Position numbers and translations under genes: made by a program
Notes under the pieces: model-generated
Told to the model about the DNA's origin: nothing
Seen by the model: only the letters and a program-made list of their open reading frames with translations
Database searches by the model: none
Origin: Arthrobacter silviterrae
GTDB taxonomy: Bacteria > Actinomycetota > Actinomycetes > Actinomycetales > Micrococcaceae
DNA length: 52,679 bases
NCBI RefSeq assembly: GCF_011045165.1
Contig: NZ_JAAKZI010000032.1
Coordinates: forward strand, 1-52,679
Direction: 5' to 3'
Shown: piece by piece, positions 1 to 52,679 of the stretch
Layout of the letters: every line of letters starts with the position of its first letter
How positions within the stretch are numbered: the first letter of the stretch is position 1

Positions 1-41
1 GGGGGGGGCCGCGCCACGGCGCATGGTGGCGCTTCGCCGGG

Positions 42-1163
42 CTACTTCAGCTGGTCGGCCGTGTAGTAGCCGCTGTCAACCAGTTCCTTTGTGTAGTTCG
101 CCTTGGTGACCACCACCGGCTGGAGCAGGAAGGTCGGGACCACCTTGACCTTGTTGTTGTAGCTGGTGGTGTCGTTGACCTCGGGGGTCTTGCCCTTGAG
201 CAGGTCATCGGCCATGGTTACGGCCTGGTCGCCGAGCTTGCGGGTGTCCTTGTAAATCGTCGAGTACTGCTGGCCGGCGATGATGGACTTCACCGAAGCG
301 GCCTCGGCGTCCTGTCCGGTGATGATGGGCAGTGCGTTGGAGGCGTAGCCGGAGGCCTGCAAGGCGGAGATGATGCCGATGGACAGGCCGTCATACGGGG
401 ACAGGATGCCGTCCACCTTCGTGCCGGAAGAGTAGGTGCTGGCAATGAGGTTTTGCATGCGCTTCTGGGCCGTGGCCGGGTCCCAGCGGAGCGTGGCGAT
501 CTGGGTGAATCCGGTCTGGCCGCTCTTGACCACCAGGGTGCCGTTGTCGAGGTACTTCTTCAGGGTCTTCATGGCGCCGTTGTAGAAGAAGGTGGCGTTG
601 TTGTCGTCGGGGCTGCCGGCAAAGAGCTCAATGTTGAACGGGCCCTTCTTCCCGGTTTCCTTGCCTGCATCGTCGAGGATGCCCAGCCCGGTCAGCAGCG
701 ACGTGGCCTGCTCCACGCCCACCTTTTCATTGTCAAAGGTGGTGTAGTAGTCAACGTTCTTGTTGCCGTTGATGAGGCGGTCGTAGGCAATGACCTTGAT
801 GCCGGCCTTGGCTGCGTTGTCCAGCTGGTCGCTCAGTGCCGTACCGTCAATCGAGGCAATGATCAACACTTTCGCACCCTTGGTGATCATGTTGCTGACC
901 TGCTGGACCTGCTGGGGGATCTTGTCGTCGGCATACTCGAGGTCTGTTTTGTAGCCCAGATTTTCCAGCGACGCCTTGATGGCGTCGCCGTCCTTGATCC
1001 ACCGTTCCGAGGTCTTGGTGGGCATGGCGATGCCGATCAGGGCCCCGCTGGAATTGGCGGCGCCGGAGCCGGCGGCGGCTTCCCCGCCCCGGGTGCCGCA
1101 ACCTGCCGTCCCCAAAGCAAGGCCCAGGGCTACGGCCCCAACGATCAAACTTTTGAATCTCAT
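42..1163 (-). CDS. chvE: ChvE-type monosaccharide-binding lipoprotein
   Basis: Periplasmic-type solute-binding protein of 373 aa from a sugar ABC importer, anchored outside the membrane. An N-terminal hydrophobic signal ends in a lipobox (GTAGC, Cys near residue 22), followed by a Gly/Ala/Ser linker. The rest is a two-lobed sugar-binding fold with the family hallmarks [10 protein letters not shown], a YDRLI segment and TGQDAE near the C-terminal third. These point to the ChvE/xylose-arabinose family. It diverges from araB across a 277-bp gap holding LacI-type operators, so L-arabinose or a related pentose is the likely ligand. The ATPase and permease expected downstream would lie left of position 1. 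The exact sugar is inferred from context. Confidence 0.88.
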
Positions 1164-1264
1164 GGTTTGTTCCTTTGTGTCCCGAGGGCGTCAACACCAG
1201 GGGCCGGCGAAGGTGGCGGCCCCTGGCATGGATTCCAAGTAATTGTCGTGCCAGCAGCGCCAAT

Positions 1265-1293
1265 AGATTGTTAGCGCTAACACGTGGGGTAAA
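1265..1293 (-). promoter_or_regulatory. Candidate chvE promoter with LacI-type operator O1
   Basis: The minus strand reads TTTACC (1293-1288), a 17-bp spacer, then CAATCT (1270-1265), a plausible sigma-70 type promoter about 100 bp ahead of the binding-protein start. Between and overlapping the boxes lies the perfect 14-bp palindrome TGTTAGCGCTAACA (1269-1282), centred on CG as LacI-family operators are. A repressor bound here would cover the promoter. The palindrome is seen directly; the promoter assignment is inference. Confidence 0.65.
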
Positions 1294-1370
1294 GTGTAAG
1301 CCGCCTCACACGGGTCGTGTCAAGCCCGGGATGCGGCGGCTCGCTGGGATCCGCAGGGTTTTGGGGGTTG

Positions 1371-1401
1371 TTGACATTGTTAATTGTTAGCGTTCACAAT
1401 T
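1371..1401 (+). promoter_or_regulatory. Candidate araB promoter with LacI-type operator O2
   Basis: TTGACA at 1371-1376 is followed after 18 bp by CACAAT (1395-1400). The imperfect palindrome AATTGTTAGCGTTCACAATT (1382-1401, 16 of 20 positions symmetric) overlaps the -10 box. Its left half, TGTTAGCG, is the same as in operator O1. The araB start follows at 1441. This layout suits repression of araBDA by the LacI-family protein encoded at 6364. Confidence 0.68.
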
Positions 1402-1440
1402 GAGACTGAAACCACACCATCCTGTTTCCGAGAGGCCTCC

Positions 1441-3147
1441 ATGACTGAAATCCCACCGCCGCCGGTGCTGCCCCAACCGGAGGGCGCAGACAGCTACGTG
1501 GTTGGCGTTGACTATGGCACCCTGTCCGGACGGGCCGTGGTGGTCCGGGTGAGGGACGGCGCGGAACTGGGCAGTGGGACGTTTGACTACCCTCATGCCG
1601 TCCTGGCGGAGGCTCTCCCATGCGGCGTTCCGCTGGGCCTGGACTGGGCGTTGCAGGTGCCCAACGACTACCGCCTGGTGCTCCAACATGCAGTCCCAGC
1701 CGCCATCCGCGACGCGGGCATCGACCCGGCAACCGTCGTCGGGCTTGGCACCGACTTCACGGCCTGCACCATGGTCCCCACCCTGGCGGACGGAACCCCC
1801 CTGAACGAGGTGCCGGGCTTCGCAGAGCGTCCGCACGCCTATGTGAAACTGTGGCGCCACCACGCCGCGCAGCCCCAGGCGGAACGGATCAACACGCTGG
1901 CTGCCCAGCGCGGCGAGTCCTGGCTGCCGCGCTATGGCGGGCTGATCTCCTCAGAATGGGAGTTCGCCAAGGGCCTGCAGCTGCTGGAGGAGGACCCCGA
2001 AGTCTACGCGGCCATGGACCGCTGGGTTGAGGCTGCGGACTGGATTGTGTGGCAGCTGACCGGTTCCTATGTCCGTAACGCGTGCACCGCCGGCTACAAG
2101 GGCATTTACCAGGACGGCGCCTATCCCTCCGAGGACTTCCTTGCCGCGCTCAATCCCGCCTTCTCCAGCTTCGTCGCAGACAAGGTGGAGCACACGATCG
2201 GCCGGCTGGGGGACTCCGCCGGCACACTGACCGCCGAGGCTGCGGCCTGGACGGGGCTCCCGGAAGGCATCGCCGTGGCAGTGGGCAACGTGGACGCGCA
2301 TGTCACCGCCCCCGCCGCCCGCGCCGTGGCCCCCGGCGCGATGACGGCCATCATGGGCACCTCCACCTGCCACGTCATGAACGGCACCGAACTTCGTGAG
2401 GTCCCCGGTATGTGCGGCGCGGTGGACGGCGGCATCATCGACGGGCTGTGGGGCTACGAAGCCGGCCAGTCCGGCGTGGGCGACATCTTCGGCTGGTTCG
2501 TGAAGAACGGTGTTCCCCCGCAGTACCACCACGACGCCGCGGCGCGCGGCCTCAGCGTGCACGAACACCTGACGGAGCTGGCTGCCGCACAAAAAATAGG
2601 CCAGCACGGGCTTATCGCCCTGGACTGGCACAGCGGAAACCGCTCCGTGCTGGTGGACCACGAACTGTCCGGGGTGGTGGTGGGGCAGACCCTGGCCACC
2701 AAGCCTGAAGACAGCTACCGCGCCCTGCTGGAAGCCACGGCCTTTGGCACCCGCACCATCATCGAGGCCTTCAAGGCCTCGGGTGTGCCAGTGAATGAAT
2801 TCACGGCCGCCGGTGGGCTGCCCCGCAACCGGCTCCTGATGCAGATTTACGCGGACGTGACTGGCCTGCCCGTGCGCACCATCGGCTCCACGCAGGCCCC
2901 GGCGCTGGGATCGGCCATTCACGCCGCCGTTGCGGCCGGCGCCTATCCCGACGTCCGGGCGGCCTCCGGTGCCATGGGTGCCGCTCCGGCGGACATCTAC
3001 CTGCCCATCGCGGGGAACGTGGCTGCCTACAACGAGCTCTTTGCCGAGTACACCGCGCTCCACGACTACTTTGGCCGGGGAGCCAATGGGGTCATGCACC
3101 GGCTCAAGGCCATTGCGCGTAGGGCTGCCGGGGAGGTGCCGGCATGA
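1441..3147 (+). CDS. araB: Ribulokinase AraB
   Basis: FGGY-family carbohydrate kinase of 568 aa that phosphorylates L-ribulose to L-ribulose 5-phosphate. The N-terminal phosphate-binding segment VGVDYGTLSGRAVVV, the GTDFTACTMVP region, MGTSTCH in the second domain and the GGLPRNRLLMQIYADVTG segment match ribulokinases. The open frame extends back to a TTG at 1384. ATG 1441 is preferred because AGAGG lies 5 bases upstream and the extra residues would overlap operator O2. It is the first gene of araB-araD-araA-epimerase and overlaps araD by four bases (ATGA). Length and motifs are normal. Confidence 0.95.
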   Translation: MTEIPPPPVLPQPEGADSYVVGVDYGTLSGRAVVVRVRDGAELGSGTFDYPHAVLAEALPCGVPLGLDWALQVPNDYRLVLQHAVPAAIRDAGIDPATVVGLGTDFTACTMVPTLADGTPLNEVPGFAERPHAYVKLWRHHAAQPQAERINTLAAQRGESWLPRYGGLISSEWEFAKGLQLLEEDPEVYAAMDRWVEAADWIVWQLTGSYVRNACTAGYKGIYQDGAYPSEDFLAALNPAFSSFVADKVEHTIGRLGDSAGTLTAEAAAWTGLPEGIAVAVGNVDAHVTAPAARAVAPGAMTAIMGTSTCHVMNGTELREVPGMCGAVDGGIIDGLWGYEAGQSGVGDIFGWFVKNGVPPQYHHDAAARGLSVHEHLTELAAAQKIGQHGLIALDWHSGNRSVLVDHELSGVVVGQTLATKPEDSYRALLEATAFGTRTIIEAFKASGVPVNEFTAAGGLPRNRLLMQIYADVTGLPVRTIGSTQAPALGSAIHAAVAAGAYPDVRAASGAMGAAPADIYLPIAGNVAAYNELFAEYTALHDYFGRGANGVMHRLKAIARRAAGEVPA

Positions 3148-3863
3148 GTGCCGCAGTGACGGGTCAAACATCCCCGGCCCCCACCCCGACCGTGGCGGAG
3201 AAGGTGGCCGCCGTCCGCGCAGAGGTGTGCGCCCTGCATGCCGAGCTGACCAGGTACGCCCTGGTGGTGTGGACGGCCGGCAACGTTTCGGCCCGAGTCC
3301 CGGGGGAGGAGCTGATGGTCATCAAGCCGTCAGGCCTGGCCTACGCGGAGCTGACGCCGGAATCCATGGTGGTCACCGACCTTGACGGCACCCCGGCGGC
3401 AGGCGACTGGGACAACCCAGCCCTTGCACCGTCGTCGGACACGGCAGCGCACGCCTACGTCTACCGCCACATGCCGGAGGTCGGCGGGGTGGTGCACACG
3501 CACTCCACCTACGCCACGGCGTGGGCGGCGCGCGGGGAGGCGATCCCGTGCGTGCTGACCATGATGGGCGACGAATTTGGCGGCGACATTCCCGTGGGGC
3601 CCTTCGCGCTGATCGGGGACGACTCCATTGGGCGCGGCATTGTGGAAACCCTGCAGTCCTCGAAGTCGCCGGCCGTGCTCATGAAGAGCCACGGGCCGTT
3701 CACCATCGGGCGGGATGCGCGCGCGGCGGTCAAGGCCGCCGTCATGTGCGAGGAGGTGGCCAAGACCGTCCATGTTTCGCGCCAGCTGGGCCAGCCGCTG
3801 CCCCTTGACCCGGCGCTGATTGCCTCCCTGCACCACCGCTACCAGAACGTTTACGGCCAATAA
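3144..3863 (+). CDS. araD: L-ribulose-5-phosphate 4-epimerase AraD
   Basis: Class II aldolase/epimerase of 239 aa that converts L-ribulose 5-phosphate to D-xylulose 5-phosphate, the entry to the pentose phosphate pathway. Visible hallmarks are the GNVSARVPG phosphate-binding loop, the [16 protein letters not shown] segment supplying zinc histidines, and a C-terminal [11 protein letters not shown] tail typical of AraD. The start overlaps the araB stop as ATGA, with GGGAGG 7 bases upstream, so the two genes are probably translationally coupled. An aldolase of the same superfamily is the only real alternative; the ara context argues against it. Confidence 0.93.
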
Positions 3864-3883
3864 CCCCTAATTTTGAGGAAATC

Positions 3884-5404
3884 ATGACGATCAATCCCGC
3901 CGCAGTGTCCCTTCAGCAGTACGAAGTATGGTTTTTGACCGGCAGCCAGCACCTGTACGGGGAGGAGGTGCTGGCCCAGGTGGCCGCGCAGTCCCGCGAA
4001 ATTTCCAATGCGCTCAATGCCTCCGGCGCCCCCGTGAAGCTGGTTTGGAAGCCGGTCCTGACGGACTCCGACGCCATCCGCCGCACCGCCCTTGAGGCGA
4101 ACGCCTCGGACCACGTGATTGGCGTGACAGCGTGGATGCACACCTTCTCCCCGGCCAAGATGTGGATCCAGGGGCTGGATGCGCTGCGCAAGCCCCTGCT
4201 GCACCTGCACACCCAGGCCAACGTGGAACTGCCGTGGGAAGACATTGACTTTGACTTCATGAACCTCAACCAGGCCGCCCACGGCGACCGCGAATTTGGC
4301 TACATCCAGGCCCGCCTGGGCGTCCCCCGGAAAACCGTGGTGGGGCACGTGTCCAACCCGGAGGTGCAGCGCCAGGTGGGCGTGTGGCAGCGTGCGGCAG
4401 CCGGCTGGGCGGCCGTCCGCGGGCTGAAGCTGACCCGCTTCGGCGACAACATGCGCAACGTGGCAGTCACGGAAGGGGACAAGACCGAGGCGGAGCTGCG
4501 CCTGGGCGTGTCCGTCAACACCTGGAGCGTCAACGAACTTGCAGACGCCGTCCACGCCTCCGCCGAGGCGGACGTTGACGCGCTGGTGGCCGAATACGCT
4601 GAACTCTACGACGTGGCCCCGGAGCTGCGCCGCGGAGGGGAGCGGCACGAGTCCCTGCGCTACGGGGCGAAGATCGAACTGGGCCTGCGCTCCTTCCTGG
4701 AGGCGAACGGCTCGGCTGCCTTTACGACGTCGTTCGAGGACCTGGGTGCCCTGCGCCAGCTACCGGGACTCGCCGTGCAGCGCCTCATGGCGGACGGCTA
4801 CGGCTTTGGCGCCGAGGGCGACTGGAAGACGGCCATCCTGGTCCGGGCCGCCAAGGTCATGGGTGCCGGGCTGCCCGGCGGGGCCTCGCTCATGGAGGAC
4901 TACACCTACAACCTGGTGCCGGGGCAGGAGACCATCCTCGGCGCGCACATGCTTGAAGTCTGCCCGTCGCTGACCACGTCCCGGCCCCGCCTGGAGATCC
5001 ACCCGCTGGGCATTGGCGGCCGTGAAGACCCCGTCCGGCTGGTCTTTGACACGGACCCGGGCGCGGGCGTGGTGGTGGCCCTGTCCGACATGCGGGACCG
5101 CTTCCGCCTGGTGGCCAACGCCGTGGAGGTGGTCCCGCTGGAGCAGCCGCTGCCCAAGCTGCCCGTGGCCCGGGCCCTCTGGTCCCCCAAGCCGGACTTT
5201 GCCACGTCCGCCGCCGCCTGGCTGACGGCCGGCGCCGCCCACCACACGGTGCTGTCCACCCAGGTGGGTGTGGAGGCGTTTGAGGACTTCGCCGAAATGG
5301 CGCAAACTGAACTTCTGACCATTGACCAGGGCACCACCCTGCGCGACTTCAAGAAGGAGATCCGATGGAACCAGGCGTACTACAAGCTGGCCGGCGGACT
5401 GTGA
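3884..5404 (+). CDS. araA: L-arabinose isomerase AraA
   Basis: Manganese-dependent isomerase of 506 aa that converts L-arabinose to L-ribulose in the cytoplasm, the first step of the pathway. The N-terminal [14 protein letters not shown] is diagnostic for AraA. Expected metal-site regions are present: the Glu in GFGAEGDWK, the Glu/His stretch in [20 protein letters not shown], and a His in the AAHHTVLS segment. GAGG lies 5 bases before the ATG. It follows araD after 20 bp, and its stop overlaps the GTG start of the epimerase. Full length, with no abnormalities seen. Confidence 0.96.
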
Positions 5405-6303
5405 ACGGACCCGACTACCTCATCAAGGCCGGGGACTACACGGCCCGCATCGTGGCCCGGGGTGCCGCCCTGTGCGAACTCCAGCACCTGGGCCGCGACT
5501 TGGTGGTGCCGTTTTCCGCCGATGAGCCCATCCCCGACTACCGCGGCATCATCGCCGCGCCCTGGCCAAACCGGGTGGCGGACGGCGCCTACCGCTGGGA
5601 CGGGGACGTCTACCACCTCCCCCTCAACGAGCGCGACCGCGGGACGGCCCTCCACGGGCTGGTGCTGGGCCTGGAGTGGGAGCTGGAAGCGCACGACGAC
5701 GACCGGCTCACCTTGCGCTGTGCCCTGGAACCGTCGAAGGGGTATCCGTCCGCCCTGGAGGTCCGCGCGGACTACCGGCTGGACGAAAATGGGCTGCACT
5801 GCACCGTGACCGCCAGCAACGTTGGCACGGCCGCAGCCCCCTACGGCGTGTGCCCCCACCCCTACCTGGTGGCGGGAGAGGCGCCGCTGGACGAATGGAC
5901 ACTGTCAGTGCCGGCGTCGCACTTCCTGGCCGTAACGCCGGACCGCCTGCTGCCGCTGGGCCTGGAGGCGGTGGAGGGGCACGCCTTTGACTTCCGCACG
6001 CCCCGTGCCATCGGAACCACGCAAATTGACCATGCCTTCACCGGCCTTGGCCTGGACGTGGACGGCGTGCACCGGCTGCTCCTCTCCGACCCCTCCGGGA
6101 CGTTCGTGGGAATGCAATGGGACGCCTCATGCCCCTGGCTCCAGCTCCACACGGCGGACAAGCCGGAAGGTGTGCCGGGCCGCCTGGGCCTGGCCGTGGA
6201 ACCCATGACCTGCCCGCCGGATGCGTTCAATTCCGGCACCGACCTCATCCGGCTGGAACCCGGGGACAGCCACACGGCCGGCTGGAGCATTTTTGGCGGC
6301 TAG
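5401..6303 (+). CDS. Aldose 1-epimerase (mutarotase) family protein
   Basis: GalM-like protein of 300 aa, expected to interconvert alpha and beta anomers of an aldose; here probably L-arabinose for AraA. Visible features are a beta-rich fold, [13 protein letters not shown] near the N-terminus, [22 protein letters not shown] with the conserved catalytic-region His, and a late [16 protein letters not shown] segment. I place the start at GTG 5401, giving a GTGA overlap with the araA stop; an ATG at 5365 lies inside araA. The four-gene chain is tightly packed and probably one transcript. Substrate is inferred from context. Confidence 0.87.
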
Positions 6304-6320
6304 GGTCTTGTAGCATCAAA

Positions 6321-6343
6321 GCGGCGGGCGATTGTCCCGCCGC
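6321..6343 (+). other. GC-rich hairpin in the leader of the LacI-family gene
   Basis: GCGGCGGG (6321-6328) and CCCGCCGC (6336-6343) form a perfect 8-bp stem with a 7-base loop, 20 bases before the regulator start. There is no U-tract, so it is not a clear intrinsic terminator. It may reduce read-through from araBDA or shape the 5' end of the regulator mRNA. Confidence 0.45.
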
Positions 6344-6363
6344 AACGATGAAACGAGGAACGC

Positions 6364-7383
6364 ATGCGGGCTACGGTGAAGGACGTTGCAGCCCGCGCGG
6401 GGGTCTCGCCCAAAACCGTCTCCAATGTGGTGAACGGGCTGGTCCCCGTCAGTGAACGCACGCGCGCCAAGGTGGAGGCCGCCCTGGCGGAGCTGGACTA
6501 CGTGCCCAATCTTTCCGCCAGGGGCCTGCGCAACGGCCGCACGGGCGTCATTGCGCTGGCACTGCCCGACCTGGCCACGCCGTATTCAGCCGAGTTGGCC
6601 CACCACGTTGTCGAGGTGGCCCACGAGCAGGGGTTCGGCGTCCAGATTGAGGAGACGGGCCGGGATCCGGGCCGGGAGTTTGAGCTGGTGACCAAGGCCC
6701 GGTCCAACCTGATCGACGGGTTGATCCTGAATCCCGTGGACCTGGATGAGAGCGCCATCAGGGTGGGCGGAAACCTGCCCCCGATGGTGCTGCTGGGAGA
6801 GGTGTCGCAGCGGCGCGTGGACCAGGTGGGCGTGGACAATGTTGGTGCCGCGCGGGAGATGACACTGGCACTGGCCGGCACGGGGAGGCGCCGGATCGCC
6901 GTGCTGGGCTGCGTTGACCGGCGCAGTTCCGCAACGGCACTGGTGCGCACCGAGGGCTACCGGCTGGCCCTCCAGGATGCCGGAATTCCCCACGACCCCG
7001 CGCTGGAAATTGCCTGCGACGAGTGGACGCCGGCAGGCAGTGCCGCCGCACTGGCGGACTTCCTGGCGCGGCATGAATTGCCGGACGCGCTCTTTTGCTT
7101 CACGGACTCGCTGGCCATTGGCGCCCTGAGCGTGCTGGCCGCTTCCGGGCACCGCGTGCCCGAAGAGATCCTGGTGGCCGGCTTTGACGACGTGGCGGAC
7201 GGCCAGTATGCCGTCCCTGCGCTGACCACCATCTCCGTGGACAAGCGCGCCATGGCTGAAAACGCGCTGCGGTTGCTCACCGAACGCATGGCCGACCGGC
7301 GGAGGGAACCGGTCCAGCTGGCGCTGCCCTACAAGCTGGTGGTCCGTGCCAGCACAGGGGCCATTTCCGGGCCGGGGGCCTGA
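6364..7383 (+). CDS. LacI-family transcriptional regulator, probable arabinose repressor
   Basis: Repressor of 339 aa. The N-terminal LacI helix-turn-helix reads VKDVAARAGVSPKTVSNVVN, followed by the hinge-helix region NLSARGLRNGRTG, then a periplasmic-binding-protein-like sensor domain with VAGFDDV near residue 275. It sits between araBDA and the araNPQ-like transport genes, and three sites resembling TGTTAGCGCTAACA flank the operons. It is therefore the best candidate to bind them and release on an arabinose-derived inducer. GAGGAA precedes the ATG. The stop codon lies inside the first unit of a 19-bp tandem repeat, so the last residues (PGA) are repeat-encoded. The inducer is inferred. Confidence 0.88.
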   Translation: MRATVKDVAARAGVSPKTVSNVVNGLVPVSERTRAKVEAALAELDYVPNLSARGLRNGRTGVIALALPDLATPYSAELAHHVVEVAHEQGFGVQIEETGRDPGREFELVTKARSNLIDGLILNPVDLDESAIRVGGNLPPMVLLGEVSQRRVDQVGVDNVGAAREMTLALAGTGRRRIAVLGCVDRRSSATALVRTEGYRLALQDAGIPHDPALEIACDEWTPAGSAAALADFLARHELPDALFCFTDSLAIGALSVLAASGHRVPEEILVAGFDDVADGQYAVPALTTISVDKRAMAENALRLLTERMADRRREPVQLALPYKLVVRASTGAISGPGA

Positions 7384-7456
7384 CACCGGGCCGGGGGCCT
7401 GACACCGGGCCGGGGGCCTGACACCGGGCCGGGGGCCTGACACCGGGCCGGGGGCC
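7369..7456 (+). repeat. 19-bp tandem repeat spanning the regulator stop codon
   Basis: Four exact head-to-tail copies of GGGCCGGGGGCCTGACACC (7369-7387, 7388-7406, 7407-7425, 7426-7444) plus a 12-base partial copy to 7456. The TGA stop of the LacI-family gene is inside the first copy. Each unit has two G-runs and a GGGCC/GGCC self-complementary part, so hairpins or G-quadruplexes are possible. Exact identity suggests recent expansion. Confidence 0.95.
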
Positions 7457-7471
7457 GTGCGAAAGAAACAT

Positions 7472-7485
7472 TGTGCGCGCTAACA
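7472..7485. promoter_or_regulatory. LacI-type operator O3 ahead of the arabinose transport operon
   Basis: TGTGCGCGCTAACA matches the perfect palindrome TGTTAGCGCTAACA at 1269 in 12 of 14 positions, with an identical right half. It lies about 190 bp before the binding-protein gene and links that operon to the same repressor as araBDA. Confidence 0.6.
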
Positions 7486-7505
7486 AAAAAACTCTTGCGC
7501 CGCCT

Positions 7506-7521
7506 ATTACAACGATGTAAT
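7506..7521. promoter_or_regulatory. Second CG-centred palindrome in the transport promoter region
   Basis: ATTACAACGATGTAAT is a 16-bp palindrome with 14 symmetric positions and a CG centre, the usual geometry of a LacI-family operator, but its sequence differs from O1-O3. Its right half, TGTAAT, could also serve as a -10 box behind TTGCGC (7495-7500), though with a short 15-bp spacer. It may be read by a different regulator. Confidence 0.45.
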
Positions 7522-7672
7522 CTGTGTTGCAGGTCACCAAACGTCCACCGGGGCGGCGGCATTTCGCCGCAGGCCGAGGTTGATGGACGGCACGGTTGCC
7601 GGATGGCACACAGGCCAGGGATTTACCTCAGACATCGAATGAACTGATTCGGCGCAAACAAAGGAGTGAGCG

Positions 7673-9010
7673 ATGCACGGAGCGCGTGAAGCATCCGCAA
7701 CCGGGCTGTCCAGGAGGACGCTGCTGCGCAGCGGCGGACTGGCACTGTCCGGGCTGGCGGCGGCCGGCATGCTGTCCGGCTGCGGCGGCACGGCCCAGGC
7801 AGCCGGGGCGGAGCAGCTGCGGTTCTGGCACCTGCTTTCAGGCGGTGACGGAATCAAGATGCAGGCCATGATCGACTCCGCCAACGCCTCGCAGCAGGCC
7901 TACAAGGTGCTGCCCACCGTACTGGCCTGGGGCGCCCCGTACTACACCAAGCTCGCGATGGCCTCCGCCGGCGGCAGGCCGCCGGAAGTTGCCATCATGC
8001 ACGCGGCCCGCGTTCCCGGCTATGCCCCCGGCGGGCTCCTGGACCCCTGGGACCTGGACCTGCTGGCCACGCACGGGGTCACGAAGGACGATTTCGCACC
8101 GCGCATCTGGGAAAACAGCCAGCTGGACGGCAAGGTCTTCTCCATCGCCCTGGACTCCCACCCCTTCATCCTGATGTACAACACCGAGGTGGCCGGCAAG
8201 GCCGGCGTGCTGGGCGCCAACGGCCAGCTGGAGACCATCACCAGCGGGGACCGCTTCAAGGAAGCCGCCCTTGAGATGGCCAAGGTCACCGGCAAGCACG
8301 GCCTGTCCTACGGCTACCTCAGCGACGGGGCCCAGATGTGGCGCATGTTTTACACCTTTTACCGCCAGCACGGCGCCACCATGGAACTGCCGCAGGGGCA
8401 AAAGGCCAAGGTGGACAGGGACGTGGCCGTGGACGTGCTCGAATACATCCACTCCCTGCTGGACGGCAAGATTGCCACGGCCAGCGGCGACGGCGGCACG
8501 GCCATCGCAGAATTTGCCGGCCAGGGCTCGGGCATGCTGGCCAGCGGCGTGTGGGAACTGCCCACCATGCAAACCGCCAAGGTCCCCTTTGACGCCATGC
8601 CCATCCCCACCCTCTTCGGCACCCCCGCAGCCTACGCGGACTCGCACGCCTTCGTCCTCCCGCACCAGCAGAACCTGGATGAGCAGAAGCGGTCCGATGT
8701 TTACGCCTTCGTGGCCCAAATACTCAAGGGCTCGCTGAACTGGGCCAAGGCCGGACACATCCCCGCCTTCCAGCCCGTGGTGCGCTCGGAGGCCTACAAA
8801 AACCTGCTGCCCCAGGCCCATTACGCCGGTGCCGCGGACATCATCAACTACGATCCGCGGGCCTGGTTCACCGGCTCCGGCTCCGACTTCCAGTCCTACT
8901 TTGCCGAGAACATCCAAAACGTGTTCCTCGGGCGCACCCAGGCCAAGGACGGCTGGGACGCGTTTGTCCGCCGCCTGGACACCCTGCTGTCCAAGCCGAA
9001 CCCGGTGTAG
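7673..9010 (+). CDS. Sugar ABC transporter binding lipoprotein, AraN-like
   Basis: Family 1 extracellular solute-binding protein of 445 aa. The N-terminus holds a twin-arginine motif (SRRTLLRSG), a hydrophobic stretch and the lipobox LSGC, so it is probably exported folded by Tat and lipidated. The mature part has the usual two-lobe layout with a conserved C-terminal DGWDAFVRRLDTLL helix. AAGGAG stands 6 bases before the ATG. It is followed by two permeases and an arabinofuranosidase, so its ligand is probably arabinose oligosaccharides. No ATPase gene is present in the operon, so a shared MsiK-type ATPase elsewhere is expected (inference). Confidence 0.87.
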   Translation: MHGAREASATGLSRRTLLRSGGLALSGLAAAGMLSGCGGTAQAAGAEQLRFWHLLSGGDGIKMQAMIDSANASQQAYKVLPTVLAWGAPYYTKLAMASAGGRPPEVAIMHAARVPGYAPGGLLDPWDLDLLATHGVTKDDFAPRIWENSQLDGKVFSIALDSHPFILMYNTEVAGKAGVLGANGQLETITSGDRFKEAALEMAKVTGKHGLSYGYLSDGAQMWRMFYTFYRQHGATMELPQGQKAKVDRDVAVDVLEYIHSLLDGKIATASGDGGTAIAEFAGQGSGMLASGVWELPTMQTAKVPFDAMPIPTLFGTPAAYADSHAFVLPHQQNLDEQKRSDVYAFVAQILKGSLNWAKAGHIPAFQPVVRSEAYKNLLPQAHYAGAADIINYDPRAWFTGSGSDFQSYFAENIQNVFLGRTQAKDGWDAFVRRLDTLLSKPNPV

Positions 9011-9075
9011 GCGGCGGGGATGGAATCACAATTCATGTTTGGGAGAGAAATTCTTGCGGCAAGGGAGCCACGGCA

Positions 9076-10008
9076 ATGAGCACTACCATCGACAAGCGGC
9101 AGGCGGCCCCCGCGGCGCCCGCTGAAAACCGGCACGAGGCACGGAAGCGGCGCGACAGGATCCACGGCTGGTCCTTCATGGCGCCCTTCCTGGCGTTCTT
9201 TGGCCTGTTCCTCATCTGGCCCCTGATTTACGGGGTCGTCATGAGCTTCACGGGCAAGTCCCTGACAGGGGCCAACAGTTCCTTCCTGGGCCTGGCCAAC
9301 TATGCCGAAGCCCTCGGGGACGCCGACATGTGGCATTCCCTCGGCAACACGCTGTACTTCACCGTCATCAGCACCGTGCCGCTGGTGCTGGTGGCCCTGC
9401 TGATGGCCGCACTGGTCAACATGGGCCTGCCCGCCCAATGGTTGTGGCGGCTGTCCTTCTTCGCCCCGTTCCTGCTCGCCTCGACCGTGGTGTCCCTGTT
9501 CTTTGTCTGGATGTTCAACCCGCAGCTGGGCCTCATCAACGACGTCCTCGGGAAGGTGGGCCTGGCCCCGGTTGACTGGCTCAACAACCCCGACGTGGCC
9601 ATGTGGTCGATCGTCATCGCCACCCTGTGGTGGACTGTGGGCTTCAACTTCCTGCTGTACCTGGCGGCGATGCAAAACATCCCGACGGCGCACTATGAGG
9701 CGGCGCAGCTGGACGGCGCCGGAGGGTGGCGACAGTTCTTCTCCATCACGCTGCCGCAGCTGAACCAGACCACCATCATGATCGTGATCCTGCAGGTCCT
9801 GGCCTCGCTGAAAATCTTCGACCAGGTGTACCAAATGACCGGGGGAGGCCCCGGCGGGGCAACCCGGACCATTGTGCAGTACATCTTCGAGGCCGGCTTC
9901 ACCGGCTACCGGCTGGGCTATTCGGCAGCCATCTCCTACATCTTCTTTGGCCTGATCGTGGTTGTCTCGATCGCCCAATTCGCCGTCACCCGCAAGAGGA
10001 GCGCATAG
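9076..10008 (+). CDS. Sugar ABC transporter permease, AraP-like
   Basis: Inner-membrane permease of 310 aa, of the MalF/UgpA type. About six membrane segments follow a charged N-terminus (ENRHEARKRRDRIHGW). The conserved cytoplasmic loop EAAQLDGAGGWRQFFSITLP, which contacts the ATPase, is present near residue 215. AAGGGAG precedes the start. Two bases separate its stop from the second permease. With the upstream binding protein and the downstream enzyme it should import arabinose-containing oligosaccharides. Confidence 0.88.
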   Translation: MSTTIDKRQAAPAAPAENRHEARKRRDRIHGWSFMAPFLAFFGLFLIWPLIYGVVMSFTGKSLTGANSSFLGLANYAEALGDADMWHSLGNTLYFTVISTVPLVLVALLMAALVNMGLPAQWLWRLSFFAPFLLASTVVSLFFVWMFNPQLGLINDVLGKVGLAPVDWLNNPDVAMWSIVIATLWWTVGFNFLLYLAAMQNIPTAHYEAAQLDGAGGWRQFFSITLPQLNQTTIMIVILQVLASLKIFDQVYQMTGGGPGGATRTIVQYIFEAGFTGYRLGYSAAISYIFFGLIVVVSIAQFAVTRKRSA

Positions 10009-10010
10009 CC

Positions 10011-10910
10011 ATGGCCACCACCCTCACCGCACCCGCCCGCACCAGCCGCCGGACCGCCGTCGAGCCTTCCAGGAAACGGCGCAAGCCGCTTTCCCCGGCA
10101 CGCATCATTGCCACCGTGATTGTCGCCGTCCTGGCGGTGACCTGGCTGGTGCCCTTCGCCTGGGCCACCGTCACCGCCTTCAAGAGCGAGACGGAGGCCG
10201 CGGCGGCGCCCATCACGCTGGTGCCAAAGTCAGGGTTCACCTTCGATGCCTTCGCCAAGGTGCTCCAGCAGGGAAACATTCCGCAGTGGACATGGAACTC
10301 CCTGTTCACCTCCGCGGCTGTCACGGCCGTCACGCTGGTGATTTCCGCGCTGGCCGCCTACGCGCTGTCCCGGATCGACTTTAAGGGCCGCAAGGTGCTC
10401 ATGACTGTCATCGTGGCATCGCTGATTGTGCCGCCGCCCGTGCTGATCATCCCGCTGTTCTACCAGATGGTTTCCTTCCACATGATTGACACGTACTGGG
10501 GGATCATCCTGCCGCAGGTCATTGCGCCGGCCATGGTGTTTGTGCTCAAGAAGTTCTTTGACCAGATCCCCCGCGAGCTTGAGGACGCCGCCCTGGTGGA
10601 CGGCGCCGGGCGGATCCGCATCTTCCTGCAGGTGGTGCTGCCGCTGTCCCGGCCCATCCTGGCAGCCGTGGCCATCTTCGTGTTCATTGGCGCCTGGAAC
10701 AACTTCCTCTGGCCGTTCATCGTCACCAATGACAGCGCCATGCTGACCCTGCCCGTGGGCCTGCAGACCATCAAGAGCGCCTACGGAATCCAGTACGCGC
10801 AAAACATGGCCTCAGCCCTGCTGGCCGCGCTGCCGCTGATCCTGGTGTTCCTGTTCTTCCAGCGCCAGATCATCAAGGGCATTTCCACCACCGGCCTGGC
10901 CGGGACCTGA
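10011..10910 (+). CDS. Sugar ABC transporter permease, AraQ-like
   Basis: Inner-membrane permease of 299 aa, of the MalG/UgpE type. Six probable membrane helices follow a short basic N-terminus (RTAVEPSRKRRKPLSP). The EAA loop reads ELEDAALVDGAGRIRIFLQV, and the family C-terminus ends in QRQIIKGISTTGLAGT. The open frame extends upstream to 9726, but ATG 10011 is correct: AGGA lies about 10 bases before it, and the extra residues are a shadow of the previous permease. It forms a heterodimer with the preceding permease. Confidence 0.88.
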   Translation: MATTLTAPARTSRRTAVEPSRKRRKPLSPARIIATVIVAVLAVTWLVPFAWATVTAFKSETEAAAAPITLVPKSGFTFDAFAKVLQQGNIPQWTWNSLFTSAAVTAVTLVISALAAYALSRIDFKGRKVLMTVIVASLIVPPPVLIIPLFYQMVSFHMIDTYWGIILPQVIAPAMVFVLKKFFDQIPRELEDAALVDGAGRIRIFLQVVLPLSRPILAAVAIFVFIGAWNNFLWPFIVTNDSAMLTLPVGLQTIKSAYGIQYAQNMASALLAALPLILVFLFFQRQIIKGISTTGLAGT

Positions 10911-10962
10911 ATTTCACCCCACCTTTTTCGAATCGCACATACCCACTAGGAGAACCAGCCAC

Positions 10963-12501
10963 ATGTCACGCGCACGGATCAGCATTGACCGCGACTTCAC
11001 CGTTTCCGAGGTTCCGCACCGCCTCTTCGGATCCTTTGTGGAACATATGGGCCGGTGCGTATATACCGGCATTTACGAGCCCGGCCATGCCCGGGCGGAT
11101 GCGCAGGGCTTCCGCGAGGACGTCCTGGCCCTGACCCGCGAACTGGGCGCCACCGTGATCCGCTACCCGGGCGGCAACTTTGTCTCCGGCTACAACTGGG
11201 AGGACGGGATCGGCCCCGTGGCGGAGCGCCCCCGCCGACTGGACGGCGCCTGGCACACCCTGGAGACCAACGCGTTTGGGCTCCACGAATTCGTTGACTG
11301 GTCCAGGAAGGCCGGCACCGAGATCATGGAGGCCATCAACTTGGGCACCCGCGGCGTGGAGGCGGCCCGCGAGATTGTGGAGTACGCCAACCACCCCGGC
11401 GGCACCTATTGGTCCGAGCTCCGTGCAAAGAACGGCCACCGGGACCCCTTCGACATCAAGCTGTGGTGCCTGGGCAATGAGATGGACGGCCCGTGGCAGA
11501 TTGGCCACAAGACGGCGCAGGAATACGGCCGGCTGGCCCAGGAGGCAGGGAAGGCCATGCGGCTGGTGGACCCGGACATTGAGCTGGTGGCCTGCGGCAG
11601 CTCCGGCTCCGGCATGCCCACCTTCGGCGCCTGGGAGCAGACAGTGCTCACCCATGCCTACAGCGAGGTGGACTACGTCTCCCTGCACGCCTACTACCAG
11701 GAGCACGACGGCGACGCCGCCAGTTTCCTGGCCAGCGCCGTGGACATGGACTACTTCATCGACGCCGTGGTGGCCACGGCGGACTCCGTGCGTGCCAAGG
11801 GCAAGCACAAAAAGCACATCAACCTGTCCTTTGACGAATGGAACGTCTGGTACCAGCGCGGGCTGGACTCCGAGGACCAGCCGGACCAGGTCAACGCCTC
11901 CGGCTGGCGCGAGCACCCCCGCGTCATCGAGGACAAGTACAACGTCACGGACGCCGTGGTGGTGGGCACCCTGCTGAACTCGCTGCTGCGCCACGGCGAC
12001 CGGGTCAAGATCGCCAACCAGGCCCAGCTGGTCAACGTCATTGCCCCGATCCTGGCGGAACCCAACGGACCGGCCTGGCGCCAGACCATCTTCCACCCCT
12101 TCGCCCGGATGGCGGAACTGGCCAAGGGGCAGGTGCTGCGCACGAACGTGGTTTCGGACAAGGTGGAAACCACCCAGTTCGGCGGGGCGGACCTGGTGGA
12201 TGTCAGCGCCACCTGGAACGAGGAGACAGGCCGCCTTGCCCTGTTCCTCGCCAACCGGGGCCTGGACGAGGCCGCCGAGGTGGACGTGGCGCTGCGCGGC
12301 TTTGACGCCAAGCGGGTGCTGCGCGCCGAAGTCCTGAAGGTGCCCGAAGGCGGGGACCGCTTCACCAAGAACACGCTGGCGGCGCAGGACCAGGTGGGGA
12401 TGGTGCCCCTGGACGGCGTCACGGCCGCCGGGGACCAGCTGAAGGTGGCGCTGCCCGCGCTGTCCTGGTCCGTCGTCGAACTTGAGGTGGCGAAAAACTA
12501 G
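10963..12501 (+). CDS. abfA: Alpha-L-arabinofuranosidase, GH51 family
   Basis: Retaining glycoside hydrolase of 512 aa that removes terminal alpha-L-arabinofuranosyl groups from oligosaccharides. The GH51 TIM-barrel is clear: FGSFVEHMGRCVYTGIYEP at the start, YPGGNFVSGYNWEDG, the acid/base Glu in WCLGNEMDGPW and the nucleophile Glu in SFDEWNVWY. A C-terminal beta-sandwich completes it. No signal peptide is seen, so it should act inside the cell on imported arabino-oligosaccharides, matching the transporter immediately upstream. AGGAG lies 9 bases before the ATG. It closes the operon and converges with a lipoprotein gene. Confidence 0.95.
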   Translation: MSRARISIDRDFTVSEVPHRLFGSFVEHMGRCVYTGIYEPGHARADAQGFREDVLALTRELGATVIRYPGGNFVSGYNWEDGIGPVAERPRRLDGAWHTLETNAFGLHEFVDWSRKAGTEIMEAINLGTRGVEAAREIVEYANHPGGTYWSELRAKNGHRDPFDIKLWCLGNEMDGPWQIGHKTAQEYGRLAQEAGKAMRLVDPDIELVACGSSGSGMPTFGAWEQTVLTHAYSEVDYVSLHAYYQEHDGDAASFLASAVDMDYFIDAVVATADSVRAKGKHKKHINLSFDEWNVWYQRGLDSEDQPDQVNASGWREHPRVIEDKYNVTDAVVVGTLLNSLLRHGDRVKIANQAQLVNVIAPILAEPNGPAWRQTIFHPFARMAELAKGQVLRTNVVSDKVETTQFGGADLVDVSATWNEETGRLALFLANRGLDEAAEVDVALRGFDAKRVLRAEVLKVPEGGDRFTKNTLAAQDQVGMVPLDGVTAAGDQLKVALPALSWSVVELEVAKN

Positions 12502-12525
12502 CGCCCGCGGGCGTCCTGGGCCGTG

Positions 12526-12918
12526 CTAGCTGCGGCGGTCCAGGACGCCGATCGTGGCGCCCTTGGAGTCGGTGATGGTCATCTTGTTGCCGTCGATCTT
12601 GGCGCCGGCCGCGCCGCTGAGCCAGGTGTCGATGCCGTCGCAGGACGTCTTGGTGTTTGCCTGGTGCTGGAGCTGGACCGTGTTGGGGTTGGCGTCCTGC
12701 ACGGCCCACTGGCCCACGATGCGGTTGCAGCCGTCGCTGCCGGAGAGGTAGCCGGCCGAAACGCCGCCCGTCTGCTGCGCCACGGCGAGCTGCAGGTACG
12801 GCTGCTTGTCGGTGTTGTAGCCGTTGCCCCAGGTGCCGACCGGGCCGGTTGAGGCACCGCAGGCGGACATGGTGAAGGCGAGGGCAAGGCCGCCGGCAAG
12901 GGCGAGGACGCGTTTCAT
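12526..12918 (-). CDS. META-domain lipoprotein, HslJ-like
   Basis: Secreted lipoprotein of 130 aa. The signal peptide begins MKRVLALAGG and ends in the lipobox TMSAC. The mature domain shows the META pattern: GPVGTWGN, a GYLSGSDGCNRIVGQW core and TKTSCDGIDTWL, then NKMTITDSKGATIGVL. Start 12918 is preferred over the longer frame (to 12975) because it gives a proper signal peptide with GGAG about 10 bases upstream. META proteins are linked to stress tolerance in other bacteria, but the role here is unknown. Convergent with abfA, 24 bp apart. Confidence 0.78.
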   Translation of the reverse strand: MKRVLALAGGLALAFTMSACGASTGPVGTWGNGYNTDKQPYLQLAVAQQTGGVSAGYLSGSDGCNRIVGQWAVQDANPNTVQLQHQANTKTSCDGIDTWLSGAAGAKIDGNKMTITDSKGATIGVLDRRS

Positions 12919-13014
12919 GAAGAGGTTGCTCCGTTCGTGGGGCTCAGCAGTTCCGTTTCCCCCATGGTATTGCATGCACCTTGGTTGCCGCCCCGTCCCT
13001 TGCGCCGGGCAGGG

Positions 13015-13716
13015 TCAGGCGGGCACCAGTGGGGAGGTGGGCACGGCCGCCGTCAGGACGCCGTCGCGCATGGTCGCGACGCCGTCGGTGAGCGGCACGA
13101 ATTCCGTGTCGTGGGTGACCATCACGGTGGCGACCTGGAATTCGTCCGTCACCTGGCGCAGCAGGCGCACGATCGATTCGCTGCGCTCGTGGTCCAGCGC
13201 CGCCGTGGGCTCGTCCACCAGCAGCACCTTGGGCGAGCCCATCAGGGCCCGGGCAATGTTGACGCGCTGGCGCTGGCCGCCGGAGAGCTGGTGCGGGCGC
13301 TTGCCGGCGCAATCGGCCAGCCCGACGACGTCCAGCAGCTCCGCGGCCCGGCCCGCCGCCGCGCGCAGGGACTTCCCGCGCAGGTGGTCGCCGATGATGA
13401 GCTGTTCGGCAGCCGTCAGGGAGGCGAGCAGGTTGGGCTGCTGGAAGATGATGCCCACTTTGTCCCGGCGCAGCGTGGTGAGTTCCTTGGCGGACAAGGA
13501 GTGGGCGTCGGTGCCGTCAATGACCACCAGGCCCGACGTCGGCGTGACCAGGGTGGCGGCCACGGCCAGCAGGCTGGACTTGCCGGAGCCGGACGGGCCC
13601 ACCAGGGAGACAAACTCGCCGGCGTCCACGGACAGGCTGACGCTGTCGAGGGCGGTGACGGTGCCGTCGCCGTCGGGGTAGTCAAGGGTGACGTTGGAAA
13701 GGTTCAGGGCAGACAT
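13015..13716 (-). CDS. ABC transporter ATPase, LolD/MacB type
   Basis: Cytoplasmic ATPase of 233 aa. Walker A is GPSGSGKSS, the Q-loop lies in FQQPNLLASLTA, the signature is LSGGQRQR, Walker B is VLLVDEPTAALD and the H-loop is VMVTHD. The compact one-domain form matches subunits paired with FtsX-type permeases, and such a permease is encoded 77 bp upstream on the same strand. AAGGAA precedes the ATG. The pair likely exports or extracts a lipid, peptide or drug; the substrate cannot be told from sequence. Confidence 0.87.
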   Translation of the reverse strand: MSALNLSNVTLDYPDGDGTVTALDSVSLSVDAGEFVSLVGPSGSGKSSLLAVAATLVTPTSGLVVIDGTDAHSLSAKELTTLRRDKVGIIFQQPNLLASLTAAEQLIIGDHLRGKSLRAAAGRAAELLDVVGLADCAGKRPHQLSGGQRQRVNIARALMGSPKVLLVDEPTAALDHERSESIVRLLRQVTDEFQVATVMVTHDTEFVPLTDGVATMRDGVLTAAVPTSPLVPA

Positions 13717-13793
13717 GGGGATTCCTTAGTGTTGGGAGGTGCAGAGGACGGCGCAGGCCGGGGGCCGGGGCGGGCCGGGGTGCGGGGGGTTGG

Positions 13794-14909
13794 TCAGTTG
13801 CCGCCGAGGGCGATGAGCGCGTCAACGCGGGTTACCTTGCGGACGGCGAGGGCGGCGCCTGCCAGGCCCAGGGCCACGATGCCGACCACGGGCAGGATGG
13901 TGGTGGCCGGGGTGACCAGGAACGGCGCGGCCTTTGCGGCGAAGAAGCCGCCCGCCACGCCGACCAGCCCGCCCAGGGCGGCGCCGGCCAGCAGCACGAT
14001 GGCCGCCTGGGTCAGCGCATCCTTGAGCAGGTACTTGCCGGAGGCGCCCATGGCCTTGAGCACGGCAATGTCCCGGGTGCGCTGGACGGTCCACACGGTC
14101 AGGAACGCCACGATCACCAGTGCGGAGATGCCGTACAGGAACGCCTGCATCATCATCAGCGATCCGTTTTCGCTCTTGTACCCGCCCAGGCCCGCGTAGG
14201 ACCCGCTGCGGGTGGTGCTGACCGTGCCGGCCGCGGTGTTGGCGGAGCCAGTGTCAACCGTGGCGCCGTCGCGGTAGGTCACGGCCGCCACGGTGGCCAC
14301 CTGCTTTGGGTCGCTGAGGTGGGCCAGCTTGGTCCAGGTGGGCAGGGTGGTCCACACCACGGAGGTGTGCGAGTACCACTGGTCCGCCACCACGGCGGAG
14401 ATCTTCAGCGTGGTCCCGCCGAGGGTGACGGATTCCCCAACGGACAGGGAAAGTTCCTTTGCCACCCCGGAGCCGATCACCACTGTCCCGTCGGTGACGG
14501 CCGACGGCGTGATCCCGGCTTCGGCACCGCCTGCACCGACACCGAACACGGCCACATTGGTGGTCCCCTTGGTGGCGCCGGCACCCTGGAAGCGGGTCTG
14601 GCTGATGCCCAGCGGCACGGCGGAGGCGACGCCGGGCTGGCCGGCCCAGGCGGACACCTGGGCCTGCGTGAGCTGGCTTTCGGTGAAGGAGACCTTGGGG
14701 TCGTTTGCCCCGGGGGCCCCAAACACCAGCTGGCTGACCGGGGCGTTGGCGCTCTTGCCCAGCTCGGCAATGGCGGAGGTGGACTGGTTGCCCAGCCCGG
14801 CGGTGAGGCCGGAGAGCAGCACCAGCAGGAGGCTGATCAATGCCACCACCCCGCCCATGAGGGCGAAGCGCCCCTTGGCGAAGCGGATGTCTCGGATGGC
14901 GAGGAACAT
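13794..14909 (-). CDS. FtsX/MacB-type ABC permease
   Basis: Membrane protein of 371 aa with one helix near the N-terminus (ALMGGVVALISLLLVLLSG), a long extracytoplasmic domain of about 220 residues, and three helices at the C-terminus. This is the FtsX/MacB topology. The longest frame begins at 14993, but homologous proteins begin at MFLAIRDIRFAKGRF, so I use ATG 14909; a GTG at 14918 is nearly as good. It partners the ATPase at 13015. A histidine kinase gene diverges from it, a common arrangement for regulated exporters of this kind. Confidence 0.83.
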   Translation of the reverse strand: MFLAIRDIRFAKGRFALMGGVVALISLLLVLLSGLTAGLGNQSTSAIAELGKSANAPVSQLVFGAPGANDPKVSFTESQLTQAQVSAWAGQPGVASAVPLGISQTRFQGAGATKGTTNVAVFGVGAGGAEAGITPSAVTDGTVVIGSGVAKELSLSVGESVTLGGTTLKISAVVADQWYSHTSVVWTTLPTWTKLAHLSDPKQVATVAAVTYRDGATVDTGSANTAAGTVSTTRSGSYAGLGGYKSENGSLMMMQAFLYGISALVIVAFLTVWTVQRTRDIAVLKAMGASGKYLLKDALTQAAIVLLAGAALGGLVGVAGGFFAAKAAPFLVTPATTILPVVGIVALGLAGAALAVRKVTRVDALIALGGN

Positions 14910-15038
14910 GGTGTTCACGTATCTTTCTTGTGGTTCGAAACTGTTGGGTTTTCCCTTGGTATCCACTCTTCCGCGGTCCGGGCCAGGATCCATCGGGGCC
15001 TTGGATGGTTCCGGAAGGCCCGCCGGTTGATCCTGCCC

Positions 15039-15054
15039 TCAACCAAATGGTTGA
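15039..15054. promoter_or_regulatory. Palindrome between exporter and two-component genes
   Basis: TCAACCAAATGGTTGA has 7-bp perfect arms around a two-base centre. A further GGTTGA at 15025-15030 extends the pattern upstream. It is placed midway between the FtsX-type permease start and the kinase start, and is a good candidate binding site for the response regulator at 16368. Confidence 0.5.
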
Positions 15055-15076
15055 TACGCCCCGGGCCGGCACCGCC

Positions 15077-15082
15077 TAAGCT
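15077..15082 (+). promoter_or_regulatory. -10 box of a probable leaderless kinase transcript
   Basis: TAAGCT ends 6 bases before the kinase ATG at 15089, and no Shine-Dalgarno sequence is visible. Transcription would then start at or next to the start codon. Confidence 0.45.
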
Positions 15083-15088
15083 GGTGGC

Positions 15089-16381
15089 ATGTCTGCCGTG
15101 GATGCCCCGCCTGTGACGAGTGACGCCATCCTGCGATTCCTGCGCGTAACGCTGCACGTGGGGTTTGCCCTGTTGCTGGCCGTGGCCGCCACGCGCCTGC
15201 TGACAGTCCACTTTGACCGCCCCGAACGGTACATATACCTGGGGCTGTCCGTGGTGCTCGCTGCCGTGTACCTGCTGGGGACCGTGGCGGAAAAGCGGTT
15301 CTCCGCCGGTGCCACGGACCGCAACCCGCGCCGCTGGGCCTACCTGTGGCTGGGCATTGTCACGGCCCTGTGGGCCGTGCTGCTGGTCGGCTCCGTCGAG
15401 TTTTCCTGGGTTGTCTTTCCGCTGTTCTTCCTGCACCTGCACCTGCTGCCCCGGTGGGCCGGGATTGCGGCCGTGGTGGTCATGACGGCGGGTGTCGTCA
15501 CGGCGCAGTGGCTGGCCGGCGGCACCCCGGCACCGCAGCTTGCCGCCGTTCTGGGCCCCGTGTTTGGCGCCACCTTTGCCGTGGTCACCTCCAAGGCCTA
15601 CCGGCTGCTGTACCAGGAGGGCGAAAACCAGCGCCGGGCTGCGGACGAGCTTCGCCGCACCCGTGCCGAACTGGCCGCCACCCAGCATGAATCCGGAGTC
15701 CTGGCGGAGCGGGCCCGGCTGGCCCGGGAAATCCACGACACCCTGGCCCAGGGCTTTTCCTCCATCATCCTGGTCTCCCGTGCAGCGGGCCGCTCGCTGG
15801 AGTCCGGGGACCTGGAATCCACGCGGGAGAGCATCGCGATGGTGGCGGCCACGGCGTCGGAAAACCTGTCCGAGGCCCGCAACTTTGTGCGCGGGCTCTC
15901 CTCCCCGGCACTGGAGGGGACCTCGCTGGTGGAGTCGCTGGCCCGGCTCTGCGAAAAGACGCAGCTGGAGGCTGCCGCCCGCGGGGTCAACCTCAACTGC
16001 ACCTTCCGGGTGGACGGGGACCCTGTGGACCTGCCGCAGCCCTACCGGGTCACCTTGCTCCGCGCCGCCCAGGCGAGCCTCGCCAACGTCTGGCTGCACG
16101 CGCGCGCAGGCACCGCCGTCGTCAGCCTGGCGTACCTGGACACGGAGGTGACCCTGGACGTGTACGACGACGGCCGCGGCTTTGCGCCGTCATCGCTGGC
16201 TGCCGCCGCGGCCGGGCGGGCGGACGGGAGCGGGTTTGGGCTGGTGTCGCTGCGGCAGCGCGTGGCGGCGCAAAGCGGGACCTTGGAGATAGAGTCGGCA
16301 CCGGGTGAGGGAACCGTGGTGGCCATCCGGCTGCCGCTGGCCGCGGGAGTGCAGGAAGAGGGCGGGCATGACGGAAATTAG
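15089..16381 (+). CDS. Sensor histidine kinase, NarL-partner (HisKA_3) type
   Basis: Membrane kinase of 430 aa. The first half has about six hydrophobic segments (for example VGFALLLAVAATRLL and WVVFPLFFLHLHLL) with little extracellular sequence. The phospho-acceptor motif is LAREIHDTLAQGFSSI, with the His near residue 217. A HATPase domain with VYDDGRGFAPSS and GFGLVSLRQRV follows. Its end overlaps the response regulator by 14 bases. It diverges from a LolD/FtsX-type ABC system and probably controls it, perhaps sensing cell-envelope damage (inference). Confidence 0.88.
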   Translation: MSAVDAPPVTSDAILRFLRVTLHVGFALLLAVAATRLLTVHFDRPERYIYLGLSVVLAAVYLLGTVAEKRFSAGATDRNPRRWAYLWLGIVTALWAVLLVGSVEFSWVVFPLFFLHLHLLPRWAGIAAVVVMTAGVVTAQWLAGGTPAPQLAAVLGPVFGATFAVVTSKAYRLLYQEGENQRRAADELRRTRAELAATQHESGVLAERARLAREIHDTLAQGFSSIILVSRAAGRSLESGDLESTRESIAMVAATASENLSEARNFVRGLSSPALEGTSLVESLARLCEKTQLEAAARGVNLNCTFRVDGDPVDLPQPYRVTLLRAAQASLANVWLHARAGTAVVSLAYLDTEVTLDVYDDGRGFAPSSLAAAAAGRADGSGFGLVSLRQRVAAQSGTLEIESAPGEGTVVAIRLPLAAGVQEEGGHDGN

Positions 16382-17018
16382 GATTTTGCTGGTTGATGAC
16401 CACCCTGTGGTGCGGGCCGGGCTGCGGGCCATGCTTTCGGACTTTGAGGGGTTCATTGTGGTGGCGGAGGCGCCCGAGGGCGGTGCCGCCGTCAGGGAAG
16501 TGCAGCGACTGCAGACCCTGGGCGAGCCGCTGGATGTGGTGCTCATGGACCTGCAGATGGGCGCCGGCATGGACGGGGTCACGGCCACGAAGGCCATCAA
16601 GGCGCTGCCTTCCGCCCCGCCGGTGCTGATCCTGACCACTTACGACACGGACGCGGACATTCTGGCGGCCGTGGAGGCGGGGGCCAGCGGCTACATGCTC
16701 AAGGACGCCCCGCCGGAGCAAATCCGGGCGGCCGTGCAGTCCGCCGCGGCCGGCCAGACGGCGCTTGCGCCCGAGGTGGCGGCCCGGCTGCTGGGGCGCA
16801 TCCGCAATCCCGAGCCCGTCCTTTCGGCCCGCGAGGTGCAATTGCTGGAGCTGCTGGCCACGGGGATGAGCAACAAGGCCATGTCCAAGCAGCTGTTCAT
16901 TTCCGAGGCCACGGTCAAGACGCACCTGGTGCACATTTACGACAAGCTCGGCGTGGACAACCGCACGGCCGCCATTTCCGTGGCGTCGCAGCGGCGCATC
17001 ATCCGCACAGGAGCCTAG
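16368..17018 (+). CDS. LuxR/NarL-family response regulator
   Basis: Response regulator of 216 aa. The receiver domain starts RILLVDDHPVVRAG, the phospho-acceptor Asp is in VVLMDLQMG, and the conserved Thr and Lys appear in LILTTYDTD and MLKDAPPEQ. The C-terminal LuxR helix-turn-helix reads LSAREVQLLELLATGMSNKA with KTHLVHIYDKLGV. ATG 16368 overlaps the kinase stop by 14 bases, so the two are coupled. The palindrome at 15039 is a candidate target. Confidence 0.92.
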   Translation: MTEIRILLVDDHPVVRAGLRAMLSDFEGFIVVAEAPEGGAAVREVQRLQTLGEPLDVVLMDLQMGAGMDGVTATKAIKALPSAPPVLILTTYDTDADILAAVEAGASGYMLKDAPPEQIRAAVQSAAAGQTALAPEVAARLLGRIRNPEPVLSAREVQLLELLATGMSNKAMSKQLFISEATVKTHLVHIYDKLGVDNRTAAISVASQRRIIRTGA

Positions 17019-17031
17019 CCCCACCCCTTCC

Positions 17032-17120
17032 GACGCTCCATCACTTTATGCGGGTTTTTCCCCGACGCGGCATCACTTTATGCCGGTTTTTGCCCGATGC
17101 TCCATCACCTTTGGGACGCA
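17032..17120 (+). repeat. 32-bp tandem repeat downstream of the response regulator
   Basis: Unit 1 (17032-17063) and unit 2 (17064-17095) are 32 bp each and share GACGC-CATCACTTTATG-GGTTTTT-CCC, differing at a few bases. A third, partial unit (17096 to about 17111) carries GATGCTCCATCACCTTT. The array begins 14 bases after the response-regulator stop. No reading frame or terminator is evident in 17019-17244 apart from this array. Confidence 0.85.
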
Positions 17121-17244
17121 GGGTTCCCGGTGCGGCATGGCTGGCACCCAGTGTTGAAAATCGGCCCGGCTGAAACGGTGCCGCAGGCCGGACGATCGGC
17201 GTATGCTCGGCCATACCGGATGCAATGAAGCAGGGGTAGTCTCA

Positions 17245-18438
17245 GTGTCATTTTCGCAGGGCGGGCGGCGCACTTACCAGCTGGGCATGGCGGCCGTCTG
17301 CACTGTGCTGGCCGCCGGAGGGTTCGTGGCCGCGGGCTATGCCGACAACTCGGTCGCCGATGCAGCGGCCGCCGCGTCGGCTCTGGCGCCGGCCGGTGTC
17401 GCCGTCGAATTCACTGACCCTGGACCGGCCCCAGGATCACCCATCCTTTCCCCGGACCCGCACATCAGCCTGACCTTTGCCAGAACGCTGATCCAGGCAC
17501 AAAAGCCGAAGCCGGCGCTGATCCTTGACCTGTCCAAAACGAACCACGGGTGGACAGGCTCGGCCGGCACCGTGCTTGCCGGCATGCCGGAATATTCGCC
17601 GGGCATGATTTCCACGGTTCGGCGGGAGATCCTGCAGGCGGCGTACACGGGGCTGGGCCACAGTTATGTGTGGGGCGGCACCAGCTTTGACCAAGGCTGG
17701 GACTGTTCCGGATTCGTCCAGTGGGCCTACGCCCAGGCCGGCATCGCACTGCCGCGCACAGAACAATGGCTGCCCATGGTGGAAACCAACAATCCGCAGC
17801 CGGGGGACATTGTGGTCCAAAACCCCGACGGACCCAACCATTGGTCGCATATCGGAATTTACGTTGGCCACGGCGAGATGATCAGCGCGCTGAACCCGTC
17901 CGTGGGCACCATCTTGCACACGCCGCAGTCCAGCAGCTCATCGTCGACGTACTTCACCATGCCGGGGTTTGCCGTCCTCGACCAGCAGGCTGCCGCCGCA
18001 GCCAAGGCGTCCGCGGCGGCGAAGGCTGAGGCCCTCAAGGCGGCCGGGGCAGGCTCGCCAACGGCTGTCACCACCAGGCCAAGCACGACGGCGAAGCCCG
18101 CACCCAGCCATTCGCCTTCGCCTACTCCTCAGCCCTCACCGTCGCCCTCGGCGTCGCCGTCCCCGACTCCAACACCCTCACCGAACCGCCCGCCGCCGCC
18201 GTCGCAGTCGGCAACGCCCTCGCCCTCGCCCTCGCCGACACCGACACCCGGCACTGAACCCGCTCCGCCTGAGGCGACTGCTCCGGCCACGCCGCCGCCC
18301 GAAACGCCAGCTCCGGCTGAAACGGCCACGCAAACGCCAACCGCTGCAGAGACGGCAGCCCCTGCAGCCACGCCAACGCCCGCGGCGACGGAAGCCGCAA
18401 CCGAATCCCCAACGGCCACCGGGACGGCCCTGCCCTGA
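17245..18438 (+). CDS. NlpC/P60 cell-wall hydrolase with long Pro/Ser/Thr/Ala tail
   Basis: Secreted peptidoglycan hydrolase of 397 aa. The N-terminus has RR and a hydrophobic stretch (GMAAVCTVLAAGGFVAAGYA) that serves as a signal peptide. The NlpC/P60 domain has YVWGGTSFDQGWDCSGFVQW, with the catalytic Cys near residue 154, and HWSHIGIYVGHGEM, with the catalytic His near 202. From about residue 260 to the end the protein is low-complexity Ala/Pro/Ser/Thr, as in wall-spanning linkers. GTG 17245 is chosen because AGGGG lies 8 bases before it; a longer frame starts at 17203. It probably cleaves stem peptides during wall turnover. Confidence 0.83.
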   Translation: MSFSQGGRRTYQLGMAAVCTVLAAGGFVAAGYADNSVADAAAAASALAPAGVAVEFTDPGPAPGSPILSPDPHISLTFARTLIQAQKPKPALILDLSKTNHGWTGSAGTVLAGMPEYSPGMISTVRREILQAAYTGLGHSYVWGGTSFDQGWDCSGFVQWAYAQAGIALPRTEQWLPMVETNNPQPGDIVVQNPDGPNHWSHIGIYVGHGEMISALNPSVGTILHTPQSSSSSSTYFTMPGFAVLDQQAAAAAKASAAAKAEALKAAGAGSPTAVTTRPSTTAKPAPSHSPSPTPQPSPSPSASPSPTPTPSPNRPPPPSQSATPSPSPSPTPTPGTEPAPPEATAPATPPPETPAPAETATQTPTAAETAAPAATPTPAATEAATESPTATGTALP

Positions 18439-18601
18439 CAGGCCTGCGATCGGCCGCGGCCGCGGCCGGTGCCGGGGCGTCGCCGGAACTGACCGTGTAA
18501 CTATGCCGACGGCACCAGGCCCCCACCACATCGCTGCGGCGCAACAGCCACGCCACCGCCGCCAACCCGGAAATACACCACGAATGCCGAGGGCCTGGGC
18601 G

Positions 18602-18787
18602 TGCATGCCCCCTCAAACGATACGTACTGCCTGGGCGGACACCACGGCCCGCGCGGTCACCGTCACGGCCACGGACTCCGGCCCCGGTATTGCCGTGGTG
18701 GAATACTCCACCGACAGCGGCGACACCTGGCAGGCCTATGCGGCACCCGTCAAAGCCGGGAACGACGGCGTGTCCGTCGCCTGCTGC
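18602..18787 (+). pseudogene. Remnant of an Ig-like/OmpL47-type surface-protein domain
   Basis: From 18632 the frame reads WADTTARAVTVTATDSG, then VEYSTDSGDTWQAYAAPV. This is the pattern of bacterial Ig-like or OmpL47 beta-sandwich repeats found in large secreted proteins. The similarity runs straight into the hairpin element at 18788, after which the frame makes no protein sense. There is no good start upstream, and a different frame (18551-18620, with KYTTNAEGLGVHAPSNDT) looks like a continuation, suggesting a frameshift. The rest of 18439-18956 holds only this remnant and the repeat. The parent gene is not recognisable. Confidence 0.5.
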
Positions 18788-18861
18788 GCCGAGATAGCGG
18801 GTCCGTGCCGAGACCGTATGAAAACCTCATGCGGTCTCGGCGCGCTCCCGCTGTCTCGGCG
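18788..18861 (+). repeat. Nested hairpin element, copy 1
   Basis: Outer arms CGCCGAGATAGCGGG and CCCGCTGTCTCGGCG (one mismatch region) enclose inner arms GCCGAGACCGTATGA and TCATGCGGTCTCGGC, which pair completely if one G-U is allowed. Total length is 74 bases. A second copy in the same orientation lies at 19350. The two copies differ mainly in the loop. It ends the reading frame of the Ig-like remnant. Confidence 0.85.
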
Positions 18862-18956
18862 TGAGTGTGAACGTGGCGGGCCCTCCCGCATGGGGCGTTC
18901 TGCCCATCGGCATCGGGGGGTGCGCTGGTTATGCTGCGGATGTCAAAGGGGGACAT

Positions 18957-19427
18957 ATGACTCATGGGCATCTTGGCGCCGACCCGGAACAGGCACCTGC
19001 CTTACGGTTCCCGGGCCATCCCGCCGTGGCCTTGACATTTCTTCTTTCCCTGCTGGTGATGCTGTTCGCCGCCGGCTGCGCCATGGGCCCAAAGCCCGAA
19101 AGCCCTGCCCTGGACCTGCACACCGCCAAGAGCACCACGATGGCCAACGAACGGGACATGATTGCCGTCATCCCCGCGGGCGACATTGTTGAAACAAAAC
19201 AAAACCAAGTCTCCAATTTGCTTGGCTGCAGCGGCGGCAGACACTTGTGGACGGGGCAAATCAACGTGTTCCTCGCACCCGGTGCCGACGGGCCCGGATA
19301 TGTCCAAAAGATCAAGGCAGCGTGGATGGGCAGGACGCCATTCGGCCGCCGCCGAGATAGCGGGTCCGCGCCGAGACCGTATGGAATGTCCTGCGGATCT
19401 CGGCGCGCTCCCGCTGTCTCGGCGTAG
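18957..19427 (+). CDS. Small lipoprotein whose C-terminus is encoded by a repeat element
   Basis: Protein of 156 aa. AAAGGGGG stands close before ATG 18957. After about 25 residues a hydrophobic segment (VALTFLLSLLVMLF) ends in the lipobox FAAGC, so the mature protein would be a lipoprotein. The next part, with ERDMIAVIPAGDIVETKQNQ and LLGCSGGRHLWTGQINVFL, resembles small actinobacterial lipoproteins of unknown role. From about residue 131 the frame enters the hairpin element at 19350 and ends inside it after 25 Arg/Ser/Ala-rich residues. The native C-terminus has therefore probably been lost. It may be a pseudogene or a still-functional truncated protein. Confidence 0.62.
   Translation: MTHGHLGADPEQAPALRFPGHPAVALTFLLSLLVMLFAAGCAMGPKPESPALDLHTAKSTTMANERDMIAVIPAGDIVETKQNQVSNLLGCSGGRHLWTGQINVFLAPGADGPGYVQKIKAAWMGRTPFGRRRDSGSAPRPYGMSCGSRRAPAVSA
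19350..19424 (+). repeat. Nested hairpin element, copy 2
   Basis: Same structure as copy 1 at 18788: outer arms CGCCGAGATAGCGGG and CCCGCTGTCTCGGCG, inner arms beginning CCGAGACCG and ending ATCTCGG, length 75 bases. The inner stem has more mismatches than in copy 1, and the loop sequence differs. The TAG that ends the lipoprotein frame is at 19425, directly after the element. Confidence 0.85.
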
Positions 19428-19468
19428 TTGTAAAAATTGGCGGCCCCCGGGGATGGGAGGATTAAGCA

Positions 19469-21151
19469 GTGGGACACATTGACGTTGCAAACATTGACTA
19501 CTTTCTCTCCGACGGCCGCCAGCTGCTGAACGGGGTGAACTTTCGCGTCTCCGACGGCACCAAGACGGCCCTGATCGGCCCCAACGGCACCGGAAAGACC
19601 ACGCTGCTGCGCATCATCTGCCAGGACATCAAGGCCGACGAAGGCGCGGTTTCACGCTCCGGCAGCATGGGAGTCATGCGCCAGTTCGTGGGCCAGGTCC
19701 GCGACGAAAGCACCGTGCGGGACCTGCTGCTCTCCGTGGCGTCGGCCAACATTGCCGCCGCGGGCAAGGCTGTGGATGCGGCAGAGGAAGCCATGCTGGA
19801 GCGCGACGACGAACCCTCCCAAATGGCCTACGCACAGGCCATTGCCGACTGGGGCGACGTGGGCGGCTACGAAATGGAGACCACCTGGGACGAGGTCACC
19901 ATGGCGGCCATGGGCATGGACTTCTACTCCGCGCAGTACCGCAAGGCGGCGTCGCTAAGCGGCGGCGAGCAGAAGCGGCTTGTCCTCGAGGCGCTGTTTT
20001 CCGGCCCGGACGAGTTGCTGCTGCTCGATGAGCCGGACAACTACCTGGACGTGCCCGGCAAGCGCTGGCTTGAGGCAAAGATGGCGGAGTCGGACAAGTC
20101 GGTGCTGTTTGTCAGCCACGACCGCGAACTGCTGGCGAACGCGGCGGACAGGATTGTCACCCTGGAACCGGGCATCAACGGCGCCTCCAGCTGGACGCAC
20201 GGCGGCGGATTTGAGTCGTACGTGAAGGCGCGCGAAGACCGCAACGCCCGATTTGAGGAACTGCGCAAGCGGTGGGACGAGGAGCACGTCAAGCTCAAGG
20301 AACTCGTCACCATGTACAAGACCAAGGCGGCGTTCCGCTCCGACATGGCGAACCGCTACCAGGCCGCACAATCACGGCTGGCTCAATTCCTCGAGAAAGG
20401 TCCGCCGGAGGCGCTGCCCATTGAGCAAAACGTCAAGATGCGGCTCAAGGGCGGGCGGACCGCCAAGCGCGCCATCGTCGCCACGAAGCTGGAGCTGACG
20501 GGGCTGATGAAGCCGTTCAGTGCGGAGATCTGGTTCGGCGACCGCGTGGGCGTGCTGGGCTCCAACGGATCCGGCAAGAGCCACTTCCTCCGTCTCCTGG
20601 CCGCGGGCGGTTCGGATCCGGACAAGGAACACGAGCCCGTGTCCGACGTCGACATAGCTCCCGTGCCGCACGAAGGGTCAGTGAAGCTGGGCGCCCGCAT
20701 CCGGCCCGGCTTCTTTGCCCAAACGCATGCCCGTCCGGACCTTTTGACCCGCACCCTGTTGGACATCCTGCACCGCGGCGACGAGCACCGTTCGGGGCTG
20801 GGCCGCGAGGCAGCCGCCGGGGCGCTGGACCGCTACGGCCTGGCTTCCAGCTCCGAGCAAAAGTACGATTCCCTCTCCGGCGGCCAGCAGGCCCGCTTCC
20901 AGATTTTGCTGCTGGAGCTTTCCGGCGCCACGCTGCTGCTGCTGGACGAGCCCACCGACAACCTGGACCTGCACTCGGCCGAGGCACTGGAGAAGGCCAT
21001 CGACTCCTTCGAGGGGACAGTCCTGGCCGTCACCCACGACCGCTGGTTCGCCCGCTCCTTTGACCGCTTCCTGGTGTTTGGATCCGACGGCAAGGTGTAC
21101 GAGTCCGAAGCGCCTGTCTGGGACGAAAAACGCGTGGAGCGGGCGCGGTAG
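19469..21151 (+). CDS. ABC-F family ATPase
   Basis: Cytoplasmic protein of 560 aa with two ABC domains and no membrane segments. Domain 1 has GPNGTGKTT, LSGGEQKRLVL and LLLLDEPDNYLDV; domain 2 has GSNGSGKSH, LSGGQQARFQI and LLLLDEPTDNLDL. Between them lies a charged helical linker (REDRNARFEELRKRWDEEH) typical of ABC-F proteins that act on the ribosome in translation or antibiotic protection. Start is GTG 19469, with GGGAGG about 10 bases upstream. Which ABC-F subgroup it belongs to cannot be fixed here. It converges with the phosphonate permease gene, 16 bp away. Confidence 0.88.
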   Translation: MGHIDVANIDYFLSDGRQLLNGVNFRVSDGTKTALIGPNGTGKTTLLRIICQDIKADEGAVSRSGSMGVMRQFVGQVRDESTVRDLLLSVASANIAAAGKAVDAAEEAMLERDDEPSQMAYAQAIADWGDVGGYEMETTWDEVTMAAMGMDFYSAQYRKAASLSGGEQKRLVLEALFSGPDELLLLDEPDNYLDVPGKRWLEAKMAESDKSVLFVSHDRELLANAADRIVTLEPGINGASSWTHGGGFESYVKAREDRNARFEELRKRWDEEHVKLKELVTMYKTKAAFRSDMANRYQAAQSRLAQFLEKGPPEALPIEQNVKMRLKGGRTAKRAIVATKLELTGLMKPFSAEIWFGDRVGVLGSNGSGKSHFLRLLAAGGSDPDKEHEPVSDVDIAPVPHEGSVKLGARIRPGFFAQTHARPDLLTRTLLDILHRGDEHRSGLGREAAAGALDRYGLASSSEQKYDSLSGGQQARFQILLLELSGATLLLLDEPTDNLDLHSAEALEKAIDSFEGTVLAVTHDRWFARSFDRFLVFGSDGKVYESEAPVWDEKRVERAR

Positions 21152-21167
21152 GCCCTGGCGGCTGGCA

Positions 21168-21971
21168 TTACCGGACGGCGGAATTCCCCCGGCATTTCGC
21201 AATGACGGCCAGCACGGCCACCGTCACGGCAAGCAGCACCAGGGTGTTGGCCGCGGCGTCGAACAGCGCCCCGCGGTCCACCAGCGCGAAAACGGTCACG
21301 GGCAGGGTGCGCCAACTGGCCGGGTACACCATGACGGTGGCGCCCAGTTCGCCCATGCACAGCGCCACGGCCAGCCCGGCGGCCGCCGCGATGGCCGGCA
21401 GCAGCAGCGGCAGCCGGACGGTCAGGAGCACACGCAGCTGCGACGCCCCCAGGCTCGCCGCGGCCAGGGCCACCATGGGGTCCTGGCCCCGGGCGGCCGC
21501 AGACACCGTGCTGTAGGCAAACGCCAGCACCAGCATGGATTGGGCCACCACCACTATGGCCACGGTCCCGTTCAGCAGCAGGGGCGGCTTGCTGAAGGCG
21601 GTCAGCAGTCCCAGGCCGACGACGACGGACGGCACGGCCGCGGGCAGGTGGAAGACGGCGTCGGCCAGCCTGGCCAGCCCCGGCGAGGCAGCTGCCGAGG
21701 CCGAGCACACGGCCGCCCACGTGCCCAGGAGAACGGCCAGCAGGCTCGCGAATACGGCAGTTTGCAGGCTGACCACCAGGGAGGAAAAATTGTCCGCGGC
21801 CAGTGCGCCCGCCACGTGGCGCAGCGTGGGCGCCGCGGGCAGCACCCCGTTCCAGCTCCCTGCGAAGGCCGCCATGAACGTCACCAGCAAAGGCGCGGCC
21901 ACCAGCAGCAGCAAGGCGGCGGCCAGCAGGGTCCAGGTGGCAAGGCGGGCGGATTTAGCGTGGAGCAGCAT
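21168..21971 (-). CDS. phnV: Phosphonate-type ABC permease 2 (PhnV-like)
   Basis: Inner-membrane permease of 267 aa with about six helices, beginning MLLHAKSARLATWTLL. The permease loop LAAASLGASQLRVLLTVRLP is near residue 165. The longest frame starts at 22085, but ATG 21971 has GGGAG 7 bases before it and overlaps the upstream permease by 17 bases. It is the last gene of a five-gene transcript: oxidoreductase, binding protein, ATPase, permease 1, permease 2. It is assigned to a 2-aminoethylphosphonate-type importer mainly from neighbouring genes. A polyamine- or iron-type importer has similar permeases, so the symbol is provisional. Confidence 0.75.
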   Translation of the reverse strand: MLLHAKSARLATWTLLAAALLLLVAAPLLVTFMAAFAGSWNGVLPAAPTLRHVAGALAADNFSSLVVSLQTAVFASLLAVLLGTWAAVCSASAAASPGLARLADAVFHLPAAVPSVVVGLGLLTAFSKPPLLLNGTVAIVVVAQSMLVLAFAYSTVSAAARGQDPMVALAAASLGASQLRVLLTVRLPLLLPAIAAAAGLAVALCMGELGATVMVYPASWRTLPVTVFALVDRGALFDAAANTLVLLAVTVAVLAVIAKCRGNSAVR

Positions 21972-22917
21972 GGTTCGCTCCCGAAAGTTTTTTGTACGTC
22001 CAGCGGTACAGGCAGTACACGCCCAGTGAGAGCGCCACCTGGATGCAGGCAATGACGGCGGCTGAGGGCATGTCAAAGGTGACAATGCTGCGCGTGTAAA
22101 TGAGCATGGGCAGCGTCATGACATTCTTGGCGCCGGTGAACAAGATGATGCCGAACTCGTTCATCGTCAGCAGGAACGTCAGCCCGGCCGACGCCGCCAG
22201 CGCGGGCAGGCCGGCGGGCAGGATCACGGTCCGGACTATGGCGAGCGGCCCGCTGCCGAGGCTCCCTGCCACATCCAGCAGTTCGCGAGGGAGCTGGGAA
22301 AACACGGCGAGCAGGGGCCGCACCACAAACGGGGTGTAAAAAGCCACCTCCGCCAGCACCACACCGGGCACGTCATTGACGAAGTTCAGGGCCGGCAGCC
22401 CGGGCGCCAACTGGCCCAGCACGGAGTTGACCACGCCGGTGCGCCCGTACAGGATGCTGAAGGCCAGCGGAATCAGGAAGGACGGGAACGAAACCACGGT
22501 CTCAATGAGCCGCGTCACCAGCCCCGCCCCGCGGAAGGGCACAAAGGACAGCGCCAGGGCGATGAACGTGCCCAGGAGCAGTGCCCCCAGTGTGGACAGC
22601 GCCGCAATTTTCAGCGTGGCGGCGGTGGCCTTCTGCACGGCCGCGGAACTGAGTTCATACTGCCAGTTCGCCAGCCCCACGCCGGCGCCGTACTTGTCCT
22701 GGAACGACTGCGCGCCAATTTGCGCCAGCGGGTAGGCGAAGAACACCGCCACAAACAGCAGCGGTACCGCCAGCCACAGCCAGCTGCGCCAGCTGCCAGG
22801 GATGTGTGGAAAGCTCGACGCCGGACCCGCCTTGGGTGCCCCCGTCACCCGGGCGGATCCCACCCCGGCGGATCCCACCAGGGCGGGTGTCACCCGGGGG
22901 CCGGCCGCGGTGCGCAT
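21955..22917 (-). CDS. phnU: Phosphonate-type ABC permease 1 (PhnU-like)
   Basis: Inner-membrane permease of 320 aa. A Gly/Ala/Val-rich N-terminus of about 35 residues includes a small VGSAGVGSA repeat. Six predicted helices follow, and the permease loop is LLDVAGSLGSGPLAIVRTVILP. It starts at ATG 22917, overlapping the ATPase stop as ATGA, so the longer frame to 23187 is a shadow. It pairs with the next permease to form the channel of the importer. The phosphonate assignment rests on context. Confidence 0.77.
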   Translation of the reverse strand: MRTAAGPRVTPALVGSAGVGSARVTGAPKAGPASSFPHIPGSWRSWLWLAVPLLFVAVFFAYPLAQIGAQSFQDKYGAGVGLANWQYELSSAAVQKATAATLKIAALSTLGALLLGTFIALALSFVPFRGAGLVTRLIETVVSFPSFLIPLAFSILYGRTGVVNSVLGQLAPGLPALNFVNDVPGVVLAEVAFYTPFVVRPLLAVFSQLPRELLDVAGSLGSGPLAIVRTVILPAGLPALAASAGLTFLLTMNEFGIILFTGAKNVMTLPMLIYTRSIVTFDMPSAAVIACIQVALSLGVYCLYRWTYKKLSGANHAAPR

Positions 22918-24125
22918 CACAGCTCCCCGGCCGGGACCAGCACGGCGTGCTGGGGCTCCACCGTCAGGACCACCAGGTCCCCGGGGGCGGGAACGGCAGA
23001 CATGGCGGGCAGGTCCACGGTGACGCGTTCGGACAGCCCGATCAGGTCCACCTGCAGCCGGTGGCCGGCGCCGCGCCACTGCACGGATTCCACCCGGCCG
23101 GGCAGGCTGTTGACGGTGTAGCCGTCCCCGGCCCCGTCCCCGGCCCAGCCGGCGGCAGCAGCCGGGGACCCCGCCGCGAGCTTCCACGCGTGCGGCCGCA
23201 CGGCCACCAGGACGCGGCCGCCCGGGTTCACGGCAAAGGGTGCCACGGCCTTCATGCGGTGGGCCCCGGCCAGCACCGAACCCATTGCGCCGCCGTCGGG
23301 CACCACGGTGGTGGAGATGGCCGGCAACAGTGAGGCGCCGCCCAGGAACTTGGCCGTGAATGCGCCGGCGGGCCGGCTGTACAGCTGTTCGGCCGTGCCA
23401 ATTTCCTCGAGGCGGGCGTTGCGCATCACCGCGATCCTGTCCGCCAGGGTCAGGGCCTCGGACTGGTCGTGCGTGACGTAGACCATGGCAATGTCCGGCA
23501 GCTCGGCGCGCAGGGCCTGCAGTTCCAGGAGCATTTCGGCCCGCAGCGACGCGTCCAGGGCGGACAGCGGCTCGTCCAGCAGCAGCACCTGAGGCCGGAT
23601 GGCCAGGGCGCGGGCAATCGCCACGCGCTGCTGCTGCCCGCCGGAAAGCTGGCGGGGGAGCTTGTGGGCGTGGCCTTCCATGCCCACCATCTCCAGCATC
23701 GCCTTCACGCGGGCGGCAATTTCCGCCTTGGGCATGCGACGCGCCTTGAGCCCATAGGCCACATTGGCGTCCACGCGCATATGCGGAAACAGCGCGTACT
23801 GCTGCACCACCACGCCGATCCCCCGCCGGGCCGGAGAGGCGTCCGTGACGTCCACGCCGTCCAGCAGCACCCGCCCCGAGGACGGCCGTTCAAAGCCGGC
23901 AATCGCCTTCAGCGCAGTCGATTTCCCGGACCCGGAGGGCCCCAGCAGCGCCACCGTTTCCCCGCGCGCCACCGCCAGGCTGAGCCCCGAAAGGGCCACC
24001 GTGGTGCCATAGCTGACGCTGACATCGCGCAGTTCCACGGCGTTTTCAGGCTCGACGGCGGCCGCGGGCGTTGGGTGCCCGGCCGCCGGTGCGGCGCGGC
24101 GGGACTTCTTCATGGTGGACAACAT
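22917..24125 (-). CDS. phnT: Phosphonate-type ABC importer ATPase (PhnT-like)
   Basis: Cytoplasmic ATPase of 402 aa. Walker A is GPSGSGKST, the Q-loop is VVQQYALFPHM, the signature is LSGGQQQRVAIARAL, Walker B is LLLDEPLSALD and the H-loop is VYVTHDQSEAL. After about residue 240 comes a TOBE-type C-terminal domain, as in PotA/FbpC/PhnT ATPases. Start 24125 (MLSTMKK) has AGGAG 4 bases before it; ATG 24113 is an alternative. It lies 22 bp after the binding-protein stop and overlaps permease 1. Confidence 0.82.
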   Translation of the reverse strand: MLSTMKKSRRAAPAAGHPTPAAAVEPENAVELRDVSVSYGTTVALSGLSLAVARGETVALLGPSGSGKSTALKAIAGFERPSSGRVLLDGVDVTDASPARRGIGVVVQQYALFPHMRVDANVAYGLKARRMPKAEIAARVKAMLEMVGMEGHAHKLPRQLSGGQQQRVAIARALAIRPQVLLLDEPLSALDASLRAEMLLELQALRAELPDIAMVYVTHDQSEALTLADRIAVMRNARLEEIGTAEQLYSRPAGAFTAKFLGGASLLPAISTTVVPDGGAMGSVLAGAHRMKAVAPFAVNPGGRVLVAVRPHAWKLAAGSPAAAAGWAGDGAGDGYTVNSLPGRVESVQWRGAGHRLQVDLIGLSERVTVDLPAMSAVPAPGDLVVLTVEPQHAVLVPAGEL

Positions 24126-24147
24126 GGTGCTCCTGGTTGGCGGGTTG

Positions 24148-25200
24148 CTACTGGCCGGTGGCGGAGTTGTAGGCCTTGACGTCGGCGTCGAGCCCGGCCA
24201 GCACCTCGGTCCAGTTCGGCGTCCAGACGGTGACACCGGCCATCGTCTTCTGCAGGGCCGCGAAGTTGGCATCCGTGGGAGTGACGTCGGAGCGCACGGG
24301 CAGGCCGAGTGCGGAACTGGAGATGGTTTCCTGGACCGGCTTCGTGAGCAGGTAGTCCATCAGCTTGGCGGCGCTGGCCTCGTGGGGGGCCTTGGCGGCC
24401 AGCCCCATGACGTAGGGGAGGGGCAGCGTGACCCGGGAGCCGTCGTCGTTCTTGGGGAAGAAGACCTCAAAGGCGGACTTGTCGGCCTGGATGGAGGACA
24501 GTGCCATCTGGACGTCGCTGTTGGCGACGGTGAGCTCGCCCTTGGACACCTTCGGGCCGAGCTTGCCGGTGGAGGCACTGGGGCCCACATTGTTCTTCTG
24601 CAAATCCTTCAGGTAGGACAGCGCGCCGTCCTTGCCCTTCAAGTGCTGGAGCAGCAGGAGCACGGCGGTGCCGTCGCCGGCCTGGCCGGGGGTGGAGTAC
24701 TGGATCTTGCCCTGGTACTTCGGATCCAGCAGCTGCGCCCAGGAGTCGGGCTTGTCCGTGGCGGCGGTGTTGCGGATCATCGAGAGGTAATTGTTCACCA
24801 CGGAGACGTACATGCCGTCCGCGGACTTGGAGGCGGCCGGGACCGCGCTGGTGTCTGCGGAGTTCTTTTGCAGCAGGCCGGACTTTTCAGCCAGCTGGAT
24901 GAAGGGCGGCAGGGTGATGAGCAGGTCCGCCTGGGGGTTCGACTTTTCCTTCTCGGCGCGGGAGACCACTTCGCCCGAACCTGCCTCGACCACGTTGACC
25001 TTGATGCCCGTGTCCTTGGTGAAGCCGGCAAAGGTCTTCGTGTACCAGTCGCCCAGGCCGTCGGCGCTGTAAATGGTCACGGACTTGCTGTCCGCGGGGG
25101 CGGCCGTGCTGCCGGTAGCGGTGCCGCCGCAGCCGGCCAGGAGGATGGCGCCGGCCGTGGCTGCGGCGATGACGGAGGGAATGCGGAAGGGCTTTTTCAT
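24148..25200 (-). CDS. phnS: 2-aminoethylphosphonate-type binding lipoprotein (PhnS-like)
   Basis: Extracellular solute-binding lipoprotein of 350 aa. The signal is followed by the lipobox LLAGC. The mature protein begins SVTIYSADGLGDWYTKTFAGF and contains NPQADLLITLPPFIQLAEKSGLL, features I associate with the PhnS/2-AEP-binding group within the Fe/Thi/Pot binding-protein superfamily. It lies 9 bp after the oxidoreductase and heads the transport genes. Ligand assignment combines family resemblance with the neighbouring phosphonatase-like enzyme. An iron-binding protein is less likely because the usual Tyr-Tyr pair is not obvious. Confidence 0.78.
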   Translation of the reverse strand: MKKPFRIPSVIAAATAGAILLAGCGGTATGSTAAPADSKSVTIYSADGLGDWYTKTFAGFTKDTGIKVNVVEAGSGEVVSRAEKEKSNPQADLLITLPPFIQLAEKSGLLQKNSADTSAVPAASKSADGMYVSVVNNYLSMIRNTAATDKPDSWAQLLDPKYQGKIQYSTPGQAGDGTAVLLLLQHLKGKDGALSYLKDLQKNNVGPSASTGKLGPKVSKGELTVANSDVQMALSSIQADKSAFEVFFPKNDDGSRVTLPLPYVMGLAAKAPHEASAAKLMDYLLTKPVQETISSSALGLPVRSDVTPTDANFAALQKTMAGVTVWTPNWTEVLAGLDADVKAYNSATGQ

Positions 25201-25209
25201 GGGGTGTCC

Positions 25210-26475
25210 TTAGCGGGTGGTGGCGAGCGTGGATTCGAGTTGGTCAAAGGTCTTGCGGGCCAGGCCAAAGGAAATGGTCATGCCGATCCCGGACGTGACG
25301 GACACGGCCGTGACGTGGGGGGCGGGGCGCTCCACCAGGAAGCTTTGCAGCGGGCTGGAGGCGTACACGCCCTGCCAGCGCTGGAGCACCTGGAAGTTGC
25401 CCCTGCCCAGCAGGTGGGCCGCCGCGGTGAGCAGCGTGTCGGTGGTCTGTTCGGACAGGAAAGGGTCCGTGGTGGCCTCGGTGCGGTGGCTGTCGCCAAT
25501 GATCAGCGTGCCGTCGGGGCGCTGGGTCAGCATCACGTTGGCGTCGATCGCCAGCAGTTCCGGGTTCCGGGCGGCCAGTTCCCTTTTGAGCTCGCGCGCC
25601 GCCGTGGTTTCGGCGAAGGCGGGGTAGCGCAGCATGGACGTTCCGGTGAGCACGGCCCTGGTGATGTTCAGGCCCGACGGCGGCCGGACCAGCGCCATTT
25701 GCAACGCGCAGCGGTCCACTTGGCGTTCCTCGGCCAGTTCCGGGTGGACCCTGTCCAGGTCGTGGCCCACGCAGACAATGACTTTTCCGGCACGGATGGG
25801 GCCGCGGGAGGTGTGCACCGTGACCGCCCCGCCGGAGGAGGCGCCGGCGTCGTTCCCTGCGCCCGCCCCTGCGCCCGGCCCTGCGCCCGTCCCGGCGTCG
25901 TGCCCTGCGCCCGTCCCGGCGTCGTGCCCTGTGCCCGGCCCTGCGCCGAAGTAGGAGGTGCGCCAGAGGAAGCGCACGCGCGGCTGGCGGCCCAGCCAGG
26001 CAGCCAGCTTGGCCACGGCCTCCCGCGGGTCTACTCGGATGTCATCGCGCAGCACGGCGCCGCCCAGGATTTCGGCGCCGCCGTGGCCGGAGAGTTCCGC
26101 CCGGACGGCCGCCGGGCCGATCAGGCTTACTTCGCCTCCCCGGGTGGCAGCCAGTTCCTCGAGGACGGCCACTTCCTGGCTGTTGCGGGCCACGGCCACG
26201 GCCCCGGATTCCACGGAGAAGAAGCCGGCCAGTTCGCTGTGGCGCAGCCAGCCCTCGCGGGCAGTGCGTGCCAGCTCCAGCAGCTCGCCCGTCTGGGCGG
26301 TGACGCAGCAGTGCCCAAAATTGCGGATGGAGGCTCCCACGGCGCGCGAATCCCGTTCCACGATGCACACGGCCAGGCCCCTCGCCACAGCCTCGGCGGC
26401 GTGGGCCAGGCCGGTGATCCCGGCGCCCACAATCACCACGTCGGTGCTGTGAATGGGTGAAGTTGCTTTGTTCAT
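25210..26475 (-). CDS. Phosphonate-associated FAD-dependent oxidoreductase
   Basis: DAO-family flavoprotein of 421 aa, probably oxidising an aminophosphonate or its N-methyl derivative to an aldehyde. The FAD-binding motif VVIVGAGITGLAHAAEAVARG is followed by an acidic strand end (VERD). SIRNFGHCCVTAQTG and the C-terminal VTSGIGMTISFGLARKTF are typical of the group described as TIGR03364 (HpnW), which travels with phosphonatase-like hydrolases and phosphonate importers. A Gly/Ala/Asp insert near residues 175-210 (GHDAGTGA repeated) is unusual and encoded by 24-bp repeats. It is the first gene of the importer transcript and diverges from the GntR regulator. The substrate is inferred. Confidence 0.8.
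   Translation of the reverse strand: MNKATSPIHSTDVVIVGAGITGLAHAAEAVARGLAVCIVERDSRAVGASIRNFGHCCVTAQTGELLELARTAREGWLRHSELAGFFSVESGAVAVARNSQEVAVLEELAATRGGEVSLIGPAAVRAELSGHGGAEILGGAVLRDDIRVDPREAVAKLAAWLGRQPRVRFLWRTSYFGAGPGTGHDAGTGAGHDAGTGAGPGAGAGAGNDAGASSGGAVTVHTSRGPIRAGKVIVCVGHDLDRVHPELAEERQVDRCALQMALVRPPSGLNITRAVLTGTSMLRYPAFAETTAARELKRELAARNPELLAIDANVMLTQRPDGTLIIGDSHRTEATTDPFLSEQTTDTLLTAAAHLLGRGNFQVLQRWQGVYASSPLQSFLVERPAPHVTAVSVTSGIGMTISFGLARKTFDQLESTLATTR
25886..25933 (-). repeat. In-frame 24-bp repeats inside the oxidoreductase
   Basis: Two adjacent 24-base units (25886-25909 and 25910-25933), identical but for one base, encode GHDAGTGA twice. Shorter related units continue on both sides (about 25849-25950). 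The length is a multiple of three, so the frame is kept. They expand a surface loop of the enzyme. Confidence 0.88.
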
Positions 26476-26513
26476 GGCAACGACATTGCCGGTCCGGGGG
26501 CAGTCGAATCAAG

Positions 26514-26569
26514 CCAGAACGGCACATGTATGGACAAGTTCCCGAACGGTTCATTTAGGGCCCCGAACG
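26514..26569. promoter_or_regulatory. Direct repeats in the divergent phosphonate promoter
   Basis: CCAGAACG (26514-26521), CCCGAACG (26541-26548) and CCCGAACG (26562-26569) recur in the gap between the oxidoreductase and GntR starts. The last two are exactly 21 bp apart, two helix turns. TGTATGGACAA (26527-26537) and TGTATACTCAA (26627-26637) form another similar pair. These are candidate sites for the GntR-family regulator encoded next door. Confidence 0.4.
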
Positions 26570-26607
26570 TTTACCAATTGTTCGCCTTGTGCCGTGAATT
26601 ACCAGCC

Positions 26608-26634
26608 TTGACGCGTCGGGCCAACTTGTATACT
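26608..26634 (+). promoter_or_regulatory. Promoter of a probable leaderless GntR transcript
   Basis: TTGACG (26608-26613) and TATACT (26629-26634) have a 15-bp spacer. The -10 box ends 6 bases before ATG 26641, so transcription would begin at the start codon. No Shine-Dalgarno sequence is seen. This decides the start over the longer frame from 26530. Confidence 0.55.
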
Positions 26635-26640
26635 CAACTC

Positions 26641-27432
26641 ATGAAATTGCCCCTGCACCAACAGCTTCGGGACGAATTCCGCCACCGGATCGAGACCGGG
26701 GAATGGGCGGAAGGGACGCCTGTCCCCTCCGAGGCGCAGCTGTGCCGGGAGTTCGGCGCCTCCCGCGGCCCGGTCCGCCAGGCGCTGGCAGCCCTGCGCG
26801 CCGAACAGGTGATTACGGGTGGCCGCGGCAAGCCGCCCGTGGTGCGCGCCGCCGTCGCCTCCCAATCGGTGGAGACCTTCATGTCCTTCACGGAATGGGC
26901 GGAATCCATCGGCAAGGAGCCGGGGCAGCGAACAGTTGAAATCGCCCGCCGCGAGGCCGGGCCCCTGGTGGCCGAACAGCTGCTGGTCAGCGCCGGGGAA
27001 CCCGTCGTGTCCCTGCTGCGGCTGCGCTCGCTGGACGGTGAGCCCGCGATGGTGGAGCGCTCGCATTTTGTGCCGGAGGCCGGCAATCCGCTGTTCGACT
27101 TTGACACCAGCTCCGGCTCCACCTTCCGGTTCCTGCTGTCCGTGGGGGTGGATCTGCACAGTGCCCGGCACATCATTGACGCCGTTGCGGCGGATGCCGT
27201 TGACGCCTCGCTGCTGGGCATCCCGGAAGGCTCGCCGCTGCTGCGGGAACGCCGCGTGACGTTCTCCACGGAAGGGACGCCGCTGGAATTCGCTGACGAC
27301 CGCTACCGCCCCGAGCTGGCCAACTTCATGGTCCACAACACCCTTCACGGGCGTGCGCCGGTGGCGCGCGTCCAAAGCACCCGGCCGCCGGCACCCGCCG
27401 CCGGCCAGCCTTCCGCAGGAGAAAACCCATGA
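26641..27432 (+). CDS. GntR-family (HutC/UTRA type) regulator of phosphonate genes
   Basis: Regulator of 263 aa. The N-terminal winged helix includes LHQQLRDEFRHRIETGEW, PVPSEAQLCREFGASRGPVR and RQALAALRAEQVI. A UTRA ligand-binding domain follows, with VVSLLRLRSLDGEPAMVERS and the closing PLEFADDRYRPELANF. It diverges from the importer/oxidoreductase operon and overlaps the phosphonatase-like gene (ATGA), so it likely senses a phosphonate or its breakdown product. Start 26641 is chosen from the -10 position, and the upstream frame from 26530 shows no conserved sequence. Confidence 0.87.
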   Translation: MKLPLHQQLRDEFRHRIETGEWAEGTPVPSEAQLCREFGASRGPVRQALAALRAEQVITGGRGKPPVVRAAVASQSVETFMSFTEWAESIGKEPGQRTVEIARREAGPLVAEQLLVSAGEPVVSLLRLRSLDGEPAMVERSHFVPEAGNPLFDFDTSSGSTFRFLLSVGVDLHSARHIIDAVAADAVDASLLGIPEGSPLLRERRVTFSTEGTPLEFADDRYRPELANFMVHNTLHGRAPVARVQSTRPPAPAAGQPSAGENP

Positions 27433-28115
27433 TTGAACTTGCCGCCCTTGACATGGCCGGGACCACCATTGACGACTACGGCATGGTCTACACGGCCCTG
27501 CAACAGGCGGTGGAGGAGACCGGCGCGCCCGTTGCCTCGGCCTCCCTGCAGCTGTGGATGGGCGCGGACAAGGTCTCCGCCATCACGGCCCTGATGGAAC
27601 TGGGCGGCCAGGAGCCGGCCCCGGACCGCGTGGCGGCGGCGTTTGGGCGTTTCCGCACCATCCTCGACGACGGCTACCGGGCCAAGCCCCCCGTGGCCCT
27701 GCCCGGCGTGCCGGAGGCCATCGCCACCCTGCGCGAACGGGGCATCAAGGTGGCCCTGACCACGGGATTTGACGACGGCGTGGCCCGCCCGCTGCTTGAC
27801 ATGCTCGGCTGGAGCGTGGGCCCCGGGGCGGAATGCACGGTTGACGCCCTGGTCACCACGTCCGACGTGGCCGCCGGCAGGCCGGCCCCGTACATGATCC
27901 ACCGGGCCATGGAACGCACCGGCGTTGTGTCGGTGGCCGCAGTGCTGGCGGCCGGGGACACCGCCGTCGACGTCCAGGCGGGGCGCAACGCGGGGGCTGT
28001 CTCGGTGGGCGTGCTGACGGGGAAGCTCACCCGGGAGCTGTTGGCGGGGCTGCCCTGCGACCATGTGCTGGACAGTGTGGCAGACATCCCGGGGCTGGCC
28101 GAAACGCAGCGGTAG
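27429..28115 (+). CDS. Phosphonatase-like HAD hydrolase
   Basis: HAD-superfamily enzyme of 228 aa that probably breaks the C-P bond of phosphonoacetaldehyde or a close analogue. Motif I is ALDMAGTTID, the DxAGT form that marks phosphonatases. The cap segment LWMGADKVSAI keeps a Lys three residues after Gly, matching the position of the Schiff-base Lys in PhnX as I align it by eye. The later motif has Arg (AAGRPAPYMIHRAM) where most HADs have Lys. These fit the family known as TIGR03351. It is coupled to the GntR gene and faces the FAD oxidoreductase. No PhnW transaminase is present in the window, so the oxidoreductase may supply its aldehyde substrate. Confidence 0.85.
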   Translation: MIELAALDMAGTTIDDYGMVYTALQQAVEETGAPVASASLQLWMGADKVSAITALMELGGQEPAPDRVAAAFGRFRTILDDGYRAKPPVALPGVPEAIATLRERGIKVALTTGFDDGVARPLLDMLGWSVGPGAECTVDALVTTSDVAAGRPAPYMIHRAMERTGVVSVAAVLAAGDTAVDVQAGRNAGAVSVGVLTGKLTRELLAGLPCDHVLDSVADIPGLAETQR

Positions 28116-28131
28116 CCCGCCCCCCAGGCGC

Positions 28132-28185
28132 CCAGTCTAAAATCTAATGCGACTAGGTTTTGGGGCGCCCGGGTGAATAGACTGG
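28132..28185. promoter_or_regulatory. Inverted repeats before the TetR remnant and MFS gene
   Basis: CCAGTCTA (28132-28139) is mirrored by TAGACTGG (28178-28185). Between them, AAAATCTA and TAGGTTTT flank ATGCGAC (28139-28161, one mismatch). TAGACT (28178-28183) ends 6 bases before ATG 28190. This looks like a regulator-controlled promoter that has outlived its regulator. Confidence 0.42.
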
Positions 28186-28189
28186 CACC

Positions 28190-28374
28190 ATGCCTCCCTC
28201 CCCAACCCTGCGGGGCCGGGCAGGACGTGGCCGGGCGCCATGGGCGGTTGCTGGACGCCCTTCCGGACATCGCTGCGCGCAGACCTGCCGGCGGAGGTCA
28301 TGGCCCGGCTGGTGGTGGCCGTGTCTGACGGGCTGCAGAAGTTCGCCGCCGCCCCATCCACCACCAAACTCTGA
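28190..28374 (+). pseudogene. Truncated TetR-family regulator remnant
   Basis: ATG 28190 follows a -10 box and starts MPPSPTLRGRAGRGRA, like the N-terminal tail of some TetR proteins. No helix-turn-helix follows. From 28240 a different frame ends SLRADLPAEVMARLVVAVSD with GLQKFAAAPSTTKL to the stop at 28374, which resembles the C-terminal helix of TetR regulators. A deletion of the middle of the gene plus a frame change would explain this. TetR genes commonly neighbour MFS exporters, and one follows 14 bp later. Confidence 0.45.
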
Positions 28375-28388
28375 GGATCCGCGCCACC

Positions 28389-29645
28389 ATGAACACCCAG
28401 ACAGTCCGCCGCGCAGCAATGGCCACCTTTGCCGTCTTTGCCATCAACGGCTTTGTGTTTGCCAGCTGGGCTGCGCGCATTCCGGCCGTCACTCGCATCC
28501 TGGAGCTGACGTCGGGCGAGATGGGCCTGCTGCTGCTGAGCATCGCCGCCGGGTCCGTCATCGCCCTGCCGCTGGCCGGCACGGTGGTGGCGCGCAAGGG
28601 GACGGCAACCAGCATCCGCCTGGGCGGCTTTACCGCTGCCCTGGGCGGGCTGGTGGTGGCCACGGCGCTGGGCCTGGTCTCCGTCCCCCTGACCGCTGCG
28701 GGGCTTTTCCTCTTCGGCGTGGGCATCGGCCTGTGGGACGTGTCGCAGAACATTGAGGGCGCCGACGTCGAACGCCACCTGGGCAGAACCATCATGCCCC
28801 AATTCCATGCGGGTTTCAGCGGGGGAGCCTTTGTCGGGGCCTTGGTCGGTGCGGGCCTGTCCAGCATCCACGTGGGCCTGCCCGCGCACCTGTTCGCCAT
28901 CGTGGCCCTGGTCAGCGTGGCCATGGTGTTTGTGCCAAGCCACTTCCTGCCAAGCACGACGCCGGCCCCCGCCGGGGCGGTCATGTCACCCGAGGTGCCA
29001 GGAGGGAAGGCCCCGGCCCGCGGACGCACCGCATGGGCCGAGAGCCGCACCCTGCTGGTGGGGCTGGTGGTCCTGGGCGCGGCCCTGACCGAAGGCGCCG
29101 CCAATGACTGGATTGCTAAGGCCACGGTGGACGGGCTGGGCGCCACGGAGTCCGAGGGCGCCATCATGTTTGCCGTGTTTGTGGCGTCCATGACGGCGTT
29201 CAGGTTCTTTGGCGGAAAGTTCATTGACAACTACGGCCGGGTTCCTGTGCTCTACGGGAGCCTGGGGGCCGCACTGGTGGGCCTTGTCCTGTTCGTTGTG
29301 GCACCGAACGTGTGGCTGGCCGGGCTCGGCGCAGTATTGTGGGGCGCCGGGGCGGCCCTGGGCTTCCCCATGGGCATGTCCGCCGCAGCCGACGACCCTG
29401 CCCGCGCGGCGGCCCGCGTTTCAGTGGTGTCAACGATCGGCTACGTGGCGTTCCTGGCAGGCCCGCCGCTGCTGGGTTTCCTGGGCGACCACTTCACCGT
29501 GCGCTGGGCGTTGTTGGCCATCGGCGTGGCCATTATTGCCTCCATCCTCACGGCCCCGGCCGCCAAGCCGCTTCCCCAGCCGGTGTCCGGAGGGGCCGCC
29601 CCGCGGACCGGATCGCCCGCACCCGAACAGGCCGAAAGGGGCTAG
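28389..29645 (+). CDS. MFS transporter
   Basis: Major facilitator of 418 aa with about twelve helices and a short Arg/Pro-rich C-terminus. The first helix FAVFAINGFVFASWAARIPA and the following GEMGLLLLSIAAGSVIALPLAG resemble the YbjJ-like branch. A central cytoplasmic loop (about residues 195-215) is Pro/Gly/Ala-rich. The gene follows a TetR remnant, so it may once have been drug- or metabolite-inducible and could now be deregulated. The substrate is unknown. Confidence 0.83.
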   Translation: MNTQTVRRAAMATFAVFAINGFVFASWAARIPAVTRILELTSGEMGLLLLSIAAGSVIALPLAGTVVARKGTATSIRLGGFTAALGGLVVATALGLVSVPLTAAGLFLFGVGIGLWDVSQNIEGADVERHLGRTIMPQFHAGFSGGAFVGALVGAGLSSIHVGLPAHLFAIVALVSVAMVFVPSHFLPSTTPAPAGAVMSPEVPGGKAPARGRTAWAESRTLLVGLVVLGAALTEGAANDWIAKATVDGLGATESEGAIMFAVFVASMTAFRFFGGKFIDNYGRVPVLYGSLGAALVGLVLFVVAPNVWLAGLGAVLWGAGAALGFPMGMSAAADDPARAAARVSVVSTIGYVAFLAGPPLLGFLGDHFTVRWALLAIGVAIIASILTAPAAKPLPQPVSGGAAPRTGSPAPEQAERG

Positions 29646-29666
29646 CGGTACTGGGCGGTTGGAACG

Positions 29667-30317
29667 TCAGCCAATCGGTGCCGGCAACGAATGCCGCTCC
29701 AGGCATTTATCCCGCACAGCCGCCCACAGCAGAAGCGTAAGCCCTGCGCCCAGCAGTGCGCCGGCCGCGGTGTCGGAGATCCAGTGGGCGCCCAGGTAGG
29801 TGCGGCTGTACATCATGGCCACGCTGAGGATGGCGCCGCTGAGCCACATCCACAGCCGCCCGATGACGATGGCTGTGCACACCATGGCTGCCACCGTGGC
29901 ACTCACATGCCCGGACGGGTATGAACCGGAATCCACGTGCACCAGCCGGTCCAGTGGCCGCGGCCGGCCCACCAGGAATTTCAGCAGGTGGGTTGCCGCC
30001 AGGGCCGCGAGATTGGCCGCGGCGGTGAACATGGCCAGGCGCCAGTGCCGGCGCAGCAGCACCAGGAACAGGGCCGCCGCATAGATGACCATGCCGGCGT
30101 TGCCCACAAAGTCCAGGACCCTGTTGGCCGAGGTGAGCCACGGTGTCCGGGACGCCAGCATCACCTGGTTCCAGCCGGCGTCGAGCGCCTGAAAGGGCGG
30201 CACGCTGTGCGTGGACCACACCAGCACGGCGCCGGCCAGCAGCACGGCCAGGGCGGGAATGGACACGGCCCACAGCACGCGGGAGGGCAGTTGGCGGGGA
30301 TTCAGGGGTGCGGCCAC
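29667..30317 (-). CDS. PAP2-family membrane phosphatase
   Basis: Integral membrane phosphatase of 216 aa with about six helices. The three PAP2 active-site motifs are present: KFLVGRPRP, YPSGHVSA and SRTYLGAHWISD. Such proteins remove phosphate from lipid or isoprenoid phosphates (for example undecaprenyl diphosphate or phosphatidate) on the outer face of the membrane. The start is GTG 30317, with TAGGAT six bases upstream. Which phosphate ester is used cannot be told. It converges with the MFS gene. Confidence 0.87.
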   Translation of the reverse strand: MAAPLNPRQLPSRVLWAVSIPALAVLLAGAVLVWSTHSVPPFQALDAGWNQVMLASRTPWLTSANRVLDFVGNAGMVIYAAALFLVLLRRHWRLAMFTAAANLAALAATHLLKFLVGRPRPLDRLVHVDSGSYPSGHVSATVAAMVCTAIVIGRLWMWLSGAILSVAMMYSRTYLGAHWISDTAAGALLGAGLTLLLWAAVRDKCLERHSLPAPIG

Positions 30318-30323
30318 CGGTCC

Positions 30324-30329
30324 ATCCTA
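30324..30329 (-). promoter_or_regulatory. -10 box of a probable leaderless PAP2 transcript
   Basis: On the minus strand TAGGAT is followed by six bases and then the GTG start at 30317. AGGA inside the box could alternatively act as a Shine-Dalgarno sequence, so this case is ambiguous. Confidence 0.35.
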
Positions 30330-30483
30330 GGACCCGCCGCGGCCCATCCGGCACCGCGCCGGGACCGGCTCCGCCGGCCGCCCGTTTTGCCCCGTTCTGC
30401 CGCCCATCATCCAAAGGGACGACCCTGAACGGACCCTGATTCATCCCTGAGATCGAAGAAAAGCCGCTACCCGGTGCGTACGG

Positions 30484-30502
30484 TTGTTAACAAGCCTAGA
30501 AA
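30484..30502 (+). promoter_or_regulatory. Palindrome and -10 box ahead of the ABC exporter
   Basis: TTGTTAACAA (30484-30493) is a perfect 10-bp palindrome. TAGAAA (30497-30502) is a plausible -10 box, and AAGGGGA lies before the ATG at 30518. The palindrome may bind the response regulator encoded at the end of this operon. Confidence 0.42.
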
Positions 30503-30517
30503 CAAGGGGATGTCCAC

Positions 30518-31471
30518 ATGATTGAGGCAGTAAACCTCACCAAGCACTATGGTGCCAAGACCGCGGTGGCGGGTGTCACGTTCACGGTCAAGCCCGGGAT
30601 GGTGACCGGTTTTCTGGGGCCCAACGGCGCCGGCAAGTCCACCACCATGCGCATGATCGTGGGGCTGGACAAGCCCACGGCGGGTTCCGTCACGGTCAAC
30701 GGCAAGCCGTACGTCAAGCACCATGACCCGCTCCACCAGGTCGGTGCGCTGCTGGACGCCAAGGCGGTGCATACCTCCCGCAGCGCCTACAACCACCTGC
30801 TGGCCATGGCCGCCACGCACGGCATTCCCACCAGCCGGGTCAACGAGGTCATCGACATGACCGGGCTGGCCGCCGTCGCCAAGAAGAAGGCAGGCGGCTT
30901 CTCCCTCGGCATGGGCCAGCGCCTGGGCATTGCCTCGGCACTGCTGGGCGACCCCCAAACGCTGATCCTGGACGAGCCCGTCAACGGCCTGGACCCGGAA
31001 GGCGTGCTGTGGGTGCGCAACCTGGCCAAGCACCTGGCGGCGCAGGGCAAAACGGTGTTCCTGTCCTCGCACCTCATGAGTGAGATGGCGCAGACCGCGG
31101 ACCACCTGATCGTGATCGGCCGCGGGCGGATCATCGCGGACGCACCCATCGCCGAGATTCTGGCCGGCAACCAGCAGGCCAAGGTCAGGGTCCGCACCGC
31201 CGACGTCACCCATCTGGGCCAGCTGCTCAGCGGCAGCGGGGTGCAGGTGGAGTGCAACGAAAACGAGACCCTGGAAGTTTCCGGCCTCGACTCCCGCCAG
31301 ATCGCCAAGATTGCCCTGGACAACCATGTCCTTGTCTACGAACTGACCCCGCTGTCCACCTCGCTGGAAGAGGCGTACTTCGACCTGACAAAGGATTCGG
31401 TGGAGTACCACTCGCAAGAACTCGATGACGCCGCCGCGCCGGCCCCCGCCCTGGAAGGGACACTGAAGTGA
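30518..31471 (+). CDS. ABC exporter ATPase, bacitracin/lantibiotic-resistance type
   Basis: Cytoplasmic ATPase of 317 aa. Walker A is GPNGAGKST, the signature is FSLGMGQRLGIASAL (the LGM form usual in BcrA/drug-export ATPases), Walker B is LILDEPVNGLD and the H-loop is VFLSSHLMSEM. The C-terminal 90 residues form an extra domain. It overlaps the permease by one base and is followed by a kinase and response regulator, an arrangement typical of antimicrobial-peptide or drug exporters. Confidence 0.88.
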   Translation: MIEAVNLTKHYGAKTAVAGVTFTVKPGMVTGFLGPNGAGKSTTMRMIVGLDKPTAGSVTVNGKPYVKHHDPLHQVGALLDAKAVHTSRSAYNHLLAMAATHGIPTSRVNEVIDMTGLAAVAKKKAGGFSLGMGQRLGIASALLGDPQTLILDEPVNGLDPEGVLWVRNLAKHLAAQGKTVFLSSHLMSEMAQTADHLIVIGRGRIIADAPIAEILAGNQQAKVRVRTADVTHLGQLLSGSGVQVECNENETLEVSGLDSRQIAKIALDNHVLVYELTPLSTSLEEAYFDLTKDSVEYHSQELDDAAAPAPALEGTLK

Positions 31472-32385
31472 TGAGTACGACGACGATCCCCTCGCCTTCC
31501 GCCGCTGCCGGCGGCACGGGGCTGACCTTCAGCGGCGTGCTGCGCAGCGAATGGATCAAGTTCCGGTCCCTGCGCTCCACCCAGCTGCTGCTGCTCTTCA
31601 CCTTTGTGGCCATGGTGGGCGTGGGCACTTTCGCAGCTTGGGCGCGTGGAAAAGCCGTCGAAAGGTTCATGGAATTAGGGCCCGCGGCGGTCAATGGCCC
31701 CGGCGTCAGTCCCTCCGGCTCACCGAAGCTGACCATTGACCAGGCCATTGCGGCAGCCAATGCAAACGGGTTGAACATTTACGGCACCCCCATCGCCGGC
31801 ATCCAAATGGGTGTGCTGATTCTCGGCGCCTTGGCTGTTTTGCTGATCTCCTCCGAGTTCGGCACCGGCATGATCCGCTCCACCATGACGGCGGTGCCCA
31901 AGCGCCTGCCCACGTTCTTCGCCAAGGCCATTGTGCTGGTGGTGGTTTCCTACGTGCTGACACTTGTTTCCGCGTTCGTCACGTTCCTGATTTCCATCCC
32001 GATCATGAGCTCCGCTGGAATCACCATGTCCTTGGGCATGGACGGCGTCCTGTCCAGCATCCTCTTGGGCGGAGTCTACGTTGCCGGCGTCGCCCTCGTT
32101 GGGCTTTCTCTGGGCACGCTCATCCGCAGCTCCGCGGGCGGAATCGTGGTCCTCGTCGGACTGTTCTTCCTTTTGCAGATCGCCACCCAGCTGCTGGGAC
32201 TGGTGCCCGGCGACTTCTGGAAATACGTGGGCCAGTACGTGCCCAGCGTGGCCGGCGGGCGCATGTTGGAAATCGGGGACAAGGCGGCGTTCATCAGCCC
32301 CCTCTCGGGAGGACTGATCTTCCTGGGTTGGATTGTGCTGGTGACGGTCCCGGCAGTCATCTCCCTCAAGAACCGCGACGTATAG
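31471..32385 (+). CDS. ABC-2 type exporter permease
   Basis: Membrane subunit of 304 aa with about six helices (for example LLLLFTFVAMVGVGTFAAW and AIVLVVVSYVLTLVSAFV). The conserved start of the family, LRSEWIKFRSLRST, lies near residue 26. I use ATG 31471, whose A is the last base of the ATPase TGA; a GTG at 31468 is equally close to GGAAGGGA. It forms the channel with the upstream ATPase. The substrate is unknown. Confidence 0.86.
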   Translation: MSTTTIPSPSAAAGGTGLTFSGVLRSEWIKFRSLRSTQLLLLFTFVAMVGVGTFAAWARGKAVERFMELGPAAVNGPGVSPSGSPKLTIDQAIAAANANGLNIYGTPIAGIQMGVLILGALAVLLISSEFGTGMIRSTMTAVPKRLPTFFAKAIVLVVVSYVLTLVSAFVTFLISIPIMSSAGITMSLGMDGVLSSILLGGVYVAGVALVGLSLGTLIRSSAGGIVVLVGLFFLLQIATQLLGLVPGDFWKYVGQYVPSVAGGRMLEIGDKAAFISPLSGGLIFLGWIVLVTVPAVISLKNRDV

Positions 32386-32419
32386 GAATGTCCGGTGCCC
32401 GGCCTGGCGGCCGGGCTTC

Positions 32420-32425
32420 TAGACT
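32420..32425 (+). promoter_or_regulatory. -10 box inside the exporter-kinase junction
   Basis: TAGACT is followed by seven bases and ATG 32433, suggesting a separate leaderless transcript for the kinase and response regulator inside the longer operon. Confidence 0.42.
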
Positions 32426-32432
32426 CACCCTT

Positions 32433-33731
32433 ATGCGCACATCAGACCAGGCGGGGGCGGCGGAACGAACGGCCGCAGCCCCCGCCGAACCCCGTTCCAC
32501 CTCCGCCACCGCGGCGGCCAGGCAGGCCGATGAATTCTCAGCCCGCCGCCGCGGCGCGGTCCGCCGCTATCTTTACGACCACCCCCGCGTCATGGACGCC
32601 CTGGTGGTCCTGGCATATCTGCTGGCAGGTTCCGGCACTTTCCTGAACGGACGCGTCACCAACCTGCCAGCCCACCTGGTGCTGCTTGCCGCCACCAGCA
32701 CGGTGCTGATGTTCCGCCGGGACAGGCCCCTGGCCGTGCTGGTCATCCTCTCCGTCTTTGAAATCATCAACATCAACGTGGTGCCCTCGTCCAACAACAT
32801 CGGTGCCAGCCTGTGGTTTGCGCTCTACGCCGTGGCAGTGGCCTACCGGGGCATTTTCAGTTTCGCCATCGCAGCCGCCGCATCCGTGCCGCTAGTTGTC
32901 TATACGCTGTTCTTTTACCAGTTCCCCGTCGAATTCCTCCGCCCGGACGGTCCCACAGCCCTGGAGAGCAATGTCATTACAGTCATTGTCATGCTTCTGG
33001 CCAATGTCATCGCCACGGGCATCGGCGCCTCGGTGCGCCGGGGGCGGGAGCATGAGGCCGAGCTGCGCCAATGGGCCGTCCGCAACGCCCAGCTGGCCTC
33101 CGTGGCCGAGCGGAACCGGATTGCACGGGAAATGCATGACGTCGTGGCGCACTCGCTGACCGTGATGGTGGCACTCTCCGACGGCGCCGCCGTCGTGGTC
33201 AAGCGCGACCCGGAGCAGGCGGGGGAGGTGCTGGGCCAGCTGTCCCAGACCGGCCGGACCGCGCTGGCCGACATGCGACGGGTGCTGGGCGTGCTGCGCG
33301 AGGACGCAGGCGGAGGGCAGCGGACCCCGCAGCCTGACCATGCCGATTTGGGCGCGCTGCTGGAGGGCTTCCGGCAGGCCGGCCTGCCGCTGGCCGTGAC
33401 CCAGTCGGGGCCGCTGCTTCCCGGCGACCCGGCGCTGCAACTCACCGTTTACCGGATCGTGCAAGAGTCGCTCACCAATGTGCTGCGCTACGGCACGGCA
33501 GTTTCACGCGTGCGGGTGCTCATCGAGAACCAGCCCGACGGCGGCGTGCTGCGGGTGGTGGTCAGCGACGACGGCCACGGCTCCCTGGACGCTTCGATGG
33601 GCACGGGGCAGGGCATTGTTGGCATGCGCGAACGTGCCGGCATCTTCTCCGGAACGGTCGACGCCGGGCCCTCCCCCCAGGGCGGCTGGACCGTCACCGC
33701 CACGCTGCGGCCCAATCAGAACAGGAATTAG
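32433..33731 (+). CDS. Sensor histidine kinase, HisKA_3 type
   Basis: Membrane kinase of 432 aa. An Ala/Thr-rich N-terminus of about 50 residues precedes five or so helices. The phospho-acceptor motif is NRIAREMHDVVAHSLTVM, with the His near residue 235. A HATPase domain follows, with VVSDDGHGSLD and GQGIVGMRERAG. ATG 32433 is preferred because TAGACT sits 7 bases ahead; ATG 32388 directly after the permease stop is an alternative. With the next gene it likely controls the ABC exporter upstream. Confidence 0.86.
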   Translation: MRTSDQAGAAERTAAAPAEPRSTSATAAARQADEFSARRRGAVRRYLYDHPRVMDALVVLAYLLAGSGTFLNGRVTNLPAHLVLLAATSTVLMFRRDRPLAVLVILSVFEIININVVPSSNNIGASLWFALYAVAVAYRGIFSFAIAAAASVPLVVYTLFFYQFPVEFLRPDGPTALESNVITVIVMLLANVIATGIGASVRRGREHEAELRQWAVRNAQLASVAERNRIAREMHDVVAHSLTVMVALSDGAAVVVKRDPEQAGEVLGQLSQTGRTALADMRRVLGVLREDAGGGQRTPQPDHADLGALLEGFRQAGLPLAVTQSGPLLPGDPALQLTVYRIVQESLTNVLRYGTAVSRVRVLIENQPDGGVLRVVVSDDGHGSLDASMGTGQGIVGMRERAGIFSGTVDAGPSPQGGWTVTATLRPNQNRN

Positions 33732-33736
33732 CCACC

Positions 33737-34432
33737 ATGGAGAACACCTTGACGCAGGCGCCCATCTCAATCCTTTTGGTAGACGACCAGCCGCTGCTGC
33801 GCATGGGCTTCCGGCTCATCCTTGAAGGCGAGGACGACCTTGCCGTGGTTGGCGAGGCCTCCAACGGCATTGAGGCACTGGCCGCCGTGGAGCGGCTGGA
33901 CCCCGACGTGGTGCTCATGGATGTCCGCATGCCCCTCATGGACGGGATCGAGGCCACCGGCAAGATCAGTGCCTCCGCCTCCGGCGCACGCGTCATCATC
34001 CTCACCACCTTTGACCTGGACGAATACGCGTTTGCCGGGCTGCAGGCAGGCGCCTCCGCATTCCTCCTCAAGGACGTGGCGCCCACGGAACTGGTCAACG
34101 CCGTGCGCCTGGTGGCCAGCGGGGACGCCGTCGTGGCCCCTCGCGTCACCCAGCGCCTGCTGGAAAACTTTGTGCGCTCACAGCCCACGCCTCCCACGCA
34201 CCCCCGCGACCCGCTGCTGGAGGAGCTGACGCCGCGCGAGCTGGAAGTGGCGCTGGCCATTGCCCAAGGCCTGTCCAATGCCGAGATTGCCCACCAGCTG
34301 TTCCTGTCCGAGGCCACAGTCAAGACGCACGTGCGCCGGATCCTGACGAAGCTCCACCTGAGGGACCGTGTGCAGGTGGTGGTGTACGCCTACGAGACAG
34401 GGCTTGTCACGCCCAGCAATCCCGACTACTAA
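33737..34432 (+). CDS. LuxR/NarL-family response regulator
   Basis: Response regulator of 231 aa. The receiver has ILLVDDQPLLRMGF, the acceptor Asp in VVLMDVRMPLMDG, and Thr/Lys in IILTTFDLDEY and LLKDVAPTEL. The LuxR domain reads LTPRELEVALAIAQGLSNAE with KTHVRRILTKLHLRDR. It begins 5 bases after the kinase stop with AGGAAT in front. It is the probable regulator of the exporter at 30518. Confidence 0.92.
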   Translation: MENTLTQAPISILLVDDQPLLRMGFRLILEGEDDLAVVGEASNGIEALAAVERLDPDVVLMDVRMPLMDGIEATGKISASASGARVIILTTFDLDEYAFAGLQAGASAFLLKDVAPTELVNAVRLVASGDAVVAPRVTQRLLENFVRSQPTPPTHPRDPLLEELTPRELEVALAIAQGLSNAEIAHQLFLSEATVKTHVRRILTKLHLRDRVQVVVYAYETGLVTPSNPDY

Positions 34433-34463
34433 CACCGTGGACGCTTCGTGGTTGAATCGAACC

Positions 34464-35744
34464 ATGACTTCCGTTGAGCACATCCTGGACCTGCGCGACT
34501 TCATCGCCGCGTCGCCGTCGAGCTTTCACGCCGCCCATGAGGCGGGCCGCAGGCTGGAGGAGGCGGGCTTCACCCAGCTCGAGGAATCTGCCGAATGGCC
34601 CGCCGGGGGCCGGCACTTTGTGATCCGCGACGGCGCCATCATTGCCTGGGTGGTGCCCGAGGGCGCGTCCGCCACCACTGGCTTCAACATTCTCGGCGCC
34701 CACACCGACTCGCCGTCCTTCAAGCTCAAGCCAAAGCCCACCACGGGCCGATTCGGCTGGCTGCAGGCGGGCGTGGAAGTTTATGGCGGCCCGCTGCTGA
34801 ATTCCTGGCTGGACCGGGAACTGCAATTTGCCGGCCGCCTGGTGGACCGGGACGGCACGCAGACCCTGGTGGCCACCGGTCCGCTGCTGCGCTTCCCCCA
34901 GCTGGCCATCCACTTGGACCGGGGCGTGAATGACGGCCTGAAGCTGGACAAGCAGCAGCACATGAACCCCGTCTGGGGCCAGGGGCATCCCGGCAAGGAG
35001 GACCTGCTGGGCCTGCTGGCGCGGCACGCGGGAGTGGATGCGGCCAGCATTGGCGGCTACGACATCCTCGTGGCAGACACCCAGCCCGGCCAGGTGTTCG
35101 GTGCCAACCAGGAGTTCTTCGCCGCCGGGCGCATGGACAACCTCACCTCCGTCCACGCCGGACTGGCGGCATTGATCAACGCCGCCGCCACCGAATCCAC
35201 CGCGGACACCGTGATCCCCGTCCTGGCCGCCTTTGACCACGAGGAAATCGGCTCCGGCTCCCGCTCCGGCGCGTGCGGCCCCATCCTGGAGGACATCCTG
35301 GTCCGCATCTCCGACGGACTGGGCGCCTCCGTGAGCGAGAGGCGTCGCGCCTTTGCCAGTTCCTTCTGTGTCTCAGCTGATGCCGGGCACGCCGTCCACC
35401 CCAACTATTCCGAGCGCCACGACCCGGCCAACCTGCCCGTATTGGGCGGCGGCCCGCTGCTGAAGATCAACGCGAACCAGCGCTACGCCACGGATGCCAC
35501 GGGGGCGGCCATCTGGGCGAATCTGTGCCGCACCACGGGCGCGCCGTACCAGGAGTTCGTGTCCAACAACGACGTGCCGTGCGGCTCCACGATCGGCCCG
35601 CTGACGGCCACGCGGCTCGGCATCCGCACGGTGGACGTGGGCACGCCACTGCTCTCCATGCACTCCGCCCGCGAACTGTGCGGCGTGGACGATCCCTTCC
35701 ACCTGTCGCGCATCACGGAGACGTTCTTCCGAACTGCCGTGTAG
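34464..35744 (+). CDS. M18-family aminopeptidase
   Basis: Zinc aminopeptidase of 426 aa that removes N-terminal, often acidic, residues from peptides in the cytoplasm. Metal-site motifs are visible: GAHTDSPSFKL, NLTSVHAG with the bridging Asp just before it, FDHEEIGSGS, and AGHAVHPNYSERH near the C-terminus. ATG 34464 follows TTGAAT at a six-base distance and has no Shine-Dalgarno, so the mRNA may be leaderless. The longer frame from 34368 overlaps the response regulator and is not conserved. Confidence 0.93.
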   Translation: MTSVEHILDLRDFIAASPSSFHAAHEAGRRLEEAGFTQLEESAEWPAGGRHFVIRDGAIIAWVVPEGASATTGFNILGAHTDSPSFKLKPKPTTGRFGWLQAGVEVYGGPLLNSWLDRELQFAGRLVDRDGTQTLVATGPLLRFPQLAIHLDRGVNDGLKLDKQQHMNPVWGQGHPGKEDLLGLLARHAGVDAASIGGYDILVADTQPGQVFGANQEFFAAGRMDNLTSVHAGLAALINAAATESTADTVIPVLAAFDHEEIGSGSRSGACGPILEDILVRISDGLGASVSERRRAFASSFCVSADAGHAVHPNYSERHDPANLPVLGGGPLLKINANQRYATDATGAAIWANLCRTTGAPYQEFVSNNDVPCGSTIGPLTATRLGIRTVDVGTPLLSMHSARELCGVDDPFHLSRITETFFRTAV

Positions 35745-35748
35745 ACGC

Positions 35749-36390
35749 CTACTGGGTCAGGCTGACCACCAGGTTGATGGTGGTGGCCAGGATTCCGGTG
35801 CCAAACACGAAGGCGAGCAGGCTGTGGCGGAATGCGGCGGAGCGCATTTCACGCGTGGTGATGTTGGTGTCGGAGACCTGGTACGTCATGCCGAGGCTGA
35901 ATGACATGTAGGCAAAGTCGGTGTACTGCGGCAGTTCCTCCTGGTTGAAGCCGATGCCGCCAGGCTCCCCCGCGTAGTAAATCTCCGCATACCGCAGCGT
36001 GAACAGGGTGTGGACCATGAGCCAGGACATGGCCGTGCACGTCAAGGCGAGCAGGGCCAGCAGCAGCCTGCCGGTGCCCGCCACGTCCTTGCTGCCCACC
36101 ATGACCAGCACGACGGCGGCCAGCGAGCCCAGTGCGGCCAGCAGGATCAGCAGATCCGAGGTGTTCCGGCCGGGGTCCTCCTCCTGGGCATGCGTCGCCG
36201 TGCGGACGTTGTCCATCGGGGCGATGGTCAGCCACACCCAAAGGTTGTACACCAGCGCCGCAACGCCCCAGCCCACGGCCGGGGCGTAGAACCAGGCGCC
36301 AAAGACGACGGTGACCGCGGCGGCGGCAAGCCCGGCCAGGAGCATGACCGTCAGGCGCCGCCTGCGGTGCCGGGTGCGGGTGGTTTCCAT
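35749..36390 (-). CDS. DUF1345 membrane protein
   Basis: Integral membrane protein of 213 aa with about five helices. The family pattern is clear: an acidic loop with ATHAQEEDPGRNTSDLL, then WLMVHTLFTLRYAEIYY, GGIGFNQEELPQYTDFAYMS and the closing FVFGTGILATTINLVVSLTQ. The function of DUF1345 proteins is not known to me. It converges with the aminopeptidase gene, 4 bp apart. CATGAT lies six bases ahead of the ATG. Confidence 0.8.
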   Translation of the reverse strand: METTRTRHRRRRLTVMLLAGLAAAAVTVVFGAWFYAPAVGWGVAALVYNLWVWLTIAPMDNVRTATHAQEEDPGRNTSDLLILLAALGSLAAVVLVMVGSKDVAGTGRLLLALLALTCTAMSWLMVHTLFTLRYAEIYYAGEPGGIGFNQEELPQYTDFAYMSFSLGMTYQVSDTNITTREMRSAAFRHSLLAFVFGTGILATTINLVVSLTQ

Positions 36391-36417
36391 GGCTTGATCA
36401 TGCCATGGACGCTTCGT

Positions 36418-36778
36418 TCAGGCGCGGTGCTTTGGGGCGGATGGCATTATGGCGGGGTCAGCAGGTGCTGCAATGCCGCCAAATACCTCCTTGGAGAATG
36501 CCTCGATGAACTCCGGGCAGCAATGTGCCACGCCCGTGCCCATGGCCTGGGTTTCGGTGGTCCGGAGCTCGCCAGCCCACTCGTACAGGTCGCCGACCAG
36601 TTTTCGGTGGATGGCTTGTAGGTGTGGAAAATCGAAGCTGCCGCGACGGCGTGCGGCTCAACTCTGAGAGCCCAATATTGACCAAGTTTTGCTCGGTCAA
36701 GTCGAGCACGACTTGGTCTTTGATGCCCAGACGGTTGATGAGTGTTTCCGTGCCCGGGTACGTCTACTTGTCGGGCAT
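36418..36778 (-). pseudogene. Fic-family toxin remnant
   Basis: Frame 1 from ATG 36778 reads MPDK, an in-frame TAG, then TYPGTETLINRLGIKDQVVL and LTEQNLVNIGLSELSR, the usual N-terminus of Fic toxins. After a one-base frameshift near 36640 it continues in another frame as FDFPHLQAIHRKLVGDLYEW and AGELRTTE, then FIEAFSKEVFGGIA, before running out at 36418. The Fic active-site motif HPFxxGNGR is absent, so the catalytic half is missing. One nonsense codon, one frameshift and a 3' deletion make it inactive. It begins 5 bp after the stop of a small intact gene, the normal antitoxin position. Confidence 0.75.
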
Positions 36779-36783
36779 GACCG

Positions 36784-36906
36784 CTAGATCCTGGCGCGAA
36801 GGGCTTCTTCGATAACCTGGTGCCTCGCCTCGTCGGCGTCTCCGAACTCCATGGCTGACTGAACTTCGGCCTCCGTGAGCCCGCTCTTGTTTTTCAGAGT
36901 CGACAT
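36784..36906 (-). CDS. Small protein, probable antitoxin partner of the Fic remnant
   Basis: Protein of 40 aa, acidic and helical: MSTLKNKSGLTEAEVQSAME, then a D/E/R-rich stretch ending EEALRARI. AAGGAG lies exactly 6 bases before ATG 36906, a strong ribosome site. The frame is intact and its stop is 5 bases from the start of the Fic remnant. Fic toxins are often preceded by small antitoxins, so this is the likely role. The classical (S/T)xxxE(G/N) inhibitory motif is not clearly present, so the assignment rests on position. Confidence 0.55.
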   Translation of the reverse strand: MSTLKNKSGLTEAEVQSAMEFGDADEARHQVIEEALRARI

Positions 36907-37153
36907 GTAGAACTCCTTTGGGTCTTGAACGGGCTTCCAAGATGGCGCCGCCGCACCTTCCATTCTACCGGGCGGGGTCGGCAGCGGGCCGGGACCGAGG
37001 CAATCCTGTGCACAACTCCACCACAGCGTGTGGTGAGGCTTACCCACAGGGGTGACTGGCCGGCGTCGTCCGTCCTGTAAGATGGATAAGTCTGTGCTGG
37101 CACCGGGCCCACTGTAATGGTGTGGCCGAGCGCCCGGCAGGCACCGCAAATGA

Positions 37154-37198
37154 ACCTCCTGTTACGGAAAGACCGTAACCGCCCAGCCCAAAGGAGGT
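37154..37198 (+). promoter_or_regulatory. Structured rpsF leader that can hide the ribosome site
   Basis: ACCTCCT (37154-37160) is exactly complementary to AGGAGGT (37192-37198), the rpsF Shine-Dalgarno. Inside lies a perfect 7-bp hairpin, GTTACGG/CCGTAAC (37161-37179), with loop AAAGA. The likely -10 box TAAGAT is at 37078-37083, giving a leader of about 120 bases. Known S6:S18 leaders in other bacteria let the S6-S18 pair repress this operon; this may be the local version. The 36907-37208 gap contains no gene. Confidence 0.62.
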
Positions 37199-37208
37199 GG
37201 GTTCACAT

Positions 37209-37514
37209 ATGCGTCCTTACGAATTGATGGTAATCATCGACCCCGATGTTGATGAGCGTACCGTTGAGCCGTCGCTTCAGAAGTTCCTCAATGTCATCAC
37301 CACCGATGGTGGAACCATCGAAAAGGTTGACATCTGGGGCCGTCGTCGCCTGGCTTACGACATCCAGAAGAAGTCCGAAGGTATTTACGCCGTGGTGAAC
37401 TTCACTGCTGCCCCCCATACCGCTCAGGAACTTGACCGCGTGCTTGGCCTCAACGAGACCATCCTGCGCACCAAGATCACCCGTCCGGAAGAGCAGAAGA
37501 TCGTCGCCGAGTAA
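37209..37514 (+). CDS. rpsF: 30S ribosomal protein S6
   Basis: Small-subunit protein of 101 aa that binds with S18 to the central domain of 16S r[23 protein letters not shown] at the start and [20 protein letters not shown] are typical. ATG 37209 follows AAAGGAGGT at 10 bases; the frame extends to a GTG at 37197 inside that ribosome site and is rejected. First gene of rpsF-ssb-rpsR-rplI. Confidence 0.97.
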
Positions 37515-37578
37515 TTTCGGCTGACCACTTTTTACTTTTTCACCCGTAGGAAAACACTCAAGCAGGAAGCAGGGGCAG

Positions 37579-38160
37579 ATGGCAGGCGAAACCACTATCA
37601 CGGTCATTGGTAATCTCACCAGTGACCCGGAACTTCGGTTTACACCGAGCGGTTCAGCAGTAGCGAACTTCACCATTGCGTCCACTCCGCGGACTTTTGA
37701 CCGCCAAAGCAATGAGTGGAAGGACGGCGAAACGCTGTTCCTCCGCGCATCGATCTGGCGTGAAGCGGCCGAGAACGTTGCGGAGTCCCTGACCAAGGGA
37801 ACCCGCGTCATTGTCTCCGGCCGGCTGAAGTCGCGCACCTACGACACCAAAGAAGGCGAAAAGCGCACCGTCATGGAGCTTGAGGTCGACGAGATCGGCC
37901 CCTCGCTTCGCTACGCCAATGCCAAGGTCAACCGCACCCAGCGCTCCGGCGGACAGGGTGGCGGCTTTGGCGGAGGCCAGGGCGGCAACGCCGGCGGGGG
38001 CCAAGGCGGCTTCGGCGGCAATTCCGGCGGAGGAAACTTCGGCGGCAATGGCGGCCAGCAACAGCAGCAGTCCGCACCGGCATCCGACCCCTGGGCCACG
38101 CCCGGTGGATCCACCGGCGGCTGGGGCGCGGGCCCGGACAACTCCGAGCCCCCCTTCTAA
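37579..38160 (+). CDS. ssb: Single-stranded DNA-binding protein
   Basis: Protein of 193 aa that coats single-stranded DNA in replication and repair. The OB fold occupies residues 1-110, with [20 protein letters not shown] and [20 protein letters not shown] Gly/Gln-rich linker follows (long GGFGGGQGG-type stretch). The tail DNSEPPF is the acidic tip that recruits partner proteins. It lies between rpsF and rpsR, the usual bacterial order. Confidence 0.96.
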
Positions 38161-38177
38161 AAACCGTTTTTACCAAA

Positions 38178-38241
38178 GTGCGGCAACCGCCGCACGCTCA
38201 CCATCCCGCGGATTAATATCCACGGGCTCCACGAATATTAA
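38178..38241 (+). promoter_or_regulatory. Two hairpins between ssb and rpsR
   Basis: GTGCGGC/GCCGCAC (38178-38195, loop AACC) is a perfect stem. TTAATAT (38213-38219) pairs with ATATTAA (38235-38241), immediately before AGGAG of rpsR. The direct repeat GCTCCACGA occurs at 38226 and 38245. These could set rpsR translation or process the mRNA. Confidence 0.45.
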
Positions 38242-38252
38242 GGAGCTCCACG

Positions 38253-38492
38253 ATGGCTAAGGCTGAACTCCGTAAGCCCAAACCAAAGTCCAATCCCTTG
38301 AAGGCCGCTGACGTCACCGTCATCGACTACAAGGACGTAGCATTGCTGCGCAAGTTCATCTCTGACCGCGGAAAGATCCGTGCGCGCCGCGTCACGGGTG
38401 TCACCGTCCAGGAGCAGCGCAAGATCGCCCAGGCAATCAAGAACGCCCGCGAAGTTGCACTGCTGCCCTACTCCGGCGCTGGCCGAGGCTAA
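38253..38492 (+). CDS. rpsR: 30S ribosomal protein S18
   Basis: Small-subunit protein of 79 aa, partner of S6. The core [20 protein letters not shown] and [20 protein letters not shown] are diagnostic. No CxxC zinc motif is present, which is the zinc-independent form. AGGAG stands in front of ATG 38253. It is followed by rplI after 15 bp. Confidence 0.97.
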
Positions 38493-38507
38493 GGGAGATA
38501 AACAAAC

Positions 38508-38957
38508 ATGGCAAAGATCATTTTGACCCACGAAGTATCCGGTCTCGGCACCTCGGGTGACGTCGTCGAGGTGAAGAACGGTTACGCACGTAACTACCTT
38601 CTGCCCCGCGGCTTCGCCCTCCCCTGGTCCAAGGGAGGCGAGAAGCAGGTTGAGTCCATCAAGGCTGCCCGCGCCGCCCACGAGCACGCTTCCGTTGAAG
38701 CTGCCCAGGCCCAGGCTGCTGCCCTGGCCGCCAAGCCGGTCACGCTGACCGTCAAGGCCGGCGAGGCCGGACGCCTGTTCGGCACCGTCAAGACCGACGA
38801 TGTTGCAAAGGCTGTTGCCGCTGCAGGTCTCGGCAACGTTGACAAGCGCAAGATCGAACTGCCCACCCACATCAAGTCGGTTGGCAAGTACACGGCAAAC
38901 GTGCGCCTTTACGAAGACGTCACCGCTGTGATCACCCTGGACGTTGTTGCAGGCTAA
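38508..38957 (+). CDS. rplI: 50S ribosomal protein L9
   Basis: Large-subunit protein of 149 aa that binds 23S rRNA at the base of the L1 stalk. The N-terminal domain has [20 protein letters not shown] and YLLPRGFA. A long Ala-rich helix connects to the C-terminal domain ending [24 protein letters not shown] precedes the ATG. Last gene of the ribosomal block; a terminator follows at 38980. Confidence 0.97.
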
Positions 38958-38979
38958 TACCCGCAACCGCTCCACGAAA

Positions 38980-39010
38980 GGCCCGGCCCCCGTTCGCGGG
39001 GTGCCGGGCC
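38980..39010 (+). terminator. Intrinsic terminator-like hairpin after rplI
   Basis: GGCCCGGC (38980-38987) pairs with GCCGGGCC (39003-39010) around a GC-rich inner part with TTCG. A weak T-rich stretch ATTTGATTTATTT follows. It ends the rpsF operon and may also serve the convergent DUF1801 gene. Confidence 0.75.
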
Positions 39011-39017
39011 ATTTGAT

Positions 39018-39488
39018 TTATTTGTCCTTCTGGGACTGCAACGACTGGACGTCCGCGGTGGTCATGTATCCGTAGGCGGCCCTGATGAGCTCCCGCAGCA
39101 CCCCTTCGTTGATGTCGGCAAGCTTGTTGAGATAGATGCAGCCCGCGCCGCGCTTGAAGGTGCCGAGCCGGTCCAGGAGCTGTTCGGCTCCGGGCGGGTA
39201 CGTCAGGCCGTAAATCACCAGTTTCGCCTTTCTCGGTGAAAATCCGACGGCGGCCGCGTCGCCTTCGCGGCCGGACGCGTACTTGTAGTGGTAGCTGCCA
39301 AAGCCGACGATGCTGGGCCCCCACATGACGGCCGGCTCCCCGGTTTCCTGCCCCATGATGTCCAGCAGCGCGCGGGCGTCCGCGCGGCGGACTGCGGAGG
39401 TGTCCACGGCGTCGATGAACTGGGCTGCGTCGGCCGCCGTCGGCTGGGTCTTGTTGGTGCTCTTCCCGGTACTGTCCCTGGGTGCCAT
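39018..39488 (-). CDS. DUF1801 / YdhG-like protein
   Basis: Cytoplasmic protein of 156 aa. The conserved DUF1801 core includes RADARALLDIMGQETGEPAV, MWGPSIVGFGSYHYKYASGR and FSPRKAKLVIYG. It ends with a segment containing GCIYLNKLADIN. Start ATG 39488 has AAGGAGG 9 bases upstream; the longer frame to 39626 is unsupported. The fold is related to YdhG/SufE-like proteins, and no enzymatic role is established that I know of. It is convergent with rplI. Confidence 0.8.
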   Translation of the reverse strand: MAPRDSTGKSTNKTQPTAADAAQFIDAVDTSAVRRADARALLDIMGQETGEPAVMWGPSIVGFGSYHYKYASGREGDAAAVGFSPRKAKLVIYGLTYPPGAEQLLDRLGTFKRGAGCIYLNKLADINEGVLRELIRAAYGYMTTADVQSLQSQKDK

Positions 39489-39612
39489 GATGGGCCGCCT
39501 CCTTGCGTCTGGCTGGGGTTTGACCCAGCCTAACGTGCCGCCGGGGCCGGACCCGGGCGGCCCGTGCATGCCCCCTGGTGCATACGCGCAGGTGGGGGCG
39601 CTTTTTAGCGGC

Positions 39613-39886
39613 CGTGGATGATTCACATGCTGGGCATATGTCTGTGGATATCGTTGCCGTATCCCTGTTTTGGAAGCTTGTCAACATCCAAGTTGTGGAT
39701 GAGGCTTGGCCGGAAATTTATGTTTCTCCACAGGTGGTGGACACTGTTTGCGCAGGTCAGGCGCCCATTATGACTAGTTGGTGATCATTATCCACAAAGT
39801 TGTCCCCATCCTGTGCACAAGCGATGGCACTTAATGCACAAGTTATCCACAGGGTGGGTGGATGGCTGGGTTGGCAGTTGTCCACA
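39613..39886. other. Cluster of DnaA boxes upstream of dnaB
   Basis: The consensus box TTATCCACA occurs exactly at 39788-39796 and 39843-39851. One-mismatch boxes lie at 39724-39732 (TTCTCCACA), 39832-39840 (TAATGCACA), 39878-39886 (TTGTCCACA), and on the other strand at 39643-39651 and 39694-39702. A weaker one is at 39613. At least seven good sites in 275 bp is far above chance in GC-rich DNA. The gap 39489-40026 contains no gene. DnaA could titrate here, regulate dnaB or load helicase; oriC itself is normally beside dnaA and dnaN. Confidence 0.7.
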
Positions 39887-40026
39887 GAGCGTCTAACGTT
39901 GCAGGGGATCACCTCCCCGAACAGCGATAATTGTTGTATGGCCGGCAGGCCGGGAGGGATCATTCCCGACAACCATCAAGCATCAATGTTTGCCGGGCCA
40001 GCAGGAAAGAAAGTGGGCGCAGGATC

Positions 40027-43000
40027 ATGTCAGCTCCAGCAATGGACAACGTCTCAACGTCCCGGGAGCCGGACTTTGCCCGGACGCCCCCGCAGGACCT
40101 CGTGGCGGAACAGAGCGTCCTGGGCGGAATGATGCTCTCCAAGGATGCCATCGCCGACGTGGTGGAAGTTCTGCGCGGCAATGACTTCTACCGCCCCTCC
40201 CACGAAAGCATCTACGAGGCCATCCTTGACCTCTATGGCCGCGGCGAACCGGCAGACGCCGTTACGGTGGCCGACGAACTGACCAAGCGCGGTGAAATCG
40301 CGAAAATGGGCGGGGCCGCCTATCTGCACCAGTTGATCCAGTCGGTCCCGACCGCCGCCAACGCCGGCTTTTATGCGGAGATTGTCGCCGAGCGGGCGGT
40401 GCTGCGCCGCCTGGTGACCGCCGGCACCAAGATTGTCCAGATGGGCTATGCCCAGGACGGCGAAGTGGAAGACGTGGTCAACGCCGCGCAGGCGGAGATT
40501 TTCAAGGTCGCCGAACGGCGTACTACGGAGGACTACGTGATCCTCAAGGACGTCATGGAATCCACCGTGGATGAGATTGAGGCGTCCGGCCACAAGGGCG
40601 AGGGCATGACCGGCGTGCCCACCGGCTTTTACGAATTTGATGAACTGACCAACGGCCTGCACCCCGGCCAGATGATTGTCATCGCGGCCAGGCCGGCCGT
40701 CGGGAAGGCGCTGGCCCTGGACACGCCACTGCCCACGCCTGCCGGCTGGACCACCATGGGCGAGGTCAAGGTTGGCGACACGGTCCTGGCCGCCGATGGA
40801 ACTCCCACGGTGGTGGTTGCCGCCACCGAAGTCATGCTTGGTCGGCCGTGCTTTGAAGTGACTTTCGACGACGGCAGCATCCTGGTTGCCGATGCCGAGC
40901 ACCAGTGGCTCACCGACACGCGGGCGTCAAGGAAATCGGCCCAGGGGGCAGCGCATCCCCGCATCTTTCCGCAGGTGCGCACCACCGCGCAGATCGCCGA
41001 AACTGTTCGGTGCGAAACTGCTGACCAGCGCTTGAATCACTCAATCCGGAATGCACAAGCGCTGGACCTGCCCCCCGCAGATCTGCCCATCGGGCCCTAC
41101 ACGCTAGGGGCCTGGCTCGGTGACGGGGCATCCGCCGCAGCGCGGGTTACCAACGCCGACCAAGAAGTGTTCATGCGGATCTCCGCTGAAGGCTATGAGC
41201 TGGACAATCTGGACCATGGTTCATTGCAGGCCTTGTTGCGCTCCAACTCATTGTTGGGCAACAAGCACATTCCGGACATGTATCTCCGGGCGGCTGTCGC
41301 CCAGCGACGGGACCTCTTGGCGGGCCTGTTGGACACCGACGGAACCGTGACCAACAGTGGCTGCGTTCAATTCGCAGTAACGAGTCTGCGTCTGGCCAAA
41401 GATGTGCGCGAGCTTGCGCACAGCCTGGGCTACCGCACCGGTTGGTCGGAGAAGCGTGTCAACGGACGCACCGAAGAATCCTCCACCTGCTACACCATCA
41501 CCTTCGCCACCGACGATGTTGTTTTTGGACTAACGCGCAAGCAGTTGCTGCACAAGGAACGCGATGCACGGGCCACGCCAAAACGGAGCCAACGCTTCAT
41601 CACTTCAGTCCGCGCGGTTGAGTCCGTGCCGGTGAAGTGCATCCAAATTGCCCACAGCACTCACTTGTACCTGGCAGGGCGCTCCTTCATCCCGACCCAC
41701 AACTCCACGTTCGCCCTTGACTGGGCGCGTTCAGCGGCCATCACCCACAACATGGCGACCGTAGTGTTCTCCCTTGAAATGGGCCGCAACGAGCTGGCCA
41801 TGCGACTGCTCTCCGCCGAGGCAACCATCAACCTGCAGGACCTGCGCAAGGGAACTGTCAAGGACGACCAGTGGTCCAAGATCGCCACGACCATGGGCAA
41901 GATGAACGATGCCCCGCTGTTCATCGACGATTCCCCCAACATGTCGCTGATGGAAATCCGGGCCAAGTGCCGCCGCCTGAAGCAGCAGCATGACCTCAAG
42001 CTGGTGATCCTGGACTACCTCCAGCTGATGTCCTCCGGGAAGCGTGTGGAATCTCGCCAGCAGGAGGTCTCGGAGTTCTCCCGTGCCCTGAAGCTGCTGG
42101 CCAAGGAGTTGCAGGTGCCGGTGGTGGCGCTGTCCCAGCTCAACCGTGGTTCCGAGCAGCGCACGGACAAGAAACCCATGGTTTCTGACCTTCGTGAATC
42201 GGGTTGCCTCACTGCCGACACCCGCATCATGCGTTCCGACACAGGCGCAGAAACCACCATGGGTGAGCTGTTCTCAACTGACGCAAGGGATGTCCCCGTT
42301 TGGTCGTTGGGCGACAACCTGCGCTATGTTGAGCGGCACTTGACGCATGTCTTCCCCACAGGCAGCAGACCAGTCTTCAAGCTGACGTTGGCGTCCGGCC
42401 GGACCATCCGCGCAACGGCGAACCACCCGTTCTTCACCTACGAAGGTTGGCGCCCGCTGGGCGAGTTGGCCTCCGGTGACCGGCTCGGCATCCCGCGCCA
42501 TGTCAATGGACCATCTGCCCGGACTGAGTGGGACGACCGTCAAGTCGTCATGCTCGCACACCTACTGGGCGATGGATCTTTTGTCCGCAAACAGCCGATT
42601 CGGTATGCGACAAAGGATGAACAAAACATTAAGGCCGTCACTGACGCGGCCGGTTACTTTGGGATAACCGCCAAACGCGATGACTACGCGGTGGCTCGCT
42701 GCACCACGCTCAGACTCCCGGCGCCCTTTCCCTTGGCGCGAGGCAAAAGGAACCCGATTGCCGCATGGCTCGATGGCCTGGGGCTTTTTGGCCTGAGAAG
42801 TCACGAGAAGTTCGTCCCCGAAGCCGTTTTTGCTCTCCCTAAGATTCAAATAGCGAAGTTTCTTAGTCACTTGTGGGCCACAGACGGCTCAGTCACGGTC
42901 AACAAAGCTGGTCATGGGGGGCGCATTTACTATGCGTCCACCTCGCGCCGGTTGGTTGACGACGTTGCGGGCTTGCTACTCCGCTTTGGCATAACCGGCA

Positions 43001-43683
43001 GAATTCGGCAGGCGAGCGCCAAGGGACACTACCGCCCTGGCTACACTGTGGATGTCTCAGGTGCCGATGACCAACGGCGCTTCCTTCAGGAAATTGGCGT
43101 TCATGGCGAACGCTCGGCATCGGCAGAAAGACTACTCGGCATTGTCAAGAACATCAGCGCCAACACAAATGTAGACACCCTTCCGATTCAGGTCTGGGAC
43201 AAAGTGCGCGACATTTTGTCGGAGAGTGAGCTGACGCACCGGGAATTTCAGGGCGCACTCGGAACCCACTACTGTGGCTCTGCACTGTTCAAGTCCGCAC
43301 CGTCGCGACAACGCCTGGGACGAGTAGCTGAAGTTCTGGACAGCGCGGAGCTGGAAGTTGAAGCTGTCAATGATCTGTTTTGGGACAGCATCGTCGCCAT
43401 TGATCCGGACGGGGAGGAAGAAGTTTTCGACGCAACCGTCATTGGCAACCACAACTTCATCGCCAACGGCATCGCCGTCCACAACTCGATCGAGCAGGAT
43501 GCCGACATGGTCATCCTGCTCCACCGCGAGGACATCTACGACAAGGAGTCGGCGCGGGCTGGCGAGGCAGACGTCATCGTGGCCAAGCACCGCAACGGCC
43601 CCACGAAGACCATCGTGGTGGGCTTTCAGGGCCACTATTCACGGTTTGCCAACATGGCGAACGACGGCGGCGGCGGGTATTAG
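40027..43683 (+). CDS. dnaB: Replicative DNA helicase DnaB with two inteins
   Basis: Precursor of 1218 aa; after removal of two inteins the helicase would be 459 aa, a normal DnaB length. Exteins are residues 1-227, 560-726 and 1154-1218. The N-domain starts TPPQDLVAEQSVLGGMMLSK, Walker A is split as AARPAVGK/STFALDWA, Walker B is LVILDYLQLM, and DLRESG/SIEQDADMVILLHRE holds the second junction. ATG 40027 is chosen; the frame extends to 39931. The enzyme unwinds DNA at the fork as a hexamer. Both inteins must be spliced, since each splits a catalytic region. Its end overlaps the convergent DMT gene by 45 bases. Confidence 0.96.
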   Translation: MSAPAMDNVSTSREPDFARTPPQDLVAEQSVLGGMMLSKDAIADVVEVLRGNDFYRPSHESIYEAILDLYGRGEPADAVTVADELTKRGEIAKMGGAAYLHQLIQSVPTAANAGFYAEIVAERAVLRRLVTAGTKIVQMGYAQDGEVEDVVNAAQAEIFKVAERRTTEDYVILKDVMESTVDEIEASGHKGEGMTGVPTGFYEFDELTNGLHPGQMIVIAARPAVGKALALDTPLPTPAGWTTMGEVKVGDTVLAADGTPTVVVAATEVMLGRPCFEVTFDDGSILVADAEHQWLTDTRASRKSAQGAAHPRIFPQVRTTAQIAETVRCETADQRLNHSIRNAQALDLPPADLPIGPYTLGAWLGDGASAAARVTNADQEVFMRISAEGYELDNLDHGSLQALLRSNSLLGNKHIPDMYLRAAVAQRRDLLAGLLDTDGTVTNSGCVQFAVTSLRLAKDVRELAHSLGYRTGWSEKRVNGRTEESSTCYTITFATDDVVFGLTRKQLLHKERDARATPKRSQRFITSVRAVESVPVKCIQIAHSTHLYLAGRSFIPTHNSTFALDWARSAAITHNMATVVFSLEMGRNELAMRLLSAEATINLQDLRKGTVKDDQWSKIATTMGKMNDAPLFIDDSPNMSLMEIRAKCRRLKQQHDLKLVILDYLQLMSSGKRVESRQQEVSEFSRALKLLAKELQVPVVALSQLNRGSEQRTDKKPMVSDLRESGCLTADTRIMRSDTGAETTMGELFSTDARDVPVWSLGDNLRYVERHLTHVFPTGSRPVFKLTLASGRTIRATANHPFFTYEGWRPLGELASGDRLGIPRHVNGPSARTEWDDRQVVMLAHLLGDGSFVRKQPIRYATKDEQNIKAVTDAAGYFGITAKRDDYAVARCTTLRLPAPFPLARGKRNPIAAWLDGLGLFGLRSHEKFVPEAVFALPKIQIAKFLSHLWATDGSVTVNKAGHGGRIYYASTSRRLVDDVAGLLLRFGITGRIRQASAKGHYRPGYTVDVSGADDQRRFLQEIGVHGERSASAERLLGIVKNISANTNVDTLPIQVWDKVRDILSESELTHREFQGALGTHYCGSALFKSAPSRQRLGRVAEVLDSAELEVEAVNDLFWDSIVAIDPDGEEEVFDATVIGNHNFIANGIAVHNSIEQDADMVILLHREDIYDKESARAGEADVIVAKHRNGPTKTIVVGFQGHYSRFANMANDGGGGY
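40708..41703 (+). mobile_element. Class 3 intein with LAGLIDADG endonuclease, in Walker A
   Basis: 332 residues (precursor 228-559), inserted after GK of the P-loop. The first residue is Ala, not Cys or Ser, so normal class 1 splicing is impossible. Block B reads GSILVADAEHQWLT (Trp at position 12), block F PVKCIQIAHSTHLYLAG (Cys at position 4), and block G IPTHN/S (Thr at position 5). This is the W-C-T triad of class 3 inteins. Endonuclease motifs LGAWLGDGA and LAGLLDTDGT are present, so it may still home. All splicing residues appear intact. Confidence 0.92.
42205..43485 (+). mobile_element. Class 1 intein with LAGLIDADG endonuclease, at RESG/SIEQ
   Basis: 427 residues (precursor 727-1153). 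It begins CLTADTRIMRSDTG (Cys1), has block B GRTIRATANHPFF with the Thr-x-x-His motif, endonuclease motifs MLAHLLGDGS and FLSHLWATDGS, block F EEVFDATVIGNHNFIANG and ends AVHN before Ser+1. This is the same insertion site as the well-known Synechocystis DnaB intein. Base use is less GC-rich than the flanking exteins, especially around 42800-42960, which suggests horizontal entry. Confidence 0.94.
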
Positions 43684-44640
43684 CGGGCCCGTCCCGTTGA
43701 GACCCGTCCCCGGCCCGGCGGCGGCCCGCAGCCGGGCCTCGATCCGCTGCCCGGCGTAGCAGCCCCCCAAAATCAAGGCTGCCCCGCACGCCCCCGGCCA
43801 GCCCAGCGCCTCCCCGGCAAGCAGCACCCCGGCGGCGACGGCCCACACGGGTTCCGTGCCCATCAGCAGGCTGGCCCGGGAGGCCGACGTCCGCCGGACT
43901 GCCCACAGCTGGACCAGGAAGGCGAACACGCTCGCACCCAAGCCCAGGTACAGCACGCCCAGCCATCCGGAAACCCCAAAGGCGGAGGCCGCGCGGACCA
44001 TGCCGGGCGGGTCCAAGGCAATCCCCGCCACGGCGCACACCACGGACTGGATCAGCGTGATGGTCACGGAACTGTAGGGCCTGCCCCTGGTCAGCGTGCC
44101 CAGCAGCGTCACGTGGAACGCACGGACGGCGGCAGCGGCCAGCATCAACACATCTCCCGGATTCGGGGCGCGGAAACCGTTGCCTGACACTAGCAGCGCC
44201 ACGCCAACAATGCAGACCACGGCTGCCACAAAGTATCCCCGCGGCAGCCACCGCCTGGAGGCTGCGGCCTCCAGCAGGGGAGTAAAGATCACCGTCAGGC
44301 TGATGATCAGCCCGGCATTGGACGCCCTGGTCTGGGCCACGCCATACGTTTCCAGGAACAACACGGCAGCCTGCGTGCCGCCGAGCACCACTGCCGTCAA
44401 CACCTCCGCACGGCCCGGCCGGCGGCGGACCCGCCAGGCCCACAGCACGGCAAGCGCCGCCGACGCCACCAGAAAGCGCCACCCCAGCACGGCCGGCACG
44501 GACGCCACCATCGTCAGGTCCTTGGCGGCCAGGTAGCTTCCGCCCCACACTGCGGCCACAGCCAGCAGCGCCACATCGGTGCCGCGTCCCGGCCGGAATC
44601 GTTCGCCGCGCTTGCCGCCCGTGGGCCCGCCAATAGTCAT
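43639..44640 (-). CDS. EamA/DMT-family transporter
   Basis: Membrane protein of 333 aa with about ten helices in two EamA repeats; the first has VALLAVAAVWGGSYLAAKDL and the second begins after residue 165. Proteins of this type export amino acids or other metabolites. Its 3' end overlaps the end of dnaB by 45 bases on the opposite strand, so the last residues (AAVVRHVGKP) are encoded by antisense dnaB sequence. ATG 44640 or GTG 44643 is the start; no Shine-Dalgarno is evident. It diverges from a LysR gene that probably regulates it. Confidence 0.82.
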   Translation of the reverse strand: MTIGGPTGGKRGERFRPGRGTDVALLAVAAVWGGSYLAAKDLTMVASVPAVLGWRFLVASAALAVLWAWRVRRRPGRAEVLTAVVLGGTQAAVLFLETYGVAQTRASNAGLIISLTVIFTPLLEAAASRRWLPRGYFVAAVVCIVGVALLVSGNGFRAPNPGDVLMLAAAAVRAFHVTLLGTLTRGRPYSSVTITLIQSVVCAVAGIALDPPGMVRAASAFGVSGWLGVLYLGLGASVFAFLVQLWAVRRTSASRASLLMGTEPVWAVAAGVLLAGEALGWPGACGAALILGGCYAGQRIEARLRAAAGPGTGLNGTGPLIPAAAVVRHVGKP

Positions 44641-44694
44641 CACTGTTCAATCGTCACGGACAAAAGCACTAAGAACCAGATGATGTTTGCCGGG

Positions 44695-44708
44695 TAATGC
44701 ATTAGTTT
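44695..44708. promoter_or_regulatory. LysR-type palindrome and -10 box between DMT and LysR genes
   Basis: TAATGCATTA (44695-44704) is a perfect palindrome overlapping TAGTTT (44703-44708), which ends 6 bases before the LysR ATG at 44715. The divergent gap is about 75 bp. This is a likely autoregulatory LysR site. Confidence 0.52.
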
Positions 44709-44714
44709 GGACTT

Positions 44715-45656
44715 ATGGAACTGGGTCAATTGCGCGCACTCCGCGAAGTCCAGGCGAGGGGAAGCATTGCCGCGGCCGCGCTGGCACTGAACGTCACGCC
44801 GTCGTCCGTGTCCCAGCAGCTGGCGGCACTGCAGCGCAAGGCGGGCACGGCCCTGACCTACAAGGCCGGCCGGCGGACCGCCCTGACCCCGGCGGGGCTG
44901 GCCCTGTGCCGCGCCACGGTGGACGTGGAGGTGGCGCTGGCCCGTGCGGATGCCGCCGTGGCCGCCTTCAGGGACAGCCCCTCCGAACCGGTCAGCGTGG
45001 CCGCCTTTCACAGTGCCGGGCTGGCGTTTTTTGGTCCGCTGGCCCAAGCGCTGGCGGGCGACGGCGGCCCCCGCCTCAGCTTTGCCGACCAGGACGTGGC
45101 GCAACAGGACTTTGCCGCCCTCACGGCCGACTACGACGTGGTGGTGGCCCACAGGCTGCTCAACAGCCCGGCCTGGCCAGGCACCGTGGCGGTGGTCCCG
45201 CTTGCCTTTGAGCCCCTGGACGTGGCGGTGGGCGCCACGCACCGCCTGGCCGGACGCAGTTCGCTCCGCCCTTCGGAACTGCGCGGGGAGCGCTGGATTT
45301 CGGTCCACCACGGCTTCGCCCTCGAAGGCGCCATTGAAATGATCGGCACGCTGGCCGGCCAGGAAGTCACCGTGGCCCACCGGATCAACGAGTTCTTCGT
45401 TGCGGCCTCCGTGGTGGAAGGCGGCGGCTGCATCTCGCTGATGCCCCGCTTCACCGTTAATCGGAAACAGTTCCCCCACCTGGTGCTCATTCCCTTGGCG
45501 GAGCCCAGGCTGGGGCGCCGCATCGACATCCTGGCCCGGCCCGAGGCCCTCGAGCGGGCCGGGGTGCGCCAGGTGGTGGCGGCCCTGCAGGCCGTCATGG
45601 CGGAACTGGTGGAGGCCGGCCGCGGACCCGGGCCGATACTGTTGGACCATGCCTAA
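44715..45656 (+). CDS. LysR-family transcriptional regulator
   Basis: Regulator of 313 aa. The N-terminal winged helix reads LGQLRALREVQARGSIAAAA with VTPSSVSQQLAALQRKAGTA, and a LysR substrate-binding domain follows from about residue 88. It diverges from the DMT transporter and overlaps the MATE gene by eight bases, so it may control either exporter. Its probable -10 box lies six bases before the ATG, without Shine-Dalgarno. The effector is unknown. Confidence 0.87.
   Translation: MELGQLRALREVQARGSIAAAALALNVTPSSVSQQLAALQRKAGTALTYKAGRRTALTPAGLALCRATVDVEVALARADAAVAAFRDSPSEPVSVAAFHSAGLAFFGPLAQALAGDGGPRLSFADQDVAQQDFAALTADYDVVVAHRLLNSPAWPGTVAVVPLAFEPLDVAVGATHRLAGRSSLRPSELRGERWISVHHGFALEGAIEMIGTLAGQEVTVAHRINEFFVAASVVEGGGCISLMPRFTVNRKQFPHLVLIPLAEPRLGRRIDILARPEALERAGVRQVVAALQAVMAELVEAGRGPGPILLDHA
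45637..45642 (+). promoter_or_regulatory. -10-like box before the MATE gene
   Basis: TACTGT ends six bases before ATG 45649, inside the end of the LysR gene. It fits the leaderless pattern seen elsewhere in the window. Translational coupling with lysR is the alternative. Confidence 0.35.
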
Positions 45657-47046
45657 ACCAAGCCGTCCCGGGACTGCACCGCCGTCCGGCGGGCGGCCCG
45701 CGAGGACGCCCGCGGCCCGCCCCTCCGCTTCGCAGCCGCGGCAGATCCTCCAGCTTGCCGTGCCTGCCTTCGGGGCACTCATTGCCGAACCGCTGTTCCT
45801 GCTCGCCGATTCGGCCATCGTGGGGCACCTGGGCGTGGCGGAACTGGCGGGAGTGGGCCTGGCTGCCACGGTGTTCCAGACCGTAGTGGGGCTCATGGTG
45901 TTCCTGGCCTACTCGACCACTCCGGCCGTGGCCCGGCTGCTGGGGGCCGGGCGCCGTGCCGACGCGCTCGCGGTGGGCCGCGACGGGCTGTGGCTGGCCC
46001 TGGGACTGGGCGTGGTGCTGGCGGGGGCCGGCGCCTTCCTGGCAGGGCCGCTGCTTTCCGCCATGGGCGCGCACGGTGCCGTGCTGGGGTTCGCCAACGA
46101 CTACCTGCTGGTCAGCCTGGCGGGAATTCCGGCCATGCTGCTGGTGCTGGCGGCCATGGGAGTCCTGCGCGGACTCCAGGACACCCGGACGCCGCTGCTG
46201 GTGGCCGGGATCGGCTTCGCCGTGAACATCGCCCTGAACTTCACCCTGGTGTACGTGCTGCACATGTCGGTGGCCGGCGCAGCGCTCGGCACCGTGCTGG
46301 CCCAGTGGGGCATGGCCGCCATCTACCTGGTGATAGTGGTCCGCGCTGCGCGGGCGGACGCAGTGGGCCTGCGACCGGACTGGGCGGGCATTCGAACGGT
46401 TTCCCGCGTGGGCAGCTGGCTCATGGTCCGCACACTCTCACTGCGCCTCGCCATCCTGGCCACTGTGCTGGTGGCCACCGCCCAGGGCCCGCAAAACCTG
46501 GCCGCCCACCAGCTGGCCATGACACTGTTTTCATTCCTGGCCTTTGCCCTGGACGCCCTGGCCATCGCCGCGCAGGCGCTCATCGGCAAGGAACTGGGCG
46601 CCGGGCGCATTGCCGCCGTGCGCACGCTGACGGCCACCATGACCCGCTGGGGCCTGGGCTTTGGCGTCATCACGGGGCTGGCCCTGTGGGCATCCTCCGG
46701 CGGGGTGGGCTGGCTTTTCACGAACGACGCCGGCGTGCACAGGACGCTGGCCGCCGCCCTGCTGGTCATGGCGATTGGGCAGCCCGTGGCGGGCTACGTG
46801 TTTGTCCTGGACGGCGTGCTGATCGGTGCGGGGGACGCGCGCTACCTGGCCCTGGCCGGGCTGGTCAACCTGGCGGTGTACCTGCCTCTGCTGTTCTGGG
46901 TCAGTGCGGCCGGCCTGGGCAGCGGGCCCGCAGCCATGGCCTGGCTGTGGGCGGCCTTCAGCCTGGGCTACATGGCCGCCAGGGCGCTGACCCTGGGGCT
47001 GCGCGCCCGCACGGACCGCTGGATGCGCGTGGGCATCCCGGACTGA
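45649..47046 (+). CDS. MATE-family efflux protein, DinF-like
   Basis: Membrane exporter of 465 aa with about twelve helices in two bundles. The first helix includes ILQLAVPAFGALIAEPLFLL, then DSAIVGHLGVAELAGVGLAA, a standard MATE signature. The second bundle contains TLSLRLAILATVLVATAQGP and ALIGKELGAG. The N-terminal 30 residues are Pro/Arg/Ser-rich. Overlaps lysR by eight bases. Exports drugs or metabolites using an ion gradient; substrate unknown. Confidence 0.9.
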   Translation: MPKPSRPGTAPPSGGRPARTPAARPSASQPRQILQLAVPAFGALIAEPLFLLADSAIVGHLGVAELAGVGLAATVFQTVVGLMVFLAYSTTPAVARLLGAGRRADALAVGRDGLWLALGLGVVLAGAGAFLAGPLLSAMGAHGAVLGFANDYLLVSLAGIPAMLLVLAAMGVLRGLQDTRTPLLVAGIGFAVNIALNFTLVYVLHMSVAGAALGTVLAQWGMAAIYLVIVVRAARADAVGLRPDWAGIRTVSRVGSWLMVRTLSLRLAILATVLVATAQGPQNLAAHQLAMTLFSFLAFALDALAIAAQALIGKELGAGRIAAVRTLTATMTRWGLGFGVITGLALWASSGGVGWLFTNDAGVHRTLAAALLVMAIGQPVAGYVFVLDGVLIGAGDARYLALAGLVNLAVYLPLLFWVSAAGLGSGPAAMAWLWAAFSLGYMAARALTLGLRARTDRWMRVGIPD

Positions 47047-47091
47047 GGCGTTCCGGCCCGGGGCGTTCCGGCCCGGGGCCTTCCGGCCCGG
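47047..47091 (+). repeat. 15-bp tandem repeat directly after the MATE stop
   Basis: Three head-to-tail copies of GGCGTTCCGGCCCGG (47047-47061, 47062-47076, 47077-47091; the third has one change) begin at the base after the TGA. Each contains CCGG/GGCC self-complementary parts that can form hairpins. Confidence 0.92.
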
Positions 47092-47135
47092 GGGACCGCT
47101 GGCTTGTATTGTGCCGGCGCTGTGGCCCGCCCCGC

Positions 47136-47141
47136 TAGACT
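47136..47141 (+). promoter_or_regulatory. -10 box of a probable leaderless transcript
   Basis: TAGACT is followed by six bases and GTG 47148. No Shine-Dalgarno is present. It has the same sequence and spacing as the box at 28178. Confidence 0.48.
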
Positions 47142-47147
47142 TGACGG

Positions 47148-47753
47148 GTGAATGATACAGCTGTGCCCCAGAACCTCAATGCCGCCGTGACCGGCACCCC
47201 CGCCTCCGCCCTGTGGCAGCCGGTCATGTTGCGCTCCATGGCCACCCTGCTTTTTGGCATTGTCACGGTCTTCTTTGGGGCACCGGACACCCTGGGTCTC
47301 TGCCTGAACTTTGGCTGGTATTTCCTGGTCCTGGCCGCACTGCATTATTGGTTTGTGCGCCGCCTGGCCCTGCCGCGTGCCGACGCCCGGCGGTTGGCGC
47401 TCCTGGGTGCCGCAGGGCTCCTGGCGGTGGCCGGCGTCGTGATTTTCATTGCCATCAACACGGCGCTGGCGGCGTGGCTGGGGGCAGCGGCCCTGGCCGT
47501 CATGGGCGGCGCGGAACTGTTTGCCGCACTCCACAACCCGTCCGGGAAGGCGGGGAAGTCCCCGCTGCGCAGCGACTGGCTGATCTCCGGCGTGCTGGGG
47601 CTGGGCACCGGGCTGCTGCTGCCCTTCTTTGCCGCTGCCGGGCCGCATGCCCTGCTGGGCGTTGCCGGCGGCGGGGCGCTGATGACTGGCGCCCTGTGGC
47701 TGCTGTCAGCGCTCACCATGCGCCATGATGCCCGGAAGCCAAAAGGAAAGTAA
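47148..47753 (+). CDS. Predicted membrane protein, DUF308-like
   Basis: Membrane protein of 201 aa with six or so helices in pairs (SMATLLFGIVTVFFG, FGWYFLVLAALHYW, LLGAAGLLAVAGVVIFIAI, LLGVAGGGALMTGALWLLSAL). The N-terminal layout recalls HdeD/DUF308 proteins, but no firm motif is present. The C-terminus is basic (RHDARKPKGK). It begins at GTG 47148 behind a -10 box. Function unknown. Confidence 0.68.
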   Translation: MNDTAVPQNLNAAVTGTPASALWQPVMLRSMATLLFGIVTVFFGAPDTLGLCLNFGWYFLVLAALHYWFVRRLALPRADARRLALLGAAGLLAVAGVVIFIAINTALAAWLGAAALAVMGGAELFAALHNPSGKAGKSPLRSDWLISGVLGLGTGLLLPFFAAAGPHALLGVAGGGALMTGALWLLSALTMRHDARKPKGK

Positions 47754-47854
47754 ACTGGATGCAGTGTTCTACTTTATGTAGAACGCGTGCTGCGCAGACC
47801 GTGTGCGTGCAACGGCGCGATGAGCCGGCGACAACCAATATGAAGGACCAAACT

Positions 47855-48235
47855 GTGGGCAATGTAGAGCCGCAAGATTCGAAGTCGGGAAACTCCATCA
47901 GGTTCCCGCTCAGCTTTTCCTTTGCCATGGGCGCAGTGGCCGGCGTGGTGACCCTGGTGGTCTCGGCCGGCGGCCTCAAGCACGGCCTGCGGTGGGACCT
48001 GGGGGCCATCGCTTTTGGCATCGCCTTCATCGCCTCAGTGCTGATTTCCTCGCTGCTCGTCATGGGCCACAAGGAAAATCCGGCCTACCTCAGCGAGGGC
48101 TCCGGCGTAAACCGCAAGTCCTCCGACCGCCTGGCTGCCGCCCGCGCCAAGTCGGAGGAGGCCGCGAAGGCTGCCGCTGCCGACAACGAGGCTGGGACCG
48201 GCAAGAACGACGACGGCGGCCCCTCCGCACGCTGA
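47855..48235 (+). CDS. Small membrane protein of unknown function
   Basis: Protein of 126 aa. Two hydrophobic segments (FAMGAVAGVVTLVVSAGG and FGIAFIASVLISSLLVMG) are followed by a charged, Ala/Lys/Glu-rich tail likely to form a cytoplasmic helix (AAARAKSEEAAKAAAADNEA). GTG 47855 has AAGGA 7 bases upstream; ATG 47840 and 47759 are less likely. No family recognised. Confidence 0.65.
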   Translation: MGNVEPQDSKSGNSIRFPLSFSFAMGAVAGVVTLVVSAGGLKHGLRWDLGAIAFGIAFIASVLISSLLVMGHKENPAYLSEGSGVNRKSSDRLAAARAKSEEAAKAAAADNEAGTGKNDDGGPSAR

Positions 48236-48281
48236 TGCCGGCACCGGAGCTGGGCCTGCTTCTGCTGAAAGCAGCACGACA

Positions 48282-49319
48282 CTAGGCGCGCAGGGCCGCC
48301 AGGCTGGCAGAAATGCGTTCAAATACAGCCTCATCTACTTTTACCCCGGCGCGTTTGAGCGCCAGGACGGCCGCTCCCGCCATGCCGTCGGCGACCAGGA
48401 TTGGCACCACCAGGTTTTGGGCCCCCTCCTGCCGGCTGGCCCCTTGTTGTCTCGTCCCTTGCTGAATGGTCCCGCTCAGCCGTGAGACCACGGCACCCGC
48501 AACGGAGCCGCCCCTGGTGAGGACGCTGCCGCCGAAGACTAAGGGGCCATCCACGGCACCGTCCAGCACGGCCGTCAGGGTCCCGGCCAGTGCGGCAGCT
48601 GCCCGATCGGTGATGTCCCGGGCAACGGCGTCGTCCCCGGCGTCAAATACCATCGGTGCGAAGCGTGAGAGTTCAATGGGGGCCAGCGCATAGATTTTGG
48701 CGATCAGCTGCTGTTGCGCCCGGATCCGGCCGTTGGTGCGCTCCTGGGTGCCGCCGGAAATGCCCAGCTCCGCCAGCACTGGTTCCAAGAGTGCCGTGGG
48801 CTTCCCGCGCCCGTCCAGGGCGGCGGCAACGGCGCGCAACACCTCCCGGCCCAGCCAAAATCCCGCCCCGCTGTCGCCCAGGAGCCAGCCCGTGCCGTCT
48901 GCCACCGCGGCCAGCCTGCTGTCGCTTATTCGCGCCGCCACGGCGCCGGTGCCGGCTATCAGGGCGTATCCATTGTCCTGACATGTTCCGGAGTAAAACG
49001 TAGCCAATAAATCAGATTCGATCACTACATTTCCGCTGAGGCCAAGCCCGGCAAAGCGTTCGCGGAACGGTTCGGTGGCCAGTTCCAAGGAAGCCCCGGC
49101 CATTCCGATGGTGACGGAGCTGAAGGGTTGCGGGGTGCCCCCAAGGGCCCCCGACGATGCCTGCAACAGGGCCTCCATGGCATCGTCAAATCCCCGAGAA
49201 ACCGGGTTTCCGCCGCCGGAAACGCCGTACCCGAGACACTGCCCGGAGCCGGTCAAAAACACGGCCCGCGTGGACGTTCCGCCGGCGTCGATTGCCAGGT
49301 AATTACGCATCGTTACCAT
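48282..49319 (-). CDS. BadF/BadG-type amino-sugar kinase
   Basis: ASKHA-fold ATPase of 345 aa, resembling N-acetylglucosamine kinases. Phosphate 1 motif is YLAIDAGGTSTRAVFL; the adenosine region has GSVLTRGGSVAGAVVSRL; GYALIAGTGAVAARI and GDSGAGFWLGREVLRA match the family. It diverges from an RpiR regulator next to a SIS protein and an NgcE-like binding protein, so GlcNAc or a related amino sugar is the likely substrate. Start 49319; ATG 49310 (MRNYLAID) is also possible. A short C-terminal insert (RQQGASRQEGAQNL) is unusual. Confidence 0.82.
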   Translation of the reverse strand: MVTMRNYLAIDAGGTSTRAVFLTGSGQCLGYGVSGGGNPVSRGFDDAMEALLQASSGALGGTPQPFSSVTIGMAGASLELATEPFRERFAGLGLSGNVVIESDLLATFYSGTCQDNGYALIAGTGAVAARISDSRLAAVADGTGWLLGDSGAGFWLGREVLRAVAAALDGRGKPTALLEPVLAELGISGGTQERTNGRIRAQQQLIAKIYALAPIELSRFAPMVFDAGDDAVARDITDRAAAALAGTLTAVLDGAVDGPLVFGGSVLTRGGSVAGAVVSRLSGTIQQGTRQQGASRQEGAQNLVVPILVADGMAGAAVLALKRAGVKVDEAVFERISASLAALRA

Positions 49320-49338
49320 TCTGTGTCTTCACTGTGAC

Positions 49339-49376
49339 TTGACTTACACTGCTGATGATAATAGTTTTCAGTTATC
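49339..49376 (+). promoter_or_regulatory. Promoter and inverted repeat of the amino-sugar operon
   Basis: TTGACT (49339-49344) and TAGTTT (49362-49367) are 17 bp apart. GATAA and TTATC (49357-49376) form an imperfect inverted repeat over the -10 box, suggesting repression by the RpiR-family protein next door. Confidence 0.5.
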
Positions 49377-49391
49377 GCTTACAAAAAAGAA

Positions 49392-50375
49392 ATGGATTTT
49401 CACATGACGTCGACTTTGCCAACTCCAGCAGTGGTGAGCGCTGCCGGCGTCGTGAACCGCATTCAGGCCAAACTACCTGACATGCCGGCGGCGATGGCCA
49501 AGATTGGTGCGTTTCTTCTGGAGCACCCCCAGGCGCCGCTGGAACTGTCCATCATGGACCTGGCCCATGAGACCAAGACCTCCCCGGCCACCGTCACCCG
49601 CTTTTGCCGGCTGTTGGGATATGCCGGATACGTGCCCTTCCGCGTCAGCATTGCCTCCGAGATGGGCCGCGGTGACGCCCGGGAATCGTGGAAGGCCGAC
49701 ATTGGCCGCGCGTTTGGCCCGGACGACTCGGCGCGGGACGTTCTGAGCACCCTGGTCAATGCGCACACCCGTTCGCTGGAGGAAACCGCGGCCGTGATGG
49801 ACCTGGCGCTGATGGACAAGATTGCCCGGCGGATAGCCATGAGCGCACATGTGGACATCTACGGCATCGGCGGCAGTGCCGTCATGGCCAAGGAACTTCA
49901 GTCGCGCCTCTACCGCATTGGCATCAACGCCCACCACTGGTCCGAAGTCCATGCCGGGCTGACCAGCGCCGCCATTCAGGACACCAACTCCGTGGCCATT
50001 GGGATTTCCAACACCGGGCGCACGGAGGAGACCATCCAGATGCTCCGCGCCGCGGGGGAAGCCGGTGCGCTGACGGTGGCGCTGAGCAACAACCCGGGCT
50101 CGCCGCTGGCCGAAAGTGCCGATTCCTCCATCATTACCTCGGTCCATGAGCAGTTCCTGCAGCCTGATGACCTCTCCGCCAAGCATGTCCAGCTGCTGGT
50201 GATCGACCTGATCTACCTGCTGGTGGCGCAAATCAATTTCGCCCAAACCACGTCCAAGCTTGCCGCTTCGGCCATGGCCGTTTCCCCGCATCGGCGTCCC
50301 ACCCGGGCGGCGCGGATGGAACTGGGCGGCCATCGCGGGAGCCACGCCGGTGGAAAGGCGCGGAACCATGTCTGA
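49392..50375 (+). CDS. RpiR/MurR-family transcriptional regulator
   Basis: Regulator of 327 aa. The N-terminal helix-turn-helix contains AAMAKIGAFLLEHPQAPLEL and TSPATVTRFCRLLGYAGYV. A SIS domain follows, with VDIYGIGGSAVMAKELQSRL, ISNTGRTEETIQML and VALSNNPGSPLAES, expected to bind a phosphosugar such as GlcNAc-6-P. ATG 49392 is used; ATG 49404 is an alternative. It diverges from the kinase and overlaps the SIS-protein gene by eight bases. Confidence 0.87.
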   Translation: MDFHMTSTLPTPAVVSAAGVVNRIQAKLPDMPAAMAKIGAFLLEHPQAPLELSIMDLAHETKTSPATVTRFCRLLGYAGYVPFRVSIASEMGRGDARESWKADIGRAFGPDDSARDVLSTLVNAHTRSLEETAAVMDLALMDKIARRIAMSAHVDIYGIGGSAVMAKELQSRLYRIGINAHHWSEVHAGLTSAAIQDTNSVAIGISNTGRTEETIQMLRAAGEAGALTVALSNNPGSPLAESADSSIITSVHEQFLQPDDLSAKHVQLLVIDLIYLLVAQINFAQTTSKLAASAMAVSPHRRPTRAARMELGGHRGSHAGGKARNHV

Positions 50376-51132
50376 TTACACAACGGCTTTTAGCCTGGAA
50401 GTTTCTTCCCGACTGGACGCCCTGACGCAGTGGGCGCAGGACGGTGGCCTGGATGAGGCTGCGGCAGCCCTGGCCGACGCCGTCGCGGCCGGCGGGGTCA
50501 TCCAAGCCTTTGGCACCGGACATTCCGAGGCCTTTGCCATGGAGATCGCCGGCCGGGCGGGCGGACTGATCCCCACGAGCAAGATTGCCCTGCGCGACCT
50601 GGTGCTGCATGGCTCGCGCGGCGTCGACGCACTGGATTCGCTGGAGGGTTCGGTCCTGGAGCGGGAGAACGGCGTGGCGCAGGAACTTTACGAGGTGTCG
50701 CTGGTGGATCCTCGGGACATCTTTGTCATTGCCTCGAATTCCGGCGTCAACGGGGCAATTGTTGGCCTGGCGCTGTTGGCCAAGGAGCGCGGCCACAAGG
50801 TGATCGCAGTCACCAGCCTGGAACATACCGCCGCGGTTGAGGCAAAACACCCAAGTGGGATGCGTCTCAGTGAAATTGCGGATATTGTTATGGATAACAA
50901 AGCTCCTTATGGCGATACAACCCTTGAAGTTTCCGACGGCATGGGCGTAGGCGCTGTCTCATCGATCACGGGTGCGTACATTGCGCAGCTGCTGACCATG
51001 GGGACCGTCCAATGCCTCATCCGTGCGGGGAAGAAACCGCCCGTCTACATTTCGTCAAACATTCCGGGCGGGGACGAACACAACAACGTACTGGTTGGCC
51101 GCTATGTTGGCCGTCTCAGGCGGGAAGCATGA
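50368..51132 (+). CDS. SIS-domain phosphosugar-binding protein
   Basis: Protein of 254 aa dominated by one SIS domain: GVIQAFGTGHSEAFAMEIAG, FVIASNSGVNGAIVGLALLA and VIAVTSLEHT. It resembles the uncharacterised SIS proteins grouped as COG4821 rather than MurQ etherase or NagB deaminase, which have different signatures. It probably isomerises or binds an amino-sugar phosphate. ATG 50368 has GCGGAA nearby and overlaps the regulator stop. The C-terminal VYISSNIPGGDEHNN is distinctive. Reaction unknown. Confidence 0.78.
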   Translation: MSDYTTAFSLEVSSRLDALTQWAQDGGLDEAAAALADAVAAGGVIQAFGTGHSEAFAMEIAGRAGGLIPTSKIALRDLVLHGSRGVDALDSLEGSVLERENGVAQELYEVSLVDPRDIFVIASNSGVNGAIVGLALLAKERGHKVIAVTSLEHTAAVEAKHPSGMRLSEIADIVMDNKAPYGDTTLEVSDGMGVGAVSSITGAYIAQLLTMGTVQCLIRAGKKPPVYISSNIPGGDEHNNVLVGRYVGRLRREA

Positions 51133-51212
51133 TGCGCAGCATTGCCTGTACACCTCGTACAAAGTAGTACCGAATCAGCGTTCGTACCATCAATGGAAGG
51201 CAGTACATAAAA

Positions 51213-52628
51213 ATGACTATCCAGAATAAGCAGCTGCAGCGCCGCGGTTTCCTCCGCGGAGCCCTGGCCACGGCCGTGCTCTTGCCTCTCGGTGGGGCCC
51301 TCGCTTCCTGCGCCGGTGGCGGTGGCGGTGGCGGCGCCACCACGGCAGCCGGCGGTGCCGTCTCGGCAACCAACCCGTTTGGTGTTGCCGCCACTGGCGC
51401 CCTTGACGCCGTCATTTTCAAGGGCGGCTACGGGATTGACTACGTTGACTTCGCCGGCGCCATCCTGAAGAAGAACTACCCCGGCATCGACGTGAAGATC
51501 AGCCCTTCCACGGACATCGCCCAGGAGATGCAGCCTCGCTTCGTCGGCGGCACGCCCCCGGACCTGATCGACAACTCGGGTGCCAAGTCCATTGGCTTCA
51601 GCACCATCCTGGACCAGCTGGAGGACCTCAAGTCCGTCACCGAGGCGAACAACCTCGAGGGCACCAAGATTGCCGACACCCTCTACGGCGGCGTGCTTGC
51701 GCCAGGGACGTTCAACGGCAAGGTTGCGGCCATCAACTACGTGCTGACGGTCTACGCCCTGTGGTACTCCAAGTCCCTCTTCGACGCCAACGGCTGGAAG
51801 GTCCCCACCACCTGGGACGAGGCCCTGGCACTCGGGGCCGCTGCCAAGGCCAAGGGGAAGTACCTGTTCCTCTGGGGCAAGGAAGCCGCCACCTACTACC
51901 AGACCATGGCCATTGAATCGGCCATCAAGGAAGGCGGCGACGAGGTCCGCCTGGCACTGGAGAACCTCAAGCCCGGCTGCTGGTCCCTGCCCGCAATCCA
52001 GAGCGTCTTTGGCGCCCTGGAAAAGATCGTCAAGGCCGGTTACATCAAGCCCGGCGGTTCCGGAACCCAGTTCACGGCCGCCCAGGCCCAGTGGTCCAAC
52101 AACCAGGACGCCCTGCTTTACCCGTCGGGATCCTGGATTGAAAACGAAATGAAGGACCAGACGAAGGCCGACTTCAAGATGACCGGCACCCCCGTGCCCG
52201 TTGTGTCGTCCAGCCCGAAGATCCCGCAGACGGGCATCCGCTCCGCAGCCGGCGAGCCGTTCATTGTCCCGTCCAAGGGCAAGAATGTGGCCGCGGGCAA
52301 GGAATTGCTGCGCATCATGCTTTCCAAGGATTCGGCCGTCAACTTCGCCAAGACAAAGCTGGCGCCGACCGTGGTGAAGGGAACCGTCCCGGCAGACGGC
52401 TTCGGCTCCACGGCGCTGGTGTCCCAGACCACCATGCTGGACAACGCCAAGACGAACATCTTCACCTGGAACTTCGTTGACCTGTACGGCATGAACCCCG
52501 ACCAGCTGGTGCCGTGGAACTCCTTCCTGGACGGCAAGCTCGACGCCGCCGGGCTCACCAAGGCGCTGCAGGACATTACCGACAAGGTTGCCAATGACAG
52601 CTCGGTTACAAAGATTGAAGTGAAGTGA
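51213..52628 (+). CDS. ngcE: N-acetylglucosamine/chitobiose-type binding lipoprotein, NgcE-like
   Basis: Family 1 solute-binding lipoprotein of 471 aa. Tat motif QRRGFLRGALA and lipobox ALASC near residue 33, then a Gly run. The mature protein contains FKGGYGIDYVDFAGAILKKN and PPDLIDNSGAKSIGF, and later YPSGSWIENEMKDQTKADFK, typical of NgcE. GGAAGG lies upstream of ATG 51213. The preceding 80 bp contain five GTAC tetranucleotides. The NgcF/NgcG-type permeases should follow beyond the window. The ligand is inferred from family likeness and the amino-sugar context. Confidence 0.85.
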   Translation: MTIQNKQLQRRGFLRGALATAVLLPLGGALASCAGGGGGGGATTAAGGAVSATNPFGVAATGALDAVIFKGGYGIDYVDFAGAILKKNYPGIDVKISPSTDIAQEMQPRFVGGTPPDLIDNSGAKSIGFSTILDQLEDLKSVTEANNLEGTKIADTLYGGVLAPGTFNGKVAAINYVLTVYALWYSKSLFDANGWKVPTTWDEALALGAAAKAKGKYLFLWGKEAATYYQTMAIESAIKEGGDEVRLALENLKPGCWSLPAIQSVFGALEKIVKAGYIKPGGSGTQFTAAQAQWSNNQDALLYPSGSWIENEMKDQTKADFKMTGTPVPVVSSSPKIPQTGIRSAAGEPFIVPSKGKNVAAGKELLRIMLSKDSAVNFAKTKLAPTVVKGTVPADGFGSTALVSQTTMLDNAKTNIFTWNFVDLYGMNPDQLVPWNSFLDGKLDAAGLTKALQDITDKVANDSSVTKIEVK

Positions 52629-52679
52629 CTCAAGTAACAAGCCACGTGCAGTCGGGGCGCGGCGGTCCCCCCGCGGGCC

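Follow-up and report, generated by a model that had tools for sequence, protein, structure and literature searches.

A class 3 intein with a shortened endonuclease lobe in the Walker A motif of the replicative helicase DnaB of Arthrobacter silviterrae

The closest described systems are two mycobacterial inteins, Mycobacterium smegmatis DnaBi1, inserted at the DnaB-b site (structures 6BS8 and 6OWN), and M. chimaera DnaB1 (6RIX and 6RIY). According to the excerpted text of PMC6195587, DnaB of M. smegmatis is interrupted twice, in the P-loop by a class 3 intein and in the H4 loop by one of class 1, and Trp67, Cys118 and Thr137 of the class 3 intein constitute the WCT triplet, the positions of which are designated B12, F4 and G5 in the excerpts of PMC5050341. 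DnaBi1 is described as a mini-intein without endonuclease (PMC7360933 and PMC6195587, both in excerpt), and the DnaB-b inteins studied in PMC5050341 lack endonucleases as far as its excerpts go. In the same portions of PMC6195587, Cys48 is characterized as a non-conserved residue outside the splicing blocks which is nevertheless pivotal for a splicing-blocking disulfide in M. smegmatis, and all changes of Cys48 that were tested abolished splicing there.

Here we report on an intein in a stretch of 52,679 nucleotides from A. silviterrae (contig NZ_JAAKZI010000032.1), which will be referred to as the window. The host gene is a dnaB reading frame of 1250 residues, open from a TTG at 39931 with ATG 40027 as the likely start (assigned by eye), in which 332 in-frame residues are encoded by positions 40708-41703 of the forward strand. 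The features of the locus are the following:

39931..43683 (+), dnaB reading frame with two inteins, matching TIGR00665 and NF005852 above their cut-offs
40702..40707 (+), Gly-Lys, the last N-extein residues of Walker A (ARPAVGK), from translation and 16/16 intein-free genomes of the genus
40708..41703 (+), class 3 intein of 332 aa, Ala1 to Asn332, from translation, homology and AlphaFold model
40849..40851 (+), Cys48, matching the redox partner Cys48 of M. smegmatis in an ungapped alignment to 6BS8, invariant in 80/80
40906..40908 (+), Trp67, the W of WCT at block B position 12, from translation and alignment
41104..41130 (+), block C, first LAGLIDADG-type motif LGAWLGDGA, from translation and alignment
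41200..41211 (+), place at which 407-aa relatives have 75 more residues with predicted strands and CxxC pairs, junction approximate
41314..41343 (+), block E, second LAGLIDADG-type motif LLAGLLDTDG, from translation, Pfam and alignment
41638..41640 (+), Cys311, the C of WCT at block F position 4 and putative first nucleophile, matched to M. smegmatis Cys118 by alignment
41695..41703 (+), Thr330-His331-Asn332, end of block G with the T of WCT at 330, from translation and alignment
41704..41709 (+), Ser+1, encoded by TCC, and the following Thr of Walker A, from translation and intein-free genomes
42205..43485 (+), second intein, LAGLIDADG type, 427 aa from Cys1 to VHN/S, flanked by DLRESG and SIEQDAD

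The intein starts with ALALDTPLPTP and ends with SFIPTHN, and is flanked by the exteins ARPAVGK and STFALDWARS. Among 23 genomes of the genus (own genome included), all 16 that are free of the intein read ARPAVGK-STFALDWA across the insertion site, and owing to this uniformity the boundaries are exact, with the insertion lying between Lys and Ser of Walker A. An earlier reading of the letters alone, referred to below as the sequence-only reading, had placed an intein beginning with Ala at 40708-41703, between GK and ST of the P-loop and with an HN/S end. All of this was confirmed: the translation is uninterrupted with exactly these ends and 332 aa, intein-free genomes read straight across the site, and SFIPTHN is followed by ST. 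The sequence-only reading noted neither the other intein of this dnaB nor the shortness of the first endonuclease lobe. We infer, reasonably in our view, that unspliced DnaB is incapable of using ATP; the excerpts of PMC6195587 likewise treat the ATP block of unspliced DnaB as an inference.

Searches with phmmer aligned residues 1-71 without gaps to 6BS8 of M. smegmatis (E = 4.7e-35) and residues 1-79 with one gap to 6RIX/6RIY of M. chimaera (E = 1.2e-37); a second aligned stretch comprised residues 298-331, in 6BS8 as in 6RIX/6RIY. The alignment offsets equate W67, C311 and T330 with Trp67, Cys118 and Thr137 of M. smegmatis, so that the WCT residues occupy B12, F4 and G5 as the sequence-only reading had claimed, and these E-values rule out a chance occurrence of W, C and T. 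Position 1 holds no Ser, Cys or Thr nucleophile (Ala1), the intein ends in a penultimate His and a terminal Asn followed by the +1 nucleophile (HN/S), and the AlphaFold model (mean pLDDT 94.0) aligns to 6BS8 and 6RIX, consistent with the HINT fold. The GK/ST insertion, Cys48 and the block F Cys are the hallmarks of DnaB-b/DnaBi1 inteins, all of which are present. In Foldseek the model matched class 3 DnaB inteins in the splicing domain and PI-SceI, the VMA intein of Saccharomyces cerevisiae, overall, the latter being the best match. PI-SceI, which we take to be a class 1 intein, has the same layout of a HINT splicing domain plus a two-motif LAGLIDADG endonuclease, but it resides in another host protein and is only 15-18% identical in the Foldseek alignments.

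The assignment to class 3, also made in the sequence-only reading, is borne out by homology to the two solved class 3 DnaB inteins and by conservation among full-length DnaB-site inteins. In an alignment of 80 of these, A1, C48, D62, H65, W67, the block F Cys and the Thr, His and Asn of block G were invariant (80/80). The set consists of those of 81 distinct DnaB entries that reach both ends (L048 was omitted); it takes in the window's own intein and several from the genus scan, and the label DnaB was given by a motif rule. As D62, H65, W67 and C311 are part of the peptide patterns by which most of these loci were retrieved, the invariance of these four residues is partly selected, whereas that of Ala1, Cys48, Thr330 and the terminal His-Asn, which the patterns do not hold, is not. 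By analogy with the published class 3 mechanism, Cys311 would attack the Lys-Ala bond, the N-extein would be handed on to Ser+1, Asn332 would cyclise aided by His331, and splicing would restore the Walker A loop GK-ST. Taken together, we read the insertion as a DnaB-b (P-loop) intein of class 3 that interrupts the chromosomal replicative helicase and very probably splices by the class 3 route, and whose homing is probably reduced or ended, and put the probability of this reading at about 0.92.

With M. smegmatis DnaBi1 and M. chimaera DnaB1 the window's intein has in common Ala1, the WCT triplet, Cys48, His65 and the TH at the end of the aligned part, and with the former, according to the published excerpts, also the P-loop insertion site. 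In contrast to the M. smegmatis mini-intein it has retained a LAGLIDADG domain, and it resides in a non-mycobacterial host. The second intein is of class 1 type, with a splicing domain resembling that of the DnaB inteins 4O1R and 1MI8, and was found in one of the 23 genomes of the genus, namely the window's own; as DnaB of M. smegmatis shows the same arrangement, the two-intein layout is already known. The P-loop intein is thus a new member of the published DnaB-b/DnaBi1 family, and since class, site and two-intein layout have been published, the finding as such is ordinary for a specialist. The new details are the host and the shortened endonuclease.

In the alignment, Cys48 and Cys311 match Cys48 and Cys118 of M. 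smegmatis; PMC6195587 (in excerpt) reports a disulfide between the latter two and inhibition by H2O2. The window's intein might also restrain replication as a redox brake, a role proposed in M. smegmatis: upon oxidation a Cys48-Cys311 disulfide would form and DnaB would stay unspliced until reducing conditions return. The presence of Cys48 in 80/80 DnaB-site inteins is in line with this idea. However, the residue is equally invariant in those inteins that carry long endonucleases, and a Cys occupies the same place in 32 of 44 relatives outside DnaB. Furthermore, since Cys48 changes abolished splicing in M. smegmatis according to the excerpts, the invariance may reflect splicing alone. We therefore treat the redox brake as tentative and lean somewhat against it. 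Redox-controlled splicing, reported for M. smegmatis, may not be a defining trait of DnaB-b/DnaBi1 inteins. As Cys48 is invariant in endonuclease-bearing inteins too, it is not a late regulatory addition; judged by its distribution it is an old feature of DnaB-b inteins and their relatives, present while endonucleases were still carried. This bears on the published idea that links a redox-sensing role to the endonuclease-less intein.

Both LAGLIDADG motifs are kept, as the sequence-only reading had noted, with LGAWLGDG starting at aa 133 and LLAGLLDTDG at aa 203, each of them retaining its Asp, but according to the model the first lobe lacks the strands of the 407-aa relatives. Those relatives (e.g., L059 from Arthrobacter wenxiniae and L064 from Specibacter cremeus) occupy the same site and are 80-90% identical over the shared parts; they differ by 75 more residues in endonuclease lobe 1, which include three CxxC pairs and predicted strands. 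Between the block C helix (130-139) and the block E helix, the model of the window's intein shows no strand of at least three residues, whereas the 407-aa model has lobe 1 strands at 146-148, 164-169, 172-176, 184-187 and 194-197; in lobe 2 the strands are the same in both models. The Pfam Hom_end match (29.1 bits, cut-off 21.1) is confined to the second half. Hence two LAGLIDADG motifs with catalytic acidic residues are present, and two complete lobes with DNA-binding strands are not, as judged from models and not from structures. With the lobe 1 strands missing from its model, an active endonuclease cannot be assumed.

The three CxxC pairs in lobe 1 of L059 (3501-4721), L064 (2815-4035) and the other 407-aa inteins are zinc-finger-like in appearance. 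Of the 80 DnaB-site inteins, 26 have two or more CxxC pairs in the segment separating the LAGLIDADG motifs. The 407-aa model is of low confidence in the CxxC part, with pLDDT at about 46-75 for blocks of ten, so that zinc binding is suggested by the cysteines alone. Among the matches listed for titles and abstract beginnings in open-licence PubMed Central, no description of a zinc-type module in a DnaB-b intein endonuclease was found.

Several observations would fit an endonuclease that is still active in spite of its short first lobe, in which case the 332-aa form would home by cutting empty dnaB sites that it recognizes through a smaller surface. The catalytic Asp residues are kept and the endonuclease part is highly conserved, with dN/dS values of 0.04-0.08 in the window's comparisons (0.04 between the two short forms of the genus, where dS is saturated at 2.89) and a single private change among the 130 positions that do not vary in the other six inteins of the genus. 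Similar short forms exist in other genera: Rhodococcus and Mycobacterium inteins of about 335 aa keep all three checked Asp positions in several species, which implies that a short endonuclease could still function. On the other hand, all three positions were Asp in 28/30 DnaB-site inteins with a block C-E spacing of at least 83 but only in 24/50 with a smaller one (p = 2.5e-5, relatedness ignored), the lobe 1 strands are missing from the model, and the two short forms of the genus are without sign of recent transfer whereas two 407-aa forms show such a sign. Consequently, we regard continued activity of the short endonuclease as unlikely on balance. The other 332-aa form, in genome G002, is altered by Asp211Lys (block E) and Gly138Ser (block C), neither of which occurs in the window's intein. 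From the alignments and models we conclude that shortening of lobe 1 tends to accompany endonuclease decay and that the window's intein appears to be early in this decay, with reduced or no cutting. In line with the preferred reading, the shortened lobe 1 probably reduces or ends homing. The endonuclease would once have spread the intein; here it has a shortened first lobe with the catalytic Asp residues retained.

Within the genus the intein occurs in 7/23 genomes (own included), five with 407 aa and two with 332 aa (the window's and that of G002), and the length difference sits between the two LAGLIDADG motifs, comprising lobe 1 strands and three CxxC pairs. The 407-aa inteins of G006 (L133, L139) and G022 (L134, L138) are 98.0% identical in DNA compared to 94.2% for the N-extein and 92.1% for the C-extein, with a dS of 0.04 for the inteins and 0.34 for the exteins. 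The site is empty in G013, the genome placed with G022 by the extein tree (0.938). Judged by these distances, the 407-aa form has recently been transferred between the species of G006 and G022. A recent transfer of the window's intein was not seen, its dS to the other six inteins of the genus being 0.92-1.67.

The whole-intein tree groups the window's intein with those of G006/G022 (0.949) and that of G002 with G012 (0.936), all partners being long forms; the tree of the C-half agrees with it (0.958 and 0.987), and the tree of the N-half is undecided. For the 332-aa forms of the window and G002 this placement suggests two shortening events or recombination, and equal length together with similar junction letters suggests one event, dS being saturated. 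A composite LAGLIDADG endonuclease with a zinc-binding lobe 1 module might now be homing between species of the genus and its relatives, and the window's intein might be a natural derivative lacking these 75 residues, caught soon after loss of the module and before catalytic decay. We give this proposal a little less than an even chance. If true, a single site would present the whole series from empty through mobile to truncated, completed by the mini-intein seen in other genera of the family Micrococcaceae. One genus with the site empty, with a recently moved long form and with truncated forms allows a direct test of intein endonuclease loss.

The helicase gene is preceded by open reading frames resembling ssb and rplI (by eye). 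The N-extein search of the own assembly returned the window's gene and one other DnaB, which is 40% identical (query residues 17-259), carries no intein and has a GK-T P-loop (L195 6005-7339, minus strand, on contig C85 of the same genome). Its neighbours resemble genes for a tape-measure protein and an integrase (by eye), and it is probably a prophage gene. With the apparent ssb and rplI genes in front and the other DnaB being a separate gene, a phage or plasmid origin of the window's DnaB was rejected. A DnaB_C profile search gave a third, weak match on contig C19 (frame of 466 aa, 27.2 bits at a cut-off of 27, profile positions 4-66), which the N-extein search of the assembly did not recover, and a second DnaB of the window's type was not found by the latter search. 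The exteins are under strong purifying selection, with dN/dS values of 0.013-0.075 in the 21 pairs among the seven carriers of the genus. This selection and the lack of a second DnaB of the same type in the assembly indicate that both inteins of the window's dnaB very probably splice in the host. A dead, pseudogene-like insert, as reported for the class 3 intein in Arth_1007 of Arthrobacter FB24 (PMC3196547, in excerpt), is highly improbable here, as all splicing residues are intact, the host gene is intact on both sides and the assembly search found no second DnaB of this type.

The codon of Ser+1 was TCN in 7/7 intein carriers versus 5/16 empty dnaB genes of the genus (L173-L194; Fisher two-sided p = 0.0046, relatedness ignored). 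For comparison, 40 genomes from the family's other genera were picked by hand among the matches listed (245/245 family genomes gave a match); of their 40 empty sites, 39 had TCN and one AGT. As TCN is near-universal in the empty sites of other genera, AGY marks part of the window's genus, and the link between TCN at Ser+1 and intein carriage is a weak lead.

The rarity of class 3 inteins, which the sequence-only reading had considered to be mostly known from phages and mycobacteria, did not hold, as 341 stretches encoding relatives were found in a one-genome-per-species collection and the best 80 of the 341 span many actinobacterial genera. Relatives were detected in 33 of 245 sampled genomes of the family, not all of them in DnaB; in G178, for example, the relative and the DnaB place are widely separated. 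A DnaB-site intein of just 447-450 bases, i.e., a mini-intein, is present in four family genomes (G059, G123, G166 and G190). DnaB-site versions of 335 residues with both LAGLIDADG motifs occur in M. genavense (L008) and M. tilburgii (L020). In relatives L117, L119 and L130, which lie on viral contigs, the first and last matched residues are 788-862 residues apart, much further than in the rest.
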